Shown here piece by piece: positions 1 through 64,000 of a stretch of DNA of 64,000 nucleotides; position 1 is the first letter of the stretch; each line of letters starts with the position of its first letter. Location of the stretch: assembly GCF_001458215.1 (NCBI RefSeq), contig NZ_CYTW01000002.1, forward strand, positions 124,001-188,000, in the 5' to 3' direction. Position numbers and translations under genes: made by a program. The notes beneath the pieces are model-generated. The model had not been told where the DNA came from, made no database searches, and was given only the letters and a program-made list of their open reading frames with translations. This stretch comes from Shimia thalassica. GTDB taxonomy: Bacteria > Pseudomonadota > Alphaproteobacteria > Rhodobacterales > Rhodobacteraceae.

Positions 1-1
1 G

Positions 2-364
2 CGCGGACGGCTTCAGGATATCGAGCTGGCCTCGCAGGCGGCAACGCTGATGTCGGGCAGTTCCAAACGCACGGTTGTTGAAGGAATTGAGGCTGGTGTC
101 GCGATTGATTGGTTCGATGCCGCAGAAGGTCATGCTCTTGATGCGACTTATGCCCTTCTGTGGAAGGTGCAGGTCGTGTCGAAGCTGTTGAATGAGCAGA
201 ACCTTTCCGAATCTATCATCGGGGTTGGTGGTGCGGCCTTTCTGCTGAGGGAAACCGGGATGGAAACGCTGGATGAGTTGGAGCAGTCTTTGACGTCGCA
301 TGCTGAGCGCGCGGCACAAATCATCGAGGCTGCTTTGCTGCGGGCGCCCCAAAAAGGGATCTGA
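2..364 (+). CDS. hypothetical protein, 5' end outside window
   Basis: The frame is open from base 2 to the TGA at 362-364. The first ATG, at 50, has no Shine-Dalgarno sequence, so the gene probably begins before the window and 120 C-terminal residues are visible. I do not recognise a family. The visible chain is acidic, rich in Ala and Leu and looks helical, with no membrane segment or metal-binding motif. The next gene starts one base after this stop, so the two are probably co-transcribed. Confidence 0.6.
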   Translation, partial: RGRLQDIELASQAATLMSGSSKRTVVEGIEAGVAIDWFDAAEGHALDATYALLWKVQVVSKLLNEQNLSESIIGVGGAAFLLRETGMETLDELEQSLTSHAERAAQIIEAALLRAPQKGI

Positions 365-365
365 A

Positions 366-635
366 ATGTCGTTACAAGAACTCGACCCGAAGGGTCTTAT
401 CCGAGAATCGTATCGCATCGAAGGCATCACGTCCGGAGAATGCCGATCCATTTTTCTTGATTGGGCGTTATCGATCCCCATGGATCACGACAATAAATCC
501 GCCATCGAATCTCTGCTGGCGCACTATGCTCCCGAAAACGCGGATCACCCCATGACCGAGGTGCTGAACCAGGGCCTGATTTCGATGACAAGCCCCCGAC
601 GTCGAGGAGGTTGGAGGTCGAGAGAGCGCAATTAG
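366..635 (+). CDS. small conserved-type hypothetical protein (89 aa)
   Basis: This 89-residue ORF starts at the ATG one base after the upstream stop; longer readings of the frame run back into that gene and are not needed. It is mixed-charge, without signal peptide, membrane span or cysteine pair, and ends in an Arg-rich tail (SPRRRGGWRSRERN). I recall similar short proteins in roseobacters but cannot name a family. Tight spacing suggests translational coupling with the upstream gene. Function unknown. Confidence 0.6.
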   Translation: MSLQELDPKGLIRESYRIEGITSGECRSIFLDWALSIPMDHDNKSAIESLLAHYAPENADHPMTEVLNQGLISMTSPRRRGGWRSRERN

Positions 636-773
636 TACGGAATTCATTACCTTTTAGGGGCTCTGATACCCTTAGAAACCACTGAATTGAACTGTATTTG
701 ACGCAATCCTGCCTCATTTCAGGAGCAAAACGTCTTTGTGCTTACCGGACCTGGGGGTCCAAGGAGACTCGAG

Positions 774-1433
774 ATGAAACGTTTTGGACTGATTTCAATG
801 ATGGCCGCCCTGGGGCTGAGCGTGGCAGCATGTGGTACTGTAGATACCGCATCACGAAACGCACCCTTGGAGCAAATTCCGACAGAGATGGCCGCTCCGG
901 CGCCCTCCTTTCAGCTGGTTGGCATGGACGTAGATGTTCCGCTGACACTGAAAGTTTCGGAATCAAACAGCTATTACCCCGGTGGTGATATCGTGTGGCG
1001 CGGCGATACCTATGGCAACCGCTATGAGCAAGTTGGCGCGATCTTCGAGAACGCAGTCCAGCTGGGCGCAGGCGATCTTCAGGGCGCGATGCCCGTTGTT
1101 GTCGAAATCGAATTGCAGCGCTTCCATGCGTTGACCGAAAAAACACGCTATAGCGTTGGTGGCATCCACTCGATCGAGTTTGTCATGACAATCCGTGACC
1201 CTCAAACCGGTGCCATTATACGCGGTCCACGCGAGATCAAGGCGGATCTGGAAGGGTATGGCGGCTCAAAGGCCATTCAGGCGGAAGCCCGTGGTCTGAC
1301 CCAAAAGTACCGCATCACTCAACACTTGGCGCGCGTCGTTCGTGATGAGATGACCCTTGCGACAGGCTGGACTGCACCAAAAGGTGGCGTCACAGCACGG
1401 ATTGTACCGCTTTCGCCGGTTCAACCCATCTGA
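774..1433 (+). CDS. predicted lipoprotein (DUF6778-like)
   Basis: A 219-residue protein starting at the ATG preceded by AAGGAG at 761-766; an upstream in-frame start at 738 lacks a ribosome binding site. The N terminus MKRFGLISMMAALGLSVAACG is a lipoprotein signal peptide with lipobox VAAC (Cys at about residue 20), predicting a lipid-anchored periplasmic or outer-membrane protein. The mature part is mostly beta-strand-like. It resembles a Rhodobacteraceae lipoprotein family that I recall as DUF6778; that name is from memory. No catalytic motif is visible. It is followed after 42 bases by the rlmI-like gene. Confidence 0.75.
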   Translation: MKRFGLISMMAALGLSVAACGTVDTASRNAPLEQIPTEMAAPAPSFQLVGMDVDVPLTLKVSESNSYYPGGDIVWRGDTYGNRYEQVGAIFENAVQLGAGDLQGAMPVVVEIELQRFHALTEKTRYSVGGIHSIEFVMTIRDPQTGAIIRGPREIKADLEGYGGSKAIQAEARGLTQKYRITQHLARVVRDEMTLATGWTAPKGGVTARIVPLSPVQPI

Positions 1434-1475
1434 TCGGACCTTTTCACGAGCGTGAGAAAGCTTTAGGAGGGCGAC

Positions 1476-2672
1476 ATGATGTCGTCCTCTTTTCCCGTTG
1501 TCCGCCTTAAACCCAAAGCCAATGCTCGTGCGATCCGCCACGGCTTTCCTTGGGTATATGAAAATGAAATCGTGATCGACCGTCGCACGCGCAATATCGA
1601 AGCGGGTGCCTTGGCGATCCTTGAAGATGGTGAACGCCGCCCGATGGGGGTGGTCGCTGTCAATCCGAACTCCAAGATTTTTTGCCGGATGCTCGATCGC
1701 AATCCCGAAGCGGTCATTGATCAGGCATGGCTTGTCGAGAAGTTCGCACGCGCCCTTGCGCTGCGAGAGCAGATTTATGATGCGCCGTTCTATCGTTTGA
1801 TCCACGCCGAGACCGATGGTCTGCCGGGTGTTGTGGTTGACCGTTTCGGAGATACCGCCGTCATTCAACCCAATGCGTATTGGGCCGACACCCTGCTGGA
1901 TGAGATGGTCGCCGCACTGGTAGAGGTCACGGGTGTGTCCTGTGTCCTCAAGAATGGTTCAGGGCGTGCACGTACGCTGGAAGGTCTGGACGAAGACAGC
2001 GCTGTTCTGGTTGGTACGGCGCCCGAAGGGCCCGTTCCGGTCGTGATGAACGGGGCAACCTATATGGCGGATCTGACGGGCGGTCAGAAAACCGGCCTTT
2101 TCTATGATCAACGTCCCAACCACGAATTCGCCGCCAAGCTTTGCAAAGATGCAAAGGTTCTGGACGTCTTTAGTCACGTTGGCGGGTTCGCTCTGGCGTC
2201 TCTGGCGGGGGGCGCAAAGACAGCCTTGGCTGTTGATGGGTCTGCCGCAGCGCTTGAGCTGGCCGAGGCTGGCGCCAAGGCGTCTGGGTTCGGAGATCGT
2301 TTCGACACACGAAAAGGCGATGCCTTTGACGTGCTTACGGCCCTTGCAGAAGAGGGCGAAACCTTCGACGTTGTGATCTGTGATCCTCCGGCTTTTGCAC
2401 CGTCAAAACCTGCGCTGGAAAAGGGGCTGCGCGCCTATGAGCGGATCGCCCGTTTGGCCGCGCCTCTGGTGTCCGAAGGCGGCTATCTTGTGCTTTGTTC
2501 CTGTTCACATGCGGCTGATCTGGCGCGGTTCCGTGGCGCGTCTGTTCGCGGGATTGGTCGCGCGGGACGTCAAGCCCAGCTGATACACACCGGATTTGCC
2601 GGACCGGATCATCCGTTGATGCCGCAACTTGCGGAAAGCGGATATCTCAAGGCACTGTTTTTCAGACTGTGA
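1476..2672 (+). CDS. rlmI: class I SAM-dependent rRNA methyltransferase, RlmI type
   Basis: A 398-residue protein, the usual length for RlmI (m5C methylation at position 1962 of 23S rRNA in E. coli). It has an N-terminal PUA-like RNA-binding region (roughly residues 5-80), the middle motif DGLPGVVVDRFGD, and a Rossmann methyltransferase domain with LDVFSHVGGFA (SAM loop), DPPAFAPSK (about 303) and CSCSH (about 341-345), the last two carrying the m5C catalytic elements. AGGAGGG lies just before the ATG. The stop overlaps the GTG start of the PIN-domain gene by four bases. Exact target site is inferred from the family. Confidence 0.88.
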   Translation: MMSSSFPVVRLKPKANARAIRHGFPWVYENEIVIDRRTRNIEAGALAILEDGERRPMGVVAVNPNSKIFCRMLDRNPEAVIDQAWLVEKFARALALREQIYDAPFYRLIHAETDGLPGVVVDRFGDTAVIQPNAYWADTLLDEMVAALVEVTGVSCVLKNGSGRARTLEGLDEDSAVLVGTAPEGPVPVVMNGATYMADLTGGQKTGLFYDQRPNHEFAAKLCKDAKVLDVFSHVGGFALASLAGGAKTALAVDGSAAALELAEAGAKASGFGDRFDTRKGDAFDVLTALAEEGETFDVVICDPPAFAPSKPALEKGLRAYERIARLAAPLVSEGGYLVLCSCSHAADLARFRGASVRGIGRAGRQAQLIHTGFAGPDHPLMPQLAESGYLKALFFRL

Positions 2673-3217
2673 AGCGTCTTCTTCTGGATACCTGTGTGAT
2701 CTATCCGACGGTCATGCGCGAAATGCTGTTAGGTGTCGCGCAGGCCGGCGCGTTCCAACCTTTCTGGTCGGACCGTATTCTGGAAGAGTGGGCCCGCGCC
2801 GCGCGGAAACTGGGCCCTGGCGGTGAGATGCAGGCACGCGGCGAGGCGGCTTTGATCCAAGCGGCCTGGCCAAAGGCCGCCGTGACTTGGAAACCTTCTC
2901 TGGAGGACCGTCTATATTTGCCCGACCCCGCAGACGTGCATGTGTTGGCGGCGGCAATTTCATGTTCGGCAGATGCCATCGTTACGGTCAATGCCAAGGA
3001 TTTCCCGCGTCATATTCTGGCCGAAGAAGGGCTTGGAAGAATTGACCCTGACAGCTTCCTGCGTGGCGTCTGGGAAGAACAACCGGAATTGGTTGCCCGC
3101 GTCGGAGAGGCCGTGCGTCTTGAGGCGGAACGCTTGTCAGGTGAGGAGTGGGATATTCGACGCCTGTTGAAAAAAGCCCGCCTGCCAAGGTTGGCAAAGG
3201 CGTTGAGCTTCCAATAG
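2669..3217 (+). CDS. PIN-domain protein (RSP_2648-like)
   Basis: A 182-residue PIN-domain protein. It starts with LLLDTCVIYP, giving the first PIN acidic residue, and later has DPADVHVLAAAI and DAIVTVNAKDF, which carry the remaining conserved acids expected to bind Mg/Mn in this ribonuclease fold. The start is GTG at 2669, overlapping the rlmI-like stop (GTGA). PIN proteins are often VapC-type toxins, but no small VapB-like antitoxin gene lies on either side. It is longer than typical VapC (about 130 residues). It is either an orphan PIN nuclease or an RNA-processing partner of the methyltransferase; the substrate is unknown. Confidence 0.75.
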   Translation: MKRLLLDTCVIYPTVMREMLLGVAQAGAFQPFWSDRILEEWARAARKLGPGGEMQARGEAALIQAAWPKAAVTWKPSLEDRLYLPDPADVHVLAAAISCSADAIVTVNAKDFPRHILAEEGLGRIDPDSFLRGVWEEQPELVARVGEAVRLEAERLSGEEWDIRRLLKKARLPRLAKALSFQ

Positions 3218-3220
3218 CGA

Positions 3221-3913
3221 CTAGGCCGACCCTGTGCCCCATTTACGCTCAAGATCTTCGATGGCTTTGATCCGTTCGTTGGTTTTGGGGTGACTGAGCA
3301 ACCATGCAGGCGACGTGCCACCACGCGATTTTGTCAGCGCTTCGAGTTTGTGGAACAAAGACTTTTGCGCCGCAGTGCCAATCCCCGATTTCGTGAGAAG
3401 AGCCGCGGCATAGGCATCCGCCTCGTATTCATCGCCACGCGACAGGCGGGCGGCCAGCAGGGTGGTCGCAAAATTTGCAATCATGACGCCAAGACCGGGC
3501 AAGAAACGCCCCAGAATCATGGCCATTGCAGTACGTAAGGCGTTCTGGCCCGAAAAATCGATCATACGCCTGCGGGAATGGCCGAGGGCAACATGGCCCA
3601 GTTCATGTGCGATCACGCTCGCAATCTCATCTGCCGTCACATCACCTTCACGATACCTGTCATAGAAGCCCCGGGTGATAAAGATACGTCCGTCAGGTGC
3701 CGCAAGCCCGTTCACCGGTTCGATTTCATAGATGTGGACGCGAATGCGGGGCAAATCGAGCGCACGCGCCATGTTGCGGATCAGGGGCACAAGTGTCGGA
3801 TCGGCCAGTTCGGTCGAGCGTTCGTCCAGCTCACGCGCGGTGCGCCACGCAGACATGCGAAACATGAAGATGCCGTAGAGCAGGGCCAAAAGAATGGGTG
3901 TAAAGCGCAACAT
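3221..3913 (-). CDS. M48 family zinc metalloprotease
   Basis: A 230-residue peptidase of the Ste24/HtpX group. The zinc site is HELGH (103-107) within VIAHELGHVALGH, and the third ligand is a Glu in GDEYEADAYA (about 161-170). A hydrophobic N terminus (residues 4-20) acts as signal anchor, and a second hydrophobic stretch at about 125-155 may be membrane-associated, as in HtpX relatives. The C-terminal LSHPKTNERI motif is typical of M48. Likely role: turnover of misfolded envelope proteins. It converges with the PIN gene three bases away. Confidence 0.88.
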   Translation of the reverse strand: MLRFTPILLALLYGIFMFRMSAWRTARELDERSTELADPTLVPLIRNMARALDLPRIRVHIYEIEPVNGLAAPDGRIFITRGFYDRYREGDVTADEIASVIAHELGHVALGHSRRRMIDFSGQNALRTAMAMILGRFLPGLGVMIANFATTLLAARLSRGDEYEADAYAAALLTKSGIGTAAQKSLFHKLEALTKSRGGTSPAWLLSHPKTNERIKAIEDLERKWGTGSA

Positions 3914-4042
3914 AGCCTAGATATGGGGCAGGGGGGCTCAGGCAGCAAGCAGCATTACATGAACATTAAGCAAACTATCGTGAGTTCGTTAGGAAATGGG
4001 AATAAAACGTGTATGTTTCCTGCGAGCGCCCGGAGACATTAA

Positions 4043-4408
4043 ATGAACATCGCTTTTTTCCTAGCAGCGGCTTTGGCCGTTTTCTGGACTTTGGTTCACG
4101 TCATTATTGGCGGCCGCCAGTGTGAACGGTTGCTGGCGGCGGACGAGCATGTTTCGCCTGTGGTGCGCGAGACGATGCTTTTGTGTTGGCATATGGTGTC
4201 AGGTTTCCTGTTCCTGACGAGCGCCTTTTTGTTTATCGGGGCGATTGGGTACCCGAGTTTCGGTGTCGCAGGATCCGTGATGGCCGGTGTCACGGCGCTG
4301 ATCGGGCTTTTGCAGGCCCCGATCCGAAAAACCTCCTATGCCGCGCTGCCACAAGGGTGGCTGTTCGTGCCTGTCGCGGTTTTGGGAATCTGGGGCTTTA
4401 TGGCCTAG
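4043..4408 (+). CDS. small integral membrane protein
   Basis: A 121-residue hydrophobic protein with about four predicted membrane spans (roughly 3-22, 50-70, 75-92 and 102-119). GGAGA precedes the ATG. There are two cysteines, at about 27 and 48. I do not recognise a characterised family; similar short membrane proteins occur in roseobacters. It overlaps the end of the minus-strand VWA gene by four bases at its 3' end. Function unknown. Confidence 0.7.
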   Translation: MNIAFFLAAALAVFWTLVHVIIGGRQCERLLAADEHVSPVVRETMLLCWHMVSGFLFLTSAFLFIGAIGYPSFGVAGSVMAGVTALIGLLQAPIRKTSYAALPQGWLFVPVAVLGIWGFMA

Positions 4409-5589
4409 CGCGTGAGTTCGCGCATGCCGCTTTCAATGCCCTGAAGGGTCATCGGCACCATTCGATTTTCAAAAATCTCGCGGATCATACCAATGGAATG
4501 GGTGTGACCCCAGTATTTTTCCGGCACCGGATTGATCCACAGATGTGAATTCCACTGGTCCCGCGCCCGCTCGAGCCAGACCTGACCGGCTTCCTGATTC
4601 CAGTGTTCATTAGCGCCACCGGGATAGGCGATTTCGTAAGGCGACATAGAGGCATCGCCCACAAAGATACACTTATAGTCCGAGCCATATGTGCGCAGCA
4701 CTTCATGGGTCGATGTCTGCTGATCCCAGCGGCGTTTGTTGTCTTTCCAAACCCCTTCATACAGGCAGTTGTGGAAATAGAAGTGTTCCAGATGTTTGAA
4801 CTCGGTCCGGGCTGCCGAAAACAGTTCTTCGACGACGCGGATATGCGGGTCCATTGATCCGCCGATATCAAGGAACAACAGAACCTTCACCGCGTTGCGC
4901 CGTTCAGGACGGGTTTTTACATCCAGATAGCCGTTTTCAGCGGTCGCGCGAATTGTGCCATCCAGATCAAGCTCGTCTGCCGCGCCATCACGCGCCCAAC
5001 GGCGCAGACGCTTTAGCGCCACTTTGATGTTGCGGGTGCCCAGCTCGATGGTGTCATCGAGATTTTTGAACTCGCGTTTGTCCCAGACTTTCACCGCACG
5101 TTTGTGACGGCTTTCTTTCTGTCCGATCCGCACGCCTTCGGGATTGTACCCGTAGGCACCAAACGGGGATGTCCCCGCCGTGCCAACCCATTTGTTGCCA
5201 CCTTGGTGGCGACCTTCCTGCTCTTTGAGACGCTCTTTCAAGGTCTCCATCAGCTTGTCAAATCCACCCAAAGATTCAATTTCGGCCATTTCTTCGGGCG
5301 ACAGGTGCTTTTCAGCCATCTTGCGAAGCCATTCTTCGGGCACGTCGACCGCATTCAGAACATCTTGCATTCCGATCTGGTCCAACCCTTTGAAGGTCGC
5401 CGAGAAAGCACGGTCAAACTTGTCCAGATTCCGCTCGTCTTTGACCATGATGGTACGTGCGAGGAAATAGAACGCCTCGATATCATAGGTCACCAGTCCG
5501 GATTTGACCCCTTCAAGAAAGCTCAGATATTCACGTAGGCTGACGGGGACGCCGCCATCTCTGAGATTTTCGAAAAAGGGCAGAAACAT
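4405..5589 (-). CDS. VWA domain protein, CoxE-like
   Basis: A 394-residue protein with an N-terminal helical region and a C-terminal von Willebrand A domain. Its MIDAS-like motif is DIGGSM at 241-246, with Gly in place of the first Ser of DxSxS, a variant that I recall from CoxE-type proteins. Such proteins work with MoxR-family AAA+ ATPases as metal-insertion or protein-maturation chaperones; a MoxR gene lies on the same strand at 7713-8558. It is the last gene of the minus-strand set and follows the 55-aa membrane protein by four bases. The client of the complex is not identifiable here. Confidence 0.82.
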   Translation of the reverse strand: MFLPFFENLRDGGVPVSLREYLSFLEGVKSGLVTYDIEAFYFLARTIMVKDERNLDKFDRAFSATFKGLDQIGMQDVLNAVDVPEEWLRKMAEKHLSPEEMAEIESLGGFDKLMETLKERLKEQEGRHQGGNKWVGTAGTSPFGAYGYNPEGVRIGQKESRHKRAVKVWDKREFKNLDDTIELGTRNIKVALKRLRRWARDGAADELDLDGTIRATAENGYLDVKTRPERRNAVKVLLFLDIGGSMDPHIRVVEELFSAARTEFKHLEHFYFHNCLYEGVWKDNKRRWDQQTSTHEVLRTYGSDYKCIFVGDASMSPYEIAYPGGANEHWNQEAGQVWLERARDQWNSHLWINPVPEKYWGHTHSIGMIREIFENRMVPMTLQGIESGMRELTR

Positions 5590-5593
5590 AGGA

Positions 5594-5761
5594 TCAGACC
5601 GATATGCGATGGACGATGAGGGTCACGAAAAGACCAAGGATAGCAAAAGCCATCGCGTAAGCCGCAGCATATTGCAAGATATCAAGGCGTTTTCCCTTGC
5701 GTCGTTTCGCGAATAGAGTGCCCAGAAGCGCCCCGAACAGGGCGGAAAAGATCACGATCAT
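5594..5761 (-). CDS. 55-aa two-span membrane protein
   Basis: A short ORF of 55 residues beginning MIVIFSALFGALLGTLF. It has two hydrophobic segments (about 1-17 and 31-50) separated by a strongly basic loop, AKRRKGKR (18-25), as expected for a small inner-membrane protein. AAGGGAGA lies 13 bases before the ATG. It starts five bases after the DUF2927 stop and ends four bases before the VWA gene, so it sits within the operon. Function unknown; the position suggests a membrane anchor or accessory for the VWA/MoxR proteins. Confidence 0.7.
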   Translation of the reverse strand: MIVIFSALFGALLGTLFAKRRKGKRLDILQYAAAYAMAFAILGLFVTLIVHRISV

Positions 5762-5766
5762 TTGGC

Positions 5767-7131
5767 TCAGTATCTCCCTTTTAACGGGCTGAGCGCAGCA
5801 ATTTCCCGCAGTTTCGCGCGCACCGCCCAGTCCGGGCCAAAGCCGTATCTTGCCCAGCCAAGACTGTCCAGTCGCACGATCTGTGCTTCGTCGTGTCGAT
5901 TGGCCAGTTCAAGGGCTTCTGCACGTAACAACATCAACGTTGCCAGCAAAACGGCGTTTTCCGCGCGGGCGGCAATCTCGAGTTGCGGGTCGATCAGGGC
6001 CAGCGCTTCTTCGCCACGTCCGCCGGAAACTTTGTAGGCAGACAACTGGGTTGCGACAAAGGCACGGTGCGGGTTCGAATGGGGCGCCCTGCGCAAGGCC
6101 TGATCCGCATAAAGGAATTGTGTGTGCGCACGATCCGAATCGACGGACTGTAGCAGGCGGGCATAGGCATAGTGGCTAAAGCCAAGCCGGTGATCGTTCC
6201 AGCCTTCGCGACGTGCGATGTTCAGGGCATGTTGCGCCGATGCGCGACGTTCCGAAGGGCCGGTACCCGGACCTAGGGCACGTTGAATGGCATTGATCCA
6301 GTCGCGCGGCGTTTCTTTCAGATGCAGTGGAGAGCGGCCCTGACCACGGGGATTGATTCGCGCAAGGATTGTCGGAAGGCGCGCCGCAACCTGATCTCTG
6401 GTCATTCCGTTGCGGAGAGACGGATCATAATAGGCGCGCAGAATTGTCATATCAAAGCCGGTCAGAACGGCGTGCACGTTGTCGTCGTTGAACACGCTGT
6501 CCGAAAGGCGATAGAGATCGTTTAGCGGACCAATCGCCTGTGCCAGTTCCTCGTGCAAACAGTCGCGCACTTCTTGAGGGCTGGCATCATTTGGAAGGAA
6601 AATCGCCAGCTTTTCGCGCTTTTTCAACAGAACCCAATTGGTTTTGGCCGAATTTCGAGAGTTTCGGAATTCGGTAATGGTCGACACGTTTGGGGCAACA
6701 AAACAGGCCGCGTGGGGCAGGCTGCGCTTGATCTGATCGCGGGAAATCGCCTCGATCGTGATATTGGCGTTCTTGGCGTTGGTCTGGGTGATATCGATCT
6801 TGGCTTCGTTGCGCAGACGATAAATCAAACGTGACAAATCCGGTTGCAGGCTGGCCGGTGGGCGGCCCGTGACCCGAACCGTGATCGGCGTTTCAAACCG
6901 CGTCATCGTTTCGAGCGCACGGCCGCTTTCCATTTTGAAAGACAGATCCAGAAAATCGCGGGAAATATCCCGATTTGATCGGGACGTCGGCATAGGATGT
7001 GGCGTGGCAAAGATTTTCATCGGCGGCAGCGTGGTGTCCGCCACCGCTGCACGCGTGGGGGATTCACTGCGCGTTGCCGGCATACAGGCGCTCAGCGCCA
7101 AACAAACGAAAGGAACGACGAGTCGTCTCAT
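5767..7131 (-). CDS. DUF2927 lipoprotein
   Basis: A 454-residue predicted lipoprotein: signal peptide with lipobox LSAC, Cys at about residue 16. The central part (about 50-260) is the DUF2927 type, including a CLHEELAQAIG segment that resembles the HEExxQ-like helix of this family. The C-terminal third is helical and TPR-like (residues 285-445). The start overlaps the GNAT stop by one base (TAATG) and the stop is five bases from the 55-aa gene, so these are translationally linked. Biochemical function is unknown; envelope location is predicted. Confidence 0.8.
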   Translation of the reverse strand: MRRLVVPFVCLALSACMPATRSESPTRAAVADTTLPPMKIFATPHPMPTSRSNRDISRDFLDLSFKMESGRALETMTRFETPITVRVTGRPPASLQPDLSRLIYRLRNEAKIDITQTNAKNANITIEAISRDQIKRSLPHAACFVAPNVSTITEFRNSRNSAKTNWVLLKKREKLAIFLPNDASPQEVRDCLHEELAQAIGPLNDLYRLSDSVFNDDNVHAVLTGFDMTILRAYYDPSLRNGMTRDQVAARLPTILARINPRGQGRSPLHLKETPRDWINAIQRALGPGTGPSERRASAQHALNIARREGWNDHRLGFSHYAYARLLQSVDSDRAHTQFLYADQALRRAPHSNPHRAFVATQLSAYKVSGGRGEEALALIDPQLEIAARAENAVLLATLMLLRAEALELANRHDEAQIVRLDSLGWARYGFGPDWAVRAKLREIAALSPLKGRY

Positions 7132-7598
7132 TAAGGTCTCTGATACCTGATAAATGGGGTCTTTTTGCCAACTCTATCATACAGTTGACGTGCTGTTTTG
7201 TTGAAATCTTGTGTAAGCCAAAAAACCGATGGGGCGCTCGCGTCATCCGCAGCCATGTAAACGGCCTCGATCAGGCTGCGGCCAACACCGGTTCCCCGTG
7301 TTTCCGGGGTGGCGAAAAGGTCTTGTAAATAACAAACGTTGTCTGCTTTCCACGCGTGGCGGTGGAATAAATAATGTGTAAACCCAACCAGTTTTCCGTC
7401 CTGCTCTGCAACAAGGCAGGAAAAATCCTGTGGGTCATTTCCCATCAAACGAGAAAAGGTTGTTTGGTAAATCTCGTCCGGGACGGATGTCTCGTAAAAT
7501 TCGAGATAGGCCGTCCACAGGTCGCGCCATTCGGATTCGTCTTCTGCCCGCAAAGCACGGATAGTCAAAGAGCTTTGTTTGGCAGTATCTTGGGGCAT
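7131..7598 (-). CDS. GNAT family N-acetyltransferase
   Basis: A 155-residue GNAT enzyme starting at the ATG with GGAGAA seven bases upstream; a longer reading to 7667 adds 23 residues without a ribosome binding site. The acetyl-CoA pyrophosphate-binding motif is RGTGVGRSL, after the beta-strand VCYLQDLFATPE, and the C-terminal part has the usual TQDFNKTARQLYDRVGKKTPF. The acceptor is unknown; the sequence resembles amino-acid or small-molecule acetyltransferases. First gene after the hairpin below the MoxR gene and coupled to DUF2927. Confidence 0.83.
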   Translation of the reverse strand: MPQDTAKQSSLTIRALRAEDESEWRDLWTAYLEFYETSVPDEIYQTTFSRLMGNDPQDFSCLVAEQDGKLVGFTHYLFHRHAWKADNVCYLQDLFATPETRGTGVGRSLIEAVYMAADDASAPSVFWLTQDFNKTARQLYDRVGKKTPFIRYQRP

Positions 7599-7669
7599 CA
7601 ATTTCTCCAACGCGATCCGAACCAGCAAAGTGGGTCTGACAAAGCTATTTCTGCTTTTAGGCGACAATA

Positions 7670-7700
7670 GGGCGTGATTAGAAATTAATCACGCCCTTTT
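7670..7700. terminator. strong hairpin between MoxR and GNAT genes
   Basis: A perfect 11-bp stem, GGGCGTGATTA (7670-7680) with TAATCACGCCC (7686-7696), loop GAAAT, with TTTT on the + strand side. It lies directly downstream of the minus-strand MoxR gene, where the trailing U-tract is weak, so it may be a partial terminator or an RNA-stabilising hairpin. Confidence 0.65.
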
Positions 7701-7712
7701 ACGTCGAATTCT

Positions 7713-8558
7713 TTAGCGTTGTGAGCGCGCCATAAAGGCAAGACGTTCAAAAAGATGCACATCCTGCTCGTTCTTGAGAAGCGCGCCGTGCAACTTGGGA
7801 AGGGCGTTGGCGCCGTCCCGTTTGAGATCTTCCGCATCAAGATCTTCGGCAAGCAAAAGCTTGAGCCAGTCCAGAACTTCCGAGGTGGAGGGCTTTTTCT
7901 TGAGACCGGCAGTGTCGCGAATTTCGTAAAAGCGGGTCAGGGCCGTGGTCAGCAGGGAATCCTTGATGCCGGGATGGTGCACTTCCACAATGGCCCGCAT
8001 TGTTTCGGCATCGGGAAAGCGGATGTAGTGGAAGAAACAGCGGCGCAAAAATGCATCCGGCAGTTCTTTTTCGTTATTTGACGTGATGATGATGATCGGA
8101 CGCTGACGCGCCTTTACGGTTTCACCCGTTTCATAGACGTGGAACTCCATCTTATCGAGTTCCTGCAAAAGGTCGTTTGGAAACTCGATATCGGCTTTGT
8201 CGATTTCATCAATCAACAGGACGACTTTTTCGTCGGCTTCAAAGGCTTCCCAGAGCTTGCCCTTTTTGATGTAGTTTTTCACATCGTGAACGCGCTCTTC
8301 CCCAAGTTGCGAGTCGCGCAGGCGGCTAACGGCGTCGTACTCATAAAGCCCCTGTTGAGCCTTGGTGGTGGATTTAACGTTCCATTCGATCATGCGCAGC
8401 CCAAGGCCCTCGGAAACCTGTTTGGCCAGTTCGGTTTTACCGGTGCCAGGTTCGCCTTTTACAAGCAGAGGACGCTCAAGAGCGACGGCGGCGTTCACGG
8501 CGATTGTCAGGTCGTCGGTCGCCACATAACTGGCGGTCCCTTCAAAGCGGTGCATCAT
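7713..8558 (-). CDS. MoxR family AAA+ ATPase
   Basis: A 281-residue MoxR-type ATPase. Walker A is GEPGTGKTE, Walker B LLIDEIDKAD, sensor 1 IIIITSNNEKELPDAFLRR. I chose the ATG at 8558 (ATGATG), preceded by AGGAAGGAACACAG; the frame extends six residues further. MoxR ATPases act with VWA-domain partners to mature protein complexes, and the VWA protein is 2 kb downstream on the same strand. A hairpin and the GNAT/DUF2927/55-aa genes separate them. Confidence 0.88.
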   Translation of the reverse strand: MMHRFEGTASYVATDDLTIAVNAAVALERPLLVKGEPGTGKTELAKQVSEGLGLRMIEWNVKSTTKAQQGLYEYDAVSRLRDSQLGEERVHDVKNYIKKGKLWEAFEADEKVVLLIDEIDKADIEFPNDLLQELDKMEFHVYETGETVKARQRPIIIITSNNEKELPDAFLRRCFFHYIRFPDAETMRAIVEVHHPGIKDSLLTTALTRFYEIRDTAGLKKKPSTSEVLDWLKLLLAEDLDAEDLKRDGANALPKLHGALLKNEQDVHLFERLAFMARSQR

Positions 8559-8874
8559 CTGTGTTCCTTCCTGCAAATAGGGCAGCTGCGCGTCAGTTGT
8601 TCATATGTCAAGCATTTGGGTAAAGGGGTGGCGCGGCTTTGGCAAGAAGGGCCGTGGCGTCGTTTTAGGACTGCGCTGCCTCCATCACGGTGAAAGTGGG
8701 TCATGAGGCCGATATGCTATTGTCCAAATCACGTAGACGGTTGTTTCTTGTGCGGAAACAGCAATTTGGAGTCTGGTGCATGTTGCACTATCTCTAACTT
8801 ATGAAAACAGCGCTTTGCCTAGTGACAATCGTCTGCGAACCGGCTATTGCGAAGCGCATAGCAAGGGGGGTCTG
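8559..8874. other. divergent intergenic region between MoxR and dksA
   Basis: About 316 bases with no gene that I can support. It should hold the promoters for the minus-strand MoxR gene and for dksA. I see no convincing -35/-10 pair, riboswitch or RNA gene. Confidence 0.4.
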
Positions 8875-9348
8875 ATGTCTGAGGAAGTAACGATGACGGA
8901 CGTTAGCCACGACGAGGGAGCAGCCATGAAAGCCGAGACTTTCCTGCCAGACGACTATCGTCCGGCAGAAGATGAACCATTCATGAATGATCGCCAGATC
9001 GAGTACTTTAGTCGCAAGCTGTACAATTGGAGAGAAGAACTCCTTGAAGGCAGCCGCGATACGATTGAGGGACTTCAGGAAAGCACACGTAACATCCCGG
9101 ATGTTGCCGATCGTGCCTCGGAAGAAACCGATCGTGCGCTCGAACTGCGAACCCGTGATCGCCAGCGCAAGCTGGTCGCCAAAATCGATGCGGCGCTGCG
9201 CCGGATTGACGAAGGTGAATACGGGTATTGCGAAGTAACGGGAGAGCCAATCTCGCTCAAACGTCTGGACGCGCGTCCAATCGCAACCATGAGCCTAGAA
9301 GCACAAGAACGTCACGAGCGCCGTGAAAAGGTCCATCGCGACGACTAA
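8875..9348 (+). CDS. dksA: RNA polymerase-binding protein DksA, one-cysteine type
   Basis: A 157-residue DksA: long coiled-coil region (about 38-105) followed by the C-terminal globular domain. It contains only one cysteine (residue 119, in GYCEVTGEPI); the other three zinc ligands of E. coli DksA are replaced, as known for a functional DksA homologue of Rhodobacter sphaeroides. AAGGGGGG precedes the ATG at 8875. An internal ATG at 8926 (MKAETFLPDDYRPAEDEPFM) with GAGGGAG upstream matches the usual alphaproteobacterial N terminus and may be the true start, giving 140 residues. It mediates ppGpp-linked control of transcription. Confidence 0.9.
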   Translation: MSEEVTMTDVSHDEGAAMKAETFLPDDYRPAEDEPFMNDRQIEYFSRKLYNWREELLEGSRDTIEGLQESTRNIPDVADRASEETDRALELRTRDRQRKLVAKIDAALRRIDEGEYGYCEVTGEPISLKRLDARPIATMSLEAQERHERREKVHRDD

Positions 9349-9372
9349 GTCCGTAAATACGGAATATTTCTG

Positions 9373-9402
9373 AACGCCGGGGCTTTTTCCCCGGCGTTTT
9401 TC
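9373..9402 (+). terminator. rho-independent terminator of dksA
   Basis: Stem AACGCCGGGG / CCCCGGCGTT around a T-rich loop, followed by a run of T. It sits 25 bases after the dksA stop. Confidence 0.85.
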
Positions 9403-9418
9403 GTTTCAAAAGGGTGCC

Positions 9419-10591
9419 ATGAGTCTGGCTGGGAAAAAAATAAAGATTGCGGGCGCTGGCATTGGTGGCCTGACGGCTGCACTCGCATTCGGGGCCCGCG
9501 GTGCCGAGGTGACGGTTCTGGAGCAATCCGAAGCCATCACCGAAGTTGGTGCCGGATTGCAGGTTAGTCCGAACGGGTTTGCCGTGTTGCGGGCGCTGGG
9601 TCTGGAAGACGCGTTTCGGGCCAAAGCCGTACAGGGACAGGCTGTCGAGTTGCGCGATTACCGCCAGAGCAAGCTGGTCTCGCGTCTTGATCTGGGGCTG
9701 CTGCCCGAAGATCAGCCATATTTCTTTATACACCGCGCCGATTTGATTGATTTGCTGGCAGGGGCCGTCCGCGCGGCAGGCATCAAGATTCGCCTTCTGC
9801 AAAAAGTGGACCGAATTGAAGCCACCGAGTCGCCCGTCGTGCATCTGGCCAACGGGGCCGAGACGCGGGCAGATATCGTGATTGGTGCAGATGGTCTGCA
9901 TTCGCGGCTTCGCCCCGAACTTAATGGGGTCTCGGCGCCGTTTTTCACGCGGCAGGTGGCCTGGCGTGCAACCGTGCCGAATACCATGAACCATCCCAAC
10001 GTGGCCCGTGTTCATATGGGGCCACGCCGACATCTGGTCAGCTATCCGCTGCGCCGTGGCGAAATCGTCAATATCGTCGCTGTGCAGGAACGTATGGCTT
10101 GGGCCGAAGAGGGTTGGACCCATACAGATGATCCCGAAAACCTGCGCGCGGCCTTTGAAGGGTTTGGCGGCGAGGCGGACAAACTGCTCAAAGCCGTCGA
10201 TCAAGTGGGGGTTTGGGGCCTGTTTCGTCATCCCGTTGCGCGGGTTTGGCACAAGGGGCATACGGCGCTGTTGGGCGACGCAGCCCACCCGACCTTGCCT
10301 TTTATGGCGCAAGGCGCGGTCATGGCCATGGAAGATGCATGGGTTTTGGCGGACGCTCTGGATAAGACATCCGATATTCCTGAGGGGCTAGCCGCCTATC
10401 AGGCGCGCCGCCACGAAAGGGTGTCCAAAGTCATTCAGACAGCCAATGGCAACGCATGGAAATATCACCTGTCGCTTCCGCCGATGCGGTTTGGGGCGCA
10501 TCTGGGGCTGCGTTTGGTCTCATCACTGGCCCCGAAAAAGCTGCTTCAGCAATTTGACTGGATCTACCGCCACGATGTGACGGCAGAATAG
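9419..10591 (+). CDS. FAD-dependent aromatic-ring monooxygenase (salicylate hydroxylase-like)
   Basis: A 390-residue group A flavoprotein monooxygenase. It has the dinucleotide motif GAGIGGLTAALAFG, the DG motif GADGLHSRLR and the GD motif LLGDAAHPTLPFMAQGA. The last with its FMAQG variant is typical of salicylate and 3-hydroxybenzoate 6-hydroxylase-like enzymes. Such enzymes use NAD(P)H and O2 to hydroxylate aromatic acids. No ring-cleavage or transport genes are adjacent, so the substrate is not fixed; a UbiH-like role is possible but less likely from the GD motif. It follows the dksA terminator and converges with xth. Confidence 0.82.
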   Translation: MSLAGKKIKIAGAGIGGLTAALAFGARGAEVTVLEQSEAITEVGAGLQVSPNGFAVLRALGLEDAFRAKAVQGQAVELRDYRQSKLVSRLDLGLLPEDQPYFFIHRADLIDLLAGAVRAAGIKIRLLQKVDRIEATESPVVHLANGAETRADIVIGADGLHSRLRPELNGVSAPFFTRQVAWRATVPNTMNHPNVARVHMGPRRHLVSYPLRRGEIVNIVAVQERMAWAEEGWTHTDDPENLRAAFEGFGGEADKLLKAVDQVGVWGLFRHPVARVWHKGHTALLGDAAHPTLPFMAQGAVMAMEDAWVLADALDKTSDIPEGLAAYQARRHERVSKVIQTANGNAWKYHLSLPPMRFGAHLGLRLVSSLAPKKLLQQFDWIYRHDVTAE

Positions 10592-10609
10592 ACTGGCTTT
10601 TCCGCGGCC

Positions 10610-11413
10610 TTAAGCTGCGAGATCGACCCAGACCGGCACGTGATCCGATGGCTTTTCGCGACCACGGACCTCTTTATCAATCTGACAGTCTGTCAACAGA
10701 TCCGCGCATTGCGGGCTCAGCAGGAAATGGTCGATGCGAATACCGTCATCCCGATTCCATGCGCCCGCCTGATAGTCCCAGAAGCTATAGTGCCCACCAC
10801 CAAATGTCCGCGCACGGAACGCTTCGGTAAACCCGAGGTTTAGCAGGCGGCGAAACGCGGCACGGCTTTCCGGACGGGCGAGGGCATCTTCTTGCCATGC
10901 TTCGGGGCGGCGCGCATCTTCGTCTTGGGGAATAATGTTATAGTCACCCGCCATCAGGAAGGGTTCTTCCAGCGCCAGCAACTCTTGTGCGCGCTTGTGC
11001 AAGCGTTCCATCCAGCCCAGTTTATAGGCGTATTTTCCGCCCGGCACAGGGGCGCCGTTCTCAAGCTCGACCGGATTGCCATTCGGAAGATAGAGACCAC
11101 ACACCCGCACGGGGATGTCCCCCATGACAGTTGCCTCGATCCAGCGCGCCTGTTCGTCGCTGTCGTCACCCGGAAGGCCCCGCGTGATGTCCTCAAGCGG
11201 TAGCTTTGACAGGATTGCCACTCCGTTAAAGCTTTTCTGGCCATGGGTTTCGACCTGATAGCCGCGCTCTTCAAAGATTTCGCGCGGGAAAGAGTCGTCT
11301 ACGGATTTGATTTCCTGCAGCAAAACGACATCAGCTTCGGCCTCGTCCAGCCATTGTGGCAGGGCCTGAATCCGCGCTTTGATGCCATTGATGTTGAATG
11401 TCGCGACTTTCAT
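10610..11413 (-). CDS. xth: exodeoxyribonuclease III
   Basis: A 267-residue EEP-fold nuclease, normal for ExoIII. Conserved segments are MKVATFNINGIKAR (metal-binding Asn), VVLLQEIKS (catalytic Glu), AGDYNIIPQ, and the C-terminal DDGIRIDHFLLS and SDHVPVWVDL (catalytic Asp-His). The ATG at 11413 is preceded by CAGGAGAG; the frame continues 13 codons further without a better start. It repairs AP sites and 3' blocked ends. Its promoter region is shared with the divergent MFTSGL-repeat gene. Confidence 0.92.
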   Translation of the reverse strand: MKVATFNINGIKARIQALPQWLDEAEADVVLLQEIKSVDDSFPREIFEERGYQVETHGQKSFNGVAILSKLPLEDITRGLPGDDSDEQARWIEATVMGDIPVRVCGLYLPNGNPVELENGAPVPGGKYAYKLGWMERLHKRAQELLALEEPFLMAGDYNIIPQDEDARRPEAWQEDALARPESRAAFRRLLNLGFTEAFRARTFGGGHYSFWDYQAGAWNRDDGIRIDHFLLSPQCADLLTDCQIDKEVRGREKPSDHVPVWVDLAA

Positions 11414-11553
11414 TGGCGGCTCTCCTGTTGGCTCGTGACCTGTATCCCGCACCGCGCGGACCCATGCAAGAGGTCAATCGGCACCGGCGCGATAGGAAGA
11501 ATCGCATCCAGTCGAAAGGAATCGGGGGCTCTGATTCCCGGTTTTTGGCGCCT

Positions 11554-11588
11554 TGCACGCTCTTACTTGTGCACAATTTTAGCGTGCA
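11554..11588. promoter_or_regulatory. nested inverted repeats, candidate operator
   Basis: Outer arms TGCACGCT and AGCGTGCA (8 bp each) enclose the 10-bp perfect palindrome TTGTGCACAA; the two centres differ by half a base pair. This looks like a dimeric regulator site, lying 140-174 bases above the xth start and 224-258 above the repeat-gene start. Confidence 0.45.
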
Positions 11589-11594
11589 TGATCG

Positions 11595-11638
11595 AAATGT
11601 GGCTTAAATGTGGCCTAAATGTGGCGGAAAAATGGCGA
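11595..11638 (+). repeat. four 11-bp direct repeats, candidate activator array
   Basis: Consecutive units AAATGTGGCTT, AAATGTGGCCT, AAATGTGGCGG and a weaker AAAAATGGCGA, exactly 11 bp apart. Direct repeats at 11-bp spacing are the usual layout for OmpR/PhoB-type response regulators. The array ends 10 bp before TATATT at 11649, a position suited to activation of a promoter for the repeat gene. No regulator is encoded nearby. Confidence 0.55.
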
Positions 11639-11733
11639 AATTTTTTCCTATATTAAATTATTTAAAATCAATTTGTTAGGCGGCTTTTGCGCTGAGATTT
11701 TGAGTGTGCGGAACAGCGCTAAGGGGAAAAACT

Positions 11734-11745
11734 GTTTTGCAAAAC
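11734..11745. promoter_or_regulatory. palindrome GTTTTGCAAAAC
   Basis: A perfect 12-bp palindrome 66 bases before the repeat-gene ATG. It contains TTTGCAAA, the core motif reported for PccR/ScfR-type short-chain acyl regulators of Rhodobacteraceae; only one copy is present, so the assignment is tentative. Confidence 0.35.
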
Positions 11746-11811
11746 CCGTTTAACGTGCAAGCCTGATGGTGCTCAAAACTTCTAACGAAACTTCACTGGA
11801 GGGTTTCCCAA

Positions 11812-12375
11812 ATGCTCGCTCAAAAATCTGCCCAAATGGTTAACGAAACGTTTGCGAACCGTACGATGCAACGCTCAACAAGCAGTCTGCATGACGGCAT
11901 GAATACTGAAATGTTTACGTCAGGTCTGTCACCGGACATGGCGTCGGACGCGTTGAGTGGTGGCGGTGCCGAGATGTTCACATCCGGCCTTGTGCACATG
12001 TTTACCAGTGGCCTTGCCCCAACCGGTTCGGCGCAAGCTGCCTCGGGTGAAGGCTTGGAAATGTTTACTTCAGGTCTGTCTGCCAGCGGAACCTCCCTCG
12101 AAAACGGGGATGCGACCGAGATGTTCACCAGTGGCCTTGTTCAAATGTTCACCTCGGGTCTTGCCCCACAGGCAAATGCTAATGCTGTTTCAGGCGAAGG
12201 TGTCGAAATGTTTACGTCGGGCCTGTCTGCTTCCGGAACATCTGCCGAGGTCGGGGACGCCGCGGAAATGTTCACTTCGGGTCTGGTGCACATGTTCACC
12301 AGCGGTCTGGCACAGCAGTCGGGTGCAAAAGCCCAGGCTGGCGAGGGTGCCGAATTGTTCACCTCGGGCCTTTAA
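11812..12375 (+). CDS. MFTSGL hexapeptide-repeat protein
   Basis: A 187-residue low-complexity protein. After a 33-residue N-terminal segment without repeats there are ten copies of MFTSGL, at residues 34, 55, 63, 84, 104, 112, 133, 153, 161 and 182; the last is LFTSGL and forms the extreme C terminus. From residue 55 they form a 49-residue superrepeat, three motifs per unit (spacings 8, 21 and 20), linked by Gly/Ser/Ala/Glu-rich segments such as SGEG and SASGTS. There is no Cys, Trp, Tyr, signal peptide or membrane span. CTGGAGGG precedes the ATG. The architecture recalls multi-core peptide precursors or repetitive surface proteins. I cannot assign a function; it may belong to a Rhodobacteraceae-only DUF family. 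Confidence 0.85.
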   Translation: MLAQKSAQMVNETFANRTMQRSTSSLHDGMNTEMFTSGLSPDMASDALSGGGAEMFTSGLVHMFTSGLAPTGSAQAASGEGLEMFTSGLSASGTSLENGDATEMFTSGLVQMFTSGLAPQANANAVSGEGVEMFTSGLSASGTSAEVGDAAEMFTSGLVHMFTSGLAQQSGAKAQAGEGAELFTSGL

Positions 12376-12394
12376 TACCAAACCATTGACAAGA

Positions 12395-12424
12395 GAGGGG
12401 CGCTGGACGGCGCCCCCTCATTTT
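12395..12424 (+). terminator. hairpin with T-tract between the repeat gene and the next gene
   Basis: GAGGGGCGC (12395-12403) pairs with GCGCCCCCTC (12410-12419, one bulged C), followed by ATTTT. It lies 20 bases after the repeat-gene stop and 13 bases before the next ATG. It probably acts as an attenuator that makes the repeat-gene mRNA more abundant than the downstream message. Confidence 0.7.
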
Positions 12425-12436
12425 AGGGAGACCGAC

Positions 12437-13510
12437 ATGACCAACGTTGTACGCCTTGACGTCCCGCCCCGCCAGCTGCCGCAGGCAGACCGCAATGCTG
12501 CCTTGATGCAAAGCTTTGCCAAACATCGCCGTTTTGGAGACGATGTTTTCTGGCTCAAGGAAAATGCCGAACTTCTGAACATTCTGGAGTGCACAGGCAG
12601 CACCGTGTCAGACCAGGGACTCGCTTGTTATCAGGGCTTTTATGACAAGGTCGAAAAGCGGTTGCAGTTTTTCCCTCAGTATTACCGGTTCTTGCTGTCT
12701 ATCTGTCTGGACCTTGAAGATCTCGGAATGACAGGTGACAAAGGGTACGGGTTGGTAAATTGGGTGTCACAACAAGGGTTTGCCCACGCCGAGCTGTCCG
12801 ATCTTCAACGTATGGAAGCCCGCCGCCTTATGGCGCGCAGAGGCGTGGACCCCCTGTCGGATGATCTGGGGCTCGAAGACCGGATGCGGGCGTTTATCGC
12901 ACGATCGGCAACCTTTGCGATGCCCAACAAAAAGGCAGCTTACGAGTTGACGCATGCCGTGTTCTATCTGTCCGAATATGGACGAAAAGATCCCATGCTG
13001 GATGCCGAGACGCGCACCTCTCTCGAATTCACCGGACTGCTGGCCTTTCTTGAACAGAACGCTGACCTGTTGGCAGAGGTTTGCATCGCCATGCAGTATG
13101 GCGGGTTTGAAGTGCCCAATGTTTGGGCGCGGTGGCTTGAACGCCATACACATCTGTTTGAAGTGGAAACCGGCGGTCAAACCACCCCTCAGGATGACTA
13201 TCATGAATTTTTGGTCTGCAACTGGCTGATGGCAGACAGCGGACAGGTGGCGTTTTCCAAACCCGTTGCCGGAGAGCGCATGGCCTTTTTCCGTCCGGAT
13301 GGCGGGACCGGCCCGTTGCGTGAACTGTCGGAATGCATGTTCCGGATGGATGATCGCAGTGATGACTGGGAGGCGATGCGCCCCGTTGTGCTGGACAGTC
13401 TTTCCGAGGACGCCCAAGCGGTTCTGTCATGGGCGGAAACATCGTCGGACAAATTCAGCGCCTTTTTCCAAGGGTTTGCACGCACCGGTGCAGCCGAACT
13501 GGCGATGTGA
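12437..13510 (+). CDS. uncharacterised 357-aa protein linked to the MFTSGL gene
   Basis: A 357-residue soluble-looking protein starting at the ATG with TAGGGAG upstream. It is mostly helical and aromatic-rich, with no signal peptide or membrane span. Segments that look structurally or catalytically important are LTHAVFYLSEYG (171-182), DDYHEFLVCNWLMAD (253-267, with His256 and Cys261) and cysteines at about 52, 64, 90, 216 and 300. I recognise no characterised domain, and no radical-SAM, YcaO or LanM motif. It lies between the repeat gene and a DMT transporter (10 bases to the next ATG), so it could process or bind the repeat protein; that is inference from position only. Confidence 0.75.
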   Translation: MTNVVRLDVPPRQLPQADRNAALMQSFAKHRRFGDDVFWLKENAELLNILECTGSTVSDQGLACYQGFYDKVEKRLQFFPQYYRFLLSICLDLEDLGMTGDKGYGLVNWVSQQGFAHAELSDLQRMEARRLMARRGVDPLSDDLGLEDRMRAFIARSATFAMPNKKAAYELTHAVFYLSEYGRKDPMLDAETRTSLEFTGLLAFLEQNADLLAEVCIAMQYGGFEVPNVWARWLERHTHLFEVETGGQTTPQDDYHEFLVCNWLMADSGQVAFSKPVAGERMAFFRPDGGTGPLRELSECMFRMDDRSDDWEAMRPVVLDSLSEDAQAVLSWAETSSDKFSAFFQGFARTGAAELAM

Positions 13511-13520
13511 GGGCAAGGGC

Positions 13521-14453
13521 ATGAAGAACGCGGCGCTCGCTGGAACCGGTCTCGTGGTTTTGTATACGTTGATGATTTCGTCGGCGGATGCGATTACCAA
13601 ATTCATCGCCAAAGGCTATGCTGCGCCACAGATGTTTGCCGTTTCCGGTTTGATTGTCGCGGTTCTTTCCTTGGGGACGGCCCGCCTTCGGTCACAAAAA
13701 CAAAGTCTGCGCACAACTTGCCCCCGCGCGATGGCACTGCGGGTCTGTCTGACGGTGATCGGCTCTGTTGCCTTTTTCTATGCATTCCGCTTGCTGCCAT
13801 TTGCCGAAGTCTTTGTTTTCATCGGTATGGTTCCTTTGTTTGCCGGTTTGTTTTCTGGCCTCGTTTTACAAGAGCACGTCCGCCCCATGGCGTGGGCGGC
13901 GCTTGGGGCAGGGTTTGTCGGGGTGCTGTGTCTGTTTCCGCAAGGCATCGCTTCGGTCACACCTGGTCACATCATTGCTCTTGTTGCCTGCTTTTGCGGA
14001 ACTCTTTCCATGATCATCGCGCGCTATATCGGGCGCTATGAAACCAACGCTCTGGCACAGGTTTTTTATCCTAACCTGTCTCTTGGCGTTGTTATGGCGG
14101 CGGCCCTGCCTTTTGTTTATCAGGCAATGCCACTCACAGACTTGCTTTGGGTCGCCGCCTATGGGGGAGTTTTGTTCGTGGCGCGATGGTTGCTGGTGGT
14201 GTCCTTGCGCTTGCTGGCCGCCTATGCGGTGACACCTTTGATGAACCTGCAATTTGTGTGGATGGTTGTTTTGGGTGCGGTGTTTTTCGGAGAGATGCCG
14301 GAAGGAAACATCTATCTCGGCGTGGCCATCGTGATCAGCTCAGGCATCTTTCTGGTCTATGACCAGATGGCACCAGAAAGGGTGCGCACGAACTGGTTGG
14401 CGCGCGCACAAAGCCGTCTGGATCTACGGCACAGAAAAACAAAGGAAATCTAA
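13521..14453 (+). CDS. EamA/DMT superfamily transporter
   Basis: A 310-residue membrane protein with about ten hydrophobic segments in two EamA halves, the standard DMT layout. I chose the ATG at 13521, ten bases after the previous stop; the open frame extends upstream inside that gene. The first span begins LAGTGLVVLYTLMISSADAITK. DMT proteins export or exchange metabolites and amino acids; the substrate cannot be predicted. It is probably co-transcribed with the 357-aa gene, which makes it a candidate exporter for that cassette, or simply a neighbour. Confidence 0.83.
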   Translation: MKNAALAGTGLVVLYTLMISSADAITKFIAKGYAAPQMFAVSGLIVAVLSLGTARLRSQKQSLRTTCPRAMALRVCLTVIGSVAFFYAFRLLPFAEVFVFIGMVPLFAGLFSGLVLQEHVRPMAWAALGAGFVGVLCLFPQGIASVTPGHIIALVACFCGTLSMIIARYIGRYETNALAQVFYPNLSLGVVMAAALPFVYQAMPLTDLLWVAAYGGVLFVARWLLVVSLRLLAAYAVTPLMNLQFVWMVVLGAVFFGEMPEGNIYLGVAIVISSGIFLVYDQMAPERVRTNWLARAQSRLDLRHRKTKEI

Positions 14454-14464
14454 GCGATATCCGC

Positions 14465-14788
14465 TTACATCGAAAAGCTTGTTCCACACCCGCAAGAGCT
14501 TGTGGCGTTGGGATTTTCGATCACGAAGCGTGCCCCGATCAGTTCTTCGGTAAAGTCGATCACGGCATTGGCCAAAAACGGCAGCGAGATCGCGTCGACC
14601 ACAACCTTTTCACCGCCACCTTCCAATACGACGTCATCGTCGTTTGGAGCATCGAGTTTTATCTCGTATTGAAACCCCGAACATCCGCCGCCTTCGACAG
14701 CGATCCGCAGGGCCTGGCCCTGCGAGGCGGCTCCGATTTCGGCTAACCGTTCGTAGGCCCGTTCGGTAACTTTCGGTGGCAGCTGCAT
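14465..14788 (-). CDS. erpA: iron-sulfur cluster insertion protein, ErpA/IscA type
   Basis: A 107-residue A-type carrier. The three conserved cysteines are in GGGCSGFQY (about residue 36) and SSCGCG near the C terminus (about 100 and 102). The ATG at 14788 has AGGAGTGACAAA upstream; the frame extends further only by unsupported sequence. It receives Fe-S clusters and passes them to apoproteins. It is convergent with the DMT gene and divergent from dgt (102-bp gap). Assignment as ErpA rather than IscA rests on standing alone, away from isc genes. Confidence 0.87.
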   Translation of the reverse strand: MQLPPKVTERAYERLAEIGAASQGQALRIAVEGGGCSGFQYEIKLDAPNDDDVVLEGGGEKVVVDAISLPFLANAVIDFTEELIGARFVIENPNATSSCGCGTSFSM

Positions 14789-14890
14789 TTTGTCACTCCT
14801 GACAAGGGGTTCACGCTTATTTCGCCGGTTCTTTTCCGGTTCATATGTGCAATATAGAAACCATAAGGACAGGCCACAAGGACCAGCATT

Positions 14891-16048
14891 ATGCGAGCGC
14901 CATATGCATCCGATCCTGCCACCGCCCGGGGACGGCGTGTGCCAGAAGAGGAAAGCTCGTTTCGAACTTGTTTTCAACGGGATCGGGACCGTATTATCCA
15001 TGCCAGCGCTTTTCGCCGGCTAAAACATAAAACTCAGGTTTTTGTAGAACATGAGGGCGATTATTTTCGCACACGCCTGACGCACTCGATCGAAGTGGCG
15101 CAGGTGGCCCGCACAATTTCCGGTGCGCTGGGCCTTGATTATTCACTGACCGAGGCCGTCGCATTGGCCCATGATCTCGGCCATACGCCCTTTGGCCACA
15201 CGGGCGAAGATGCCCTGAACGAGTTGATGCAGCCCTATGGCGGGTTCGATCACAATGCGCAGGCGGTCAAGATCGTTACATCGTTGGAACGGCACTATGC
15301 CGAGTTCGATGGTTTGAACCTCACGTGGGAATGTCTTGAAGGGATCGCAAAGCATAATGGACCGGTCACGGGGGACTTGCCCTTTGCCCTGTCCGAATAC
15401 AACGCTGTGCATGATCTCGAGTTGCACACCTATGCCAGCGCCGAAGCGCAGGTCGCGGCATTGGCGGATGATATTGCCTATAACAATCATGATTTGTTGG
15501 ACGGGCTACGCGCAGGCCTGTTTAGCGAAGAGGAAATCTCTGACCTGCCGATTGTGTCTGGGGCCTTTGCGCAGGTTGATAGGACTTATCCCAATCTCGA
15601 CAAGGTGCGGCGGCGCCACGAGGCGTTGCGGCGCGTTTTTGGCGTCATGGTCGGCGATGTGATCGAAACATCGCGCGCCTTGATCGAGGCAAGTGGCGCA
15701 AGCAGCGTCGAAGAAATCCGTGCCAATGGCGCCCCGGTGATCCAGTTTACACCCGAACTCTGGTCCGATCTTCGCCAGATCCGCGAGTTTCTGTTCAAAC
15801 GCATGTACCGAGCGCCGGTGGTCATGGTGAAACGCGCCGAAGTCACACAGGTGGTCAAGAACCTGTTTCCTGCGTTTATGAATGACCGGTCCCTGTTGCC
15901 GGCGAACTGGCGTACCGAAATTGACAATGCACAGGATGAAACCGCTTTGGCCCGGATTGTGTCGGATTACATCGCGGGGATGACGGATCGTTTTGCCCTG
16001 CAGGAACACGAACGGTTGTTTGGAACCTACAAGGGCAGGGCCGTGTGA
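14891..16048 (+). CDS. dgt: deoxyguanosinetriphosphate triphosphohydrolase-like protein
   Basis: A 385-residue HD-domain enzyme. It has FRRLKHKTQVF, the first metal His in RTRLTHSIEVAQVAR, the HD motif LAHDLGHTPFGHTGED and the later Asp in ADDIAYNNHD. dGTPases hydrolyse dGTP to deoxyguanosine and triphosphate; the short alphaproteobacterial form is usually called dGTPase-like type 2. The start ATG lies just after CACAAGGACCAGC. It is followed by argS after 59 bases, an order that I recall from Rhodobacteraceae. Confidence 0.88.
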   Translation: MRAPYASDPATARGRRVPEEESSFRTCFQRDRDRIIHASAFRRLKHKTQVFVEHEGDYFRTRLTHSIEVAQVARTISGALGLDYSLTEAVALAHDLGHTPFGHTGEDALNELMQPYGGFDHNAQAVKIVTSLERHYAEFDGLNLTWECLEGIAKHNGPVTGDLPFALSEYNAVHDLELHTYASAEAQVAALADDIAYNNHDLLDGLRAGLFSEEEISDLPIVSGAFAQVDRTYPNLDKVRRRHEALRRVFGVMVGDVIETSRALIEASGASSVEEIRANGAPVIQFTPELWSDLRQIREFLFKRMYRAPVVMVKRAEVTQVVKNLFPAFMNDRSLLPANWRTEIDNAQDETALARIVSDYIAGMTDRFALQEHERLFGTYKGRAV

Positions 16049-16107
16049 TCGGTTGACCTGACCGCCAGCAATGGTAAACCCCGTCCAAACCATCAAGGAC
16101 GGCTCAG

Positions 16108-17853
16108 ATGAACCTTTTCACCGAAATACGCGGGCTGGTGATTGCCGCGCTGGAACAGATGCAATCCGAAGGCGTTTTGCCAGAGGGGTTGAACTTTGCC
16201 AATGTTGCGGTCGAGCCGCCTCGTGATGCCGCCCATGGTGACATGGCGACGAACGCTGCGATGGTGCTGGCCAAGCCTGCAAAAATGAAGCCGCGCGACA
16301 TCGCGGATACCTTGGCCTCAAAGCTGGCGGCGGATCCCCGTGTGACGAATGCAGAAGTGGCTGGACCCGGCTTTTTGAACCTGCGCCTTGCAACCGAACT
16401 GTGGCAAGGTCTGGTCAAGTCTGCCTTGGAAACGAGGGCCGATTTCGGGCGCTCGAAGATGGGCAAGGACCTGAAGGTCAACGTTGAATATGTGTCGGCG
16501 AACCCAACCGGCCCGCTGCACGTGGGCCACACCCGCGGTGCTGTTTTCGGGGATGCCCTGGCCAGCCTGCTGGACTTCGTCGGGTATGATGTAACGCGCG
16601 AATACTATATCAATGACGGTGGTGCGCAGGTCGATGTTCTCGCGCGGTCTGTATACTTGCGGTATCTCGAAGCGCATGGTCAGGAAGTTGCCTTTGAAGA
16701 CGGGACCTATCCCGGGGATTATCTGATCCCTGTTGGTCAGGAACTGAAAGACAAGGTTGGGGATGCCTATGTGGGTCAGCCCGAAGATGTCTGGCTGCTT
16801 GAAATCCGGAACTTTGCAACCGAAGCGATGATGGATCTGATCCGTGCGGACCTCAAGGCGCTGGGCGTCGAGATGGACCTGTTCTACTCGGAAAAATCGC
16901 TATACGGCACCGGCAAGATTGAAGCCGCGCTGAAGTCTCTGGAAGACAAGGGGCTGATCTATGTTGGCGTGCTTGAGCCACCAAAAGGCAAAAAGCCCGA
17001 AGATTGGGAACCCCGCGAGCAGACCTTGTTCAAATCAACGGATCACGGAGACGACGTCGACCGGCCGGTGAAAAAATCTGATGGCGCATGGACCTATTTT
17101 GCGCCAGATATCGCGTACCACTATGACAAGGTGTCTCGTGGCTATGATGAGCTGATCGATGTCTTTGGCGCGGATCACGGCGGCTATGTCAAACGGATGA
17201 AGGCGGCTGTTTCGGCCTTGTCCGATGGCAAGGTGCCTCTTGATATCAAACTGACCCAGTTGGTGAAGCTTTGGAAAAACGGCGAGCCGTTCAAAATGTC
17301 CAAGCGGGCAGGGACATTTATTACACTGCGTGACGTGGTGGATCAGGTCGGCGCGGACGTGACACGTTTTCACATGCTGACCCGCAAGAACGACGCGCCT
17401 TTGGACTTTGACTTTGACAAGGTTCTCGAGCAATCCAAAGACAATCCGGTGTTCTATGTTCAATATGCCCATGCCCGGGTGTGTTCGGTTCTGCGCAAGG
17501 CCGAAGAAGCGGGCATCGTTGCAGACGATACCACACTGGCGGCTGCGGATTTGTCCAAGCTGTCACATGACGCCGAAATTTCGGTTGCGAAAAAGATCGC
17601 CGAATGGCCGCGTCTGGTCGAGATCGCGGGCCGGACAAACGAACCCCACCGCGTTGCCTTCTATCTGTATGAATTGGCCAGCGAACTTCACGCATTCTGG
17701 AACAAAGGCAACGAAGATCCGTCTTTGAGATTCATTCAGGAAGGTGATGTGGCAACGTCACAGGCGAAAATCGCCCTCGCACGTGCCGTAGCCGTTGTTA
17801 TTTCTGCAGGTCTTGGTATTCTTGGCGTAACTCCAGCGCAGGAGATGCGATAA
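16108..17853 (+). CDS. argS: arginyl-tRNA synthetase
   Basis: A 581-residue class I aminoacyl-tRNA synthetase of normal length. The N-terminal Add1 domain (about 1-110) is followed by the signature HVGHTRG (HIGH variant, about 137), the central catalytic core, KMSKRAG (KMSKS variant, about 398) and the C-terminal DALR anticodon-binding domain (about 455-581). It charges tRNA-Arg. It heads the run argS-SPOR-nagZ-scpA-scpB. Confidence 0.95.
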
Positions 17854-17927
17854 AACTGCACGTCGCGCGGGGTTGAGGCAAAGGCAAGACAACCCCGGTG
17901 ACAACGTATCGCCGGTGTAGCGAGGCG

Positions 17928-18929
17928 ATGATGGCAGATATTCCGATGGCGGAGCAGGGAGAGTCTCCTGCAAACCCCCGTTCGCTAGGCGTGCTGGTCA
18001 ATTGGACCGGGGCAGTGGTTTCACTGGCCTTGGTGGCAGGGACCTGCGTCTGGGGCTATAAACTTTTGGTGCGCGATGTCAGCGGTGTTCCCGTTGTTCG
18101 CGCAGTAGAAGGCCCGATGCGCACACGCCCCGAAAATCCAGGTGGAAGTCAGGCCGCCCATCAAGGGTTGGCTGTGAATGCGATTGCCGCCGATGGCGAG
18201 GCGGCAGCGCCTGCTGATCGGCTTGTGCTCGCGCCCCCACCGATTTCTCTTGAACAAGATGACCTCGCGGTGACGCCCGTGATTGTGCCGGTGCATGCCT
18301 CGCCGGATGTGTCCGAAGACGAAATCGCCAAAACAGAAGATATCGTTGCGCCCGCGCCGCTTGATCTGACCCAAATGTCATCGATCGAGGCTCTGGCAGA
18401 ACAATTGGCGGGGAATGCCACGCCGCTCCAGCCTGTGGGCGAAGGCGAGGATCAACCGGTCAAGGTGTCTTTGAATGATGTCGCGGCGAGCGACGAGGTT
18501 GCTCCTCTTGCCGAACCCGAAGCCGTTGAAGAAACCAAACCCAAGGTCATTGGTGGTCTCAAAAAGTCTTTGCGCCCACAATTGCGCCCTGCAAACCTCG
18601 CGGCGACGCCAGTGATTGTTGCCTCGACCGAGGCGATTGCGGCGGCTCCGTCTGTAACGGACGCCAGCAGCATCCCGGCCGGCACGCATCTTGTTCAACT
18701 TGGTGCCTATGCCAGTTCCGAGATTGCAGCCGCTGAGTGGGGCAAGATGCTGACGCGGTTCGAGGATTACCTTGGTGACAAAACACGCGTCATTCAAAAG
18801 GCCCGCAGTGGCGGACGGGATTTTTATCGTCTGCGTGCCATGGGGTTTGTCGACCTGAGCGATGCGCGCCGTTTGTGTTCAGCCCTCAAAGCCGAGAGAG
18901 CGGATTGCATTCCGGTGACTACACGGTGA
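17928..18929 (+). CDS. SPOR-domain membrane protein
   Basis: A bitopic protein of about 333 residues. Near the N terminus there is a single membrane span (about 28-47, VVSLALVAGTCVWGYKLL). A long acidic Pro/Ala-rich periplasmic linker follows, then a C-terminal SPOR domain of about 75 residues beginning AGTHLVQLGAYASSEIAAAE. SPOR domains bind glycan strands lacking stem peptides at the division septum. ATGATG at 17928/17931 is the likely start; an upstream GTG at 17898 is open but lacks a ribosome site. The stop overlaps nagZ by four bases, consistent with a shared cell-wall role. Confidence 0.85.
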   Translation: MMADIPMAEQGESPANPRSLGVLVNWTGAVVSLALVAGTCVWGYKLLVRDVSGVPVVRAVEGPMRTRPENPGGSQAAHQGLAVNAIAADGEAAAPADRLVLAPPPISLEQDDLAVTPVIVPVHASPDVSEDEIAKTEDIVAPAPLDLTQMSSIEALAEQLAGNATPLQPVGEGEDQPVKVSLNDVAASDEVAPLAEPEAVEETKPKVIGGLKKSLRPQLRPANLAATPVIVASTEAIAAAPSVTDASSIPAGTHLVQLGAYASSEIAAAEWGKMLTRFEDYLGDKTRVIQKARSGGRDFYRLRAMGFVDLSDARRLCSALKAERADCIPVTTR

Positions 18930-19918
18930 GCCGGTTTAATGCGACAATCTTTGGATGCGAGGGGCTTAAGCTTACCGCAGACGAAAAATCCTTTTTTCGG
19001 GATGTAAAGCCATTTGGGTTCATCCTGTTTGGGCGCAATGTGGACAACGCAGAGCAAATTCGCGCCTTGTGCGATGAGTTGCGCAGCTGCGTCGATCACG
19101 ATGCACCGATCCTGATTGATCAGGAAGGTGGGCGCGTGCAACGCCTTAGACCGCCCCTGGCCACAGAATGGACGCCGCCGCTTGATTTTGTGATGGCTGC
19201 CGGTGAACAGGCCGAACGTGCCATGTATTTGCGCTATTGCATCACCGCAAAGGAACTCAGGGCCGTTGGCGTTGACGCCAATTGCGCGCCTTTGGTCGAT
19301 GTGGCTTGCGCCGAAACACATCCATTTTTGAAAAACCGCTGTTATGGCACATCGCAGGACGCGGTTGCGACCTTGGGGCGGGCTGTCGCCAACGGCATGG
19401 CGGACGGCGGCGTATATTCGGTTTTGAAACACATTCCGGGGCATGGACGGGCGCAGGCCGACAGCCACAAGGATTTGCCACGCGTACCGGTCAACCGGGC
19501 CGAGTTGGACCGTGATTTCGCCCCCTTTCAGGCCTTGAATGATCTGCCCATGGGGATGACGGCGCATCTTGTTTATGAAGCATTGGATGATTTGCCCGCG
19601 ACCACATCCCCGAAAATGATGCGCCTGATCCGCGAAGAGATCGGCTTTGACGGGTTGATCATGACGGATGACATCTCGATGCAGGCGCTTTCCGGGCCTC
19701 TCGCAGATCGGTCTGCCGCCTCTATTGCGGCGGGATGTGATGTTGTTTTGCACTGCAACGGCAATTTTGCCGAGATGCAGGAAGTCGCCGCAGCCAGCGG
19801 TGACATGCAGGAAACCGCCCAGAGGCGGGCCGAAACGGTGCTCGCGCAGCGCCCGCAAGCGGTAAAGGTTGACATTCAAACGCTCTCTGACGAACTTGAA
19901 GCCCTTCTAGCAGGGTAA
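18926..19918 (+). CDS. nagZ: beta-N-acetylhexosaminidase
   Basis: A 330-residue glycoside hydrolase family 3 enzyme. The hallmark is KHIPGHGRAQADSHKDLP, which carries the mobile His-loop acid/base residue, and the nucleophile Asp is in GLIMTDDISMQAL. The start is GTG at 18926, overlapping the SPOR stop (GTGA); the upstream frame to 18875 lies in that gene. NagZ removes GlcNAc from anhydro-muropeptides in peptidoglycan recycling, in the cytoplasm. Confidence 0.92.
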   Translation: MSRFNATIFGCEGLKLTADEKSFFRDVKPFGFILFGRNVDNAEQIRALCDELRSCVDHDAPILIDQEGGRVQRLRPPLATEWTPPLDFVMAAGEQAERAMYLRYCITAKELRAVGVDANCAPLVDVACAETHPFLKNRCYGTSQDAVATLGRAVANGMADGGVYSVLKHIPGHGRAQADSHKDLPRVPVNRAELDRDFAPFQALNDLPMGMTAHLVYEALDDLPATTSPKMMRLIREEIGFDGLIMTDDISMQALSGPLADRSAASIAAGCDVVLHCNGNFAEMQEVAAASGDMQETAQRRAETVLAQRPQAVKVDIQTLSDELEALLAG

Positions 19919-19922
19919 GGGA

Positions 19923-20720
19923 ATGTCCGAAGAGACAGGTCAAAGTGAATTCCAGTTATCGGTGGCGGATCGGCTTGTTGCCGAAGCATTGATTGTGGAC
20001 GTTGACGGGTTCGAGGGCCCTCTCGACCTGTTGTTAAGCCTGTCCCGCACCCAAAAGGTGGACCTGCGCACGATTTCCATTCTGCAATTGGCACGCCAGT
20101 ATCTGGCTTTTGTCGAAAAAGCCAAACAGCTTCGCCTGGAACTGGCAGCAGATTACCTTGTGATGGCGGCTTGGCTGGCCTTTTTGAAATCCAGACTCCT
20201 TTTGCCGCCCGACCCTTCGGAAGAGGGGCCAACGGGGGAAGAACTGGCAGCGCACCTGGCGTTCCAGCTGGAGCGGTTGCAGGCGATGCGAGATGCCGCG
20301 GCCAAGTTGATGGCGCGTGACCGTTTGGGACGCGACTTTTTTGCCCGTGGCGTCCCCGAGGACGTCACCCGCATTCGCCGAGTGACCTATTCCGCCACCT
20401 TGCTGGACCTGATGCAGGGCTATGCCCGTATTCGCACGCGGGATGATTTCCGGCCTTTTGTTCTGGATCGAGACTCGGTCTACACGATGGAAGAAGCGCT
20501 TGAGCGGCTGCGCGGAATGTTGGGGTTCTCGGGGCAGTGGACCGACATCAACAGCTATCTGCCGGTGGGGTGGGAAAATGATCCCAAGAAGCGGCGTTCG
20601 GCCACGGCCGCGACTTTTGCCGCGTCGCTGGAGCTTGTGAAAGAAGGCAAAGCGGAAATCCGTCAATCCGAAGTATTCGCACCGATTCAGGTGCGCAAAA
20701 AAGATAGAAATCATGTCTGA
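19923..20720 (+). CDS. scpA: segregation and condensation protein A
   Basis: A 265-residue kleisin. The N-terminal segment VDGFEGPLDLLLSLSRTQKVDLR is split across the usual ScpA signature and the LAADYLVMAAWLAFLKSRLLLP helix follows. The C-terminal winged helix binds Smc. The ATG is four bases after nagZ and the stop overlaps scpB by eight bases. It works with ScpB and Smc (not in this window) in chromosome condensation. Confidence 0.93.
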   Translation: MSEETGQSEFQLSVADRLVAEALIVDVDGFEGPLDLLLSLSRTQKVDLRTISILQLARQYLAFVEKAKQLRLELAADYLVMAAWLAFLKSRLLLPPDPSEEGPTGEELAAHLAFQLERLQAMRDAAAKLMARDRLGRDFFARGVPEDVTRIRRVTYSATLLDLMQGYARIRTRDDFRPFVLDRDSVYTMEEALERLRGMLGFSGQWTDINSYLPVGWENDPKKRRSATAATFAASLELVKEGKAEIRQSEVFAPIQVRKKDRNHV

Positions 20721-21375
20721 CGATATCGAACCCCAAGAAGAAAGCCTGTTCGAAGCGCCGCCAATCGCGGAACAAGAGCGCATGTGCGAGGCCATTCTTT
20801 TTGCCAGTGCGGAACCCGTGACGGTGAAAGAGTTGAACAGTCGCATGCCACATGGGTGCGATGCTGCCGAAGCCTTGGTGCATTTGCGCAAGCGGTATGA
20901 AGGGCGGGGGGTGCGCGTCGTGCGTGTCGGTGATTCCTGGGCCATGCGAACCGCGCCGGATCTCGGGTTCTTGATGCAAAAGGAAATGGTCGAGTCGCGC
21001 AAGCTGTCCCGTGCGGCGATCGAAACTCTGGCGATCATTGCCTATCATCAGCCCGTCACCCGCGCAGAAATCGAAGAAATCAGGGGCGTCAGCGTCAGCC
21101 GTGGTACGGTGGATCAGCTTCTCGAGATGGAGTGGATCCGGTTTGGGCGCCGCAAAATGACGCCGGGGCGCCCCGTTACCTTTGTTGTCACGTCCGAGTT
21201 TCTTGATCACTTTGGTCTGGAAAATGCCCGTGATTTGCCTGGCTTGAAAGAATTGCGGGCGGCGGGCCTTTTGGAAAACCGTCCCCCTCCGGGCCTTATG
21301 CCAAAGCTGGGCAGCGAGCCGGACGACGAGATGGACGAGGTCATCGAAGACCAGTCCGAGATGTTCGAGGAATAA
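20713..21375 (+). CDS. scpB: segregation and condensation protein B
   Basis: A 220-residue protein of two winged-helix domains. Diagnostic segments are MCEAILFASAEPVT and LSRAAIETLAIIAYHQPVTR, followed by EEIRGVSVSRGTVDQLLE. The C-terminal tail (about 185-220) is acidic. It overlaps scpA by eight bases (ATGTCTGA), so translation is coupled. Partner of ScpA in the Smc complex. Confidence 0.93.
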   Translation: MSDDIEPQEESLFEAPPIAEQERMCEAILFASAEPVTVKELNSRMPHGCDAAEALVHLRKRYEGRGVRVVRVGDSWAMRTAPDLGFLMQKEMVESRKLSRAAIETLAIIAYHQPVTRAEIEEIRGVSVSRGTVDQLLEMEWIRFGRRKMTPGRPVTFVVTSEFLDHFGLENARDLPGLKELRAAGLLENRPPPGLMPKLGSEPDDEMDEVIEDQSEMFEE

Positions 21376-21491
21376 GGCCATCTGGCGATGTTCCGCTGTT
21401 TCTTAACGAAATGTAAGCCACGCCTTATTCTAGGCGTATTTCGTGCCTATATATGATACTGAGGCAGTAGAAAAAATCTTTGGAGGGCGTC

Positions 21492-21719
21492 ATGAACGCG
21501 AACCAGATCATTAATATGGTAACTCGTATGCTCGTTCGTCGGGTTGTGAACTTTGGCGTTAACGCTGGTGTTAAGGCGATGTCGTCCGGCACGGACAGTG
21601 CTGGTCGCGCTGAGCCACAGCAGGATCGCCCACAGCGTTCTGTACCGAACAATGGCCAGCAAACGGCCAAGCAAGCGAAACAAGCGATGCGTATGGCACG
21701 CAGAATGGGCCGTTTCTAA
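21492..21719 (+). CDS. small basic hypothetical protein (75 aa)
   Basis: A 75-residue protein with the ATG after GGAGGGCGTC; a start at 21480 would add four residues. The N-terminal 35 residues may form an amphipathic helix (QIINMVTRMLVRRVVNFGVN). A polar Gln-rich middle follows, and the C terminus is basic (KQAKQAMRMARRMGRF). No known domain. Similar small proteins occur in roseobacters by recollection. Its stop overlaps the convergent MFS gene by four bases. Confidence 0.65.
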   Translation: MNANQIINMVTRMLVRRVVNFGVNAGVKAMSSGTDSAGRAEPQQDRPQRSVPNNGQQTAKQAKQAMRMARRMGRF

Positions 21720-22861
21720 ACGGACTTCTCTGGCTGGGTCCGTGATGTTCGGGCCCACAATGCCTCGGCCGCGCCCATAAGGGTCAGCGCCGCAGATATC
21801 CACAAACACAGATTGATCCCAAAGCTCTCGTATCCGGGACGGTAAAGAACCGTCGCGGCAAAAACGCTTGCATACATCGTGGTTGAATTAAGCCCCATCA
21901 CCGCGCCACGCTGGCTCGGGTCCAGACGGCTCAGGCGGCTGACGGTCAGGTTCAGACCCAGATGTTGCAGAACACCCCATCCAAACATCAACGCGACGAT
22001 CATGGCATAGCTGTGGGTCCAGGCCGACATACCGACATAATAGATCGCAAGACCGCTGAACACGGCCAGGAGCCCACGGCGCGGCCCAACCTTGTCGAGC
22101 CACGGATCAAACAACATCGCGGCACCGAACCCCAGACCATAGGATAGGGTCAACCAGCCCGCCTCGCCGACGTTGCGGTGCAGGGCGTCTGTCAGGTGGG
22201 CGCCAAGATAGTTGTAGACGCCATAGAACCCCGTTCCCAACATCAAGACGGAAAACAATGCAGGCAAGATGCCAGGCACCTGAACCGCGCTGATTGGGGA
22301 CGTGACCTTGGTTGCCGGTACGTGCGGTGGAAAGCTGGCTTTAAGCAATACAATCAAGATCACAAGAGACCCAAACCCAAGCAGCCCGAACACAGCGCGC
22401 CAATGGATCAGGTCCGCGACATAGGCCGAGAGCGTGACACCACCAACCATCGAAAGGGTCCAGCCGGTCAGGACCATGCCCATAGTTCGGGATTCCTGCC
22501 CCTTTGGCGAAATGATCGCTGCGAGTGAATAAATGGCCGGCAGCGCCATACCTGCGCCGGCACCGACGACGCCCTGTCCGATGCTCAGCACGGTCAGATT
22601 GGTGGCTGCGATGCTAAACCCCAAGCCGATCAGGATAAGCACCAGACCCGTTTCCAATGCCTTGTGTGGCCCGACCTTGTCCGCTCTGGGCGCGAAGAAA
22701 AGCGCGGACAGGGCGACGCTGATCCCGTAGATGGCGGCCGCCGTCATCACGTCAGATGTCCGTTCCGCGCCCACGCCCGAGGCCACTTCCGCCGCGATGG
22801 GCGAGAGAACCAGTGAATTGGCTCCAATCAATCCAACGGAGATCATCAGCAAAAGAATCAT
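21716..22861 (-). CDS. MFS transporter
   Basis: A 381-residue protein with about twelve hydrophobic segments. It has the MFS loop-2/3 motif in degenerate form (FFAPRADKVGPHKALETG) and a second copy in the other half (DPWLDKVGPRRGLLAV), consistent with the DHA1/drug- or sugar-efflux type. The substrate is unknown. It is divergent from an Lrp/AsnC regulator across 74 bases, which suggests regulation by that protein. Confidence 0.83.
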   Translation of the reverse strand: MILLLMISVGLIGANSLVLSPIAAEVASGVGAERTSDVMTAAAIYGISVALSALFFAPRADKVGPHKALETGLVLILIGLGFSIAATNLTVLSIGQGVVGAGAGMALPAIYSLAAIISPKGQESRTMGMVLTGWTLSMVGGVTLSAYVADLIHWRAVFGLLGFGSLVILIVLLKASFPPHVPATKVTSPISAVQVPGILPALFSVLMLGTGFYGVYNYLGAHLTDALHRNVGEAGWLTLSYGLGFGAAMLFDPWLDKVGPRRGLLAVFSGLAIYYVGMSAWTHSYAMIVALMFGWGVLQHLGLNLTVSRLSRLDPSQRGAVMGLNSTTMYASVFAATVLYRPGYESFGINLCLWISAALTLMGAAEALWARTSRTQPEKSV

Positions 22862-22935
22862 CGGTGCTACCCTTGATGTGGTGAATGGTGTTCAGCTAAC
22901 CAGATAGAGGCAGGATCACGTTCGGGGAATATTTG

Positions 22936-23472
22936 ATGACCAAGCGCAATGAAGAAACAGATAATCTTCAGCCAAACAGGCCAAGAGCCAAGCCGCTGGA
23001 TGCTTTGGATCGAAAGATATTAAGCGCGCTTGCCGAAGACTCGACACGCTCATACGCTGATCTCGGGCGCGAAGTGGGTTTGTCGGCCCCTGCCGTGCAT
23101 GAACGCGTCAAACGGTTACGGGCGACCGGCGTGATCAAACGCACCAGCGCGGACCTGCATGGGCCATCGCTCGGGAAAGATTTTCTGGCGTTTGTGCATG
23201 TCGAGGCAGCGGGCTGGGGCAAAACAGAGGGTGTCATGGAAATGGCACGCCTTCCCGAGGTCGAGGAAGTGCACGCGGTGACCGGTGATACCGGTCTGAT
23301 CCTCAAGGTGCGCATGGACTGTCCCGAGGCGATGGAGGGCTTTTTGTGGCGTATCTATGATATGCCCGGCGTGCGCAGCACGCGGACCTATGTTGTTCTG
23401 TCAACGCATCTCGAGCGTGGCGTTCAGGCCGGTATCACGCCCGAGCTGTCACAGGGTGACAACCTGAAATAG
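22936..23472 (+). CDS. Lrp/AsnC family transcriptional regulator
   Basis: A 178-residue regulator: basic N-terminal tail, HTH (about residues 22-75, LDRKILSALAEDSTRSYADLG and SAPAVHERVKRL) and the AsnC/RAM ligand-binding domain (about 80-160, including VEEVHAVTGDTGLILKV). The ATG at 22936 directly follows a TTG that would add one residue. It probably controls the divergent MFS gene in response to an amino acid. Confidence 0.86.
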   Translation: MTKRNEETDNLQPNRPRAKPLDALDRKILSALAEDSTRSYADLGREVGLSAPAVHERVKRLRATGVIKRTSADLHGPSLGKDFLAFVHVEAAGWGKTEGVMEMARLPEVEEVHAVTGDTGLILKVRMDCPEAMEGFLWRIYDMPGVRSTRTYVVLSTHLERGVQAGITPELSQGDNLK

Positions 23473-23476
23473 CGGC

Positions 23477-24553
23477 TTATACCGCTTTAAAATGTTTGGA
23501 CAGTTTCAGGCCCTGACCCTGATAGTTTGAGGCAATGCCGGACCCGTAAAGCTGTTCGGGGACATCCGACATACGTTCATAAACCAGACGCCCGACGACC
23601 TGTCCGTGTTCCAGAACAAAGGGCGCCTCGTGACAGCGCACTTCCAGAACACCTCGTGATCCTGCGCCACCGGCGGCGTCGTGGCCAAATCCGGGGTCAA
23701 AGAACCCCGCATAGTGCACACGGAATTCGCCCACCATTGCCAGATACGGCGCCATTTCAGCTGCATAGGCGGGCGGAATGTGCACTGCTTCGCGGCTGAC
23801 CAGAATATAGAAAGCGCCGGGGTCGAGAATGATTTTCCCGTCCGAGCTGCGCACATCTTCCCAATACTCAGACGGATCATAATGTCCGATATTATCAAGA
23901 TCGATCACGCCGGTATGGGGCTTCGCACGATAGCCGACCAGATCACCAGAGGCGGGTTTCAAATCGACCGAAAATCCCAAACCGTCGTCGATGACTGCTG
24001 TACCATCGACAAGTGGGCTGCGCTCGTGAAGCACGCTCAAGTCCGCATCCGTCAGGATACTTTGGCCTTTTCTGAACCGAATTTGGTTCAGCCGCATTCC
24101 GGGACGCACAAGCACCGAAAAAGATCGCGGGCAAATTTCTGCAAACAGCGGTCCGGTATATCCCGGAGGAATACGATCAAACTCGGTTCCGCCATCTGTG
24201 ATGGTGCGGGTCAAAAGATCAAGACGGCCGGTCGAGCTTTTGGCATTTGCGACCGCTTGAACGTTTTCCGGCAGGTTCAGCGATTCCATCAAAGGCACGA
24301 CATAAACGCAGCCCTTTTCCAGAACCGCGCCGTCGTTCAGGTCGATACGGTGCATTTCAAACTCGTCGAGACGCGACATGACCGTGCGGTCATGTCCGGC
24401 AAGAAAAGAGGCACGCACACGGTACGCCACGGTTCCCAAACGCAGATCAAGACTAGCCGGTTGGACCTGTCCTTCGACAGGAGCGGGATCGGCGATGATC
24501 TCTCCGTTGCACAGCATGGTTTCGATGGTCTGGCTGGGTAAAACGCCGGTCAT
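23477..24553 (-). CDS. dcd: 2'-deoxycytidine 5'-triphosphate deaminase, double-length form
   Basis: A 358-residue protein, nearly twice the length of E. coli Dcd (193), as seen in alphaproteobacteria. The first half has QPASLDLRLG and AKSSTGRLDL, the Dcd/dUTPase-fold nucleotide-binding and catalytic motifs, with GTEFDRIPPGYTGPLFAEI; the second half is a second dUTPase-like fold with YAAEMAPYLAMVGEFRVHYAG and ending in GQGLKLSKHFK. It converts dCTP to dUTP for dTMP synthesis. The ATG at 24553 has GGGAGAA upstream. A tRNA gene with its own terminator lies just upstream. Confidence 0.85.
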   Translation of the reverse strand: MTGVLPSQTIETMLCNGEIIADPAPVEGQVQPASLDLRLGTVAYRVRASFLAGHDRTVMSRLDEFEMHRIDLNDGAVLEKGCVYVVPLMESLNLPENVQAVANAKSSTGRLDLLTRTITDGGTEFDRIPPGYTGPLFAEICPRSFSVLVRPGMRLNQIRFRKGQSILTDADLSVLHERSPLVDGTAVIDDGLGFSVDLKPASGDLVGYRAKPHTGVIDLDNIGHYDPSEYWEDVRSSDGKIILDPGAFYILVSREAVHIPPAYAAEMAPYLAMVGEFRVHYAGFFDPGFGHDAAGGAGSRGVLEVRCHEAPFVLEHGQVVGRLVYERMSDVPEQLYGSGIASNYQGQGLKLSKHFKAV

Positions 24554-24583
24554 GAAATTCTCCCAAAATGCAATTCTGGATGT

Positions 24584-24621
24584 AAAAAACGCCCGGGCCT
24601 TGCGGCACACGGGCGATTTTT
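24584..24621 (-). terminator. terminator of the tRNA-Pro gene
   Basis: Stem CGCCCG (24590-24595) with CGGGCG (24610-24615), flanked by A6 and ATTTTT, so it can act on either strand. It separates the minus-strand tRNA transcript from the dcd gene. Confidence 0.7.
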
Positions 24622-24623
24622 AG

Positions 24624-24700
24624 TGGTCGGGCTAGCAGGACTCGAACCTGCGACCTTCCGTCCCCCAGACGGACGCGCTACCAGGCTGCGCCATAGCCCG
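24624..24700 (-). tRNA. tRNA-Pro (GGG)
   Basis: On the minus strand the sequence folds as a 77-nt tRNA: acceptor stem CGGGCTA/TAGCCCG, D arm TGGCGCAGCCTGGTAGCGCG, anticodon arm TCCGT-CTGGGGG-ACGGA with anticodon GGG, T arm with GGTTCGAGTCC, discriminator A and an encoded CCA (24624-24626). It reads proline CCC/CCU codons. Confidence 0.97.
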
Positions 24701-24716
24701 ACGATGGGGCGTTCAT

Positions 24717-24744
24717 AACGTATTTGAGGGTGGGGGCAAGTCAA
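24717..24744 (-). promoter_or_regulatory. candidate sigma-70 promoter of tRNA-Pro
   Basis: On the minus strand, TTGACT (24744-24739), a 16-bp spacer and TACGTT (24722-24717), ending 17 bases before the tRNA 5' end. The -35 is near consensus and the -10 is weak. Confidence 0.45.
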
Positions 24745-24760
24745 AAAACGCAAACTTTGA

Positions 24761-25708
<948 letters not shown>

Positions 25709-25723
25709 CGCGATGGCCCTGCC

Positions 25724-26026
25724 TTATTTCTTGTTTCCAGATGCAACCCGCTCTTTCATCAAGTGAGACGGGCGGAAGGTCAAAACGCGCCGTGGATTGA
25801 TCGGCACCTCTTCCCCTGTTTTTGGATTGCGGCCCACGCGTGCTGCTTTGTCGCGAACGCTAAATGTGCCAAATGACGAGATCTTGACCTGCTCGCCTTC
25901 TACAAGTGAATCGGACATATGGGCCAATACACTTTCTACGAGCTGCGCTGAGTCATTGCGTGACAGGCCGACTTCTCTGAAGACAGCTTCACTCAAATCC
26001 ATGCGTGTCAAAGTTTTCTCGCTCAT
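25724..26026 (-). CDS. ihfA: integration host factor subunit alpha
   Basis: A 100-residue DNA-bending protein of the HU/IHF family. It has the family segment [20 protein letters not shown] with the intercalating Pro. The ATG at 26026 ([16 protein letters not shown]) is the usual IhfA start; an upstream in-frame reading adds ten residues. IHF bends DNA in transcription, replication and recombination as a heterodimer with IhfB. Located between fabH and the MerR gene. Confidence 0.93.
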
Positions 26027-26151
26027 TTCGTTAATCCCCCGCGTTGTACCCGCCAACTTTAGGGGGAAGGAATTTTCCGAGTCAATATCAACGACTTGGA
26101 AAGAGCAGTTTAGATGGGTTTGTTAACGCTCTGTTAACGATTCCGGAGGCA

Positions 26152-27126
26152 TTACCAGCGAAGAACCACCGATCCCCATGCCAAACCGCCGCCAATTGCT
26201 TCGGTGACCAGAAGATCACCCTGTTTGATTTGGCCTCTTTCAACACCAACAGAAAGCGCCAGGGGGATAGATGCGGCGGATGTGTTGCCGTGATCCTGTA
26301 CCGTGACGATGACCCGATCCATAGGCACACCCAGTTTTTTGGCGGTGCCCTGAATGATGCGAATATTGGCCTGATGCGGAACGATCCAGTCTACAGAATC
26401 ATCTGTGAGACCGATCTTGCTGAGCGATGCGTGCGCCGTCGAGGTGAGTTTTTCGACCGCTTGTCGGAACAAGGCATTGCCCTGCATGCGAAGTTTGCCT
26501 GATGTGCCTGTCGACGAAACGCCGCCATCTACAAAAAGCATGTCGCGATATTTGCCGTCCGAATTCAGATCCGCAGACAGAATGCCCCGATCATCGGTAT
26601 TGCCGTTGCCGACTTCGGCCTGAAGCACGAGGGCGCCCGCACCATCACCAAACAAGACGCAGGTTCCGCGGTCTTCCCAGTCCATGATGCGGCTGAACGT
26701 TTCTGCACCGATCACCAGCACGGTTTTACATTGGCCAGAGAGGATCAGAGCGTTTGCATTGGTCAGAGCATAGACAAATCCCGCACAAACGGCCTGAACA
26801 TCAAAGCCGAAACCGCGGGTCATGCCCAGTTTGTGCTGCAACATGGTCGCGACGGATGGAAAGGTCAGGTCAGGCGTCGAGGTGGCAACGACGATTCCGT
26901 CGATGTCATCCGGCTGCATGCCTGCGTTTTCCAATGCATTGCGCGCTGCTTCGTACCCAAGATCAGAGGTTGTCTGGCCTTCGGCGGCAAAATGGCGGCG
27001 TTCGATGCCTGAACGTGTCCGAATCCACTCGTCCGACGTATCCAGCAGCTTTTCAAATTCAGAGTTTGGAACAATTCGCTCGGGGAGGTAATGCCCAACG
27101 CCTTTTACAACGGCGCGTAGTGTCAT
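26152..27126 (-). CDS. fabH: 3-oxoacyl-ACP synthase III
   Basis: A 324-residue thiolase-fold enzyme. The active-site Cys is in VQAVCAGFVYAL (about 112), the His in VPHQANIRI (about 251) and the Asn in DHGNTSAASIPLAL (about 281). FabH condenses acetyl-CoA with malonyl-ACP to start type II fatty acid synthesis. The start overlaps the plsX stop by four bases. Confidence 0.94.
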   Translation of the reverse strand: MTLRAVVKGVGHYLPERIVPNSEFEKLLDTSDEWIRTRSGIERRHFAAEGQTTSDLGYEAARNALENAGMQPDDIDGIVVATSTPDLTFPSVATMLQHKLGMTRGFGFDVQAVCAGFVYALTNANALILSGQCKTVLVIGAETFSRIMDWEDRGTCVLFGDGAGALVLQAEVGNGNTDDRGILSADLNSDGKYRDMLFVDGGVSSTGTSGKLRMQGNALFRQAVEKLTSTAHASLSKIGLTDDSVDWIVPHQANIRIIQGTAKKLGVPMDRVIVTVQDHGNTSAASIPLALSVGVERGQIKQGDLLVTEAIGGGLAWGSVVLRW

Positions 27127-28226
27127 GATGTTGTTCCGTTATTGTCCGGTGACGTCGGGACATCTTGGGGCAGGCTCACGGCGGATGCAACCCGTGCAGC
27201 AAGTTTTTCAGAGAAGCCAGACTGAGACAATTTGAACGCCAGCTTTACAGCGGCAGATATACCTGTTGCATCGGCACTACCGTGAGATTTTACCACTGTG
27301 CCGTTCAATCCAAGGAAAACGCCGCCGTTTACACGACGTGGGTCGATTCGTTTGTTCAGCCGGTTCAGCGACGTATAGGCAAGCAGAGCCGCCAAACGGG
27401 ACAGGGGCGAAAACTTGAAGGCTTCTCGAAGAAGGCTTCCGATCAGGCTGGCCGTGCCTTCACCGGTTTTAAGGGCCACGTTTCCGGTAAATCCGTCGGT
27501 GACGATGACGTCGGCAACATCTCCCGGAATATCTCCGCCTTCGACAAAACCGACAAATTCGAAGTTCGCGGCCTCGGCATTTTTCGAGATGAGTTCATGC
27601 GCGAGCTTCAACTCGGCGCGGCCTTTGTGTTCTTCGGTGCCAACATTCAGAAGGCCCACGCGCGGATGATCCATCTCCATGCCGTTGCGGGCATAGGACG
27701 CGCCCATCAGCGCATATTGCAACAGGTCCTGCTCGTCCGCGCGAATATCGGCACCAACATCAAGCATGATGTTGAAGCCTTGCGCGCTGCGAGAGGGCCA
27801 GAGAACCGCAATTGCCGGACGGTTCACGCCGGGCAATTTACGCAGCCGTACAACCGACAGCCCCATCAGAGCGCCGGTGTTGCCGCAAGAGACGCAAACG
27901 TCTGCTTCGCCATCGCGCACAGATTCGACCGCCGACCGCATCGACGTGTCTTTGCGCCGCATCACCTGACTGGGTTTGTCATCCATAGACACGACACCTT
28001 GGGCATCGCGAATTTCGACTCGACCTGCGAGAGGCTTTTTCTTGGCGACCAGCTTTTCCAGGGTGTCTTTGGGGCCATGCAGAATAAACCGGATGTCCGG
28101 ATTCTTCTTGGCAGAACTGGAAATGCCGGCAACAACAGCTGCCGGCCCGTGATCGCCACCCATGGCGTCAACTGAAATTGTGGTGCGCCCGGCACTCGAC
28201 TTAGCGGTTTCGCTCAAAGCGGTCAT
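27123..28226 (-). CDS. plsX: phosphate acyltransferase PlsX
   Basis: A 367-residue protein with the N-terminal signature TISVDAMGGDHGP and the conserved VSCGNTGALMG and TDGFTGNVALKT segments. PlsX makes acyl-phosphate from acyl-ACP for phospholipid synthesis. The first 14 residues before the signature are variable; the exact start could be slightly downstream. It follows rpmF and is coupled to fabH. Confidence 0.94.
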   Translation of the reverse strand: MTALSETAKSSAGRTTISVDAMGGDHGPAAVVAGISSSAKKNPDIRFILHGPKDTLEKLVAKKKPLAGRVEIRDAQGVVSMDDKPSQVMRRKDTSMRSAVESVRDGEADVCVSCGNTGALMGLSVVRLRKLPGVNRPAIAVLWPSRSAQGFNIMLDVGADIRADEQDLLQYALMGASYARNGMEMDHPRVGLLNVGTEEHKGRAELKLAHELISKNAEAANFEFVGFVEGGDIPGDVADVIVTDGFTGNVALKTGEGTASLIGSLLREAFKFSPLSRLAALLAYTSLNRLNKRIDPRRVNGGVFLGLNGTVVKSHGSADATGISAAVKLAFKLSQSGFSEKLAARVASAVSLPQDVPTSPDNNGTTS

Positions 28227-28247
28227 GCCGGCGCAGCCTCAGAATGC

Positions 28248-28454
28248 TTATGCCGCGTCTTCATCCAGATCGACATCTTCGACCATCGCAACGACTTCAC
28301 GGTCGTCGTAATGTCCGCAAGACGCGCACACGTGGTGGGGGCGCTTGAGTTCGCCACAGTTCGGGCATTCATTCGGGTTCGCTGCAACCAGGGCGTCGTG
28401 GGCACGACGGTTGTTGCGGCGCGATTTCGAAACTTTGTTCTGCTGGACAGCCAT
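28248..28454 (-). CDS. rpmF: 50S ribosomal protein L32
   Basis: A 68-residue ribosomal protein: basic N terminus ([19 protein letters not shown]) and a four-cysteine zinc ribbon CPNCGEL...CASCGHY. This is the cysteine-containing form, which needs zinc. The C-terminal tail is acidic. Located between DUF177 and plsX as in most bacteria. Confidence 0.96.
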
Positions 28455-28593
28455 GTCGCAACCTTCGATTTTATAGGGGCATCGAGCCCGATTTCCTGAG
28501 TGTCCAGAGGCATTACGCGTATTGCGGTGCCGAGTCCAACTCTAAATTCCAATGAGCGCGCGAAAATACTGCGAAATTCACAAATCGCAAGAG

Positions 28594-29154
28594 CTATTTT
28601 TCGTTCTCACCAGCCAGTTTGTCACGCAGCCCTGCCAATCCGGCAAAGGGGCGCGCGTCTTCGTTCGTCATCGCTTTTTTTCCGGGTTCGGTAAAGACCT
28701 TTTCCGCGATCTCTGCATCTGCAGCACGGGGATAAAGGGGAAGATTCAGCGCAAGTGACTCTTCCATGACGGTTGAGACATTGATTTCATTGCCCAAAAC
28801 GTCTGCGTTTTCGTCTTCGGGCATTTCAATTTCTTCTTCGTCCTCGTCCGGATAAGGCGGTTCTGCAAGGAACCTGCGCTCTATATCCGCTTCGATCCGG
28901 GTCGTGACAGGTTCAAGAGTCGCAACACAGGGCTGCACAACTGTCGCACCAAGATGTGCTTTCAGTTCCCAATCCGATTTCCCAAATCCATAGATTTCTC
29001 CAACAAAACTCAGTTTGCGAAGCGCCGATATCCCCAATTCCTGTGCCAGTTTATCGGCGACATCTTTTGAAACACGCAGTTCAAAAGGCGTGGAATGATT
29101 CTGTGAGAGGTCCGCAACGCGGAATTTCAGTGTGTTTTCGGCGGAGTCTGCCAT
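28594..29154 (-). CDS. DUF177/YceD family protein
   Basis: A YceD-like protein of 186 residues using the ATG at 29154 (MADSAENTLKFRVADLSQNH), which matches the usual start; earlier ATGs at 29172 and 29193 are open. The family core is ELKAHLGATVVQPCVATLEPV, with the Cys and TLEP motif, followed by a Glu/Asp-rich region (DEDEEEIEMPEDEN). YceD is co-transcribed with rpmF and linked to 23S rRNA or L32 accumulation. It is divergent from bamE. Confidence 0.85.
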   Translation of the reverse strand: MADSAENTLKFRVADLSQNHSTPFELRVSKDVADKLAQELGISALRKLSFVGEIYGFGKSDWELKAHLGATVVQPCVATLEPVTTRIEADIERRFLAEPPYPDEDEEEIEMPEDENADVLGNEINVSTVMEESLALNLPLYPRAADAEIAEKVFTEPGKKAMTNEDARPFAGLAGLRDKLAGENEK

Positions 29155-29241
29155 GAGTTCGAGCGCTTCCATTCTTGAACCAGAGGGATTCATTATGTAA
29201 GCGGGATAGAAGGCGACACAAGCCAAGACAAGAGGGCAGTT

Positions 29242-29700
29242 ATGACGGTACGCACCAATCGCACGAAACAGGCGTTTCTTGGGCTCGCGCTTTTGGCCTC
29301 TGTGGCATGCACAACCCAGTATCGGAATCACGGCTATGTGCCCAATGATGAAGATCTCGCCAATATCGTTGTTGGTGTCGATACGCGCGATACCGTGGCG
29401 GAATCAGTCGGGACCCCGACAACCTCGGGCGTGACCAACGATGGCGGCTACTATTATGTGCGCACCCGTGTCCGCCACTATGGCGCGCGTCAACCCAAAG
29501 TGATTGATCGCCGCCTTGTTGCCATCACGTTTGATACAGGCGGCACCGTGCGCAATATTGCCGAATATTCGCTGGAAGATGGACAGGCCGTGCCAATCGC
29601 GCGCCGCGTGACCGACAACGGCATCGAAGATCAATCGGTGCTCGCGCAGGTTCTTGGAAACATCGGCAACTTCACACCGGGTACGCTGGGCGGCGGTTAA
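29242..29700 (+). CDS. bamE: outer membrane assembly lipoprotein BamE
   Basis: A 152-residue SmpA/OmlA-domain lipoprotein. The signal peptide ends in the lipobox ASVAC (Cys at about 22). The BamE core follows: DEDLANIVVGVDTRDTVAES, VGTPT, then the YYYVRTRVRHY strands. It is a lipoprotein of the BAM complex, which inserts beta-barrels in the outer membrane. The bamE/DUF177 divergent arrangement is common in Rhodobacteraceae. Confidence 0.87.
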   Translation: MTVRTNRTKQAFLGLALLASVACTTQYRNHGYVPNDEDLANIVVGVDTRDTVAESVGTPTTSGVTNDGGYYYVRTRVRHYGARQPKVIDRRLVAITFDTGGTVRNIAEYSLEDGQAVPIARRVTDNGIEDQSVLAQVLGNIGNFTPGTLGGG

Positions 29701-29811
29701 TCGCCTGATCTCAACAGTTTCAAAAGAAACTTGGCGCGCCGGTCCAAGCCTGTCATTTTGGAGTCACGTCCTCTGTCTATTCTGGCAGAGACAAACAAGG
29801 CGGGGCCTCTC

Positions 29812-30546
29812 ATGGTTGCTTTGGCGAAAGGGCGCTATGTTGCGCGTCTGGCTGAGTGCGAAAAAGACATTCTCGCGGCGCAAAAGCTGCGACAGGTCGC
29901 GTTCCACGGCGACGAAACAACAATCGATCAGGATGTTTTTGACCCTCTGTGCACCCACATTCTTGTGGAAGAACAGTCAACGGGCGCGCTGGTCTGCTGT
30001 TTTCGCTTTTTGCCCTTGGCCGGCGGTCAGGACATCGACCGGTGTTATTCTGCCCAGTTTTATGAGTTGAGCGCCTTGCGGGACTTTGAAGGGCCAATGG
30101 TCGAGATGGGCCGGTTCTGCATCCATCCCGCCTATACCGATCCGGATATTCTGCGCGTGGCTTGGGGCGCGATGACCACATATGTGGATGAAAACAATGT
30201 TGAAATGCTGTTTGGCTGCTCGTCCTTTAATGGCACCGAGGCCGAACAGTATTTCGATGCCTTTGCCATGCTGCGCGACAGGCACCTTGCGCCCAAACGC
30301 TGGCTGCCCAAGGTGAAAGCCCCGAACGTGTTTCGCTTTGCTGCGCGCCTGCGCATCAAACCCGATCTCAAACTGGCACAAAGACGGATGCCTCCGCTGC
30401 TGCGTACATATCTGTTGATGGGCGGCTGGGTCAGCGACCACGCGGTTGTCGATCGAAAAATGAACACGCTGCATGTCTTTACCGGCCTCGAGATCAAGGC
30501 GATTCCTCCGGCGCGAAAACGCCTGTTGCGGGCGATTGGCGCCTAA
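29812..30546 (+). CDS. olsB: L-ornithine N-acyltransferase, OlsB type
   Basis: A GNAT-fold acyltransferase of 244 residues from the ATG at 29812; a TTG at 29731 would add 27 residues but the ATG is better supported. The N terminus LAKGRYVARLAECEKDILAAQKLR and the EMGRFCIHPAYTDPDILR block match OlsB, which attaches a 3-hydroxyacyl chain from ACP to ornithine as the first step of ornithine-lipid synthesis. No olsA acyltransferase is adjacent. Ornithine lipids are often made under phosphate limitation, but I see no PHO box here. Confidence 0.72.
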   Translation: MVALAKGRYVARLAECEKDILAAQKLRQVAFHGDETTIDQDVFDPLCTHILVEEQSTGALVCCFRFLPLAGGQDIDRCYSAQFYELSALRDFEGPMVEMGRFCIHPAYTDPDILRVAWGAMTTYVDENNVEMLFGCSSFNGTEAEQYFDAFAMLRDRHLAPKRWLPKVKAPNVFRFAARLRIKPDLKLAQRRMPPLLRTYLLMGGWVSDHAVVDRKMNTLHVFTGLEIKAIPPARKRLLRAIGA

Positions 30547-30633
30547 GCGACGGGTGCGGCGGCCCTGATTGTCGACCCCAAACACAGGTCAGTAGGTTGA
30601 CGCCCCGCAACGAGCGGTTTAGCCCCTTTTCTC

Positions 30634-32448
30634 ATGGCACGTATTCCTTTGTTACAGATGAACGGTATCTCGCTGACCTTTGGTGGAGATCCTATTTTCG
30701 ATGGGCTGGACCTTGTTGTTCAGCCGGGTGATCGCGTTGCGCTTGTCGGGCGGAACGGGTCGGGAAAATCCACGTTGATGAAAGTCATGGCCGGTCTGGT
30801 CGAGGCAGATCGCGGGGACATCGTTGTGCCGCCCGGTGTCTCGGTCGGATATATGGAGCAGGAACCCGACATGTCGGGCTTTGCCACCCTTGGAGACTTT
30901 GCATCGGCGAGCCTGCAACCCGGAGAGTTGTATAAGGTCGAGCGCGCGGGCGAAGGGTTGAAATTCGACCCCGCACGATCCGTTGAAACCGCCTCTGGTG
31001 GGGAACGCCGCCGTGCAGCTCTGGCCCGACTGATGGCCGAAGCGCCCGAGTTGATGCTTTTGGACGAGCCGACCAACCACCTTGATATCGAGGCGATTGC
31101 GTGGCTCGAGGCCGAGCTATCAAGCACGCGCGCCGCCTTTGTTCTGATCTCGCACGACCGCGCATTCCTGCGTGCCTTGACCCGTGCAACCCTCTGGATC
31201 GACAGGGGAATGGTACGACGTCAGGAAGAAGGGTTCAGTGCCTTTGAGGCGTGGCGTGACAAAATCTGGTCGGATGAAGATGTCGCCCGTCACAAGATGG
31301 ACCGCAAAATCAAATCCGAAGCGCGTTGGGCCGTCGAGGGAATCAGCGCGCGCCGCAAACGCAACATGGGACGTGTGCGCGCTTTGGGCGAATTGCGGGC
31401 CGAACGATCGTCGATGATCAAACGTCAGGGATCCGCCGCAATCGAAATTACGGCCGGGCCGAAGTCTGGTAAAAAAGTAATCGATGCCAAGAATCTGGCC
31501 AAGGCCTTTGATGGTAAAGAAATCGTTCAGAACTTTTCCCTGACCGTGCAGCGCGGCGACAATATTGCCTTTGTCGGCCCGAACGGCGTGGGCAAGACGA
31601 CGTTGATCAAAATGCTTATGGGACAAGAAGAGCCTGATGAGGGCACAGTGGTGCTCGGGACCAATCTGGTGCCCGCCATTTTTGATCAGTCGCGCGCACA
31701 GCTGGATCCGGACATGAGCCTTTGGGACAGCCTGACCGGCGATCCGGACATGCGTGTTTCGGGCAAGGCCGATCAGGTCATGGTGCGGGGCAATCCCAAA
31801 CACGTGGTTGGCTATCTCAAGGACTTTTTGTTTGACGAACGGCAAGCGCGCGCCCCCGTCAGATCGCTGTCAGGGGGCGAGAAGGCTCGACTGTTGCTGG
31901 CCAAACTGATGGCGCGGGAAAGCAACCTTCTGGTCCTCGACGAACCGACCAACGATCTCGACGTTGAGACACTCGATCTGTTGCAAGAGTTGCTGGACGA
32001 CTATGACGGCACCGTTCTGTTAGTCAGCCACGACCGGGATTTCCTTGATCGTGTGGCAACGACCACCGTCGCAATGGAAGGCAACGGGCGTGCTACGGTT
32101 TATGCGGGTGGATGGACCGATTATCAGTCGCAACGCGGCGATGCGCAGCCTGAAAAGGTCATGAAGTCCAAGCCAAAGGCCGAGAAAGCCAAACAGGAAA
32201 AAGCGCAAAAAGAGGGATTGAGCTTCACCGAGAAGCACCGTCTTGAAACGCTTCCTTCGGTGATCGAGCGTCTTCAGGCCGAGATTGCGAAGCTGGAAGA
32301 GTTCTTGATGGATCCTGATCTCTTTACCAAAGAGCCAGTGAAATTCCAGAAAGCCACAGATGCTTTGGTTGAGCGCCACACCGCCGTTGCAGATGCCGAA
32401 GAAGAATGGATGATGCTCGAAGAAAAAGCCGAGCAAAGCCAGTCCTGA
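30634..32448 (+). CDS. ABC-F family ATPase, Uup-like
   Basis: A 604-residue soluble protein with two ABC domains. Domain 1: Walker A GRNGSGKST, signature ASGGERRRAALA, Walker B LMLLDEPTNHLD. Domain 2: GPNGVGKTT, LSGGEKARLLLA, LLVLDEPTNDLD. A basic linker, about 225-265, joins them, and a C-terminal Lys/Glu-rich coiled coil (about 505-600) is typical of Uup. ABC-F proteins act on the ribosome, or in Uup's case also suppress transposon excision. No transmembrane partner is present. Confidence 0.88.
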   Translation: MARIPLLQMNGISLTFGGDPIFDGLDLVVQPGDRVALVGRNGSGKSTLMKVMAGLVEADRGDIVVPPGVSVGYMEQEPDMSGFATLGDFASASLQPGELYKVERAGEGLKFDPARSVETASGGERRRAALARLMAEAPELMLLDEPTNHLDIEAIAWLEAELSSTRAAFVLISHDRAFLRALTRATLWIDRGMVRRQEEGFSAFEAWRDKIWSDEDVARHKMDRKIKSEARWAVEGISARRKRNMGRVRALGELRAERSSMIKRQGSAAIEITAGPKSGKKVIDAKNLAKAFDGKEIVQNFSLTVQRGDNIAFVGPNGVGKTTLIKMLMGQEEPDEGTVVLGTNLVPAIFDQSRAQLDPDMSLWDSLTGDPDMRVSGKADQVMVRGNPKHVVGYLKDFLFDERQARAPVRSLSGGEKARLLLAKLMARESNLLVLDEPTNDLDVETLDLLQELLDDYDGTVLLVSHDRDFLDRVATTTVAMEGNGRATVYAGGWTDYQSQRGDAQPEKVMKSKPKAEKAKQEKAQKEGLSFTEKHRLETLPSVIERLQAEIAKLEEFLMDPDLFTKEPVKFQKATDALVERHTAVADAEEEWMMLEEKAEQSQS

Positions 32449-32481
32449 TCGCATCAGGGAATGGCCTGGTTCGGTGCGGGG

Positions 32482-33141
32482 CTATGAGCCTCCGAGGTCT
32501 TTGGACACACGGGGGCGATAACCGTTCCACAGGGCCTGCAAGGTCGGCTTGGGCGTCAAAACCGTGACGGTGCCGGTTGGTCGTGGAGTTGCGGCCAGAT
32601 ATCCGTTTGGCTGGAAGGGATAGAGCGCGTCTTGCCACAAAAGGGCAGGACCCGCGCAAGACTGGATGAACGTGCCATCCGGCAAGTCTTTTAGGTCTGC
32701 TTCGTGCCTGTTCTGTTTGAAAACACGCGGGATGGCACGTGCCGCATGAAGACTCACGTCAAAGTCTTTGACCGACCCCGAGTGTCCCGCCGCGTTCAGA
32801 AAGGCGTGGTAATCGGCACGGCGGCATTCCCCACAGGGACGATGGCCGGCGGCCAAAGCCACCGCTTCGTCATGGAAAAACAATTCGGTATAGTGGTTTG
32901 GCGCCATCAAGGTACGTTTGCGGTTCTTGAACTCGGTCACGCAACAAACCCACGCCTTGTGTCGCCAGCGCGCGGAGCCCAATGACTTATTATTGTCGTG
33001 CAGAATTCCACGGTTTCCCATGAACAGACCCCGCGCAGGATGCGCGAGGATGTCTCCGGTGGGTTGTACGCGGTTTTGAAGCGGCATCTCGCAATGATGT
33101 GGGAGGACGTCATCGCAATCAAGGGGAACGTGCCAGCTCAA
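32482..33141 (-). CDS. hypothetical protein with Ada-like GHRPCGECR motif
   Basis: A 219-residue protein. The start is TTG at 33141 with AAAGGCGG just upstream; the N terminus MSWHVPLDCDDVLP matches what I recall of roseobacter homologues. The central AAGHRPCGECRRADYHAF (about 97-114) resembles the RPCxxC zinc motif of Ada-type metal-binding domains, but paired upstream cysteines are not clear. The C-terminal half has no known motif. No signal peptide. Function unknown; DNA or zinc binding is only a guess. Confidence 0.65.
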   Translation of the reverse strand: MSWHVPLDCDDVLPHHCEMPLQNRVQPTGDILAHPARGLFMGNRGILHDNNKSLGSARWRHKAWVCCVTEFKNRKRTLMAPNHYTELFFHDEAVALAAGHRPCGECRRADYHAFLNAAGHSGSVKDFDVSLHAARAIPRVFKQNRHEADLKDLPDGTFIQSCAGPALLWQDALYPFQPNGYLAATPRPTGTVTVLTPKPTLQALWNGYRPRVSKDLGGS

Positions 33142-33211
33142 AACCGCCTTTGGTCTTGTTCGCGAGGGTGGCTTGCTACAGTGAGAACCACCCCGCGGGA
33201 CAAGCCGCTGT

Positions 33212-33295
33212 TTAGTGCAGTTGTAGCAAAAGCAGGGGTAGTCCGAGAATCCCTGTCATGATCAACGTGATAGATAGGCCAAATCCCTTAAACAT
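33212..33295 (-). CDS. possible 27-aa membrane peptide
   Basis: A short ORF (ATG at 33295, TAA at 33212-33214) preceded by AAAGGAG with a six-base spacer, an excellent ribosome site. The peptide MFKGFGLSITLIMTGILGLP continues with a Leu-rich end, forming one membrane span with a Lys near the N terminus. It lies in a 335-base gap between a minus-strand SDR gene and the 219-aa gene and is otherwise unexplained. Its length makes chance possible. Confidence 0.45.
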   Translation of the reverse strand: MFKGFGLSITLIMTGILGLPLLLLQLH

Positions 33296-33422
33296 GTCGC
33301 GCTCCTTTGTTTGTGGCTCATGTCAGAAGAGCTAGGGCAGGGCGGCGGGTTTGGTGTGCGTCACCTCGCCACATCTTTGCGTTGGGAGGTTTCACGTCGG
33401 GCGCTCAATTGAAGGCGGATAC

Positions 33423-33457
33423 AAAAAGGCCCCTGTCCTTCAGACAGAGGCCTTTGT
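33423..33457 (-). terminator. terminator downstream of the SDR gene
   Basis: Imperfect hairpin: AAAGGCC and CTGTC on one arm (33425-33437), GACAG and GGCCTTT on the other (33443-33455), with an A-run on the + strand that becomes the U-tract for minus-strand transcription. It lies 20 bases past the SDR stop. Confidence 0.75.
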
Positions 33458-33476
33458 TCAAAATTAACTTGGGGGG

Positions 33477-34232
33477 TCACTGCATCCGCAGCGCGCCGTC
33501 GATGCGGATGACTTCGCCGTTCAGATAGCCGCTTTCAACGATAAATTTCGCCAGTTGTGCGTATTCCTCGGGGCGGCCAAGGCGTTTGGGGCAGGTGACG
33601 TCCTGGGCCAGTTGGTCCTGAACCTCTTGTGGCAGGCCCATCAGCATCGGGGTGAGAAAGATGCCCGGCGCGATGGCCATGACTCGGATGCCTGCCTTGG
33701 CAAGATCGCGGGCCATGGGCAACGACAGTCCGACGATTCCCCCTTTGGAGGCGGCATAGGCTGCCTGTCCACGCTGGCCGTCCATGGCCGCGATTGAGGC
33801 CGTGTTGATGATCACGCCGCGCGCACCGTCTTCTGCCGGTTCGTTCTGGGCAATGACCTCGGCCGCGAGGCGGGCGACATTGAAACTGCCGACAAGGTTG
33901 ATGTCGATGGTTTTCTGGAACACATCCAAGGGGTGCGGGCCTTTTTTGCCAATCGTCGTCGCGGCGGGGGCGATACCCGCACAGTTTACAGCGGCGGTAA
34001 TGGTGCCCATCGCAGCTTTGGCGGCGGTGATGCTGGCCTGAACAGAGGCCTCGTCGGTGACGTCGGTCTTGTGGAATGTGCCGCCGATCTCTTTGGCGAC
34101 CTTTTCACCAAGGTCTTCGTTGAGATCAAACAGGGCAACTTTGGCGCCATGTGCCGCGAAATGGCGGGCCGTGGCCTCACCAAGGCCGGATGCGCCACCT
34201 GTTATCACCGCGCAGGTGTTTTCGATTTTCAT
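33477..34232 (-). CDS. SDR, 3-hydroxyacyl-CoA dehydrogenase type II-like
   Basis: A 251-residue short-chain dehydrogenase. It has the cofactor motif TGGASGLGEATARHF, the NCAGIAPA segment, the catalytic Ser in NTASIAAMDGQ and YAASK (Tyr-x-x-x-Lys). The overall pattern, with LFDLNEDLGEKVA after the Rossmann motif, favours NAD and matches HSD10-like 3-hydroxyacyl-CoA or 3-hydroxy-2-methylbutyryl-CoA dehydrogenases of fatty-acid and isoleucine breakdown. A TetR-like inverted repeat lies 41 bases upstream of the ATG. Confidence 0.82.
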   Translation of the reverse strand: MKIENTCAVITGGASGLGEATARHFAAHGAKVALFDLNEDLGEKVAKEIGGTFHKTDVTDEASVQASITAAKAAMGTITAAVNCAGIAPAATTIGKKGPHPLDVFQKTIDINLVGSFNVARLAAEVIAQNEPAEDGARGVIINTASIAAMDGQRGQAAYAASKGGIVGLSLPMARDLAKAGIRVMAIAPGIFLTPMLMGLPQEVQDQLAQDVTCPKRLGRPEEYAQLAKFIVESGYLNGEVIRIDGALRMQ

Positions 34233-34272
34233 GGGGGCTCTCCTCCTCCAGAGTGTCGTGGACCTTGTGAAA

Positions 34273-34286
34273 TGAACGTATGTTCA
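34273..34286. promoter_or_regulatory. inverted repeat TGAAC-GTAT-GTTCA, candidate TetR-type operator
   Basis: A perfect 5-4-5 palindrome 41 bases upstream of the SDR start, where a repressor could block its promoter. The form resembles TetR-family operators for acyl-CoA metabolism; no TetR gene is in the window. Confidence 0.5.
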
Positions 34287-34321
34287 AATAACAGGGGGAG
34301 GGGGTTTGTGTCCAGAAGTTT

Positions 34322-34388
34322 GAGGGGCGTTGCCCCTCTTGGCCCGCGGGGCCAATTCACCCCAGGATATTTTTAGCCAGAAGAAGCG
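34322..34388. repeat. double-hairpin intergenic element, roseobacter REP-like
   Basis: Two adjacent hairpins with 7-bp perfect stems and 3-base loops: GAGGGGC-GTT-GCCCCTC (34322-34338) and TTGGCCC-GCG-GGGCCAA (34339-34355). A tail follows: TTCACCCCAGGATATTTTTA then GCCAGAAGAAG. I recall near-identical dispersed intergenic elements in roseobacter genomes; the copy number cannot be checked from this window, which has only this one. It sits beyond the 3' end of the GlxA-type regulator gene and may also terminate it. Confidence 0.6.
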
Positions 34389-34395
34389 GCGGAGG

Positions 34396-35376
34396 CTATG
34401 CGTTTTGAGCGCGGCGCAGCAGGCGGACGGATTGTCCGAAGCCGGCCTTGAAAGCACGCGCAAAGCTGGCTTGGGAGGCGAAACCCGTTGCAAGGGCGAT
34501 GTCTTGCACTGATTGGCTAGTGTCGGTGGCAAGGCGATAGGCCTCGTCCAGCCTCAGTTGAAGGTAGTAGGCATGGGGGGAGAGGTTGAGATGTGTGCGA
34601 AACCGGTTTTCAAGGCTGCGCTGGGACAGGGACATCCGTTTGGCAATCTCGGTAATCGAGAGCGGCGTGTCGAGGTGGGCTTCCATCAGGTCGAGGGCTC
34701 GCGCGATTTGCGGGTTGCGGCGGATTTTGCGCGATGTGGCGCTGATGCTTTGTCGCTGGGTGCCGAGGGGAACGGGGTCATACAAAAACGCGGAGGCAAC
34801 ACGGCGCGCCAACCCCTGGCCAAAGCGTGTCGAAATCAGGTGGAGCATCATGTCGATCCCGGGGGCGGCGCCTCCGGAGGTTGCGAAGGGGGGGCTGATG
34901 ACAAACCTGTCGCGTCTGGCATCCACCTGAGGAAAACGTGTGGCCAGATCCTCGAGATCCTCCCAGTGGGTGGTCGCGCTGTGGCCGTCCAGAAGGCCGG
35001 CGCGTGCCAGTATCCAAGGTCCCCCGTCAATGGCTGCGATGGCAACGCCTGCGGCATGCAGGCGGCGTAGGCTGGACAACAGGCGTGGCGTGGCGTGGGC
35101 TTCGAGGTTGAAGCCGGCGACCATCACCAGAAGATCAAAGCCTTCAGCTTGCGCAATCGGCGCGCCGTTGATGCTCAGGCCGCTGGTGAGTTGTGCTGCT
35201 GCGCCGGTAGGCGTAAAAAATTTCCAGCGAAACAGGTTTTTGCCAGCGCGCCGGTTGGTGGCGCGCATCGGGTCAACAGCCGCGGCAAAGCTGAGCGTGT
35301 TGCAGTCATCCAGAACAAGTACCGCAGTTTCGAGGGGGGCTTGATTGGGCTGAAAGATGTTTTTTGCAATGTTCAT
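34396..35376 (-). CDS. GlxA/CdhR-type AraC regulator
   Basis: About 326 residues from the ATG at 35376; earlier starts up to 35466 would run into the divergent gene's promoter. The N-terminal half is a DJ-1/PfpI-like ligand domain (TAVLVLDDCNTLSFAAAVDP ... AIDGGPWILARAGLLDG, in part) and the C-terminal part is an AraC HTH (IARALDLMEAHLDTPLSITE, MSLSQRSLENRF). This is the architecture of CdhR, activator of carnitine catabolism in Pseudomonas. Divergence from the carnitine genes, 78 bases away, supports that role by context. Confidence 0.8.
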   Translation of the reverse strand: MNIAKNIFQPNQAPLETAVLVLDDCNTLSFAAAVDPMRATNRRAGKNLFRWKFFTPTGAAAQLTSGLSINGAPIAQAEGFDLLVMVAGFNLEAHATPRLLSSLRRLHAAGVAIAAIDGGPWILARAGLLDGHSATTHWEDLEDLATRFPQVDARRDRFVISPPFATSGGAAPGIDMMLHLISTRFGQGLARRVASAFLYDPVPLGTQRQSISATSRKIRRNPQIARALDLMEAHLDTPLSITEIAKRMSLSQRSLENRFRTHLNLSPHAYYLQLRLDEAYRLATDTSQSVQDIALATGFASQASFARAFKAGFGQSVRLLRRAQNA

Positions 35377-35454
35377 CAATTTTGCTTCGTAAAGTGCAAA
35401 GTCAAAAGGCGCAAGGCTGCTCATACTTTTGGCAACTCTAGGAAAGGAATCGCC

Positions 35455-36372
35455 ATGCCCTTGCAAATGAACCGTGAGGTTTTCATCACCTGCGCCGTGA
35501 CCGGATCAGGTGGCACCCAGGATCGTAGCCCGCATGTGCCGCGTTCGCCCGAACAAATTGCAAACAGCGCGATTGCCGCGGCCAAGGCCGGTGCCGCTGT
35601 GGTGCATTGCCATGTGCGCGATCCGGAAACAGGCGCCCCCAGCCGCGATTTGGGTCTGTACCGCGAAGTTACGGACCGCATCCGCGACAGTGAAACAGAT
35701 ATGGTGTTGAACCTGACCGCAGGCATGGGCGGAGACATCGTTTTTGGCGATGCCGAAAACCCGCTGCCATTGAATGCGGCTGGTACAGATATGGTCGGCG
35801 CGACCGAGCGTATGGCCCATATCGCCGAATGCTTGCCCGAGATTTGCACGCTGGATTGCGGCACGATGAACTTTGCCGAGGCTGATTACGTGATGACCAA
35901 CACGCCGGGCATGTTGCGCGCCATGGGGCAGATGATGACCGATCTGGGCGTGAAGCCCGAGATCGAGGCCTTTGACACCGGCCACCTTTGGTTTGCCACG
36001 CAACTGGTCAAAGAGGGCATCCTGACCTCACCTGCACTGGTGCAGTTGTGCATGGGCGTGCCATGGGGCGCACCAAATGATCTGAACACCTTTATGGCGA
36101 TGGTCAACAACGTGCCGTCCGACTGGAACTGGTCCGCGTTTTCACTTGGGCGTGACCAGATGGCATATGTTGCGGCCTCGGTTCTGGCTGGCGGCAACGT
36201 GCGGGTTGGTTTGGAAGACAACCTTTGGCTCGACAAGGGCGTTTTGGCAGAGAACTATCAACTGGTTGAACGCGCCGTGGGCGTTGTCAAGGGCATGGGG
36301 GCCAAGGTGATCGGCCCCGAGGCCGTGCGTGAGAAGCTGGGGTTGGTCAAGCGCGCACCTGTTTCGTCTTAA
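35455..36372 (+). CDS. cdhC: beta-keto acid cleavage enzyme (BKACE), probable 3-dehydrocarnitine cleavage
   Basis: A 305-residue DUF849/BKACE protein. The zinc-binding HCHVRD motif is at about residue 50, with LNLTAGMGG, DCGTMNF and the C-terminal VGLEDNLWLDKG also conserved. BKACE enzymes convert a beta-keto acid plus acetyl-CoA to acetoacetate plus a CoA ester; for CdhC, 3-dehydrocarnitine gives betainyl-CoA. The ATG at 35455 has AGGAAAGGA upstream; the frame extends upstream without support. Substrate assignment rests on the neighbouring carnitine dehydrogenase. Confidence 0.83.
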   Translation: MPLQMNREVFITCAVTGSGGTQDRSPHVPRSPEQIANSAIAAAKAGAAVVHCHVRDPETGAPSRDLGLYREVTDRIRDSETDMVLNLTAGMGGDIVFGDAENPLPLNAAGTDMVGATERMAHIAECLPEICTLDCGTMNFAEADYVMTNTPGMLRAMGQMMTDLGVKPEIEAFDTGHLWFATQLVKEGILTSPALVQLCMGVPWGAPNDLNTFMAMVNNVPSDWNWSAFSLGRDQMAYVAASVLAGGNVRVGLEDNLWLDKGVLAENYQLVERAVGVVKGMGAKVIGPEAVREKLGLVKRAPVSS

Positions 36373-36410
36373 GGTTGCGAAAAGGTTATCTTCAGGTTGC
36401 GCCGGAAAAA

Positions 36411-36420
36411 GGGGGGGGGG
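36411..36420 (+). repeat. poly-G tract (G10)
   Basis: Ten consecutive G after AAAAA, 13 bases before the ATG of the 116-aa membrane protein and 38 bases after the BKACE stop. Such tracts are prone to slippage. Here it lies near the ribosome site rather than in a coding frame. Confidence 0.9.
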
Positions 36421-36433
36421 TAAGTTGTGAGCC

Positions 36434-36784
36434 ATGTTCATGAAATTCACCCTCTCGTTGTTCTTTGCCCTCGTGCTGTCGATGGTAGCCTTTCTTCAAT
36501 CCGAAGCCGCTTGGTGGAAAGGCCCGTTGGTGGCGTTTGCTCTGGGCGTTGTGACAGTGGTCCTTTTGTTCATTGTTGCCGCCGAAGTGCCGCAAGGCGC
36601 AAGCCTTCCGCCGTCTTCCGGGATGGTCGTCGCGGCGTTCTTGGGAACTGTTCTGATCGGGGCCGGGTCTGGCTTGGCTCTGATTTTAAGGAAAATGTGG
36701 AGCCCTGGCAAAATTGCCAAGGTGGTGTTTCTAGGCGGGTGGATTCTCAGCTTCATGGGGATGATGACGCTCGCCTTTTCTTGA
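36434..36784 (+). CDS. membrane protein within the carnitine operon
   Basis: A 116-residue hydrophobic protein with about four membrane spans (roughly 4-22, 30-50, 65-86 and 95-114). The start is ATG-TTC-ATG, and the second ATG at 36440 is also possible. No known family. It lies between the BKACE and carnitine dehydrogenase genes, 16 bases before the latter. It is unlike the carnitine ABC binding protein CaiX or BCCT transporters, so it is probably not the carnitine importer by itself. The poly-G run upstream is unusual. Confidence 0.6.
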   Translation: MFMKFTLSLFFALVLSMVAFLQSEAAWWKGPLVAFALGVVTVVLLFIVAAEVPQGASLPPSSGMVVAAFLGTVLIGAGSGLALILRKMWSPGKIAKVVFLGGWILSFMGMMTLAFS

Positions 36785-36800
36785 AAGAAAGAGGTGTGCG

Positions 36801-38276
36801 ATGGCGCGCGTAGCAGCAATTATTGGTGGCGGAGTTATCGGCGGCGGATGGGCCGCGCGGTTCCTTTTGAACGGTTGGGATGTGCGGGTGTTTGATCCCG
36901 ACCCCGAGGCCGAGCGCAAGATCAGTGAAGTTTTGGCCAATGCGCGTGTGTCGATGCCGGGCCTAAGTGATACGGCACTGCCCGCCGAGGGCGCTTTGAC
37001 CTTTCACGACACCATTGCGCAAACCGTCGAAGGTGCCGAGTGGATTCAGGAAAGCGTTCCGGAACGGCTTGATATGAAGCTCAAGGTCTATGCCGAGATT
37101 CAGGCCCATTGCGCCGCGGATGCGATTATCGGGTCGTCCACATCCGGCTTTAAGCCCAGCGAATTGCAGGAAGGGGCGACGCGCCCCGGTCAGATCGCGG
37201 TAACCCACCCGTTTAACCCGGTTTATCTGTTGCCCCTGATCGAACTAGTGCCAACCGATGCAAACTCGGCCGATATGATCGCCCGTGCCAAAGGCGTGAT
37301 TTCGGATATTGGCATGTTCCCGTTGCATGTACGCAAGGAAATCGACGCACATATTGCGGACCGTTTTCTTGAGGCTGTCTGGCGCGAGGCGCTCTGGCTG
37401 GTCAAGGATGGTGTCGCCACGACCGAAGAGATTGACGAGGCCATCCGTATGGGGTTCGGCATTCGGTGGGCGCAGATGGGTCTGTTTGACACCTATCGCG
37501 TGGCGGGGGGCGAGGCCGGCATGAAGCACTTTATGGCGCAATTTGGCCCCGCTTTGAAATGGCCATGGACCAAGCTGATGGATGTGCCAGAGTTCAACGA
37601 CGAACTGGTCGATCTGATCGCGGGACAGTCGGATGAACAATCGGGGCACATGACCATCCGCGAGATGGAACGCATTCGCGACAACAACCTTGTGTCGATG
37701 ATGCGCGCCCTGAAAGCCCAGAACTTTGGCGCAGGTGCGGTCATGAACCGCCATGACGTCAAGCTGGCTTTGGATGCAGGTATGGCGCGCAGGGCGGCCG
37801 ATATTGCGGACCCGTCCAAACCTGTTGTAACTGTCTCGCGTGCGGTGCCGATCGACTGGCTGGATTACAACGGTCACATGACCGAGAGCCGCTATCTGCA
37901 CGCCTTTGCCGATGCGTCCGACCGGTTGATGGAGATCATTGGCTGCGATCAGGACTATATCGCGACGGGTGGCAGTTTCTTTACCGCCGAGACCCATATC
38001 CGGCATATCGACGAGACCCATCTGGGATCGCGGATCGAGGTACGCACGCGGGTGCTAATGGCCGAGGGCAAGAAGATGCACCTTTGGCACGAGATGTATG
38101 CCGGTGACAAATTGCTGGCGACGGGCGAACATATCCTGATCCATGTGAGCCTTGAAACGCGCCGGCCCGCGCCGTTCAGCCCTGAAATCGCTGCCAATCT
38201 GGCAATGATTTCCGAGGCGCAATCCGGTCTTCCGGCGCCTGAGGGCGCTGGGCGGTATGTGGGGCAACCACGGTGA
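36801..38276 (+). CDS. lcdH: carnitine 3-dehydrogenase / betainyl-CoA thioesterase fusion
   Basis: A 491-residue two-domain protein. Residues 1-320 are a 3-hydroxyacyl-CoA-dehydrogenase-like L-carnitine dehydrogenase: NAD motif IIGGGVIGGGWAARFLLNG, the ESVPERLDMKLKVYAEI and STSGFKPSEL blocks, and AVTHPFNPVYLLPLIEL. Residues 345-480 are a hotdog thioesterase with DWLDYNGHMTESRYLHAF, as in CdhB. The fused form is known from rhizobial carnitine dehydrogenases. Together with BKACE it would convert L-carnitine to glycine betaine and acetoacetate. AAAGAAAGAGG precedes the ATG. Confidence 0.88.
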   Translation: MARVAAIIGGGVIGGGWAARFLLNGWDVRVFDPDPEAERKISEVLANARVSMPGLSDTALPAEGALTFHDTIAQTVEGAEWIQESVPERLDMKLKVYAEIQAHCAADAIIGSSTSGFKPSELQEGATRPGQIAVTHPFNPVYLLPLIELVPTDANSADMIARAKGVISDIGMFPLHVRKEIDAHIADRFLEAVWREALWLVKDGVATTEEIDEAIRMGFGIRWAQMGLFDTYRVAGGEAGMKHFMAQFGPALKWPWTKLMDVPEFNDELVDLIAGQSDEQSGHMTIREMERIRDNNLVSMMRALKAQNFGAGAVMNRHDVKLALDAGMARRAADIADPSKPVVTVSRAVPIDWLDYNGHMTESRYLHAFADASDRLMEIIGCDQDYIATGGSFFTAETHIRHIDETHLGSRIEVRTRVLMAEGKKMHLWHEMYAGDKLLATGEHILIHVSLETRRPAPFSPEIAANLAMISEAQSGLPAPEGAGRYVGQPR

Positions 38277-39046
38277 TGTCTGTTGCGAAAAAGCGTGTGC
38301 TGATCACCGCAGGTGCGTCCGGTATCGGGCGCGCCATGGGCGAAGCTTTTGACATGGAAGGTTTCGATGTCTGGGTCAGCGATCTGGACCCCGAAGCCCT
38401 GTCATCGGTTCCGCCACATTGGCGGCGCAGCCATGTGGATGTGGCGAATGAAGACGCCATGGCCGCGATGTTTGCCGAGGTCGAACGCGTCTGGGGCGGG
38501 CTTGAGGTGCTGTGTGCAAACGCAGGCATCGCAGGCCCGACCGCGCCAGTCGAAGAGGTCGCCTTAGACGATTGGCGCAATTGCGTGGCGATCAATCTGG
38601 ACGGGGTATTTCTGGCGGCCAAATTTGCCACGCCGTTGATGAAACAGGCCCATAAAGGATCAATCGTTGTAACGTCATCCACAGCTGGGCAATACGGATA
38701 CCCGTATCGCAGCCCTTACGCTGCATCGAAATGGGCCGTCATTGGTTTTGCCAAAACACTGGCGATGGAACTGGGCGGGTTCAACATCCGGTGCAACGTG
38801 ATTTGTCCCGGATCGGTCGAAGGCCCGAGGATGGAGCGTGTGCTTGAACGCGAAGCGGCCACCAAAGGCATGACGCGGGACGAGGTGTATCAGGGATATG
38901 CCAGCGGAACGTCACTGGGGCGGTTTGTGCAAGCCAGCGAAATTGCAGATATGGCGGTTTTCCTTGGCTCTGATGCGGCCAAAGCCGTTTCGGGACAGGT
39001 GATTGCGGTTGATGGGCATACCGTCAATCCGGATCCCAAAGTCTGA
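38276..39046 (+). CDS. SDR family oxidoreductase, carnitine operon
   Basis: A 256-residue short-chain dehydrogenase. It has TAGASGIGRAMGEAF, CANAGIAG, the catalytic Ser in VVTSSTAGQYG, YAASK, and the PGSVEGPRM loop. The ATG overlaps the fusion-gene stop by one base (TGATG); a GTG at 38273 would add one residue. Its substrate is unknown. Possible tasks are reduction of acetoacetate released by BKACE, or interconversion of carnitine isomers through dehydrocarnitine; both are inferred from position. Confidence 0.78.
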   Translation: MSVAKKRVLITAGASGIGRAMGEAFDMEGFDVWVSDLDPEALSSVPPHWRRSHVDVANEDAMAAMFAEVERVWGGLEVLCANAGIAGPTAPVEEVALDDWRNCVAINLDGVFLAAKFATPLMKQAHKGSIVVTSSTAGQYGYPYRSPYAASKWAVIGFAKTLAMELGGFNIRCNVICPGSVEGPRMERVLEREAATKGMTRDEVYQGYASGTSLGRFVQASEIADMAVFLGSDAAKAVSGQVIAVDGHTVNPDPKV

Positions 39047-39049
39047 GCC

Positions 39050-39907
39050 CTATATGAGCTTCTGAAGTGTCTCGATGTGGTCGGGCAAGGTGCGCGCGGT
39101 CACAGGGGCGCTGCGCACGAGATTGTCGAAATGGGTTGTGAAGCCCTGAACACGTTCGACATCCCGAAAGGCGAGATAATTCCGCCCTAGATAGAGCACC
39201 GCCAACAGCGGGCCAAAGACCGTTATGGGCGCGGAAAACAACTGTCGGGCATCAAACAGATAAACGCGCAGACGCGGGTAAAGCTGGCTGCAAAGATCAG
39301 ACATGTGGTTGAGCTGGGCATAGCGTAATTCTGCAGGCAGGCCGTCATAGTACCCTTTCCCCGTGGCAAAGCTGAGCAACTCGTGAAGCGGAAGCGCAAT
39401 CTCATAATCCGATTGGCTGGCCCGCATCCAGTTCAGGCGATCTTCGGAGGCGCCAATCGCCTGATCGGTGGTGCGCCCCAAATGCGGTGAGTATTCCCAT
39501 TCAAGGATCTCGCGCGTTTTGAGCATATCCGGAAGGCCGGCGGGCACATGCCGGATTTTGTAACCGGCGGCCTCGATGTGCCAGCCAAAAATCTGTTCAT
39601 CGACCAGCGCCCGCGGTGCTTCTGTCAGGGTCAGTGAGTTGGCAAGGATATCTGCCGCGCTTTCTGGACGGTCTGTCAGCGACAACAGCCAGTCCGCAGA
39701 CACACCAAGGGCCGCGGCGCATTCCCCCACAACCTGTGCATTCGGCAATCGGGCGCCCTGATCCTTGAGAAGTTGGGAAATCGTCGAGCGGTCCACGCCA
39801 ATCTGGCGTGAGAGGGCGCTCTGGGTGATGGCCTTGTCCTGCATGGCGGCCTCGAGACGTTGGCGAAAACGTAAGGCGCGCAGGCGTTTGTCGATAATTT
39901 TGCTCAT
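39050..39907 (-). CDS. XRE family transcriptional regulator
   Basis: A 285-residue protein with an N-terminal XRE HTH (about 18-75, KAITQSALSRQIGVDRSTIS then VVGECAAALGVSADWLLSL) and a long C-terminal domain of unknown ligand. That domain contains HIEAAGYKIRHVPAGLPDML and a Tyr/Leu-rich end. I do not recognise the effector domain. It converges with the SDR gene (3-base gap) and is divergent from DUF2061; a TTTGT-N5-ACAAA palindrome lies 28 bases before its start. Confidence 0.8.
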   Translation of the reverse strand: MSKIIDKRLRALRFRQRLEAAMQDKAITQSALSRQIGVDRSTISQLLKDQGARLPNAQVVGECAAALGVSADWLLSLTDRPESAADILANSLTLTEAPRALVDEQIFGWHIEAAGYKIRHVPAGLPDMLKTREILEWEYSPHLGRTTDQAIGASEDRLNWMRASQSDYEIALPLHELLSFATGKGYYDGLPAELRYAQLNHMSDLCSQLYPRLRVYLFDARQLFSAPITVFGPLLAVLYLGRNYLAFRDVERVQGFTTHFDNLVRSAPVTARTLPDHIETLQKLI

Positions 39908-39935
39908 GTGTTTAATTTTATCACCAGTTGGGAAT

Positions 39936-39950
39936 TTTGTGAATTACAAA
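39936..39950. promoter_or_regulatory. palindrome TTTGT-GAATT-ACAAA, candidate XRE operator
   Basis: A 5-5-5 perfect inverted repeat in the divergent region between the XRE gene (28 bases to its start) and DUF2061 (66 bases to its start). Autoregulation by the XRE protein is the simplest reading. Confidence 0.5.
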
Positions 39951-39985
39951 CAGAATGTCCGTACCTGCCCATTCGCGGTAACGCT

Positions 39986-40004
39986 TTTGTGAGCTCCTCA
40001 CAAA
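39986..40004 (+). promoter_or_regulatory. hairpin TTTGTGAG-CTC-CTCACAAA upstream of DUF2061
   Basis: An 8-bp perfect inverted repeat with a 3-base spacer, ending 12 bases before the DUF2061 ATG and just upstream of AAAGG. As RNA it would fold next to the ribosome site; as DNA it shares TTTGT/ACAAA ends with the palindrome at 39936-39950. Confidence 0.45.
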
Positions 40005-40016
40005 GAAAGGCAGACA

Positions 40017-40220
40017 ATGGAAACCCGCAAACGCTCGGTGACAAAAGCGATCATTTGGAACCTTTTAGGTCTGACCACCATGAGTGTGGTGGGCTATGTC
40101 GCGACCGGATCGGCCGCTGTGGGGGGGAAGCTTGCTCTTGTGAATACGGCATTGGGGTTTGCGCTTTACCTGATTTATGAACGCGTCTGGTCTGCAATCC
40201 GGTGGGGCCGCCATGTCTGA
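40017..40220 (+). CDS. DUF2061 membrane protein
   Basis: A 67-residue protein with two membrane spans (about 12-30 and 38-56) and the family start KRSVTKAIIWNLLGLTTMSV and end ALYLIYERVWSAIRWGR. DUF2061 function is unknown. The stop lies eight bases inside the desaturase gene, so the two are translationally coupled. Confidence 0.85.
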   Translation: METRKRSVTKAIIWNLLGLTTMSVVGYVATGSAAVGGKLALVNTALGFALYLIYERVWSAIRWGRHV

Positions 40221-41121
40221 TCTCCGCAAAAACAGACCCGCAGTGGAATGGCCCACACTGTGCATGATGGCCATTTGCTATGTCACGTTTGTGATTGGCA
40301 CAACGTGGGCTAGTACCCTGTTCCTGCCTTTGGGCATGATCCTGTCGACCTTGGCAATTGCGTTGCATTCTTCGCTGACCCACGAGGTCTTGCATGGTCA
40401 TCCATTCCGCAATCAACGACTGAACGACTTGCTTGTGTTTCCCGCACTCGGGCTGGCCATTCCATACTATCGGTTTCGCGATACGCATCTGGCGCATCAT
40501 CAAGATTCCATCCTGACGGACCCATACGATGATCCCGAAAGCAACTATCTGGATCCAACGATCTGGGCCGCGCTGCCGGTCTGGAAGCAGGCTTTGCACA
40601 GGTTCAACAACACGCTGTTGGGGCGGCTGGTGATTGGTCCGACCATGGGGCAGGTGGCGTTTATGGCGTGCGACTGGCAGGCGATCCGTGACGGCGACAC
40701 AGCGGTATTGAAGGGCTGGCTCTGGCATATTCCTGCGGTTTTGCTGGTGATATGGTGGATGGCGTCGGTCATGACGCTGCCGATCTGGGCCTACCTGGTC
40801 AGCGCCTATGTTGCCTTGTCCATTCTAAAAATCCGGACGTTTCTTGAACATCAGGCGCACGAAAGGGCGCGGGGGCGTACCGTCATTATTGATGATCGTG
40901 GTCCTTTGGCGTGGATTTTCCTGTTCAACAGCCTGCACGTTGTCCATCACATGCATCCCAAGGTCGCATGGTACAACATGCCAAAGCTGTTTCGTGAAAA
41001 CCGCGAACGGTATCTGCGTCAGAATGAAAGCTATTATTACGGATCCTATCGCGAGATTTTCATGCGCTACTTCTTAAAAGCCAAAGACCCGGTTCCGCAT
41101 CCGCTCTGGCCGTGGAAGTAG
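40213..41121 (+). CDS. membrane fatty acid desaturase family protein
   Basis: A 302-residue di-iron membrane enzyme with three His boxes: HSSLTHEVLHGH (about 55-66), HLAHHQD (about 95) and HVVHHMHP (about 247). Hydrophobic spans lie between them. Start at the ATG 40213 (MSDLRKNRP), inside the DUF2061 end. The family includes acyl-lipid desaturases and carotenoid ketolase/hydroxylase-like enzymes; the substrate is not determined. Coupled to DUF2061, which may assist in the membrane. Confidence 0.83.
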   Translation: MSDLRKNRPAVEWPTLCMMAICYVTFVIGTTWASTLFLPLGMILSTLAIALHSSLTHEVLHGHPFRNQRLNDLLVFPALGLAIPYYRFRDTHLAHHQDSILTDPYDDPESNYLDPTIWAALPVWKQALHRFNNTLLGRLVIGPTMGQVAFMACDWQAIRDGDTAVLKGWLWHIPAVLLVIWWMASVMTLPIWAYLVSAYVALSILKIRTFLEHQAHERARGRTVIIDDRGPLAWIFLFNSLHVVHHMHPKVAWYNMPKLFRENRERYLRQNESYYYGSYREIFMRYFLKAKDPVPHPLWPWK

Positions 41122-41141
41122 GGCCGTGATCTAAGGGCGGC

Positions 41142-42047
41142 ATGGAACTCTGGATTGCCGCTTCGGTTGCCGCCGCGCTGTTTCAAACAGTGCGGTTTAT
41201 GCTTCAAAAACACCTCTCAGGCCTGTCGTTGTCGGCAGCAGGGGCAACGTTTGCACGGTTTGTGTATTCCGCTCCGTTGGCGCTGCTGTGTCTTGCCGTT
41301 TACCTCAGCCTTGCGCCGAACGGGATTGTGCCCCCTGCCGCCGCCTTCTGGCTGTTTGGAATGGTGGGCGGAGTCGCCCAGATCGTTGCAACCGTATGCA
41401 CGGTGCTGTTGTTCAAGCGGCGCAATTTTGCGGTTGGGATTACCTTTATCAAGGTTGAGGTCTTGTTGACCGCACTGATCGGAATTGTTGTTCTGGGGGA
41501 CGCGGTTTCAGGTCTCGGCATGGCGGCGATAATTGTCGGGGTTGCGGGTGTTCTGGTGCTGTCGGGGCCGTCAGACACGGGAACGGGCGGATTTTTGCGG
41601 CGTGTGGTCAGCCCCTCTGCGGCATTGGGCCTGACGGCGGGGGCCTTGTTTGGCGTCTCTGCCGTGAGTTATCGGGGGGCTTCTCTCGAGATTGCGAGCA
41701 TCGATCCGTTTTTGCGGGCGCTGGTTACGCTTGCTGCGGTGACCACGATGCAAATGATGGCAATGGCTGTCTGGCTGAGGTTCCGCGAAGTGGGGGAAAT
41801 CCGACGCGTGGTTCATGCGTGGCGCGGGGCTGTCTGGATTGGCCTGACCAGCATGGCAGGATCATTTTGCTGGTTCACCGCGTTTACATTGCAAAATGCA
41901 GCCTATGTCAAAGCGGTCGGGCAAATCGAATTGATCTTTGCCATTGTCGGATCGGTTGTTTTCTTCCGTGAACGCATTTCCGCAAGAGAATGGCTTGGCA
42001 TGGCCTTGCTGAGCGCAAGTATTCTTGTGCTGGTTCTGGTGTTGTAA
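41142..42047 (+). CDS. EamA/DMT superfamily transporter
   Basis: A 301-residue membrane protein with about ten spans in two EamA halves; the second half has GSFCWFTAFTLQNAAYVKAV and ends in ISAREWLGMALLSASILVLV, usual for DMT exporters. No substrate can be assigned. It follows the desaturase by 20 bases and converges with a second EamA gene 13 bases away; they are in different subgroups judging by low visible similarity. Confidence 0.82.
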   Translation: MELWIAASVAAALFQTVRFMLQKHLSGLSLSAAGATFARFVYSAPLALLCLAVYLSLAPNGIVPPAAAFWLFGMVGGVAQIVATVCTVLLFKRRNFAVGITFIKVEVLLTALIGIVVLGDAVSGLGMAAIIVGVAGVLVLSGPSDTGTGGFLRRVVSPSAALGLTAGALFGVSAVSYRGASLEIASIDPFLRALVTLAAVTTMQMMAMAVWLRFREVGEIRRVVHAWRGAVWIGLTSMAGSFCWFTAFTLQNAAYVKAVGQIELIFAIVGSVVFFRERISAREWLGMALLSASILVLVLVL

Positions 42048-42060
42048 CGCGCGCTGAGGG

Positions 42061-42936
42061 CTATTTGCGGCGGGTTTCGCGCCATGCAAGGATTGCCGCG
42101 CTGCCCAGAATGAGGGTCGCCCCCAAAAGCGTTATGTGATCAGGTATGACATCAAAAATGACCGCATCATAGAGCGTGGCAAAGGCCAGTGTCGTATAGA
42201 AAATAGGCGAGACAAAGCTGGCATCGGCCAAACGCATGGCGTTGATAAAACAGGTCTGTGCCGAGGCCATCAAAAGACCAATGCCCGCAAGAGCAGCCCA
42301 TTGCAGCGGGGCAGGTGACTGCCAGACAAACACAGCGGCCAGTGTTGCGATTGCAAGGCCGATCGCGTTGTTGATCAATAGGATCTGAAACGGTTTTTCA
42401 CGACTCGACAGCAACTTGATAAAGATCATCTCTCCGCCCATCATCAGTGCCGCCATCAGGGCAAGAAGTGCGCCCGCTTGCAGGGTGCCGGCGCTTGGCC
42501 GTGTCAGGATCATCGCGCCGAAAAAGGCCAGCGCAGCAGATCCCCAGCGCCAGGGGCCTACGCGCTCCCCCAGAAACGGAATCGCGAACACCATCGCAAA
42601 CACGGGGTTCAAAAAGCTGATCGCGGTGGCGTCGGACAGGGGAATGAATGTGGCCGCAGCAAACATGAGCGTGACGCCGCCCCATCCCAGACCGGAACGT
42701 CCGAAATGATACCCCAAATGCGGGCGCGTGAACGTCGGGCGCAAAATCACGGCCGCCAGTGAAAACGCCAGAAACGCAAACAGGAAACGGCCCTGGCTGA
42801 TTTGAAGCGGCGACAGGGCAGGGCCCAACACACCGGTTCCCACAGCTTTTGCCAAAAGGGTCGTCCCCGCCACAAACCCCGAGGCGGTGACAGTCAAAAG
42901 GGCAGCCAGTGCCGGGCGTTGGGGGGTATCGGTCAT
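42061..42936 (-). CDS. EamA/DMT superfamily transporter
   Basis: A 291-residue ten-span DMT protein with the first-half end motif SDATAISFLNPVFAMVFAIP and LGERVGPWRW, and the second-half DASFVSPIFYTTLAFATLYD, which resembles RhaT/RarD-like EamA proteins. The substrate is unknown. Convergent with the preceding transporter and divergent from the argD leader. Confidence 0.82.
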   Translation of the reverse strand: MTDTPQRPALAALLTVTASGFVAGTTLLAKAVGTGVLGPALSPLQISQGRFLFAFLAFSLAAVILRPTFTRPHLGYHFGRSGLGWGGVTLMFAAATFIPLSDATAISFLNPVFAMVFAIPFLGERVGPWRWGSAALAFFGAMILTRPSAGTLQAGALLALMAALMMGGEMIFIKLLSSREKPFQILLINNAIGLAIATLAAVFVWQSPAPLQWAALAGIGLLMASAQTCFINAMRLADASFVSPIFYTTLAFATLYDAVIFDVIPDHITLLGATLILGSAAILAWRETRRK

Positions 42937-43035
42937 ATGTGTTGCTTGGCGATGAAACGCGCGCGTGGCAAGGGGAATTGCACGTTATGTGAAAAGGGGG
43001 TTCTCAAACCGGAAAAGCAACGTTAGAGAGGCCAC

Positions 43036-43095
43036 ATGGGTAATCTTATCGCACATAACGGCCTCCGACGCCTGCGACGTACGTTCCTCCGATAA
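43036..43095 (+). CDS. possible arginine-rich leader peptide upstream of argD
   Basis: A 19-codon ORF, MGNLIAHNGLRRLRRTFLR, with AGAGAGG four bases before its ATG and a TAA at 43093. Five codons are Arg (CGA, CGC, CGA, CGT, CGA), four of them packed in LRRLRR, in the 299-base gap before the arginine-biosynthesis genes argD-argF. This fits a ribosome-stalling attenuation leader. A weak hairpin, CGTGG-GGCAA-CCACG, followed by GGGCTTCTTT lies at 43195-43219, just before argD. Chance occurrence cannot be excluded. Confidence 0.4.
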   Translation: MGNLIAHNGLRRLRRTFLR

Positions 43096-43235
43096 TCGGC
43101 GGTACGCCTGATGTTGCGCCAAAAACGCAGCGCCTCCCCATAAATTGCGTCACAGATACGCAGCACTTTCCGACATTGTTGACTTGACCGCCTGCGTGGG
43201 GCAACCACGGGGCTTCTTTAATTAAGGACAGGACC

Positions 43236-44417
43236 ATGATCCCTTCTGTTTTGCCAACTTATAACCGTGCGCCTTTGAACTTTGTCAAAGGCGAAGGAAG
43301 CTGGATGATCGAGGCAGATGGCCGACGTTTTCTGGATCTGGGCGCGGGGATCGCAGTGAATGTTCTGGGGCACGCCAACCCGATTTTGGTGGACGCTTTG
43401 ACCGAACAGGCCAACAAGCTGTGGCACGTGTCGAACCTTTATCAGATCCCACAGCAACAGGCGCTGGCCGACAAACTGGTTGATAACAGCTTTGCTGACA
43501 CCGTTTTTTTCACTAACTCGGGCACCGAAGCCTGCGAGCTGGCCGTGAAAATGGCGCGCAAGTACTGGTTTGAAAAAGGTCAGCCGGAAAAGGTTGAAAT
43601 CATCGGCTTTGATGGCGCGTTTCATGGCCGGTCTTCGGCAGGCATTGCCGCGGCGGGTGGTGAAAAGCTGACCAAGGGATTTGGTCCTTTGCTTCCCGGC
43701 TTCAAGCATCTGACATGGGGCGACATAGCCGCGTTGAACGATGCGATTGACGAAAATACGGCCGCCGTGATTGTCGAGCCCATTCAGGGCGAGGGGGGTA
43801 TTCGCCCGCTTGCGGATGAAGATCTGAAAGAGCTGGCGCACATTTGCAAGGAAAACGACGTCTTGTTGATTCTGGACGAGGTGCAATGTGGTGTTGGCCG
43901 GACGGGCAAGCTGTTTGCGCATGAATGGGCCGGCGTTACGCCAGATATCATGATGGTCGCCAAAGGCATCGGCGGTGGCTTTCCGCTGGGTGCCGTGTTG
44001 GCGACCGAAGACGCGGCCAGCGGCATGGTTGCGGGCACGCATGGGTCGACCTATGGCGGAAACCCTCTGGGATGTGCCGTGGGCAACGCGGTCATGGACA
44101 CGGTTTCAACCCCGGAATTTCTGGCAGACGTGAACCGCAAGGCCGGTTTGTTCCGTCAAAAGCTCGAAGGTCTTGTCGCCGCGCATCCGCACGTTTTTGA
44201 AGAAGTACGCGGGTCCGGCCTTATGCTGGGGCTCAAGTGCTTTGCGCCCAACATCGATATCGTAAACGCAAGCTATGACCAAGAGATCGCTACCGTGCCG
44301 GCAGCAGACAACGTTGTCCGTCTGTTGCCCCCTTTGACAATCACTGATGAAGAAATTTCCGAGGCCGTTTCCCGGCTGGATAAAGCGGCGGCAACGGTCA
44401 CCGCGAACAAGGACTAA
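43236..44417 (+). CDS. argD: acetylornithine aminotransferase
   Basis: A 393-residue class III PLP aminotransferase. It has [19 protein letters not shown], the phosphate-binding region [20 protein letters not shown], and the PLP Lys in [27 protein letters not shown] is just before the ATG. It converts N-acetylglutamate semialdehyde to N-acetylornithine in arginine synthesis and is four bases from argF. Confidence 0.93.
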
Positions 44418-44421
44418 GAAC

Positions 44422-45348
44422 ATGAACCATTTTTTGGATATTCATAAGACAGACGCGGCGGACTTGCGGGGCATCATTGATAGCGCCAAAGCCGTCAAAA
44501 ATGCGCGCAATGGCAAACCAAAGGGGGCCTTGGATGCGGATCTGCCGCTGAAGGACCACATGGTTGCTCTGATTTTTGAGAAACCTTCGACACGGACACG
44601 CGTTTCGTTTGACGTTGGGGTGCGCCAGATGGGTGGCCAGACGATGGTCCTGTCGGGCAAGGAAATGCAGTTGGGCCATGGTGAAACCATCGCCGACACC
44701 GCGCGCGTTCTTAGCCGCTATGTCGACATGATCATGATCCGTACATTTGAAGAGCAGGTGCTTCTGGAGCTGGCGGAATATTCGGATGTTCCCGTGATCA
44801 ATGGTCTGACCGATCGCACGCATCCCTGTCAAATCATGGCCGACATCCTGACCTATGAAGAGCATCGCGGATCGATTGCGGGCAAAAAGGTTGTCTGGTC
44901 CGGCGACGGTAACAATGTTTGTGCCTCTTTCATCCATGCTGCGGGGCAATTCGGATTTGACCTGACTTTTACTGGTCCAGAGGTTCTTGATCCGGAACAG
45001 GGGTTTGTCGATCTGGCGCGTTCCAAAGGGGCAAAGATCGAAATCGTGCGCGACCCGGCAGAAGCCGTGGCAGGCGCAGATCTGGTTGTCACGGACACAT
45101 GGGTGTCGATGCATGACGCGCAATCAGCACGCGAGCGTCGCCATAACCAGCTGCGCCCCTATCAGGTGAATGAAGAGCTGATGAGCCATGCCAACCCGGA
45201 CGCGCTGTTTATGCATTGTTTGCCGGCGCACCGGAACGAAGAAGCCACAAACGTGGTTATGGATGGCCCCAATTCGGTGATCTTTGACGAAGCGGAAAAC
45301 AGGCTGCATGCGCAAAAAGCCGTAATGCGCTGGTGTCTGGGCAAATAA
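44422..45348 (+). CDS. argF: ornithine carbamoyltransferase
   Basis: A 308-residue enzyme. The carbamoyl-phosphate motif is [12 protein letters not shown], then HPCQ, the ornithine loop DTWVSM and the catalytic HCLPAHR. The ATG at 44422 ([15 protein letters not shown]) follows argD by four bases; the upstream frame lies within argD. It makes citrulline. A strong terminator follows. Confidence 0.95.
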
Positions 45349-45369
45349 ATCGCCGCAAAAGACAGTTAA

Positions 45370-45399
45370 AACGCCTCGCCATGTGCGGGGCGTTTTTTT
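45370..45399 (+). terminator. rho-independent terminator of argDF
   Basis: AACGCCTCGC / GCGGGGCGTT stem (one T-G pair), loop CATGT, then seven T. It begins 22 bases after the argF stop. Confidence 0.88.
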
Positions 45400-45627
45400 G
45401 TTTGCAAGACCTGCCCGGTCATCCTTCATGATCTTTGGGGCAACAAGGGCAAGGTTTCTGCTTGGCCTGTGATCAAGATGCGCTAAGGTTGTGGGATAGA
45501 TACATAAATCACAATTTTGCCTTAATGGATTGATACGCGCGGGACCAAAGTGACGTTTCTTTGATCTCGGAACATTTGTTTGAATGGTTGGTCCGACGAC
45601 CGTCACGCAAGAGTGTTGGAGAAAGAT

Positions 45628-46656
45628 ATGGCTCAGGCATCAGCCCCAAAGGACAACCGTCCTCACATCGTGATTGCTGGCGCGGGCAGCATCGGCTGTT
45701 TTGTGGGTGGTTTGCTGATACGTGGTGCGCATCGTGTGACGTTGCTGATGCGGGAACGGATGGCAGACGAGATTTTGCGGCAAGGCCTGACAATCACCGA
45801 TTTCAACGAACTGGATGAAGAGTTGTCTCCGGATGTGTTTGGCATCGCCACGACGCCGGAATGCCTGAAAACCGCTGACATTATCTTGGTGACTGTCAAA
45901 AGCAGCGCGACCGAAAAGATGGCGCAGGAAATCCGGGCGCATGCGCCGACATACGCCGTTGTCATCAGTCTTCAAAACGGTGTCGGCAACGCGGAAATAC
46001 TGCAGAACAACCTGCCGGATCATGATGTACGCGCCGGAATGGTGCCCTTTAACGTTGTGTCCAAAGGCGGCGGGTGTTTCCACAGGGGCACCAGCGGAGA
46101 CATCATTATTGCCAAAGGTAAAAACCACATCGCCCGCATGCTCAGCGTGCCTGATCTGCACTTTCAGGATCGCGCCGATATGGCACCCGTTCAGTGGGGC
46201 AAGCTGCTGATCAATCTGAACAACGCGCTGAATGCCCTGTCCGGCCTGACCCTGCGCGAGCAGTTGAGCAGCATGCCATGGCGCAGATTGATGTCAGACC
46301 AGATGGCCGAGGCCGTGCGTGTCTTGGAAAAAGCGGGCATTTCGGCCGAAACGCCCATGTCGCGGCGCATCCCCATCCGCTTTGTGCCTAAAATCCTGCG
46401 CCTTCCGTCGCCTGTGTTCAAACGGGTTGCGCGCACGATGCTGACGATCGATCCGCTGGCCCGCAGTTCGATGTGGGAAGATCTTGAAAAGGGACGCCTC
46501 ACCGAAATCGAAGAGCTTCAGGGCCTGATCGTCACCTTGGCACAAGAAAAAGGCGACAAAGCCCCGATCAACATGCGTGTTGCATCCCTGATCCGGGACG
46601 CAGAAAAAAGCGGCCGTGGGTCGCCGCAGCTTTTGCCGCACGAAATCCATGTCTGA
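45628..46656 (+). CDS. ketopantoate reductase family protein
   Basis: A 342-residue protein with the N-terminal NADP motif IAGAGSIGCFVGGLLIRGAH, a VKSSATEKMAQ segment and the ApbA/PanE C-terminal helical domain (QWGKLLINLNNALNALSGLT, with the catalytic Lys and substrate Asn). The start ATG at 45628 has TTGGAGAAAGAT upstream. PanE reduces 2-dehydropantoate for pantothenate synthesis; other members act on other 2-oxo acids. No pan genes are adjacent, so the symbol is withheld. Confidence 0.8.
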   Translation: MAQASAPKDNRPHIVIAGAGSIGCFVGGLLIRGAHRVTLLMRERMADEILRQGLTITDFNELDEELSPDVFGIATTPECLKTADIILVTVKSSATEKMAQEIRAHAPTYAVVISLQNGVGNAEILQNNLPDHDVRAGMVPFNVVSKGGGCFHRGTSGDIIIAKGKNHIARMLSVPDLHFQDRADMAPVQWGKLLINLNNALNALSGLTLREQLSSMPWRRLMSDQMAEAVRVLEKAGISAETPMSRRIPIRFVPKILRLPSPVFKRVARTMLTIDPLARSSMWEDLEKGRLTEIEELQGLIVTLAQEKGDKAPINMRVASLIRDAEKSGRGSPQLLPHEIHV

Positions 46657-46744
46657 CGGATAAACCCGATCCACGCCTGATGCCTCTTGCGGCATTGCCT
46701 CTCACAGCGCAGAGTGTGGACACTAAAGAAGTGGAAGAGATTGA

Positions 46745-48160
46745 ATGCGCCAAGCGGATATTGGTGTCTTTGGATTAGGGACAATGGGCAGCGCGCTCGC
46801 GCTTAATTTCGCGGAACAGGGCGTGCGTGTCGCTGTTGGCAACAGGGAAACGGAGTGGGTTGATGCGTTTCTCGAGGAAGCCGGAACGCTCGCCTCTCAT
46901 ATCGTGCCAACCCATTCGCTTGAAAGCTTCGTTGCAGAACTCGAAGTCCCGCGCGTCGTTTTGTTCATGATCCCGTCCGGTGCCCCTGTTGATCACATGA
47001 TCCAGGCGGTCTTGCCGTTGCTCAGCGCCGGAGACACGATTGTTGATGCTGGCAATGCAGATTTCAATGACACGCGGCGCCGTTCTGCGGCACTTGCGGC
47101 CCAAGATATCAATTTCGTCGGCATGGGCGTGTCCGGAGGGGAAGAGGGCGCCAGAAACGGCCCTTCGATGATGGTTGGGGGAAGCGATGCAAGCTGGCAA
47201 CGGCTTCAACCGATGCTCGACCCCGTTGCCGCCAAGTTTCAAGATGCGCCTTGTGTGGCCCATATGGGGACGGATGGCGCGGGCCACTTTGTCAAAACGG
47301 TTCACAACGGTATCGAATATGCCGATATGCAATTGATTGCCGAGGTTTATGGCTTGTTGCGGGATGGTGGCGGCTGGGAGTCCCCGCGTATTGCCGCGCT
47401 GTTCGATCGCTGGAACCAAGGCCCCTTGCGCAGCTTCCTGATGGAGATTTCGGCCAAAGTGCTTTTGGCAACTGATCCGAAAACGGGACGACCTGCTGTC
47501 GAGGTGATCGTGGACAAGGCGGGTCAAAAAGGAACGGGACGCTGGACCGTGATCGAGGCGCTCAAACTGGGACAGTCGGCCTCGGGTATCGAGGCGGCGG
47601 TTGGTGCGCGCAGTTGGTCCTCGGAGAAAGAACTGCGTCAACGGTTGTCCCATGCCCTGTCAGGGGCCGAAACGGTGGCGCTGCCGACGGAAAACGAACT
47701 GGAACAGGCTTTTGCCGCTGCGCGTTTGCTTGCGCATATTCAGGGGTTTTCCGTGCTGCAGGCCGCTTCTGACACTTTTGACTGGTCACTGGATCTGTCA
47801 CGGATTGCCGAAATCTGGCGGGCTGGGTGCATCATCCGGTCGGCGTTGCTGGATGATTTGGCAACGGCGCTGCGCGAGATTCAATTCGGGGCATCCTTGT
47901 TGGAGATCACCCAGTTTCAAAAGACACTGGACGCCACGGTTCCGGCCTTGCGCAAAGTAGTTGTGGCGGGGGTTCAGGGCGGCGTGCCGGTGCCCGCACT
48001 TGCGGCTTTGCTGGGATGGTATGACTCGATGAGACAGGCCCGCGGCACGACAAACCTGATTCAGGCGCAGCGTGATTTCTTTGGGCACCACGGGTTTGAA
48101 CGCGTGGATGCAACAGGCAAACACCACGGCCCTTGGTGGGATGTGTCAGCGACATCATGA
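46745..48160 (+). CDS. gnd: 6-phosphogluconate dehydrogenase, decarboxylating
   Basis: A 471-residue enzyme of normal length. It has the dinucleotide motif GLGTMGSALALNF, the substrate signature GVSGGEEGARNGPSMMVGG, and HFVKTVHNGIEYADMQLIAE with the catalytic Lys. It oxidises 6-phosphogluconate to ribulose 5-phosphate in the pentose phosphate pathway. The 2-residue change MV in place of the more usual MPGG end of the signature is minor. No zwf or pgl is adjacent. Convergent with the PiT gene across a shared terminator. Confidence 0.92.
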   Translation: MRQADIGVFGLGTMGSALALNFAEQGVRVAVGNRETEWVDAFLEEAGTLASHIVPTHSLESFVAELEVPRVVLFMIPSGAPVDHMIQAVLPLLSAGDTIVDAGNADFNDTRRRSAALAAQDINFVGMGVSGGEEGARNGPSMMVGGSDASWQRLQPMLDPVAAKFQDAPCVAHMGTDGAGHFVKTVHNGIEYADMQLIAEVYGLLRDGGGWESPRIAALFDRWNQGPLRSFLMEISAKVLLATDPKTGRPAVEVIVDKAGQKGTGRWTVIEALKLGQSASGIEAAVGARSWSSEKELRQRLSHALSGAETVALPTENELEQAFAAARLLAHIQGFSVLQAASDTFDWSLDLSRIAEIWRAGCIIRSALLDDLATALREIQFGASLLEITQFQKTLDATVPALRKVVVAGVQGGVPVPALAALLGWYDSMRQARGTTNLIQAQRDFFGHHGFERVDATGKHHGPWWDVSATS

Positions 48161-48163
48161 AAC

Positions 48164-48201
48164 AAAAAACGCCCAAGAGCTATGACACTCTTGAGCGTTT
48201 T
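48164..48201. terminator. bidirectional terminator between gnd and the PiT gene
   Basis: AACGC-C-CAAGAG / CTCTTG-AGCGTT stem with an 8-base loop, flanked by AAAAA and TTTT, so it can terminate both convergent genes. Confidence 0.8.
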
Positions 48202-48224
48202 GAATTCAAGGCAACACTTGTGCC

Positions 48225-49709
48225 TTAGTTGACGATCGCATTCAGGATCAGGAAAATCACGGCAGACATCATCGCTGCTGCGGGCACGGTGATCACCCAT
48301 GCCGCGATAATCGTCATAAAGTGGCTGCGCCGAACCAGCTTGCGACGGCGGCGTTCCTCGGGGGCGATACGCGTGGCCGCAGGGCGTTTTATGGCTGACT
48401 TGCGCAGGCGACGCTCTGCGTCCCATTCACGGTAGAAACCAACACCGAACACGCCGCCCACCGCAATGTGTGTCGAGGATACGGGCAACCCGAGCCATGA
48501 CGCGACAATCACGGTAATCGCCGCAGACAAAGCCACACAGTAGGCCCGCATCGGGTTCAGCTTGGTGATCTGGCTGCCGACCATGCGGATCAGCTTTGGC
48601 CCGAAAAGGAACAGGCCAAACGAGATACCAAAGGCACCGATGACCATGACCCATGTCGGGATGCTGACCTTGGCGGCGAAATCACCAAACTCGGAGGCGT
48701 GCACGATTGCGGCCAAAGGACCAACGGCGTTCGCAACATCGTTTGCACCATGCGCAAAAGACAGAAGAGCTGCGGAAAAGACCAGCGGAATACCGAACAG
48801 AACCTTGAGCGATTTGTTCCGGTTCTCGAGACCTTCCGACTGTTTCCGGATCAGGGGTTTGGTCACGAAATAGGTGATCAGACCAGCCGTTGCACCAATG
48901 GTCAAAGCGGTTGGCATATCGATCTTGATGATCCGTTTCAGGCCTTTAAGCGCAAGGTAGGATGTGAAGGCAGCGGCCATAATGGCAACCAGAACAGGAA
49001 CCCAGCGCCGTGCAGCGGCGATCTTGTCGTCCTGATAGATGATTTTGATTTTGATAAAGGCCAGAAACGCGGCTGCAATAGCGCCGCCAAGCACGGGGGA
49101 AATCACCCATGATGCCGCGATTTTGCCCATTGTGGGCCAGTTCACAGCGGCAAAACCTGCGGCTGCGATGCCTGCGCCCATAACGCCGCCCACAACCGAG
49201 TGCGTGGTGGATACTGGCGCGCCGACATATGTGGCAAGGTTTACCCAAAGCGCGGATGAGATCAAAGCAGCCATCATGGCCCAGATAAAGATCTGTGCGT
49301 TTTGAATGCCCGCCGGATCAATGATGCCCTTGGAAATGGTCGAAACAACATCGCCACCCGCAAGAAGCGCACCGGCACTTTCAAAAATGGCGGCAATCAG
49401 GATCGCGCCGCCCATCGTCAGGGCATTGGCCCCCACGGCGGGCCCCATGTTGTTGGCCACATCGTTGGCGCCGATGTTGATCGCCATATAGGCACCAAAG
49501 CCCGCCGCAGCGACAACAATCAGGTTTGAAGGATGGTCACCATAGAAAATTCCGGCAGTGATCCCGGCAAGAACGATGAAGACAAGCGCAATGCCAAGCC
49601 CGACCATGGGGCGTGCAACATATTGTGTGCCGGTTTCTAAATGAGAAAATCTTTCGAGATCGCGATCAAGTGTCTCCAGATGATCGTTATCGTTTGGTTG
49701 TGTACTCAC
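48225..49709 (-). CDS. pit: inorganic phosphate transporter, PiT family
   Basis: A 494-residue membrane protein. Both PiT/PNaS signatures are present: GANDVANNMGPAVGANAL in the first half and GANDVANAVGPLAAI in the second. The start is GTG at 49709, preceded by AAGGGGGG with eight bases spacing. PiT carriers import phosphate, often as a metal complex, by proton or sodium symport. Unlike many PiT genes there is no adjacent DUF47/PhoU-like gene. A PHO-box-like array lies 68-96 bases upstream. Confidence 0.9.
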   Translation of the reverse strand: MSTQPNDNDHLETLDRDLERFSHLETGTQYVARPMVGLGIALVFIVLAGITAGIFYGDHPSNLIVVAAAGFGAYMAINIGANDVANNMGPAVGANALTMGGAILIAAIFESAGALLAGGDVVSTISKGIIDPAGIQNAQIFIWAMMAALISSALWVNLATYVGAPVSTTHSVVGGVMGAGIAAAGFAAVNWPTMGKIAASWVISPVLGGAIAAAFLAFIKIKIIYQDDKIAAARRWVPVLVAIMAAAFTSYLALKGLKRIIKIDMPTALTIGATAGLITYFVTKPLIRKQSEGLENRNKSLKVLFGIPLVFSAALLSFAHGANDVANAVGPLAAIVHASEFGDFAAKVSIPTWVMVIGAFGISFGLFLFGPKLIRMVGSQITKLNPMRAYCVALSAAITVIVASWLGLPVSSTHIAVGGVFGVGFYREWDAERRLRKSAIKRPAATRIAPEERRRRKLVRRSHFMTIIAAWVITVPAAAMMSAVIFLILNAIVN

Positions 49710-49776
49710 GTGACATACCCCCCTTCAAAGCGTTCAAGAGCCGCACTAGGGGAGCCCCTTGCGCAAAGCAAGGGCG

Positions 49777-49805
49777 GTGTCACAAAACTGTAGTGAAAGT
49801 GTTAC
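49777..49805 (+). promoter_or_regulatory. PHO-box-like array upstream of the PiT gene
   Basis: Three 7-bp units separated by 4 A-rich bases, an exact 11-bp period: GTGTCAC-AAAA-CTGTAGT-GAAA-GTGTTAC. The consensus PhoB site is CTGTCAT repeats with 4-bp AT spacers. It reads on the + strand, opposite to the PiT gene, and overlaps the end of the Nudix gene. A hairpin CCCTTGC-GCAAA-GCAAGGG (49756-49774) lies between it and pit. PhoB represses pit in Sinorhizobium, so repression is plausible. Confidence 0.5.
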
Positions 49806-50260
49806 AATTGACGCAACAGTTCTTTCAATTGGGGTTCGTTCACCATGTTGGCCGCTTCTGCGGGGGTTACCCATTTGCGGCGACGTTCGTGCGCCTCGGG
49901 GTAATCATCCGTAAGACGCTTTACACGAATAGGGTACACCAGCGTTTCAACACGGACTGGAAGGCCGCTTTTCAGTTCTTTGTCATAGTCGTAAGAGCCA
50001 AGAACCTGATCCGACACGTCACCCTTTTTCACGCCGGCCTCTTCCCATGCTTCTTGCATGGCGGCCTCGTGGGCGTCTTTGCCGTCAATGGGCCAGCCTT
50101 TGGGGATGATCCAGCGACCTGTGTCGCGGCTGCTGACAAGCAGAACTTTTTTCTTTGGGCCATCTTCGCGATAGCACAGCGCCGCCACCTGAAGACGTTT
50201 AGGGCGTCGTAACATCGGGCCAACCATAGTGGTCAGCGCTTTTTTAAAGGCGTTGGTCAT
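49802..50260 (-). CDS. Nudix hydrolase, DIPP-like
   Basis: A 152-residue Nudix protein. The Nudix helix is in PKGWPIDGKDAHEAAMQEAW followed by EEAGV; relative to GX5EX7REUXEEXGU, the first Glu is Lys and the Arg is Gln, but the metal-binding EEAG core is kept. The WIIPKGWP start resembles diphosphoinositol-polyphosphate-type Nudix enzymes, common in Rhodobacteraceae. The substrate is unknown. It lies upstream of the PiT gene on the same strand with 92 bases between. Confidence 0.85.
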   Translation of the reverse strand: MTNAFKKALTTMVGPMLRRPKRLQVAALCYREDGPKKKVLLVSSRDTGRWIIPKGWPIDGKDAHEAAMQEAWEEAGVKKGDVSDQVLGSYDYDKELKSGLPVRVETLVYPIRVKRLTDDYPEAHERRRKWVTPAEAANMVNEPQLKELLRQL

Positions 50261-50347
50261 AGTCTGCTCATTGTTCGCGTTTTTTGTCTGTGCATTGTAT
50301 ATACAATTATCAGGTTGATTTTCAACCCTTGCACTAATTTTTCTTTT

Positions 50348-52801
50348 TTATTGGGGTTTTCGGCGCTTTGCGCGCAACGTGGGATCGGCTTGGGTCGGGT
50401 CTTCGGGCCAGGGATGTCTTGGATAACGCCCTCGCATATCCTTGCGTACATCCGCATAAGACGTGGCCCAAAAGCCGGGAATGTCCATCGTTGTCTGAAC
50501 TGGCCGTCCTGCCGGAGATTGCAGCGTAACGCGAAGCGGCGTGCGTCCCACCATGGGGTGCGAGGTCTGGCCAAACAGCTCTTGCAGCCGCAAGCTTATC
50601 TCCGGATGCTCACCGGAATAGTCGATCGGGATCTTGCGGTTTAGCGGCGTTGTAAAATGCGCTGGTGCCTGCTGGTCAAGAAGTTGCATTTGGCCCCAGT
50701 CAAGTTGTGCTCTCAGCGCTTCAAGAACGTCGAACTTCTTCCAGTGCTCTGCTGTCTTTACACCGTTCAGATGCGGCAACAACCACTGCTCGATACGGTC
50801 CATCAAGGCCTCTGTCGTCATATCGGGCAGGTCATGTCCTGCCGCTCTTATCAATTCGACACGGGAGACAAACCGGCGGGCGGGGCCTGACAGGGACAGC
50901 CCGAGGTCACGCACGCCATCCAGCATGGCATAGGCAATTTTGTCGTCAGGTGCCTCTTTCCAGATGCGGTCATCAAGGGCAACGGCCCCCAGCATTTCTT
51001 GTCGTTTTGCAATCACGCGACGTTCGCGTTTTGACCAGACACAGCTGTCTTCCCATCTGATCTGATCTGCGAACAAGGACCGGATTTCCGCTTCGGAGAT
51101 GGCAATGGCTTGGCGGATGCGCGCCTCTCTCGGGTTGCCATCAGTGTCCGAAACAACAATCAGCCGGGTGTTGGCCAGTGGATCGGCATCGTCCAGCACA
51201 ACACCTTTTCCGCCCGACAGAACAAACCGTGGAACATCGCCTTTGCGCCGCAAACCAATACGATCAGGATAGGCCAGCGCTGCGGTTTCTGCCGCACTCA
51301 TCGGAGTTGCATTCGTGCGTTTGCCGGATTTGCCAAGACGTTTGGCTTCGTCGCGGATCGTGTGCAACGCAGCGCGGTTCACCTGATAGGGGCGCCGTTC
51401 GGTGAAGACTCTCAAATCCGACAGGGCCTCAAGGCGCAAGGCAAGGTCGACCGGCGCACCACGCGCCAGAGGATCGCGGGCCGCCAAAAGAGCCGCAAGC
51501 GGTGCCGCATCCGGCCCCGCAACGGTCAGCATATGGGCAAGGCGTGGGTGCAGGGGGATGGTGGCCAATGTTCGGCCGTGCCTTGTGATCCGGTTGTCGT
51601 CATCAAGGGCGCCAAGCATCCGCAAAACCGTTTGTGCTTCGGCAAAGGTGCCTGCATTCGGCGGTGTCAAAAACGCCATATCCTCAATCTTTGCCCCCCA
51701 AAGTGCCAGTTCAAGCGCAAGCCCCGTGAGGTCGGCAGATTCAATTTCGGCAGGCGGATAGGCAAGCATCGCGCCTTCCTCGCCCTTGGTCCAAAGACGG
51801 TAACAGACTCCTTCTGCAACGCGCCCTGCGCGCCCTTGGCGTTGGGTGGCTTCTGCACGGGTCACGCGATCCGTCACCAGACGTGACATGCCAGAGCCGG
51901 GGTCGAAACGGGCCCTTCGTGCCTTGCCTGCATCAACGACAACGCGAATGTCCTGAATGGTCAGGGAAGTTTCTGCGATGGATGTGGCAAGAACGACCTT
52001 GCGACCGGACTCGGATGGTCGGATGGCGGCTTGCTGGTCCTTAAAGGGCATCGCGCCAAAAAGCGGGCGGACGTGACATGTGTCGGGCAATCGCAGTTTG
52101 GCTTGGGTGCGGCGGATTTCGCCTTCGCCGGGCAGAAAGACCAGGACACCGCCCTCGGTCTCGGTGATCGCGGCTTCGATTGCACGTGCGGTTGCGTCTT
52201 CCAGACGTTCGCCTTTGGCCAGTGGTTTGTCCCGCCAGCGCGTTTCCACAGGAAAACTGCGCCCTTCCGATGTGATGACGGGGACATCCCCCATCAGGCG
52301 GGCCACGGGTTCTGCGTCAAGCGTGGCCGACATGGCCAACAGGATCAAATCGTCGCGCAGCGCATCGGCAATTTCAAGACACAGGGCAAGCCCCAGGTCA
52401 GCATTCAAAGAGCGTTCATGAAATTCGTCAAAAATGACCGCGCCAATGCCAGAAAGCTCGGCATCGCTCTGGATCATACGGGTCAGAATTCCTTCGGTGA
52501 CGACCTCGATCTTGGTCTCGCTGCTGACTTTGCTTTCTCCGCGTACACGATACCCGACTGTGGCGCCGGTTTTCTCTCCAAGAGTTTGCGCCATGCGCTC
52601 TGCCGCCGCTCGCGCGGCAAGCCGGCGCGGTTCAAGCATCAGAATTTTTCCGGCGCCGCTGCCAAGGCCAGCCTTTAGCATTTCAAGGGGCACAACCGTG
52701 GTTTTACCCGCCCCGGGTGGCGCTTGCAGCACGGCACGCCCCCTGTCGCGAAGCGCAGAGAGCAAAGATGGGATGGCGTCTTGGATCGGCAGGCGGGACA
52801 T
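50348..52801 (-). CDS. hrpB: ATP-dependent helicase HrpB
   Basis: An 817-residue DEAH-box helicase. It has APPGAGKTTVVPLEML (Walker A), DEFHERSLNADLGLAL (DEFH in place of DEAH), SATLDAEPVARLMGD, the motif VI RQGRAGRVAEG, and the HrpB C-terminal domain ending HPWPEDPTQADPT. I use the ATG at 52801 (MSRLPIQDAIPSLL); six further residues are open upstream. The helicase's cellular role is unclear in bacteria. Confidence 0.92.
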   Translation of the reverse strand: MSRLPIQDAIPSLLSALRDRGRAVLQAPPGAGKTTVVPLEMLKAGLGSGAGKILMLEPRRLAARAAAERMAQTLGEKTGATVGYRVRGESKVSSETKIEVVTEGILTRMIQSDAELSGIGAVIFDEFHERSLNADLGLALCLEIADALRDDLILLAMSATLDAEPVARLMGDVPVITSEGRSFPVETRWRDKPLAKGERLEDATARAIEAAITETEGGVLVFLPGEGEIRRTQAKLRLPDTCHVRPLFGAMPFKDQQAAIRPSESGRKVVLATSIAETSLTIQDIRVVVDAGKARRARFDPGSGMSRLVTDRVTRAEATQRQGRAGRVAEGVCYRLWTKGEEGAMLAYPPAEIESADLTGLALELALWGAKIEDMAFLTPPNAGTFAEAQTVLRMLGALDDDNRITRHGRTLATIPLHPRLAHMLTVAGPDAAPLAALLAARDPLARGAPVDLALRLEALSDLRVFTERRPYQVNRAALHTIRDEAKRLGKSGKRTNATPMSAAETAALAYPDRIGLRRKGDVPRFVLSGGKGVVLDDADPLANTRLIVVSDTDGNPREARIRQAIAISEAEIRSLFADQIRWEDSCVWSKRERRVIAKRQEMLGAVALDDRIWKEAPDDKIAYAMLDGVRDLGLSLSGPARRFVSRVELIRAAGHDLPDMTTEALMDRIEQWLLPHLNGVKTAEHWKKFDVLEALRAQLDWGQMQLLDQQAPAHFTTPLNRKIPIDYSGEHPEISLRLQELFGQTSHPMVGRTPLRVTLQSPAGRPVQTTMDIPGFWATSYADVRKDMRGRYPRHPWPEDPTQADPTLRAKRRKPQ

Positions 52802-52843
52802 GCGCCCCTTATCGGCCAAGCGGCAGGGCGGGTCCAGAGGGTC

Positions 52844-53593
52844 TTAGTTACGCCGCACAAGCGTCGCGGGGCCATGGCGCGATCGCAGCTTGACGCCGAC
52901 GCTGCGCCAAATGCCGTCCTGCAACTGATAGGTCACTGATGCGGGCGACGTCGACATTTCGGCAAGTTCTTCGGCGGAATACCCGCCCAGCCGGTCATAG
53001 CTGCCCGAACAGGTGATTTTGTCACCGTCGGTGGTTTTCCTGGTCAGATGCAGCCGCGCCAATCGGGTTCCGTCAAATTGTTTTTCGTCCTGAGAACACT
53101 CTGGCGCATCTGGCTGGTCGCGCAATGTCAGCCACATGAGCGTCATCGGATCGATGGCGCCTTTGAGCATCGCATCTGAAATCGGAACCGCCGGATCCTG
53201 TTTGCCGCTGATTTCGTGGGGGATTCCATTTTTGAACGCCAAAGAGGTTTCGGAAACCCGCTTGCCCGTGTTGATATGCCCGTCATAGGTCGCTGGCACA
53301 TAGGACTGTCCCTCCAAGCGGCCCTTGGATGCGGCATCAAAGTGGATACTGGCCACGACGCCGACCAAACCGGTTGTCTGGAACTTGCCGACCCCCGAAA
53401 ACGCCCCGCCGCTTTCGGTCATGGTAACCCGCAATTCCCCGACCTTCAGACCAAAGGCATGCACAGACCAAAGCTGCTCTGCCGAAACGGGCGCGGCAAA
53501 AACGGTTGCGACTGCGGCGCATAGAAGCGCGCGGCAGGATTTTCCGCGCAGAAAAGGGATCGAGGCTGGACAAGCGCGCGTGCGACAAGGCAT
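52844..53593 (-). CDS. DUF3108 periplasmic protein
   Basis: A 249-residue protein with a Sec signal peptide (about 20-44, RALLCAAVATVFAAPVSAEQ) and a beta-rich DUF3108 domain (SVHAFGLKVGELRVTMTESG, then FDAASKGRLEGQS). DUF3108 proteins resemble lipid-binding or outer-membrane-related beta proteins; the function is unproven. The ATG at 53593 is the first reasonable start; the frame is open to 53671, inside the divergent gene region. It is followed by hrpB, 42 bases away. Confidence 0.78.
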   Translation of the reverse strand: MPCRTRACPASIPFLRGKSCRALLCAAVATVFAAPVSAEQLWSVHAFGLKVGELRVTMTESGGAFSGVGKFQTTGLVGVVASIHFDAASKGRLEGQSYVPATYDGHINTGKRVSETSLAFKNGIPHEISGKQDPAVPISDAMLKGAIDPMTLMWLTLRDQPDAPECSQDEKQFDGTRLARLHLTRKTTDGDKITCSGSYDRLGGYSAEELAEMSTSPASVTYQLQDGIWRSVGVKLRSRHGPATLVRRN

Positions 53594-53645
53594 GTAATCA
53601 CCCCAAAAGGGAGGCGCGTTCAGCGCCAGAGAGACAGGAACGGCC

Positions 53646-54623
53646 ATGGATATCGCACAGCTGCATGACAAGGTATTGAAGCAGGACCGCCGCGCGCTGG
53701 CAAGGGCGATTACGCTGGTCGAAAGCGGCCGCGCAGATCACCGTGCGCTTGCCAGTGAACTGCTCGAGCGGCTGCGCGGATCAGGGCGTCAGGCCTTGCG
53801 TATCGGTCTGTCAGGCACGCCGGGTGTGGGCAAATCGACCTTCATCGAAAGCTTTGGAATGACGCTGACGGCGAAGGGGCTCAAAGTCGCTGTTTTGGCG
53901 GTTGATCCTTCATCTGCGCGCTCCGGCGGTTCGATTTTGGGGGACAAAACCCGGATGGAGCGCCTCAGCCGTGATCCAAACGCCTTTATCCGCCCGTCTC
54001 CTAGCCAAACCCACCTTGGCGGTGTGGCCAGACGCACCCGCGAGGCCGTAGCCCTGTGCGAGGCGGCGGGTTTTGACGTTGTTCTGATCGAAACCGTTGG
54101 TGTCGGGCAGTCCGAAACTGTTGTGGCCGAGATGTCCGACCTGTTTTTGCTGTTGCTGGCGCCGGCGGGCGGGGACGAATTGCAGGGTGTGAAACGCGGC
54201 ATCATGGAGATTGCGGATATCATCCTTGTGAACAAGGCGGACGGTGATCTCAAAGCGGCTGCAATGCGCACCTGTGCGGACTATTCCGGTGCATTGCGCC
54301 TGCTGCGTAAACGCCCGCAAGATCCACAAGGGTTCCCCAAGGCCATGACCGTGTCCGCGTTGCAGGAAGACGGTCTTGAGACATCATGGGGCGAAATGCA
54401 GGCCCTGACAGACTGGCGTCGTGAGAATGGCCATTGGGACATGCGGCGCGCGGGACAGGCACGGTTTTGGTTCGAAGAAGAGGTGCGTCAGGGATTGTTG
54501 GCGCGTCTGCATCAATCCCCGGCACGCGAAGCCATGGAAAGCCTTGCGCGGGACGTTGAAAACGGATCGACCACGCCCGGAAAGGCCGCGCAACGGATGC
54601 TGGAAGAGTATCTGTCGCGATGA
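53646..54623 (+). CDS. meaB: MeaB-type GTPase, methylmalonyl-CoA mutase-associated
   Basis: A 325-residue G3E-family GTPase. Motifs are GTPGVGKSTF (P-loop), DPSSARSGGSILGDKTRM (switch region), ETVGVGQSE and NKADGDLKAAA (base specificity). MeaB protects and loads coenzyme B12 in methylmalonyl-CoA mutase and relatives. No mutase gene is adjacent, so the client lies elsewhere. It overlaps the next gene by four bases (ATGA). Confidence 0.92.
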   Translation: MDIAQLHDKVLKQDRRALARAITLVESGRADHRALASELLERLRGSGRQALRIGLSGTPGVGKSTFIESFGMTLTAKGLKVAVLAVDPSSARSGGSILGDKTRMERLSRDPNAFIRPSPSQTHLGGVARRTREAVALCEAAGFDVVLIETVGVGQSETVVAEMSDLFLLLLAPAGGDELQGVKRGIMEIADIILVNKADGDLKAAAMRTCADYSGALRLLRKRPQDPQGFPKAMTVSALQEDGLETSWGEMQALTDWRRENGHWDMRRAGQARFWFEEEVRQGLLARLHQSPAREAMESLARDVENGSTTPGKAAQRMLEEYLSR

Positions 54624-55417
54624 GCAGAACAGGGCAGCGCGTGTTTGACGGAGATCGGCTTCGGGCCACTTTGTTTAACGGCGATGCCCGCAAGGCGCTT
54701 GTGACGTTCCGCCAAAGGATCACGCCAGATGGCGCATTCAGCGATCCAAAACCGATAGCGCGGTTTGTGAATCAGGGCTATGCGCACCTGCATCTGCAAT
54801 CGCGCAAAAATGACTGGTACATCAATGATGAAACCGAGGCCTTCGAAGACCGGTTGCGAGACCTGACAGCGCCCTACAGGCGGGTTGTCGGTACGGGGTT
54901 TTCGATGGGGGGCTATGCGGCGTTGCGGTTTTCCAAGGCCTTGCGTTTGCAACATGCCTTGCTTGTGTCGCCGCAATTCTCGATTGCGCCCTCTCTGGTG
55001 CCTTGGGACAAACGGTATCGCGACAGTGCAGCGGGTTTTGACCCTGACCTGGGGGATGTGGCGCGCAGGTCCCGACGTGGATTGAAAGGGGTGATCCTGA
55101 TTGATCCGTTTCGCCCAATGGACCGACGGCATGCGGATCTGATTTGTGTGGCGTTTCCGAACATATCGGTCTGCAGCTTGGGCTGTGGTGGTCATCCGGC
55201 CACGCGTATTCTGGGCGAAACAGGTGGTTTCGGACGGGTCCAGGCGCAATTGCTGTCCGGACGCGTAGATGTCGACGCCATTCGCCAGTTTCACCGGTCT
55301 GGACGGCGGACCTCTGCGATTTACTGGCGTCACCTTGCCGAAAACGCGCAAAAGCGCGGGCATCTTGATTTGGCAAACGAGGCGTGCGCGCGCCACGCAG
55401 CTTTGTCTGGTGACTAA
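54620..55417 (+). CDS. alpha/beta-hydrolase-like protein coupled to meaB
   Basis: A 265-residue protein. The GTGFSMGGYAALRF segment (about residues 93-106) is a nucleophile elbow of the GxSxG type, and CGGHPATRILGE could supply the His, so an alpha/beta-hydrolase fold is likely. The middle contains many Arg. No signal peptide. The start ATG overlaps the meaB stop. The substrate is unknown, and a direct link with MeaB is inferred only from coupling. Confidence 0.68.
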   Translation: MSRTGQRVFDGDRLRATLFNGDARKALVTFRQRITPDGAFSDPKPIARFVNQGYAHLHLQSRKNDWYINDETEAFEDRLRDLTAPYRRVVGTGFSMGGYAALRFSKALRLQHALLVSPQFSIAPSLVPWDKRYRDSAAGFDPDLGDVARRSRRGLKGVILIDPFRPMDRRHADLICVAFPNISVCSLGCGGHPATRILGETGGFGRVQAQLLSGRVDVDAIRQFHRSGRRTSAIYWRHLAENAQKRGHLDLANEACARHAALSGD

Positions 55418-55556
55418 GCCAAGCCCGCCAAAACATCTCGACGCCGTTCATTTGCGTAAACACCAGAATTCAGGGGCCGGAACCGGCGTGATGCTGGACC
55501 TTTGCGTCACTTCGGGATAAATCAGCGGTGTCCAAGGATTCCTTTACCTGAATCAC

Positions 55557-55585
55557 TTGACGCCCCTGAATATTCGGCCTAATGA
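55557..55585 (+). promoter_or_regulatory. sigma-70 promoter of rpmB
   Basis: TTGACG, exactly 17 bp, then TAATGA, placing transcription start about 85 bases before the rpmB ATG. The leader contains the hairpin ACGGGG/CCCCGT at about 55634-55652, close to the ribosome site AACGAGG. Confidence 0.7.
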
Positions 55586-55676
55586 CGCCGAACGAAATTC
55601 CGGGCGCGGCCTTGGCAGCGCCCATTTGCTTTGACGGGGTCAACTTCCCCGTGGACCGAAAAACGAGGATGTACCC

Positions 55677-55967
55677 ATGTCGCGCCGTTGCGAACTGACC
55701 GGAAAAGGCCCGATGACTGGCAACAATGTCAGCCACGCCAAAAACAGAACCCGCCGTCGTTTTCTGCCCAACCTGAACGACGTGACTCTTCAGTCAGAAG
55801 TTCTGGGTCGTGGTGTTAAACTGCGCATTTCAGCTGCAGCCCTGCGCACAGTAGATCACCGTGGTGGTCTGGACGCATTCATGGCGAAAGCGAAAGACAC
55901 AGAACTCTCAGACAACGCTCTGAAGGTCAAAAAAGAGATTGCAAAGGCCCAGGCCGCAGCCGCCTGA
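55677..55967 (+). CDS. rpmB: 50S ribosomal protein L28
   Basis: A 96-residue ribosomal protein with the family start [31 protein letters not shown] and the basic core. It is preceded by a good promoter and followed by a terminator, so it forms its own transcription unit. It has one Cys, so not the four-Cys zinc form. Confidence 0.97.
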
Positions 55968-55996
55968 ACCTTTTGACGATCGGACAGTGATTATGG

Positions 55997-56025
55997 CCCC
56001 GCCTGAGATTTCAGGCGGGGTTATT
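55997..56025 (+). terminator. terminator of rpmB
   Basis: CCCCGCCTGA / TCAGGCGGGG perfect 10-bp stem, loop GATT, then TTATT. It begins 29 bases after the stop. Confidence 0.88.
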
Positions 56026-56168
56026 CCTTTTGCATCGCCACGCCAACAGCCCACCTAGGGTTGGCACCCGGCGAGGGGGGGTGCCTTTGGACAAAACGCA
56101 CGCGCGGACGGGTGGGTAAGGCGTTTTGTCGCTATACATTCCTGCGTTGGAAGCTTTAGATACAGCCC

Positions 56169-56516
56169 ATGGTCAGGTTGCGTCTACATATCGCGAGTCT
56201 GTTGGTTGCTGTGCTTGTTTTGACAGGACACAGCATGGCGATTGCGCGTGGAATGCCCACTGCGTCCGGCTTCATGGAGCTTTGCACCGGTACTGGACCG
56301 GTGATGATGCCCGTGGATGCCGAGGGCAATCCGACCGGACCTTCCCATATCTGTCCAGAGTTCAGCCTGTCGTTGATGGAGGCGCTGTCGCCCGTCCCTG
56401 TGGTGGCTCTTCCGCTTGATAGCCGCGGACAGAAGATTGGACATGCCTATGAGGTTTCGCTTCGGGTGATTCGACCGATTGAAGCTTCGGCGCGCGCTCC
56501 CCCTTTTGTTGTCTGA
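56169..56516 (+). CDS. DUF2946-like small secreted protein
   Basis: A 115-residue protein with an N-terminal signal/anchor (about 4-27, LHIASLLVAVLVLTGHSMAI). It has the segment GFMELCTGTGPVMMPVDAEG and HICPEF, with two cysteines and Met/His, similar to DUF2946 proteins found with copper genes. The upstream in-frame base is an ATG with TAGATACAGCCC only, a weak ribosome site. It is followed after 67 bases by the PCu(A)C chaperone, suggesting copper handling. Confidence 0.6.
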   Translation: MVRLRLHIASLLVAVLVLTGHSMAIARGMPTASGFMELCTGTGPVMMPVDAEGNPTGPSHICPEFSLSLMEALSPVPVVALPLDSRGQKIGHAYEVSLRVIRPIEASARAPPFVV

Positions 56517-56583
56517 GGCCTTTGGCCGTTCTTCAAAAAGCCCAAAACAAATCAATCAGACTATACGAAACGGGAGAGACCTG

Positions 56584-57075
56584 ATGTCTTTCAAATCCAT
56601 TACTTTGGCCACCGTGGCCGCGATCGCCCTTGCTGCCCCTGCTTTTGCTGAAAGCATGATCAAGGTTGACGACCCATATGCCCGCGTATCGGCCAAAATG
56701 TCGAAATCCGGCGCTGCTTTCATGGTTATTGAAAACCACGGCGACGCAGCAGATCAGCTGATTGATGCGCGTTCGGACGTCGCCAAAAAGGTCGAGTTGC
56801 ACACCCACAGTGAAAATGCCGACGGCGTTATGCAAATGCTGCACGTTCCCGAAGGATTTACCATTCCCGCGCATGGCAACCACATGCTCATGCGGGGCGG
56901 GGACCATGTTATGTTCATGGGTCTTAACCAGCAACTCGAACACGGTGATGTCGTCACTGTGACCCTGGTGTTTGAGAAAGCCGGCGAGATGACCGTCGAG
57001 ATTCCGGTTGATCTGGAACGCAAGCCCATGCACGGCGGTGGTCACATGAACCACGGCACCATGAAGAAAAACTAA
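56584..57075 (+). CDS. periplasmic copper chaperone PCu(A)C
   Basis: A 163-residue protein with a Sec signal peptide (1-22, cleavage after APAFA) and the PCu(A)C fold. The copper-binding Met/His residues are in ELHTHSENADGVMQM and HGNHMLMRGGDHVMFMGL. The C terminus is His/Met-rich (HGGGHMNHGTMKKN). PCu(A)C delivers Cu(I) to the CuA/CuB centres of cytochrome oxidase. GGGAGAG precedes the ATG. Confidence 0.88.
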   Translation: MSFKSITLATVAAIALAAPAFAESMIKVDDPYARVSAKMSKSGAAFMVIENHGDAADQLIDARSDVAKKVELHTHSENADGVMQMLHVPEGFTIPAHGNHMLMRGGDHVMFMGLNQQLEHGDVVTVTLVFEKAGEMTVEIPVDLERKPMHGGGHMNHGTMKKN

Positions 57076-57124
57076 ATCGCAGCCAGAGCCTTTTGCTGCT
57101 CTGCTGAAGATCTTGTTGAACATA

Positions 57125-57150
57125 AAAGGCCGCGATTGCGCGGCCTTTTT
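57125..57150. terminator. terminator between the PCu(A)C gene and the sirtuin gene
   Basis: AAAGGCCGCG / CGCGGCCTTT perfect 10-bp stem, loop ATTG, then TT. It can serve both convergent genes. Confidence 0.85.
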
Positions 57151-57168
57151 CCGTGGATGGTGGGGGCG

Positions 57169-57867
57169 CTAGCGCGAGAGTTCCTGAGCCACCCACTGCG
57201 GAACGATTTGCGTGGCCGGACCAAAGCAGGTTTCGGCGAAATCGGACACTCGTGACGACGGCGCAAGGTTCAACTCGATAGTGTGTGCGCCACCACGGTC
57301 TGCCTCTTGGACAAAAGCGGCGGCGGGATAGACCTCGCCAGAGGTGCCGATTGCCACAAAGGAATCCGCACTGGCAAGGTGTCCCCAGATTTCATCCATA
57401 TAGTAGGGCATTTCACCAAACCAGACGATGTCCGGCCGAGTCGTCGCGCGCCCGCACTGGGGGCAGGCATCGGTTTTATGCATCACCAGCGGCGCGGGCC
57501 AGCGGCTGTCGCAGCTTGCGCATAAGGCACCGTTCAGGGCACCGTGCATGTGAAGAACATTTGTTGAGCCAGCTATTTCATGCAAACCATCAACGTTCTG
57601 GGTAACAATCAGAACTTCTCCGGGGTGGTCCCGTTCCAGCTTTGCCAAAGCATCATGTGCGGCGTTCGGTTTGGCCTCGGCTGACTGGGCGCGTCTTGCG
57701 TTATAGAAGGCGTGCACAAGATCGGGATCGCGGTGAAATCCTTCGGGGGTCGCGACATCCTCGATCCGGTGCTGCGCCCAAAGCCCGTCTTCGTCGCGAA
57801 ACGTCCCAAGTCCGCTTTCTGCGGAAATGCCTGCGCCGGTCAGGATCACAATCTTGTCGTTGCTCAT
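57169..57867 (-). CDS. cobB: NAD-dependent protein deacylase, sirtuin (CobB type)
   Basis: A 232-residue Sir2 enzyme. It has GAGISAESGLGTFRDEDGLW, TQNVDGLHEIAG, the catalytic His in LHMHGAL, and the zinc cysteines CASC and CPQC. FYNARR carries the Tyr-x-x-Arg pair of class III sirtuins, which act on succinyl- and other acyl-lysines as well as acetyl-lysine. The ATG at 57867 (MSNDKIVILTGAG) has AAGGACG upstream; a longer open reading is unsupported. Confidence 0.9.
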   Translation of the reverse strand: MSNDKIVILTGAGISAESGLGTFRDEDGLWAQHRIEDVATPEGFHRDPDLVHAFYNARRAQSAEAKPNAAHDALAKLERDHPGEVLIVTQNVDGLHEIAGSTNVLHMHGALNGALCASCDSRWPAPLVMHKTDACPQCGRATTRPDIVWFGEMPYYMDEIWGHLASADSFVAIGTSGEVYPAAAFVQEADRGGAHTIELNLAPSSRVSDFAETCFGPATQIVPQWVAQELSR

Positions 57868-57986
57868 CGAAACGTCCTTGCCTTTGGAAATGTGTCCCTC
57901 GCACCATGGCAACCCCTGTGGAAAGCAACAAGAGGGAGTTGACCTTGGCCGCATGATTGGGAACACCAGAGGGGAAGGAGATTCAG

Positions 57987-58682
57987 ATGAGCAAATGGAT
58001 TGTCGCCGAACGCCATAAGGGAGGCGTTTCAATGTGGGAGATGCCCTCTCGTCAGGAAATCTCGGGGGCCGAGGGCCCCATTGTCATGGTCGGAGGCGGC
58101 GCCGCACCGCGCAGCCTGCCGTGCACGGCCATTCCGGATCGCCTTGTTTCGGGCGAGGGCGGAGGATGGCTGTTTCCACCACTGGCATGGGACGGTCAGG
58201 TGAGTGATGGGGCAGAGGCCCGCGTCGCGGGATTTGTGGCTGCCAACCCGAATTGGGATGGCGTGATTTGTGTCATGGGCGCAAGCACGGCCTGGGTCCA
58301 TGTGAGCGCGGGTGAAGTCATCAGCTTTCAGCGGTTTGTCACAGCCCAGTTGGCTGCAGCTCTGGATGTGTCCGACGATTGGGACGAAGATCGGCTTCGG
58401 GCTGCTTTGGACGAGGTTATGACGCGTCCAGAACGGCTTGCGGCTTATCTCGCGCGGGCAGGGGACGCGGGCACGCTCTGGGGGGCATTGCTTGGGGCTG
58501 AACTGGCTGCGGCGCGCCCCTACTGGTTGGGACAGCAGGTGTTGCTTGTCGGTGCAGGGCGGAGCGCTGATGCGCTGGCTCTGGGATTGTCGGGACAGGG
58601 GGTGCCTGTTGAACGGGCCGATGATACCGATATGCTTTTGGCGGGTGTTGCCGCCGCCGTTTCCGTGCACGGAGGACTGTGA
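57987..58682 (+). CDS. degenerate 2-dehydro-3-deoxygalactonokinase-like protein
   Basis: A 231-residue protein resembling the later part of DgoK: VICVMGASTAWVHVSAGEVI followed by SFQRFVTAQLAAAL, and LLGAELAAARPYW. DgoK is normally about 300 residues; here the N-terminal kinase phosphate loop (DWGTT-like) is missing or degenerate, the N terminus reading MSKWIVAERHKGGVSMWEM. GGAAGGAG precedes the ATG. Catalytic activity is doubtful. The stop overlaps the phosphatase start by one base, so they are coupled. DgoK family membership is a motif-based judgement. Confidence 0.65.
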   Translation: MSKWIVAERHKGGVSMWEMPSRQEISGAEGPIVMVGGGAAPRSLPCTAIPDRLVSGEGGGWLFPPLAWDGQVSDGAEARVAGFVAANPNWDGVICVMGASTAWVHVSAGEVISFQRFVTAQLAAALDVSDDWDEDRLRAALDEVMTRPERLAAYLARAGDAGTLWGALLGAELAAARPYWLGQQVLLVGAGRSADALALGLSGQGVPVERADDTDMLLAGVAAAVSVHGGL

Positions 58683-59116
58683 TGAAGGTTCTGTTTGTCT
58701 GTCTTGGAAATATTTGCCGCTCTCCTGCGGCAGAAGGCGTTTTTCGGGATCTTGCACCTGAGGTCGAAACTGACAGTGCGGGAACAAGTGGTTGGCACGT
58801 AGGCGAGCCGCCTTATGGGCCCATGCAACAGGCCGCGCGCGCCCGTGGATATGATTTTTCCGACATGCGCTCGCGCCAGTTTGAAGCCGCCGATTTCGGG
58901 CGTTTCGATCTGACTGTGGGAATGGATGCGTCAAACATCGAGAACATGGAACGTTTGCGCCCCAACGGCAATGAAACGCCCTTGCGGTTGTTCACGGATT
59001 TTGCACCGGACAGTGGTGCGAACGAGGTGCCCGATCCGTATTATACGCGTGACTTTGACGGCGCACTGGATCTGGTTGAAGAGTGCGCACGCGGGTTGGT
59101 CGGGCACCTCGGATAG
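58682..59116 (+). CDS. low molecular weight protein-tyrosine phosphatase
   Basis: A 144-residue LMW-PTP. The P-loop is VCLGNICRSPAAEG (Cys-x5-Arg), and the general-acid DPYYTRDF motif is near the C terminus. The ATG at 58682 overlaps the DgoK-like stop (TGATG). LMW-PTPs dephosphorylate tyrosine kinases of exopolysaccharide export or arsenate; neither is adjacent, so the substrate is open. Confidence 0.88.
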   Translation: MKVLFVCLGNICRSPAAEGVFRDLAPEVETDSAGTSGWHVGEPPYGPMQQAARARGYDFSDMRSRQFEAADFGRFDLTVGMDASNIENMERLRPNGNETPLRLFTDFAPDSGANEVPDPYYTRDFDGALDLVEECARGLVGHLG

Positions 59117-59122
59117 TCAGGA

Positions 59123-61525
59123 TCAGCTGCGCGGCAACTCCATCTTCGGATCATAGCGGGCAGGCGACACCACTTCGGCGGCAACAGCTGTCCCCAGAAT
59201 ATCAATCGTTACCGCGCTGTGGCCTTCATCAAGGAACCCCATTGCAAGGTTTTCGTTCACGCGGTGCCCCCAGTCCGCCGAGGTCACGGTGCCGATGATT
59301 TTGCCGTTGGCGCGAATGGAGGCGCCGGGCTGAGCAGGGGCAATGTCACTTGCAACTTTGAGCGTGGCAAAGGTCTTGCCCGACGGGGCGTCCAGTCGTT
59401 TTTGCAAAGCTTCTTTGCCGATAAAGTTGGCTTTTTCCATTTTCACAAAGCGGGACAAATCGGATTCAAACGGGTCAAATTCGGTGATCAGGTCTGCTTT
59501 CCAGTGACGATATCCTTTTTCAAGACGCATGGATTCAACCGCACGTGCCCCGAACAAGGTCATGCCATGGTCGGCGCCAGCCGCACGCAGGGCAGTCCAG
59601 GCCGCAAACAGCGAGGCGTTCGGCACATGGATTTCATAGGCCAGTTCTCCGGAGAAGCTGACACTCATCACAACCGCCGGAGCGATCCCGATAGAAGCCT
59701 TGCGCACCGAGAGCCACGGGAAGGCCGCGGCCGACCAGTCACCGCGCGCCGCTTTGGACAGGACATCGCGTGATTTGGGACCGGCGATCACAATGATCGT
59801 CATGTCATTGGTCAGGCTTTTTACCGTGATGCCTTCGGGTGCATGCGCGGTGAGCCAATCCATATCATGAAATTCCGAGGCCGCAGCAGAGCCGTACCAG
59901 ATGCGGCCATCGGGCAGATTGGCAATGGTGGCCTCGGCTTTGATCAACCCGTGATGGTTCAGCATATAGCCAAGCCCGATCCGGCCCGCCTTGCGGGTGA
60001 CGTTGCCGCAAAACATCGTGTCGAGCCAATCCTGCGCGCCGTCACCCGAAATTTCAAACCGGTTAAACCCGTTGACCTCGGTGATCCCGACACCGGATTG
60101 CAGCGATTTGACCTCTGCCGCGACCACATCAAAGACTTCGGTAAACCGGTATCCGTGTGTTTCGGTGAAATCCGGAGAGGGTTTGAAATAGTCGGCGCGT
60201 TCCCATCCGTTGACCGGTGTGAATTCCGCGCCTTCGGCCTGCAGGATTGGCGTGAGTGGTGTTGTTTTGGCAAACCGTCCGGCAGGCCGGTGTTCGTGCG
60301 GGAAATGAAATCGGAATTCGTTCTGGTAGTCTTCGATTGCTTTCAGTGCGGTCAATTCAACATTGGCGTGGCCGGTAAAGCGACGCGGATCAATGCACCA
60401 GGTGTCGTAACACGCTTCGCCATGCACAATTTGTTGGGCGAGCATCCAGCCATGTCCACCGCCTTCGCCCAGACCCGCACGCAAACCGATGATACAAAAG
60501 GCGTTCCGCTTGCCGGGAATGGGACCCACCAACGGGGCGCCATCAATGGTATAGGTGATGGGTCCGTTAACAATCGCACGGATGCCGGTTTCCTGAAGTG
60601 CAGGCATGCGGGCAAAGGCGCCCTCGAGAACATCCATCACACGGTCAAGATCATCCGGACACAGAGCATTCACAAAGTTCGGATCAATCCCGTCCATGCC
60701 CCATGTTTTACAGTCCTGTTCGTAAAATCCGACCAGCAGGCCGTTCTTTTCCTGACGGCTGTAATAATCGCTGATCGGGCACCGCAAGAGCGGCATCCGG
60801 TGGCCCGCTTCTTTTATCGCGGGGATATCTTCCGTCAGAAAATACTGGTGCTCCATTGAGGCAACAGGATGCTCGACCCCCATCATGGCGCCAACTTCGT
60901 TTACCCGATAGCCACAGGCGTTGACGACGATTTCACAATCGATATCGCCGTGTTCGGTATGCACGGTCCAGCTGTCATCTTTATGCTGCGTCAGACCCGT
61001 TACCGGCGTGTTGCGATACACCTCGGCACCGGCCTTTCTGGCATGAAAGGCAAGCGCCTGGCACAATTGCGCAGGGTCGATGTCCCCGTCGTGCGGGTCC
61101 CACAACCCGCCAACAAGGTTATCGGTCGAAATCAGCGGGTGCCGGCGGGCGCATTCTTCGGCATCAATCACTTCGAATTCGACCCCCATGCCTTGCGCTT
61201 GGGACACGAAATGACGGTAGCCGTCCATCTGGGCTTCGGTATTGGCCAACCGGATGCCCCCGTCCCCATAGTGATATCCGACAGGGTATTCGGTGTTGGC
61301 AGCCAGTTCCCGATACAGGTTGATGGAGTGGGTTTTTAAACCCACCATCGTTTGGTTCATGCCAAAGTTTGTCACCTGAGCCGCCGAATGCCATGTTGTA
61401 CCACTGGTCAGTTCATTGCGTTCAACAAGGACGACATCGCTCCAGCCTTCTTTGGTCAAATGATAGAGAGTCGAGCAACCAGCAATGCCGCCGCCAATGA
61501 CAACTACGCGTGCAGTCGATTTCAT
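59123..61525 (-). CDS. FAD/GcvT oxidoreductase, dimethylglycine dehydrogenase-like
   Basis: An 800-residue two-part enzyme. The N-terminal half is a DAO-type FAD domain (VVVIGGGIAGCSTLYHLTKEG) with LTSGTTWHSAAQV, whose His matches the covalent-FAD residue of dimethylglycine and sarcosine dehydrogenases. The C-terminal half (about 430-800) is a GcvT/aminomethyltransferase fold that binds tetrahydrofolate. Such enzymes demethylate N-methyl amino acids and transfer the methyl to THF. The ATG at 61525 has AAAGGGAAA upstream. It is divergent from an MttB gene. The exact substrate is inferred. Confidence 0.85.
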   Translation of the reverse strand: MKSTARVVVIGGGIAGCSTLYHLTKEGWSDVVLVERNELTSGTTWHSAAQVTNFGMNQTMVGLKTHSINLYRELAANTEYPVGYHYGDGGIRLANTEAQMDGYRHFVSQAQGMGVEFEVIDAEECARRHPLISTDNLVGGLWDPHDGDIDPAQLCQALAFHARKAGAEVYRNTPVTGLTQHKDDSWTVHTEHGDIDCEIVVNACGYRVNEVGAMMGVEHPVASMEHQYFLTEDIPAIKEAGHRMPLLRCPISDYYSRQEKNGLLVGFYEQDCKTWGMDGIDPNFVNALCPDDLDRVMDVLEGAFARMPALQETGIRAIVNGPITYTIDGAPLVGPIPGKRNAFCIIGLRAGLGEGGGHGWMLAQQIVHGEACYDTWCIDPRRFTGHANVELTALKAIEDYQNEFRFHFPHEHRPAGRFAKTTPLTPILQAEGAEFTPVNGWERADYFKPSPDFTETHGYRFTEVFDVVAAEVKSLQSGVGITEVNGFNRFEISGDGAQDWLDTMFCGNVTRKAGRIGLGYMLNHHGLIKAEATIANLPDGRIWYGSAAASEFHDMDWLTAHAPEGITVKSLTNDMTIIVIAGPKSRDVLSKAARGDWSAAAFPWLSVRKASIGIAPAVVMSVSFSGELAYEIHVPNASLFAAWTALRAAGADHGMTLFGARAVESMRLEKGYRHWKADLITEFDPFESDLSRFVKMEKANFIGKEALQKRLDAPSGKTFATLKVASDIAPAQPGASIRANGKIIGTVTSADWGHRVNENLAMGFLDEGHSAVTIDILGTAVAAEVVSPARYDPKMELPRS

Positions 61526-61712
61526 GGGGTTTCCCTTTTCGTGAATCTGTTGATGCAAGGATTGGCAATAACAAGTTGTTTGCACAATCATGACCGTCAC
61601 AGTTTAAGAAAATTGAAATCTGAGAATTTTTGAAACTGAAACTGAAATTCTCTGCTTGCGCCGATGGGGGGCAAGCCTTGATCTGGTGGGGAAACCTCAA
61701 AGGCGGACCCGC

Positions 61713-63248
61713 ATGACCGACATCGAAGCAACAAAACGCCGCCGTTCTGGTCGACGGGAAAAGCTTGCACAGCGAAGTGCCCCGCCAAAAGAAAACCCGT
61801 GTCCGCCCGGGCAGCAGGGCGGACAGTACCGGCCGTTGAGTGATGCGGATTGTCAAAATATCTATGACACGGCTTTGCGATTGCTGGATGACCTCGGTAT
61901 GGGCGAGGTGCCTGACTATTTGCGTGACCAGTTGGTTGCCCATGGCGCCCGCGTCAAAGGTTACAGGGTGCAATTGCCACCTGCACTGGTTCAAAAGGCC
62001 ATCGCCGCCGCACCGGGCCGCTTTACACTGAACGGGCGTGATCCGGCGCGATCGATTGAAGTGGGCGGTGACCGCGTGCACTTTGGGACAGGCGGTGCTG
62101 CTGTTCAAATTCTTGATGTGGAAACAGGGGACTATCGCCCGACGACGCTTCAGGATCTTTATGACTTCACACGGCTTCAGGATGGTCTTGATAATGTCAG
62201 CTGGTTTACACGGTGCTGCGTGGCCTCGGACATGCCGGGGGAATGGTTGCTGGACCTGAACACGGTCTATGCCCTATTGCGCGGGACAACACGGCCCGTG
62301 GCCACCTCATTCACCTTGGCCGAACATGTGTCGCCCATCATCGATATGGTCGAACTGGCCGACGGGGCAGGCAGCTTTCAACGCAACCCGTGGATCAAGG
62401 CGCATATTTCGCCGGTGATTTCTCCGATGCGGTTTGGAGAAGATGCGGTGGCCGTGGCGTTGGAGTGTATTCGCCACAACATCCCGATCAGCTGTATCAC
62501 GGCGGCGCAATCCGGAGCGACAGCACCTGCAACACTGGCAGGGTTTCTGGCGCAATCGCTTGCCGAGACACTGGCTAGCCTTGTGATGGTGCATGTGTAT
62601 GCGCCCGGATATCCGATGGTGTTTTCGAACTGGCCTTTGGTGATTGATTTGCGCACTGGTGCCTTTTGTGGCGGCGGCGGAGAAATCAGCGTTATGAACG
62701 CGGCCTCGGCCCAGATTTCGAATTGGCTCGGACTGGTCTCGGGCGTTGCCAGCAGCATGACAGATGCCAAGGCTCTGGATGCCCAATACGGCATGGAGAA
62801 AGGCATCTCGGCCATGGCGGCAGGGCTCGCTGGCGGAAACCTGATCTATGAAAGTGCGGGCATGAGCGCGTCGCTTTTGGGGGCCTCGTTCGAGGCGTTC
62901 CTGCTCGACAATGACATGTTGGCCCACATTTACCGCGCTCTGCGGGGGGTAGAGGTCAGTCAGGACACCTTGGGCTATGACGCCATTGTGGATGCGGTTC
63001 TGGGCGAAGGTCATTTCCTCGGAGGGATGCAGACCATGGGCGCGATGGAGCGGGACTATTTCTATCCCGCGATGGCGGACAGGGACGCGCCGATCACTTG
63101 GTCCGAAAAAGGACGACAGGATGCATGGTCGCGCGCCAATGCGCAGGTGCGCGACCTGCTGGCAAAACCTGATCCGGGGTATCTGGATGCCGCAACCGAC
63201 AAGCGTATTCGCGACAAATTTGATATTCGTCTGGGGGCCGCTGGATGA
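61713..63248 (+). CDS. MttB-family trimethylamine/betaine methyltransferase
   Basis: A 511-residue MttB/DUF superfamily protein from the ATG at 61713 (MTDIEATKRRRSGRREKLAQ); an in-frame ATG at 61656 lacks a ribosome site. Segments include QYRPLSDADCQNIYDTALRL, PPALVQKAIAAAPGRF, VEVGGDRVHFGTGG-like and CITAAQSGATAPATLAGFLA. There is no internal TAG, so it is a non-pyrrolysine member, like the glycine-betaine and carnitine methyltransferases. These need a corrinoid partner, and none is adjacent. It is divergent from the FAD/GcvT gene. Confidence 0.83.
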   Translation: MTDIEATKRRRSGRREKLAQRSAPPKENPCPPGQQGGQYRPLSDADCQNIYDTALRLLDDLGMGEVPDYLRDQLVAHGARVKGYRVQLPPALVQKAIAAAPGRFTLNGRDPARSIEVGGDRVHFGTGGAAVQILDVETGDYRPTTLQDLYDFTRLQDGLDNVSWFTRCCVASDMPGEWLLDLNTVYALLRGTTRPVATSFTLAEHVSPIIDMVELADGAGSFQRNPWIKAHISPVISPMRFGEDAVAVALECIRHNIPISCITAAQSGATAPATLAGFLAQSLAETLASLVMVHVYAPGYPMVFSNWPLVIDLRTGAFCGGGGEISVMNAASAQISNWLGLVSGVASSMTDAKALDAQYGMEKGISAMAAGLAGGNLIYESAGMSASLLGASFEAFLLDNDMLAHIYRALRGVEVSQDTLGYDAIVDAVLGEGHFLGGMQTMGAMERDYFYPAMADRDAPITWSEKGRQDAWSRANAQVRDLLAKPDPGYLDAATDKRIRDKFDIRLGAAG

Positions 63249-63253
63249 TCCGG

Positions 63254-64000
63254 TTAGCCGTCCAGCACGCGCAGGTCTCCCTCCAGCCAAGGCAGGGTGC
63301 GCAGGGCCGGATCGATGATCTGTGCCTGAACAAGGCGCCGCATCGTGTGCGCCACGTCACGTGGTACGCGATCCGCCCAATCCGCGCTGGCATAAAGCGA
63401 AATGTTGCGGCTGAACGGCTTGAAGGGCAGGGGGTGCGCCTCGACCTGTTCATGGAACCGCGCCGCGCGCATGTATCCCAACGGAGTCGTCACCGCCCAA
63501 CCGATGCCGCGCGACACCAGCGCCATCAACGACAGGTGGCTGCCGATTTCGAACCGTTCGGCAAAGGTCAGCTTCTGACGCGCCAGATGGGCTTCGATCT
63601 GGCGGCTGATCAATTGTTCGCGCTCGTATCGCAGCAGCGGAAACCCCTCGAGCGTCGCGAGCATATCAGGCCCCTTGGGCAGTTTGCCACGTGGCGCAAC
63701 CAACACGAACGGATCCCGAACCAACGGGTATTCGGCAACACCGTCCAACACTTCGCCGGTGCTTGCGGAAACGCCGATATGCAAACGGCGCTCTTTCATC
63801 GCCGTGGTGATTTCATGACTGGGTGCCGTGATCAGCTTGAACCGGCACCGCGTGAGGCTTTCGGCCAGAACAGTGACCAGTCGCGGCGTCAGATCATTGT
63901 CAAAGTCGTCGATGATTCCCATGTTCAGCGTCGTAAGATGGGTCAGGTCCATGACCGTCAGTTCCGATTGAGCCAACCGGAGTTCCGACAAAACGCTTTC
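63254..64000 (-). CDS. LysR family regulator, 5' end outside window
   Basis: The substrate-binding half of a LysR regulator. The reading frame is open to the window edge, so the N-terminal HTH lies outside. Visible segments include the linker-like ESVLSELRLAQSE, TLNMGIIDDFDNDLTPRLV, LHIGVSASTGE and VSRGIGWAVTTPLGYM. It is convergent with the MttB gene (5 bases apart) and probably regulates it or the FAD/GcvT gene. Confidence 0.8.
   Translation of the reverse strand, partial: ESVLSELRLAQSELTVMDLTHLTTLNMGIIDDFDNDLTPRLVTVLAESLTRCRFKLITAPSHEITTAMKERRLHIGVSASTGEVLDGVAEYPLVRDPFVLVAPRGKLPKGPDMLATLEGFPLLRYEREQLISRQIEAHLARQKLTFAERFEIGSHLSLMALVSRGIGWAVTTPLGYMRAARFHEQVEAHPLPFKPFSRNISLYASADWADRVPRDVAHTMRRLVQAQIIDPALRTLPWLEGDLRVLDG

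Follow-up and report, generated by a model that had tools for sequence, protein, structure and literature searches.

What might a marine bacterium do with a small protein in which one hexapeptide recurs ten times, and with the enzyme-like gene that follows it? The protein is encoded by Shimia thalassica in the stretch analysed here, 64,000 nucleotides of contig NZ_CYTW01000002.1 (hereafter the window), and the genes around it are given in Table 1. The first-pass annotation had described ten motifs behind a repeat-free N-terminal part of 33 residues, with the last motif at the exact C terminus and with no Cys, Trp or Tyr in the protein. Indeed, the translation bears out each of these points: nine MFTSGL and one LFTSGL start at residues 34, 55, 63, 84, 104, 112, 133, 153, 161 and 182, LFTSGL is the very end of the chain, the first core is preceded by 33 residues free of repeats, and none of the three amino acids occurs among the 187 residues. 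The 49-residue superrepeat that had been proposed holds as a period (starts at 55, 104 and 153), but its three units are in fact two full ones and one of 35 residues, with a partial unit ahead of the first full one. Likewise, the simple 8, 21, 20 spacing is replaced by the series 21, 8, 21, 20, 8, 21, 20, 8, 21. No signal peptide was seen by eye. The N terminus reads MLA(Q/K)KS...NET in Shimia relatives and M(S/T/N)A(L/Q)xK-like in many other genera, and we infer that this conserved part is a candidate leader.

Table 1. Features of the repeat gene, its neighbours and the upstream region (positions in the window).
Feature	Position	Strand	Basis
Exonuclease III-like gene, left flank; outside the cassette but marking its site	10610..11413	-	Exo_endo_phos match
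Three AAATGTGGC copies, 11-bp spacing, intergenic	11595..11625	+	Sequence reading
GTGCAAGC element, 50 nt ahead of the start codon	11755..11762	+	Common to many relatives
Repeat (candidate precursor) gene	11812..12375	+	ATG-started ORF, 187 aa, open-reading-frame translation
N-terminal 33 residues, candidate leader	11812..11910	+	Conservation in relatives; leader role putative
Ten (M/L)FTSGL cores and spacers	11911..12372	+	Translation; last core is the exact C-terminal end
DUF6902 protein gene, 357 aa, candidate core-modifying enzyme	12437..13510	+	PF21843 E 4.7e-167, PF21836 E 3.4e-24
EamA transporter gene, 310 aa, candidate exporter	13521..14453	+	PF00892 E 2.6e-16
ErpA/HesB-like gene, right flank; dgt then argS beyond	14465..14791	-	Open reading frames, neighbour comparison

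The ten motif copies differ in their codons, serine being written as TCA, TCC, TCG, AGT and AGC (both TCN and AGY), a variety that rules out a young DNA duplication as the source of the repeat. Between superrepeat units, pS is alike high in motifs (0.73) and spacers (0.72) and pN is low in the motifs (0.093 vs 0.303 in spacers); the hexapeptide is therefore kept by selection on the protein sequence. Searches of the repeat protein against PHROGs, Pfam and NCBIfam returned weak matches only, under the cut-off where one exists, and these were treated as chance. A 22-residue string of joined motifs found no match even in its own genome, so short queries are useless for this protein. Its predicted structure has a mean pLDDT of 36.5 (13-sequence alignment), with a low-confidence helix at residues 3-15 and no confident fold, which would fit a flexible precursor, but other repeat proteins equally well.

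A DUF6902 match was found in 55 of 198 genomes of the same family and a match to the repeat protein in 40 of 198, and all 40 fall within the 55. For comparison of the loci themselves, 138 were read, namely 54 stretches from the DUF6902 genomes (the window included; G139 and the second fragment of G181 left out), four further ones and the 80 best-ranked named loci among 398 relatives found, among which 80 the nearest are Shimia, with DUF6902 identities of up to 78%. The set holds duplicates; counting only DUF6902 proteins with 300 residues or more, 120 are distinct. An upstream repeat ORF is present at 137 of the 138 loci (the best 80 of 398 included), 131 of them recognised by pattern and six by eye. 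The pattern counted an ORF ending just upstream of DUF6902 with at least two cores of a loosely defined form; as a control, 1380 random places were drawn from the same loci outside the cassette, and at least two cores were found by pattern at 36 of them. Repeats missed by the pattern are those of L206 (IMSAS), L215 and L219 (FTSSI), L105 (FLSAS) and L106 (two MMCCS), and the repeat ORF of L082 has FTSWS copies ahead of a run of N that truncates it. L114 is the sole locus of the 138 at which no repeat ORF was found. The linkage of the repeat ORF to DUF6902 is near-strict. Across the class, DUF6902 was matched in four of 289 genomes, of which three belong to the same family and one stays below the cut-off. 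Plasmids gave no DUF6902 match, and among viral contigs one stretch matched a pattern and none encoded a DUF6902 relative.

In the window, 61 bases separate the repeat ORF from the DUF6902 gene and 10 bases separate the latter from the EamA gene, whose product presumably belongs to the DMT superfamily. These genes form a cassette of Rhodobacteraceae that consists of a repeat protein, a DUF6902 protein and usually an EamA transporter. In 103 of the 138 loci (the best 80 of 398 included), the transporter gene follows DUF6902 in the same orientation, its match starting no more than 60 nt past the DUF6902 stop in 100 of the 103; it was not found in the other 35, only four of which have less than 450 nt of sequence beyond DUF6902. 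A protease or other modifying enzyme was not found in the cassette, PADLOC gave no match for its three proteins, and Rfam gave a single sub-threshold match over 11414-12440. The left-flank gene, which we take to be xthA, is upstream in 128 of the 138 DUF6902 loci, while the right-flank genes, presumably erpA and dgt (and, farther on, argS), were found in 121 and 119 of them, respectively, again with the best 80 of 398 included. We also searched for xthA in 25 genomes without a DUF6902 match, and 20 of these were read as cassette-free stretches. Neither DUF6902 nor EamA was matched beside xthA in any of the 20 stretches; in 15, xthA still has dgt and, at a distance of 36 to 2201 bases, erpA; in one, erpA is 5.7 kb away without a dgt match; and in four, neither gene was found. 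The cassette is present or absent as a unit at one chromosomal site.

Across the 75 loci having all four genes, the pairwise distances of DUF6902 and EamA correlate with a rho of 0.70, against 0.30 (DUF6902) and 0.32 (EamA) with xthA, and 0.37 and 0.42 with dgt. In a partial Mantel test given xthA and dgt, r between DUF6902 and EamA was 0.63, the highest value in 2000 permutations being 0.29. The transporter is co-inherited with DUF6902 beyond the flanking genes. A second locus from the same genus, L133, is 80% identical to the window in xthA, 88% in erpA, 77% in dgt, 86% in argS and 68% in an upstream monooxygenase-like gene, whereas DUF6902 and EamA are 49% and 48% identical; between these two loci the cassette looks to have been swapped, or to be evolving fast, at a fixed site.

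The DUF6902 protein of the window scores 555.7 bits against Pfam DUF6902 (cut-off 27) and 86.2 bits against DUF6895 (cut-off 23.8), and so belongs to the family and to the wider superfamily; the Pfam scan gave no other family. In hhalign, DUF6902 aligned with six DUF6895 proteins at a probability of 95.5% (E 1.3e-8), and by these profile comparisons DUF6902 is a distant relative of DUF6895. Six residues are invariant in the six DUF6895 proteins (Y184, H188, D229, E233, Y289 and H290), and their aligned counterparts in DUF6902 are Y169, H173, D210, E214, Y255 and H256. Y169 is conserved in 54 of 56 DUF6902 sequences, the other five in 55 of 56, and E42, D122 and D253 in all 56. The exceptions at the shared positions are L114 at each and, in addition, L106 at Y169. 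L114 carries a divergent DUF6902 homologue (25% identity) beside xthA, without H173, D210, E214, Y255 and H256, possibly a repurposed or decaying copy. At this locus the conserved residues and the repeat partner are missing together, a natural control. It may be asked whether the repeat is unlinked in function and stands beside DUF6902 through chance synteny, as a cassette fixed at one conserved chromosomal site might invite. We find this scarcely credible, because selection on the motif, the joint presence and absence of the repeat protein and DUF6902, and the joint loss in L114 largely refute it.

The AlphaFold2 model of the DUF6902 protein is nearly all-helical, with a pLDDT of 94.3. Foldseek gave nothing at E <= 0.001 with this model, and the PDB held no significant match by sequence. 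In VIA-align the nearest structures were terpene cyclases, farnesyltransferase beta, complement C3/C4 domains and transcobalamin, the best match being 5bp8 (Z 12.2, rmsd 3.8, 226 aligned), in a range common for helical models; a toroid-like (alpha/alpha toroid) fold is weakly suggested by these matches. The structural repeat protein offered as an alternative by the first-pass annotation is weakened, given a repeat protein without a confident predicted structure. That same feature would suit a related reading in which DUF6902 is no enzyme at all but a binding partner or chaperone of a repeat protein with a structural or phase-separating role. Peptide binding is common among helical folds, and we know of no activity for DUF6902. 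However, polar residues are conserved almost totally (H173, E214 and H256 as well as E42, D122 and D253), and several of them are common to DUF6895, a family with a reported epimerase. We therefore think a non-enzymatic DUF6902 very unlikely.

The part of Shi et al. (ACS Catal. 2026) available to us calls a DUF6895 member an epimerase in lasso peptide modification. The annotations of L243 and L244 name no lasso gene. At six of seven DUF6895 loci looked at, a short ORF lies directly upstream of the DUF6895 gene; the six are L131 and L134 from the same class, L132 from the same phylum, and Streptomyces, Gemmatirosa and Pseudalkalibacillus plasmids, all confirmed as DUF6895. The Gemmatirosa record carries no annotation, and its ORF was chosen by eye. 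None of these peptides was matched above the cut-off by a Pfam or NCBIfam model. Three of the six (L131, L132 and the Streptomyces plasmid) have a GPW(F/Y) stretch, which in L132 occurs twice in one protein, and the L134 peptide has a different stretch twice, WTF.S.NYVYKG. At L131:6254-6850, the DUF6895 gene is preceded by two peptide genes of 65 residues each, whose N-terminal halves are nearly identical, and an ORF that by eye is of the papain-like cysteine peptidase type lies further upstream. The seventh locus, L138, has no clear ATG-started peptide gene before its 228-residue DUF6895-type frame. A frame without ATG that precedes it (L138:4586-4882) has a W-rich end, GWWAVVSDHCVVAGG, which recalls the L134 peptide; it could be an unrecognised peptide gene and was left out of the peptide count. 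With the DUF6902 protein of the window as query, nothing was matched in G511, the genome of this locus. Among 150 genomes from the order of G303, DUF6895 was found in G303 itself and in no other. Matches in G285 and G274 are below the cut-off. QW stretches are typical of terpene-cyclase-type toroids, and QW-like stretches (LLDQQQPDGTFG and LLAQQKLDGSIG) adjoin DUF6895 or are fused to it, at L244:8643-9290 and in the C-terminal part of the L132 DUF6895 protein. The two families are thus alike in profile similarity, in the Tyr-His, Asp, Glu and Tyr-His positions and in an adjoining small peptide gene (six of seven loci for DUF6895). They differ in that the partners of DUF6895 are short, with one or two candidate cores, whereas those of DUF6902 have 2-20 cores of other sequence.

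Across the DUF6902 loci, the cores take the form [M/L/A]-F-x-[S/C/T]-[G/W/S]-x, usually after G-[D/E]-x-x-[E/Q], and the modal pentamer depends on the genus (FTSGL, FSSGS, FTSGS, FTSWS, FTTSC and others). In the 129 loci with at least three cores (996 copies), 95.7% of copies on average equal the modal pentamer of their own protein, where only copies sharing at least three of five residues with that pentamer were counted; by comparison, 10.5% of locus pairs have a common modal pentamer. A G stands six residues ahead of the F in 94% of the 996 copies. The first-pass annotation had counted orthologues lacking the hexapeptide against the multi-core idea. Taken literally, such orthologues are what is seen between genera, yet each protein is near-uniform internally. 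Cores are a better fit than a fixed structural motif, since each protein is near-uniform while the genera differ. Core types were placed on 111 of the 120 tips of a DUF6902 tree. Trp versus non-Trp cores require 4 changes there (at least 13 and on average 16.1 in 100 shuffles), the final two residues of the core 32 (at least 55, average 61.0) and the residue after F 26 (at least 34, average 38.7). Core types cluster on the tree, although plain shared ancestry could give such clustering.

The first-pass idea of a multi-core precursor has gained ground from the near-strict linkage to DUF6902, from the kinship with DUF6895 and its reported peptide epimerase, and from the co-inherited transporter. 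We consider it reasonably probable that the genes form a RiPP-like multi-core cassette, in which the cores behind a leader would be modified by DUF6902, cleaved into peptides and exported by EamA. The repeat protein would be the precursor, in which 2-20 near-identical cores stand behind a short N-terminal leader, and it is quite likely the substrate of DUF6902. Once bound by this enzyme, the flexible precursor would be modified at each of its cores without being cut, the conserved Tyr-His, Asp, Glu and Tyr-His positions most likely serving as acids and bases. By analogy with the reported DUF6895 epimerase, the reaction that we favour first, if tentatively, is epimerisation of a single core residue. 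Another reaction, such as oxidation or cross-linking at Ser, Cys or Trp that depends on a metal held by the two histidines and carboxylates, is somewhat unlikely: the conserved His, His, Asp/Glu set could hold a metal and the cores vary at Ser/Cys/Thr/Trp positions, but epimerisation is the only chemistry that we found reported for the wider family, in the part of that source available to us.

Under the multi-core precursor reading, small peptides would next be set free by proteases of the host and, in most loci, leave the cell through the EamA transporter; we put the chances of this export at about even. It is also conceivable that the repeat protein is modified by DUF6902 as its dedicated enzyme and never cut, remaining a multivalent intracellular or surface protein. 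The lack of a protease in the cassette and of a signal peptide visible by eye would agree with this, as would the patterning of the spacers themselves (G then D/E before the cores, AP/GP after). However, the last core is the exact protein end in 97 of 129 proteins, the transporter is co-inherited with the enzyme and the copy number is loose; an uncut substrate is therefore unlikely in our estimation.

How do these genes compare with known systems? FxSxx-COOH RiPPs combine a precursor, FxsA, which has a C-terminal F-x-S-x-x, with the radical SAM enzyme FxsB. The window protein ends in FTSGL and so has an F-x-S-x-x C terminus as well; unlike those RiPPs, it has many cores, and DUF6902 stands beside the precursor in place of a radical SAM enzyme. 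No FxsA-type model was among the NCBIfam matches, and FxsB (TIGR04269) had no match in the window's genome, nor any over the cut-off in 14 control genomes, a comparison without a positive control. The literature searched mentions neither MFTSGL nor DUF6902, names DUF6895 in one paper and gave no description of such a system. Multi-core precursors are described in fungi, as ustiloxin-type, Kex2-processed repeat proteins (PMC7329392, in the part available to us). As portrayed there, the fungal precursors resemble ours in their many near-identical short cores, an often DUF-type companion enzyme gene and species-diverse repeats. The window protein is, however, bacterial, shows no signal peptide to the eye and has no KR, RR, KK or RK in its 187 residues, unlike the dibasic-cut Kex2 type. 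Taken together, the gene set points to an undescribed bacterial peptide-product family.

The region upstream of the repeat gene has features of its own. A conserved element around GTGCAAGCGT (11755-11762 in the window, and in relatives) lies in many loci some 40-50 nt upstream of the start codon, often with AGAAAAA and TTTGCAA blocks ahead of it. Further upstream, many other genera have a DnaA-box-like site, TGTGGATAA; it is a perfect DnaA box, TTATCCACA, on the opposite strand, and the latter is among the DnaA-box motifs used for Rhodobacteraceae in the available part of PMC6699656. In 1.13 Mb of loci, both strands together hold 108 copies of TGTGGATAA, and 106 of these fall in a zone that extends from 250 to 1800 bases upstream of DUF6902; one or two sites in the same orientation fall in that zone at 69 of 120 distinct loci, with spacings that cluster at 52-54 and 76-77 bases. 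In 67 of 112 loci, the site is at most 320 bases upstream of the start codon chosen for the repeat gene. This zone was observed upstream of the cassette in L061-L114, L133-L137 and L143-L222. The site is absent from 19 of the 20 cassette-free stretches, the other, L227, having one per strand near one end, and the window has no exact copy but three AAATGTGGC copies instead. A replication origin at this zone was set aside, as GC skew shows no lasting flip across the window (of 16 blocks, one falls slightly below zero) and the cassette-free stretches, L227 excepted, lack the box. That the cassette is an undescribed class of bacterial multi-core RiPPs made by a minimal kit of repeat precursor, EamA exporter and a single DUF6902 epimerase, whose short D-residue peptides would act as species-specific signals or weapons and whose expression would be tied to replication via the DnaA-box-like sites, seems to us decidedly unlikely.

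To conclude, a peptide family of this kind would be easy to overlook, because its precursor resembles repeat sequence. As the cores differ cleanly between genera, they offer a ready-made panel for enzyme specificity, and the cassette is small enough for rebuilding in E. coli. If our reading is true, DUF6902 would gain a substrate and a testable reaction, the case for a broader superfamily of peptide-modifying proteins, DUF6895 and DUF6902 together, would be strengthened, and a family of peptide products would become known from a common group of marine bacteria.
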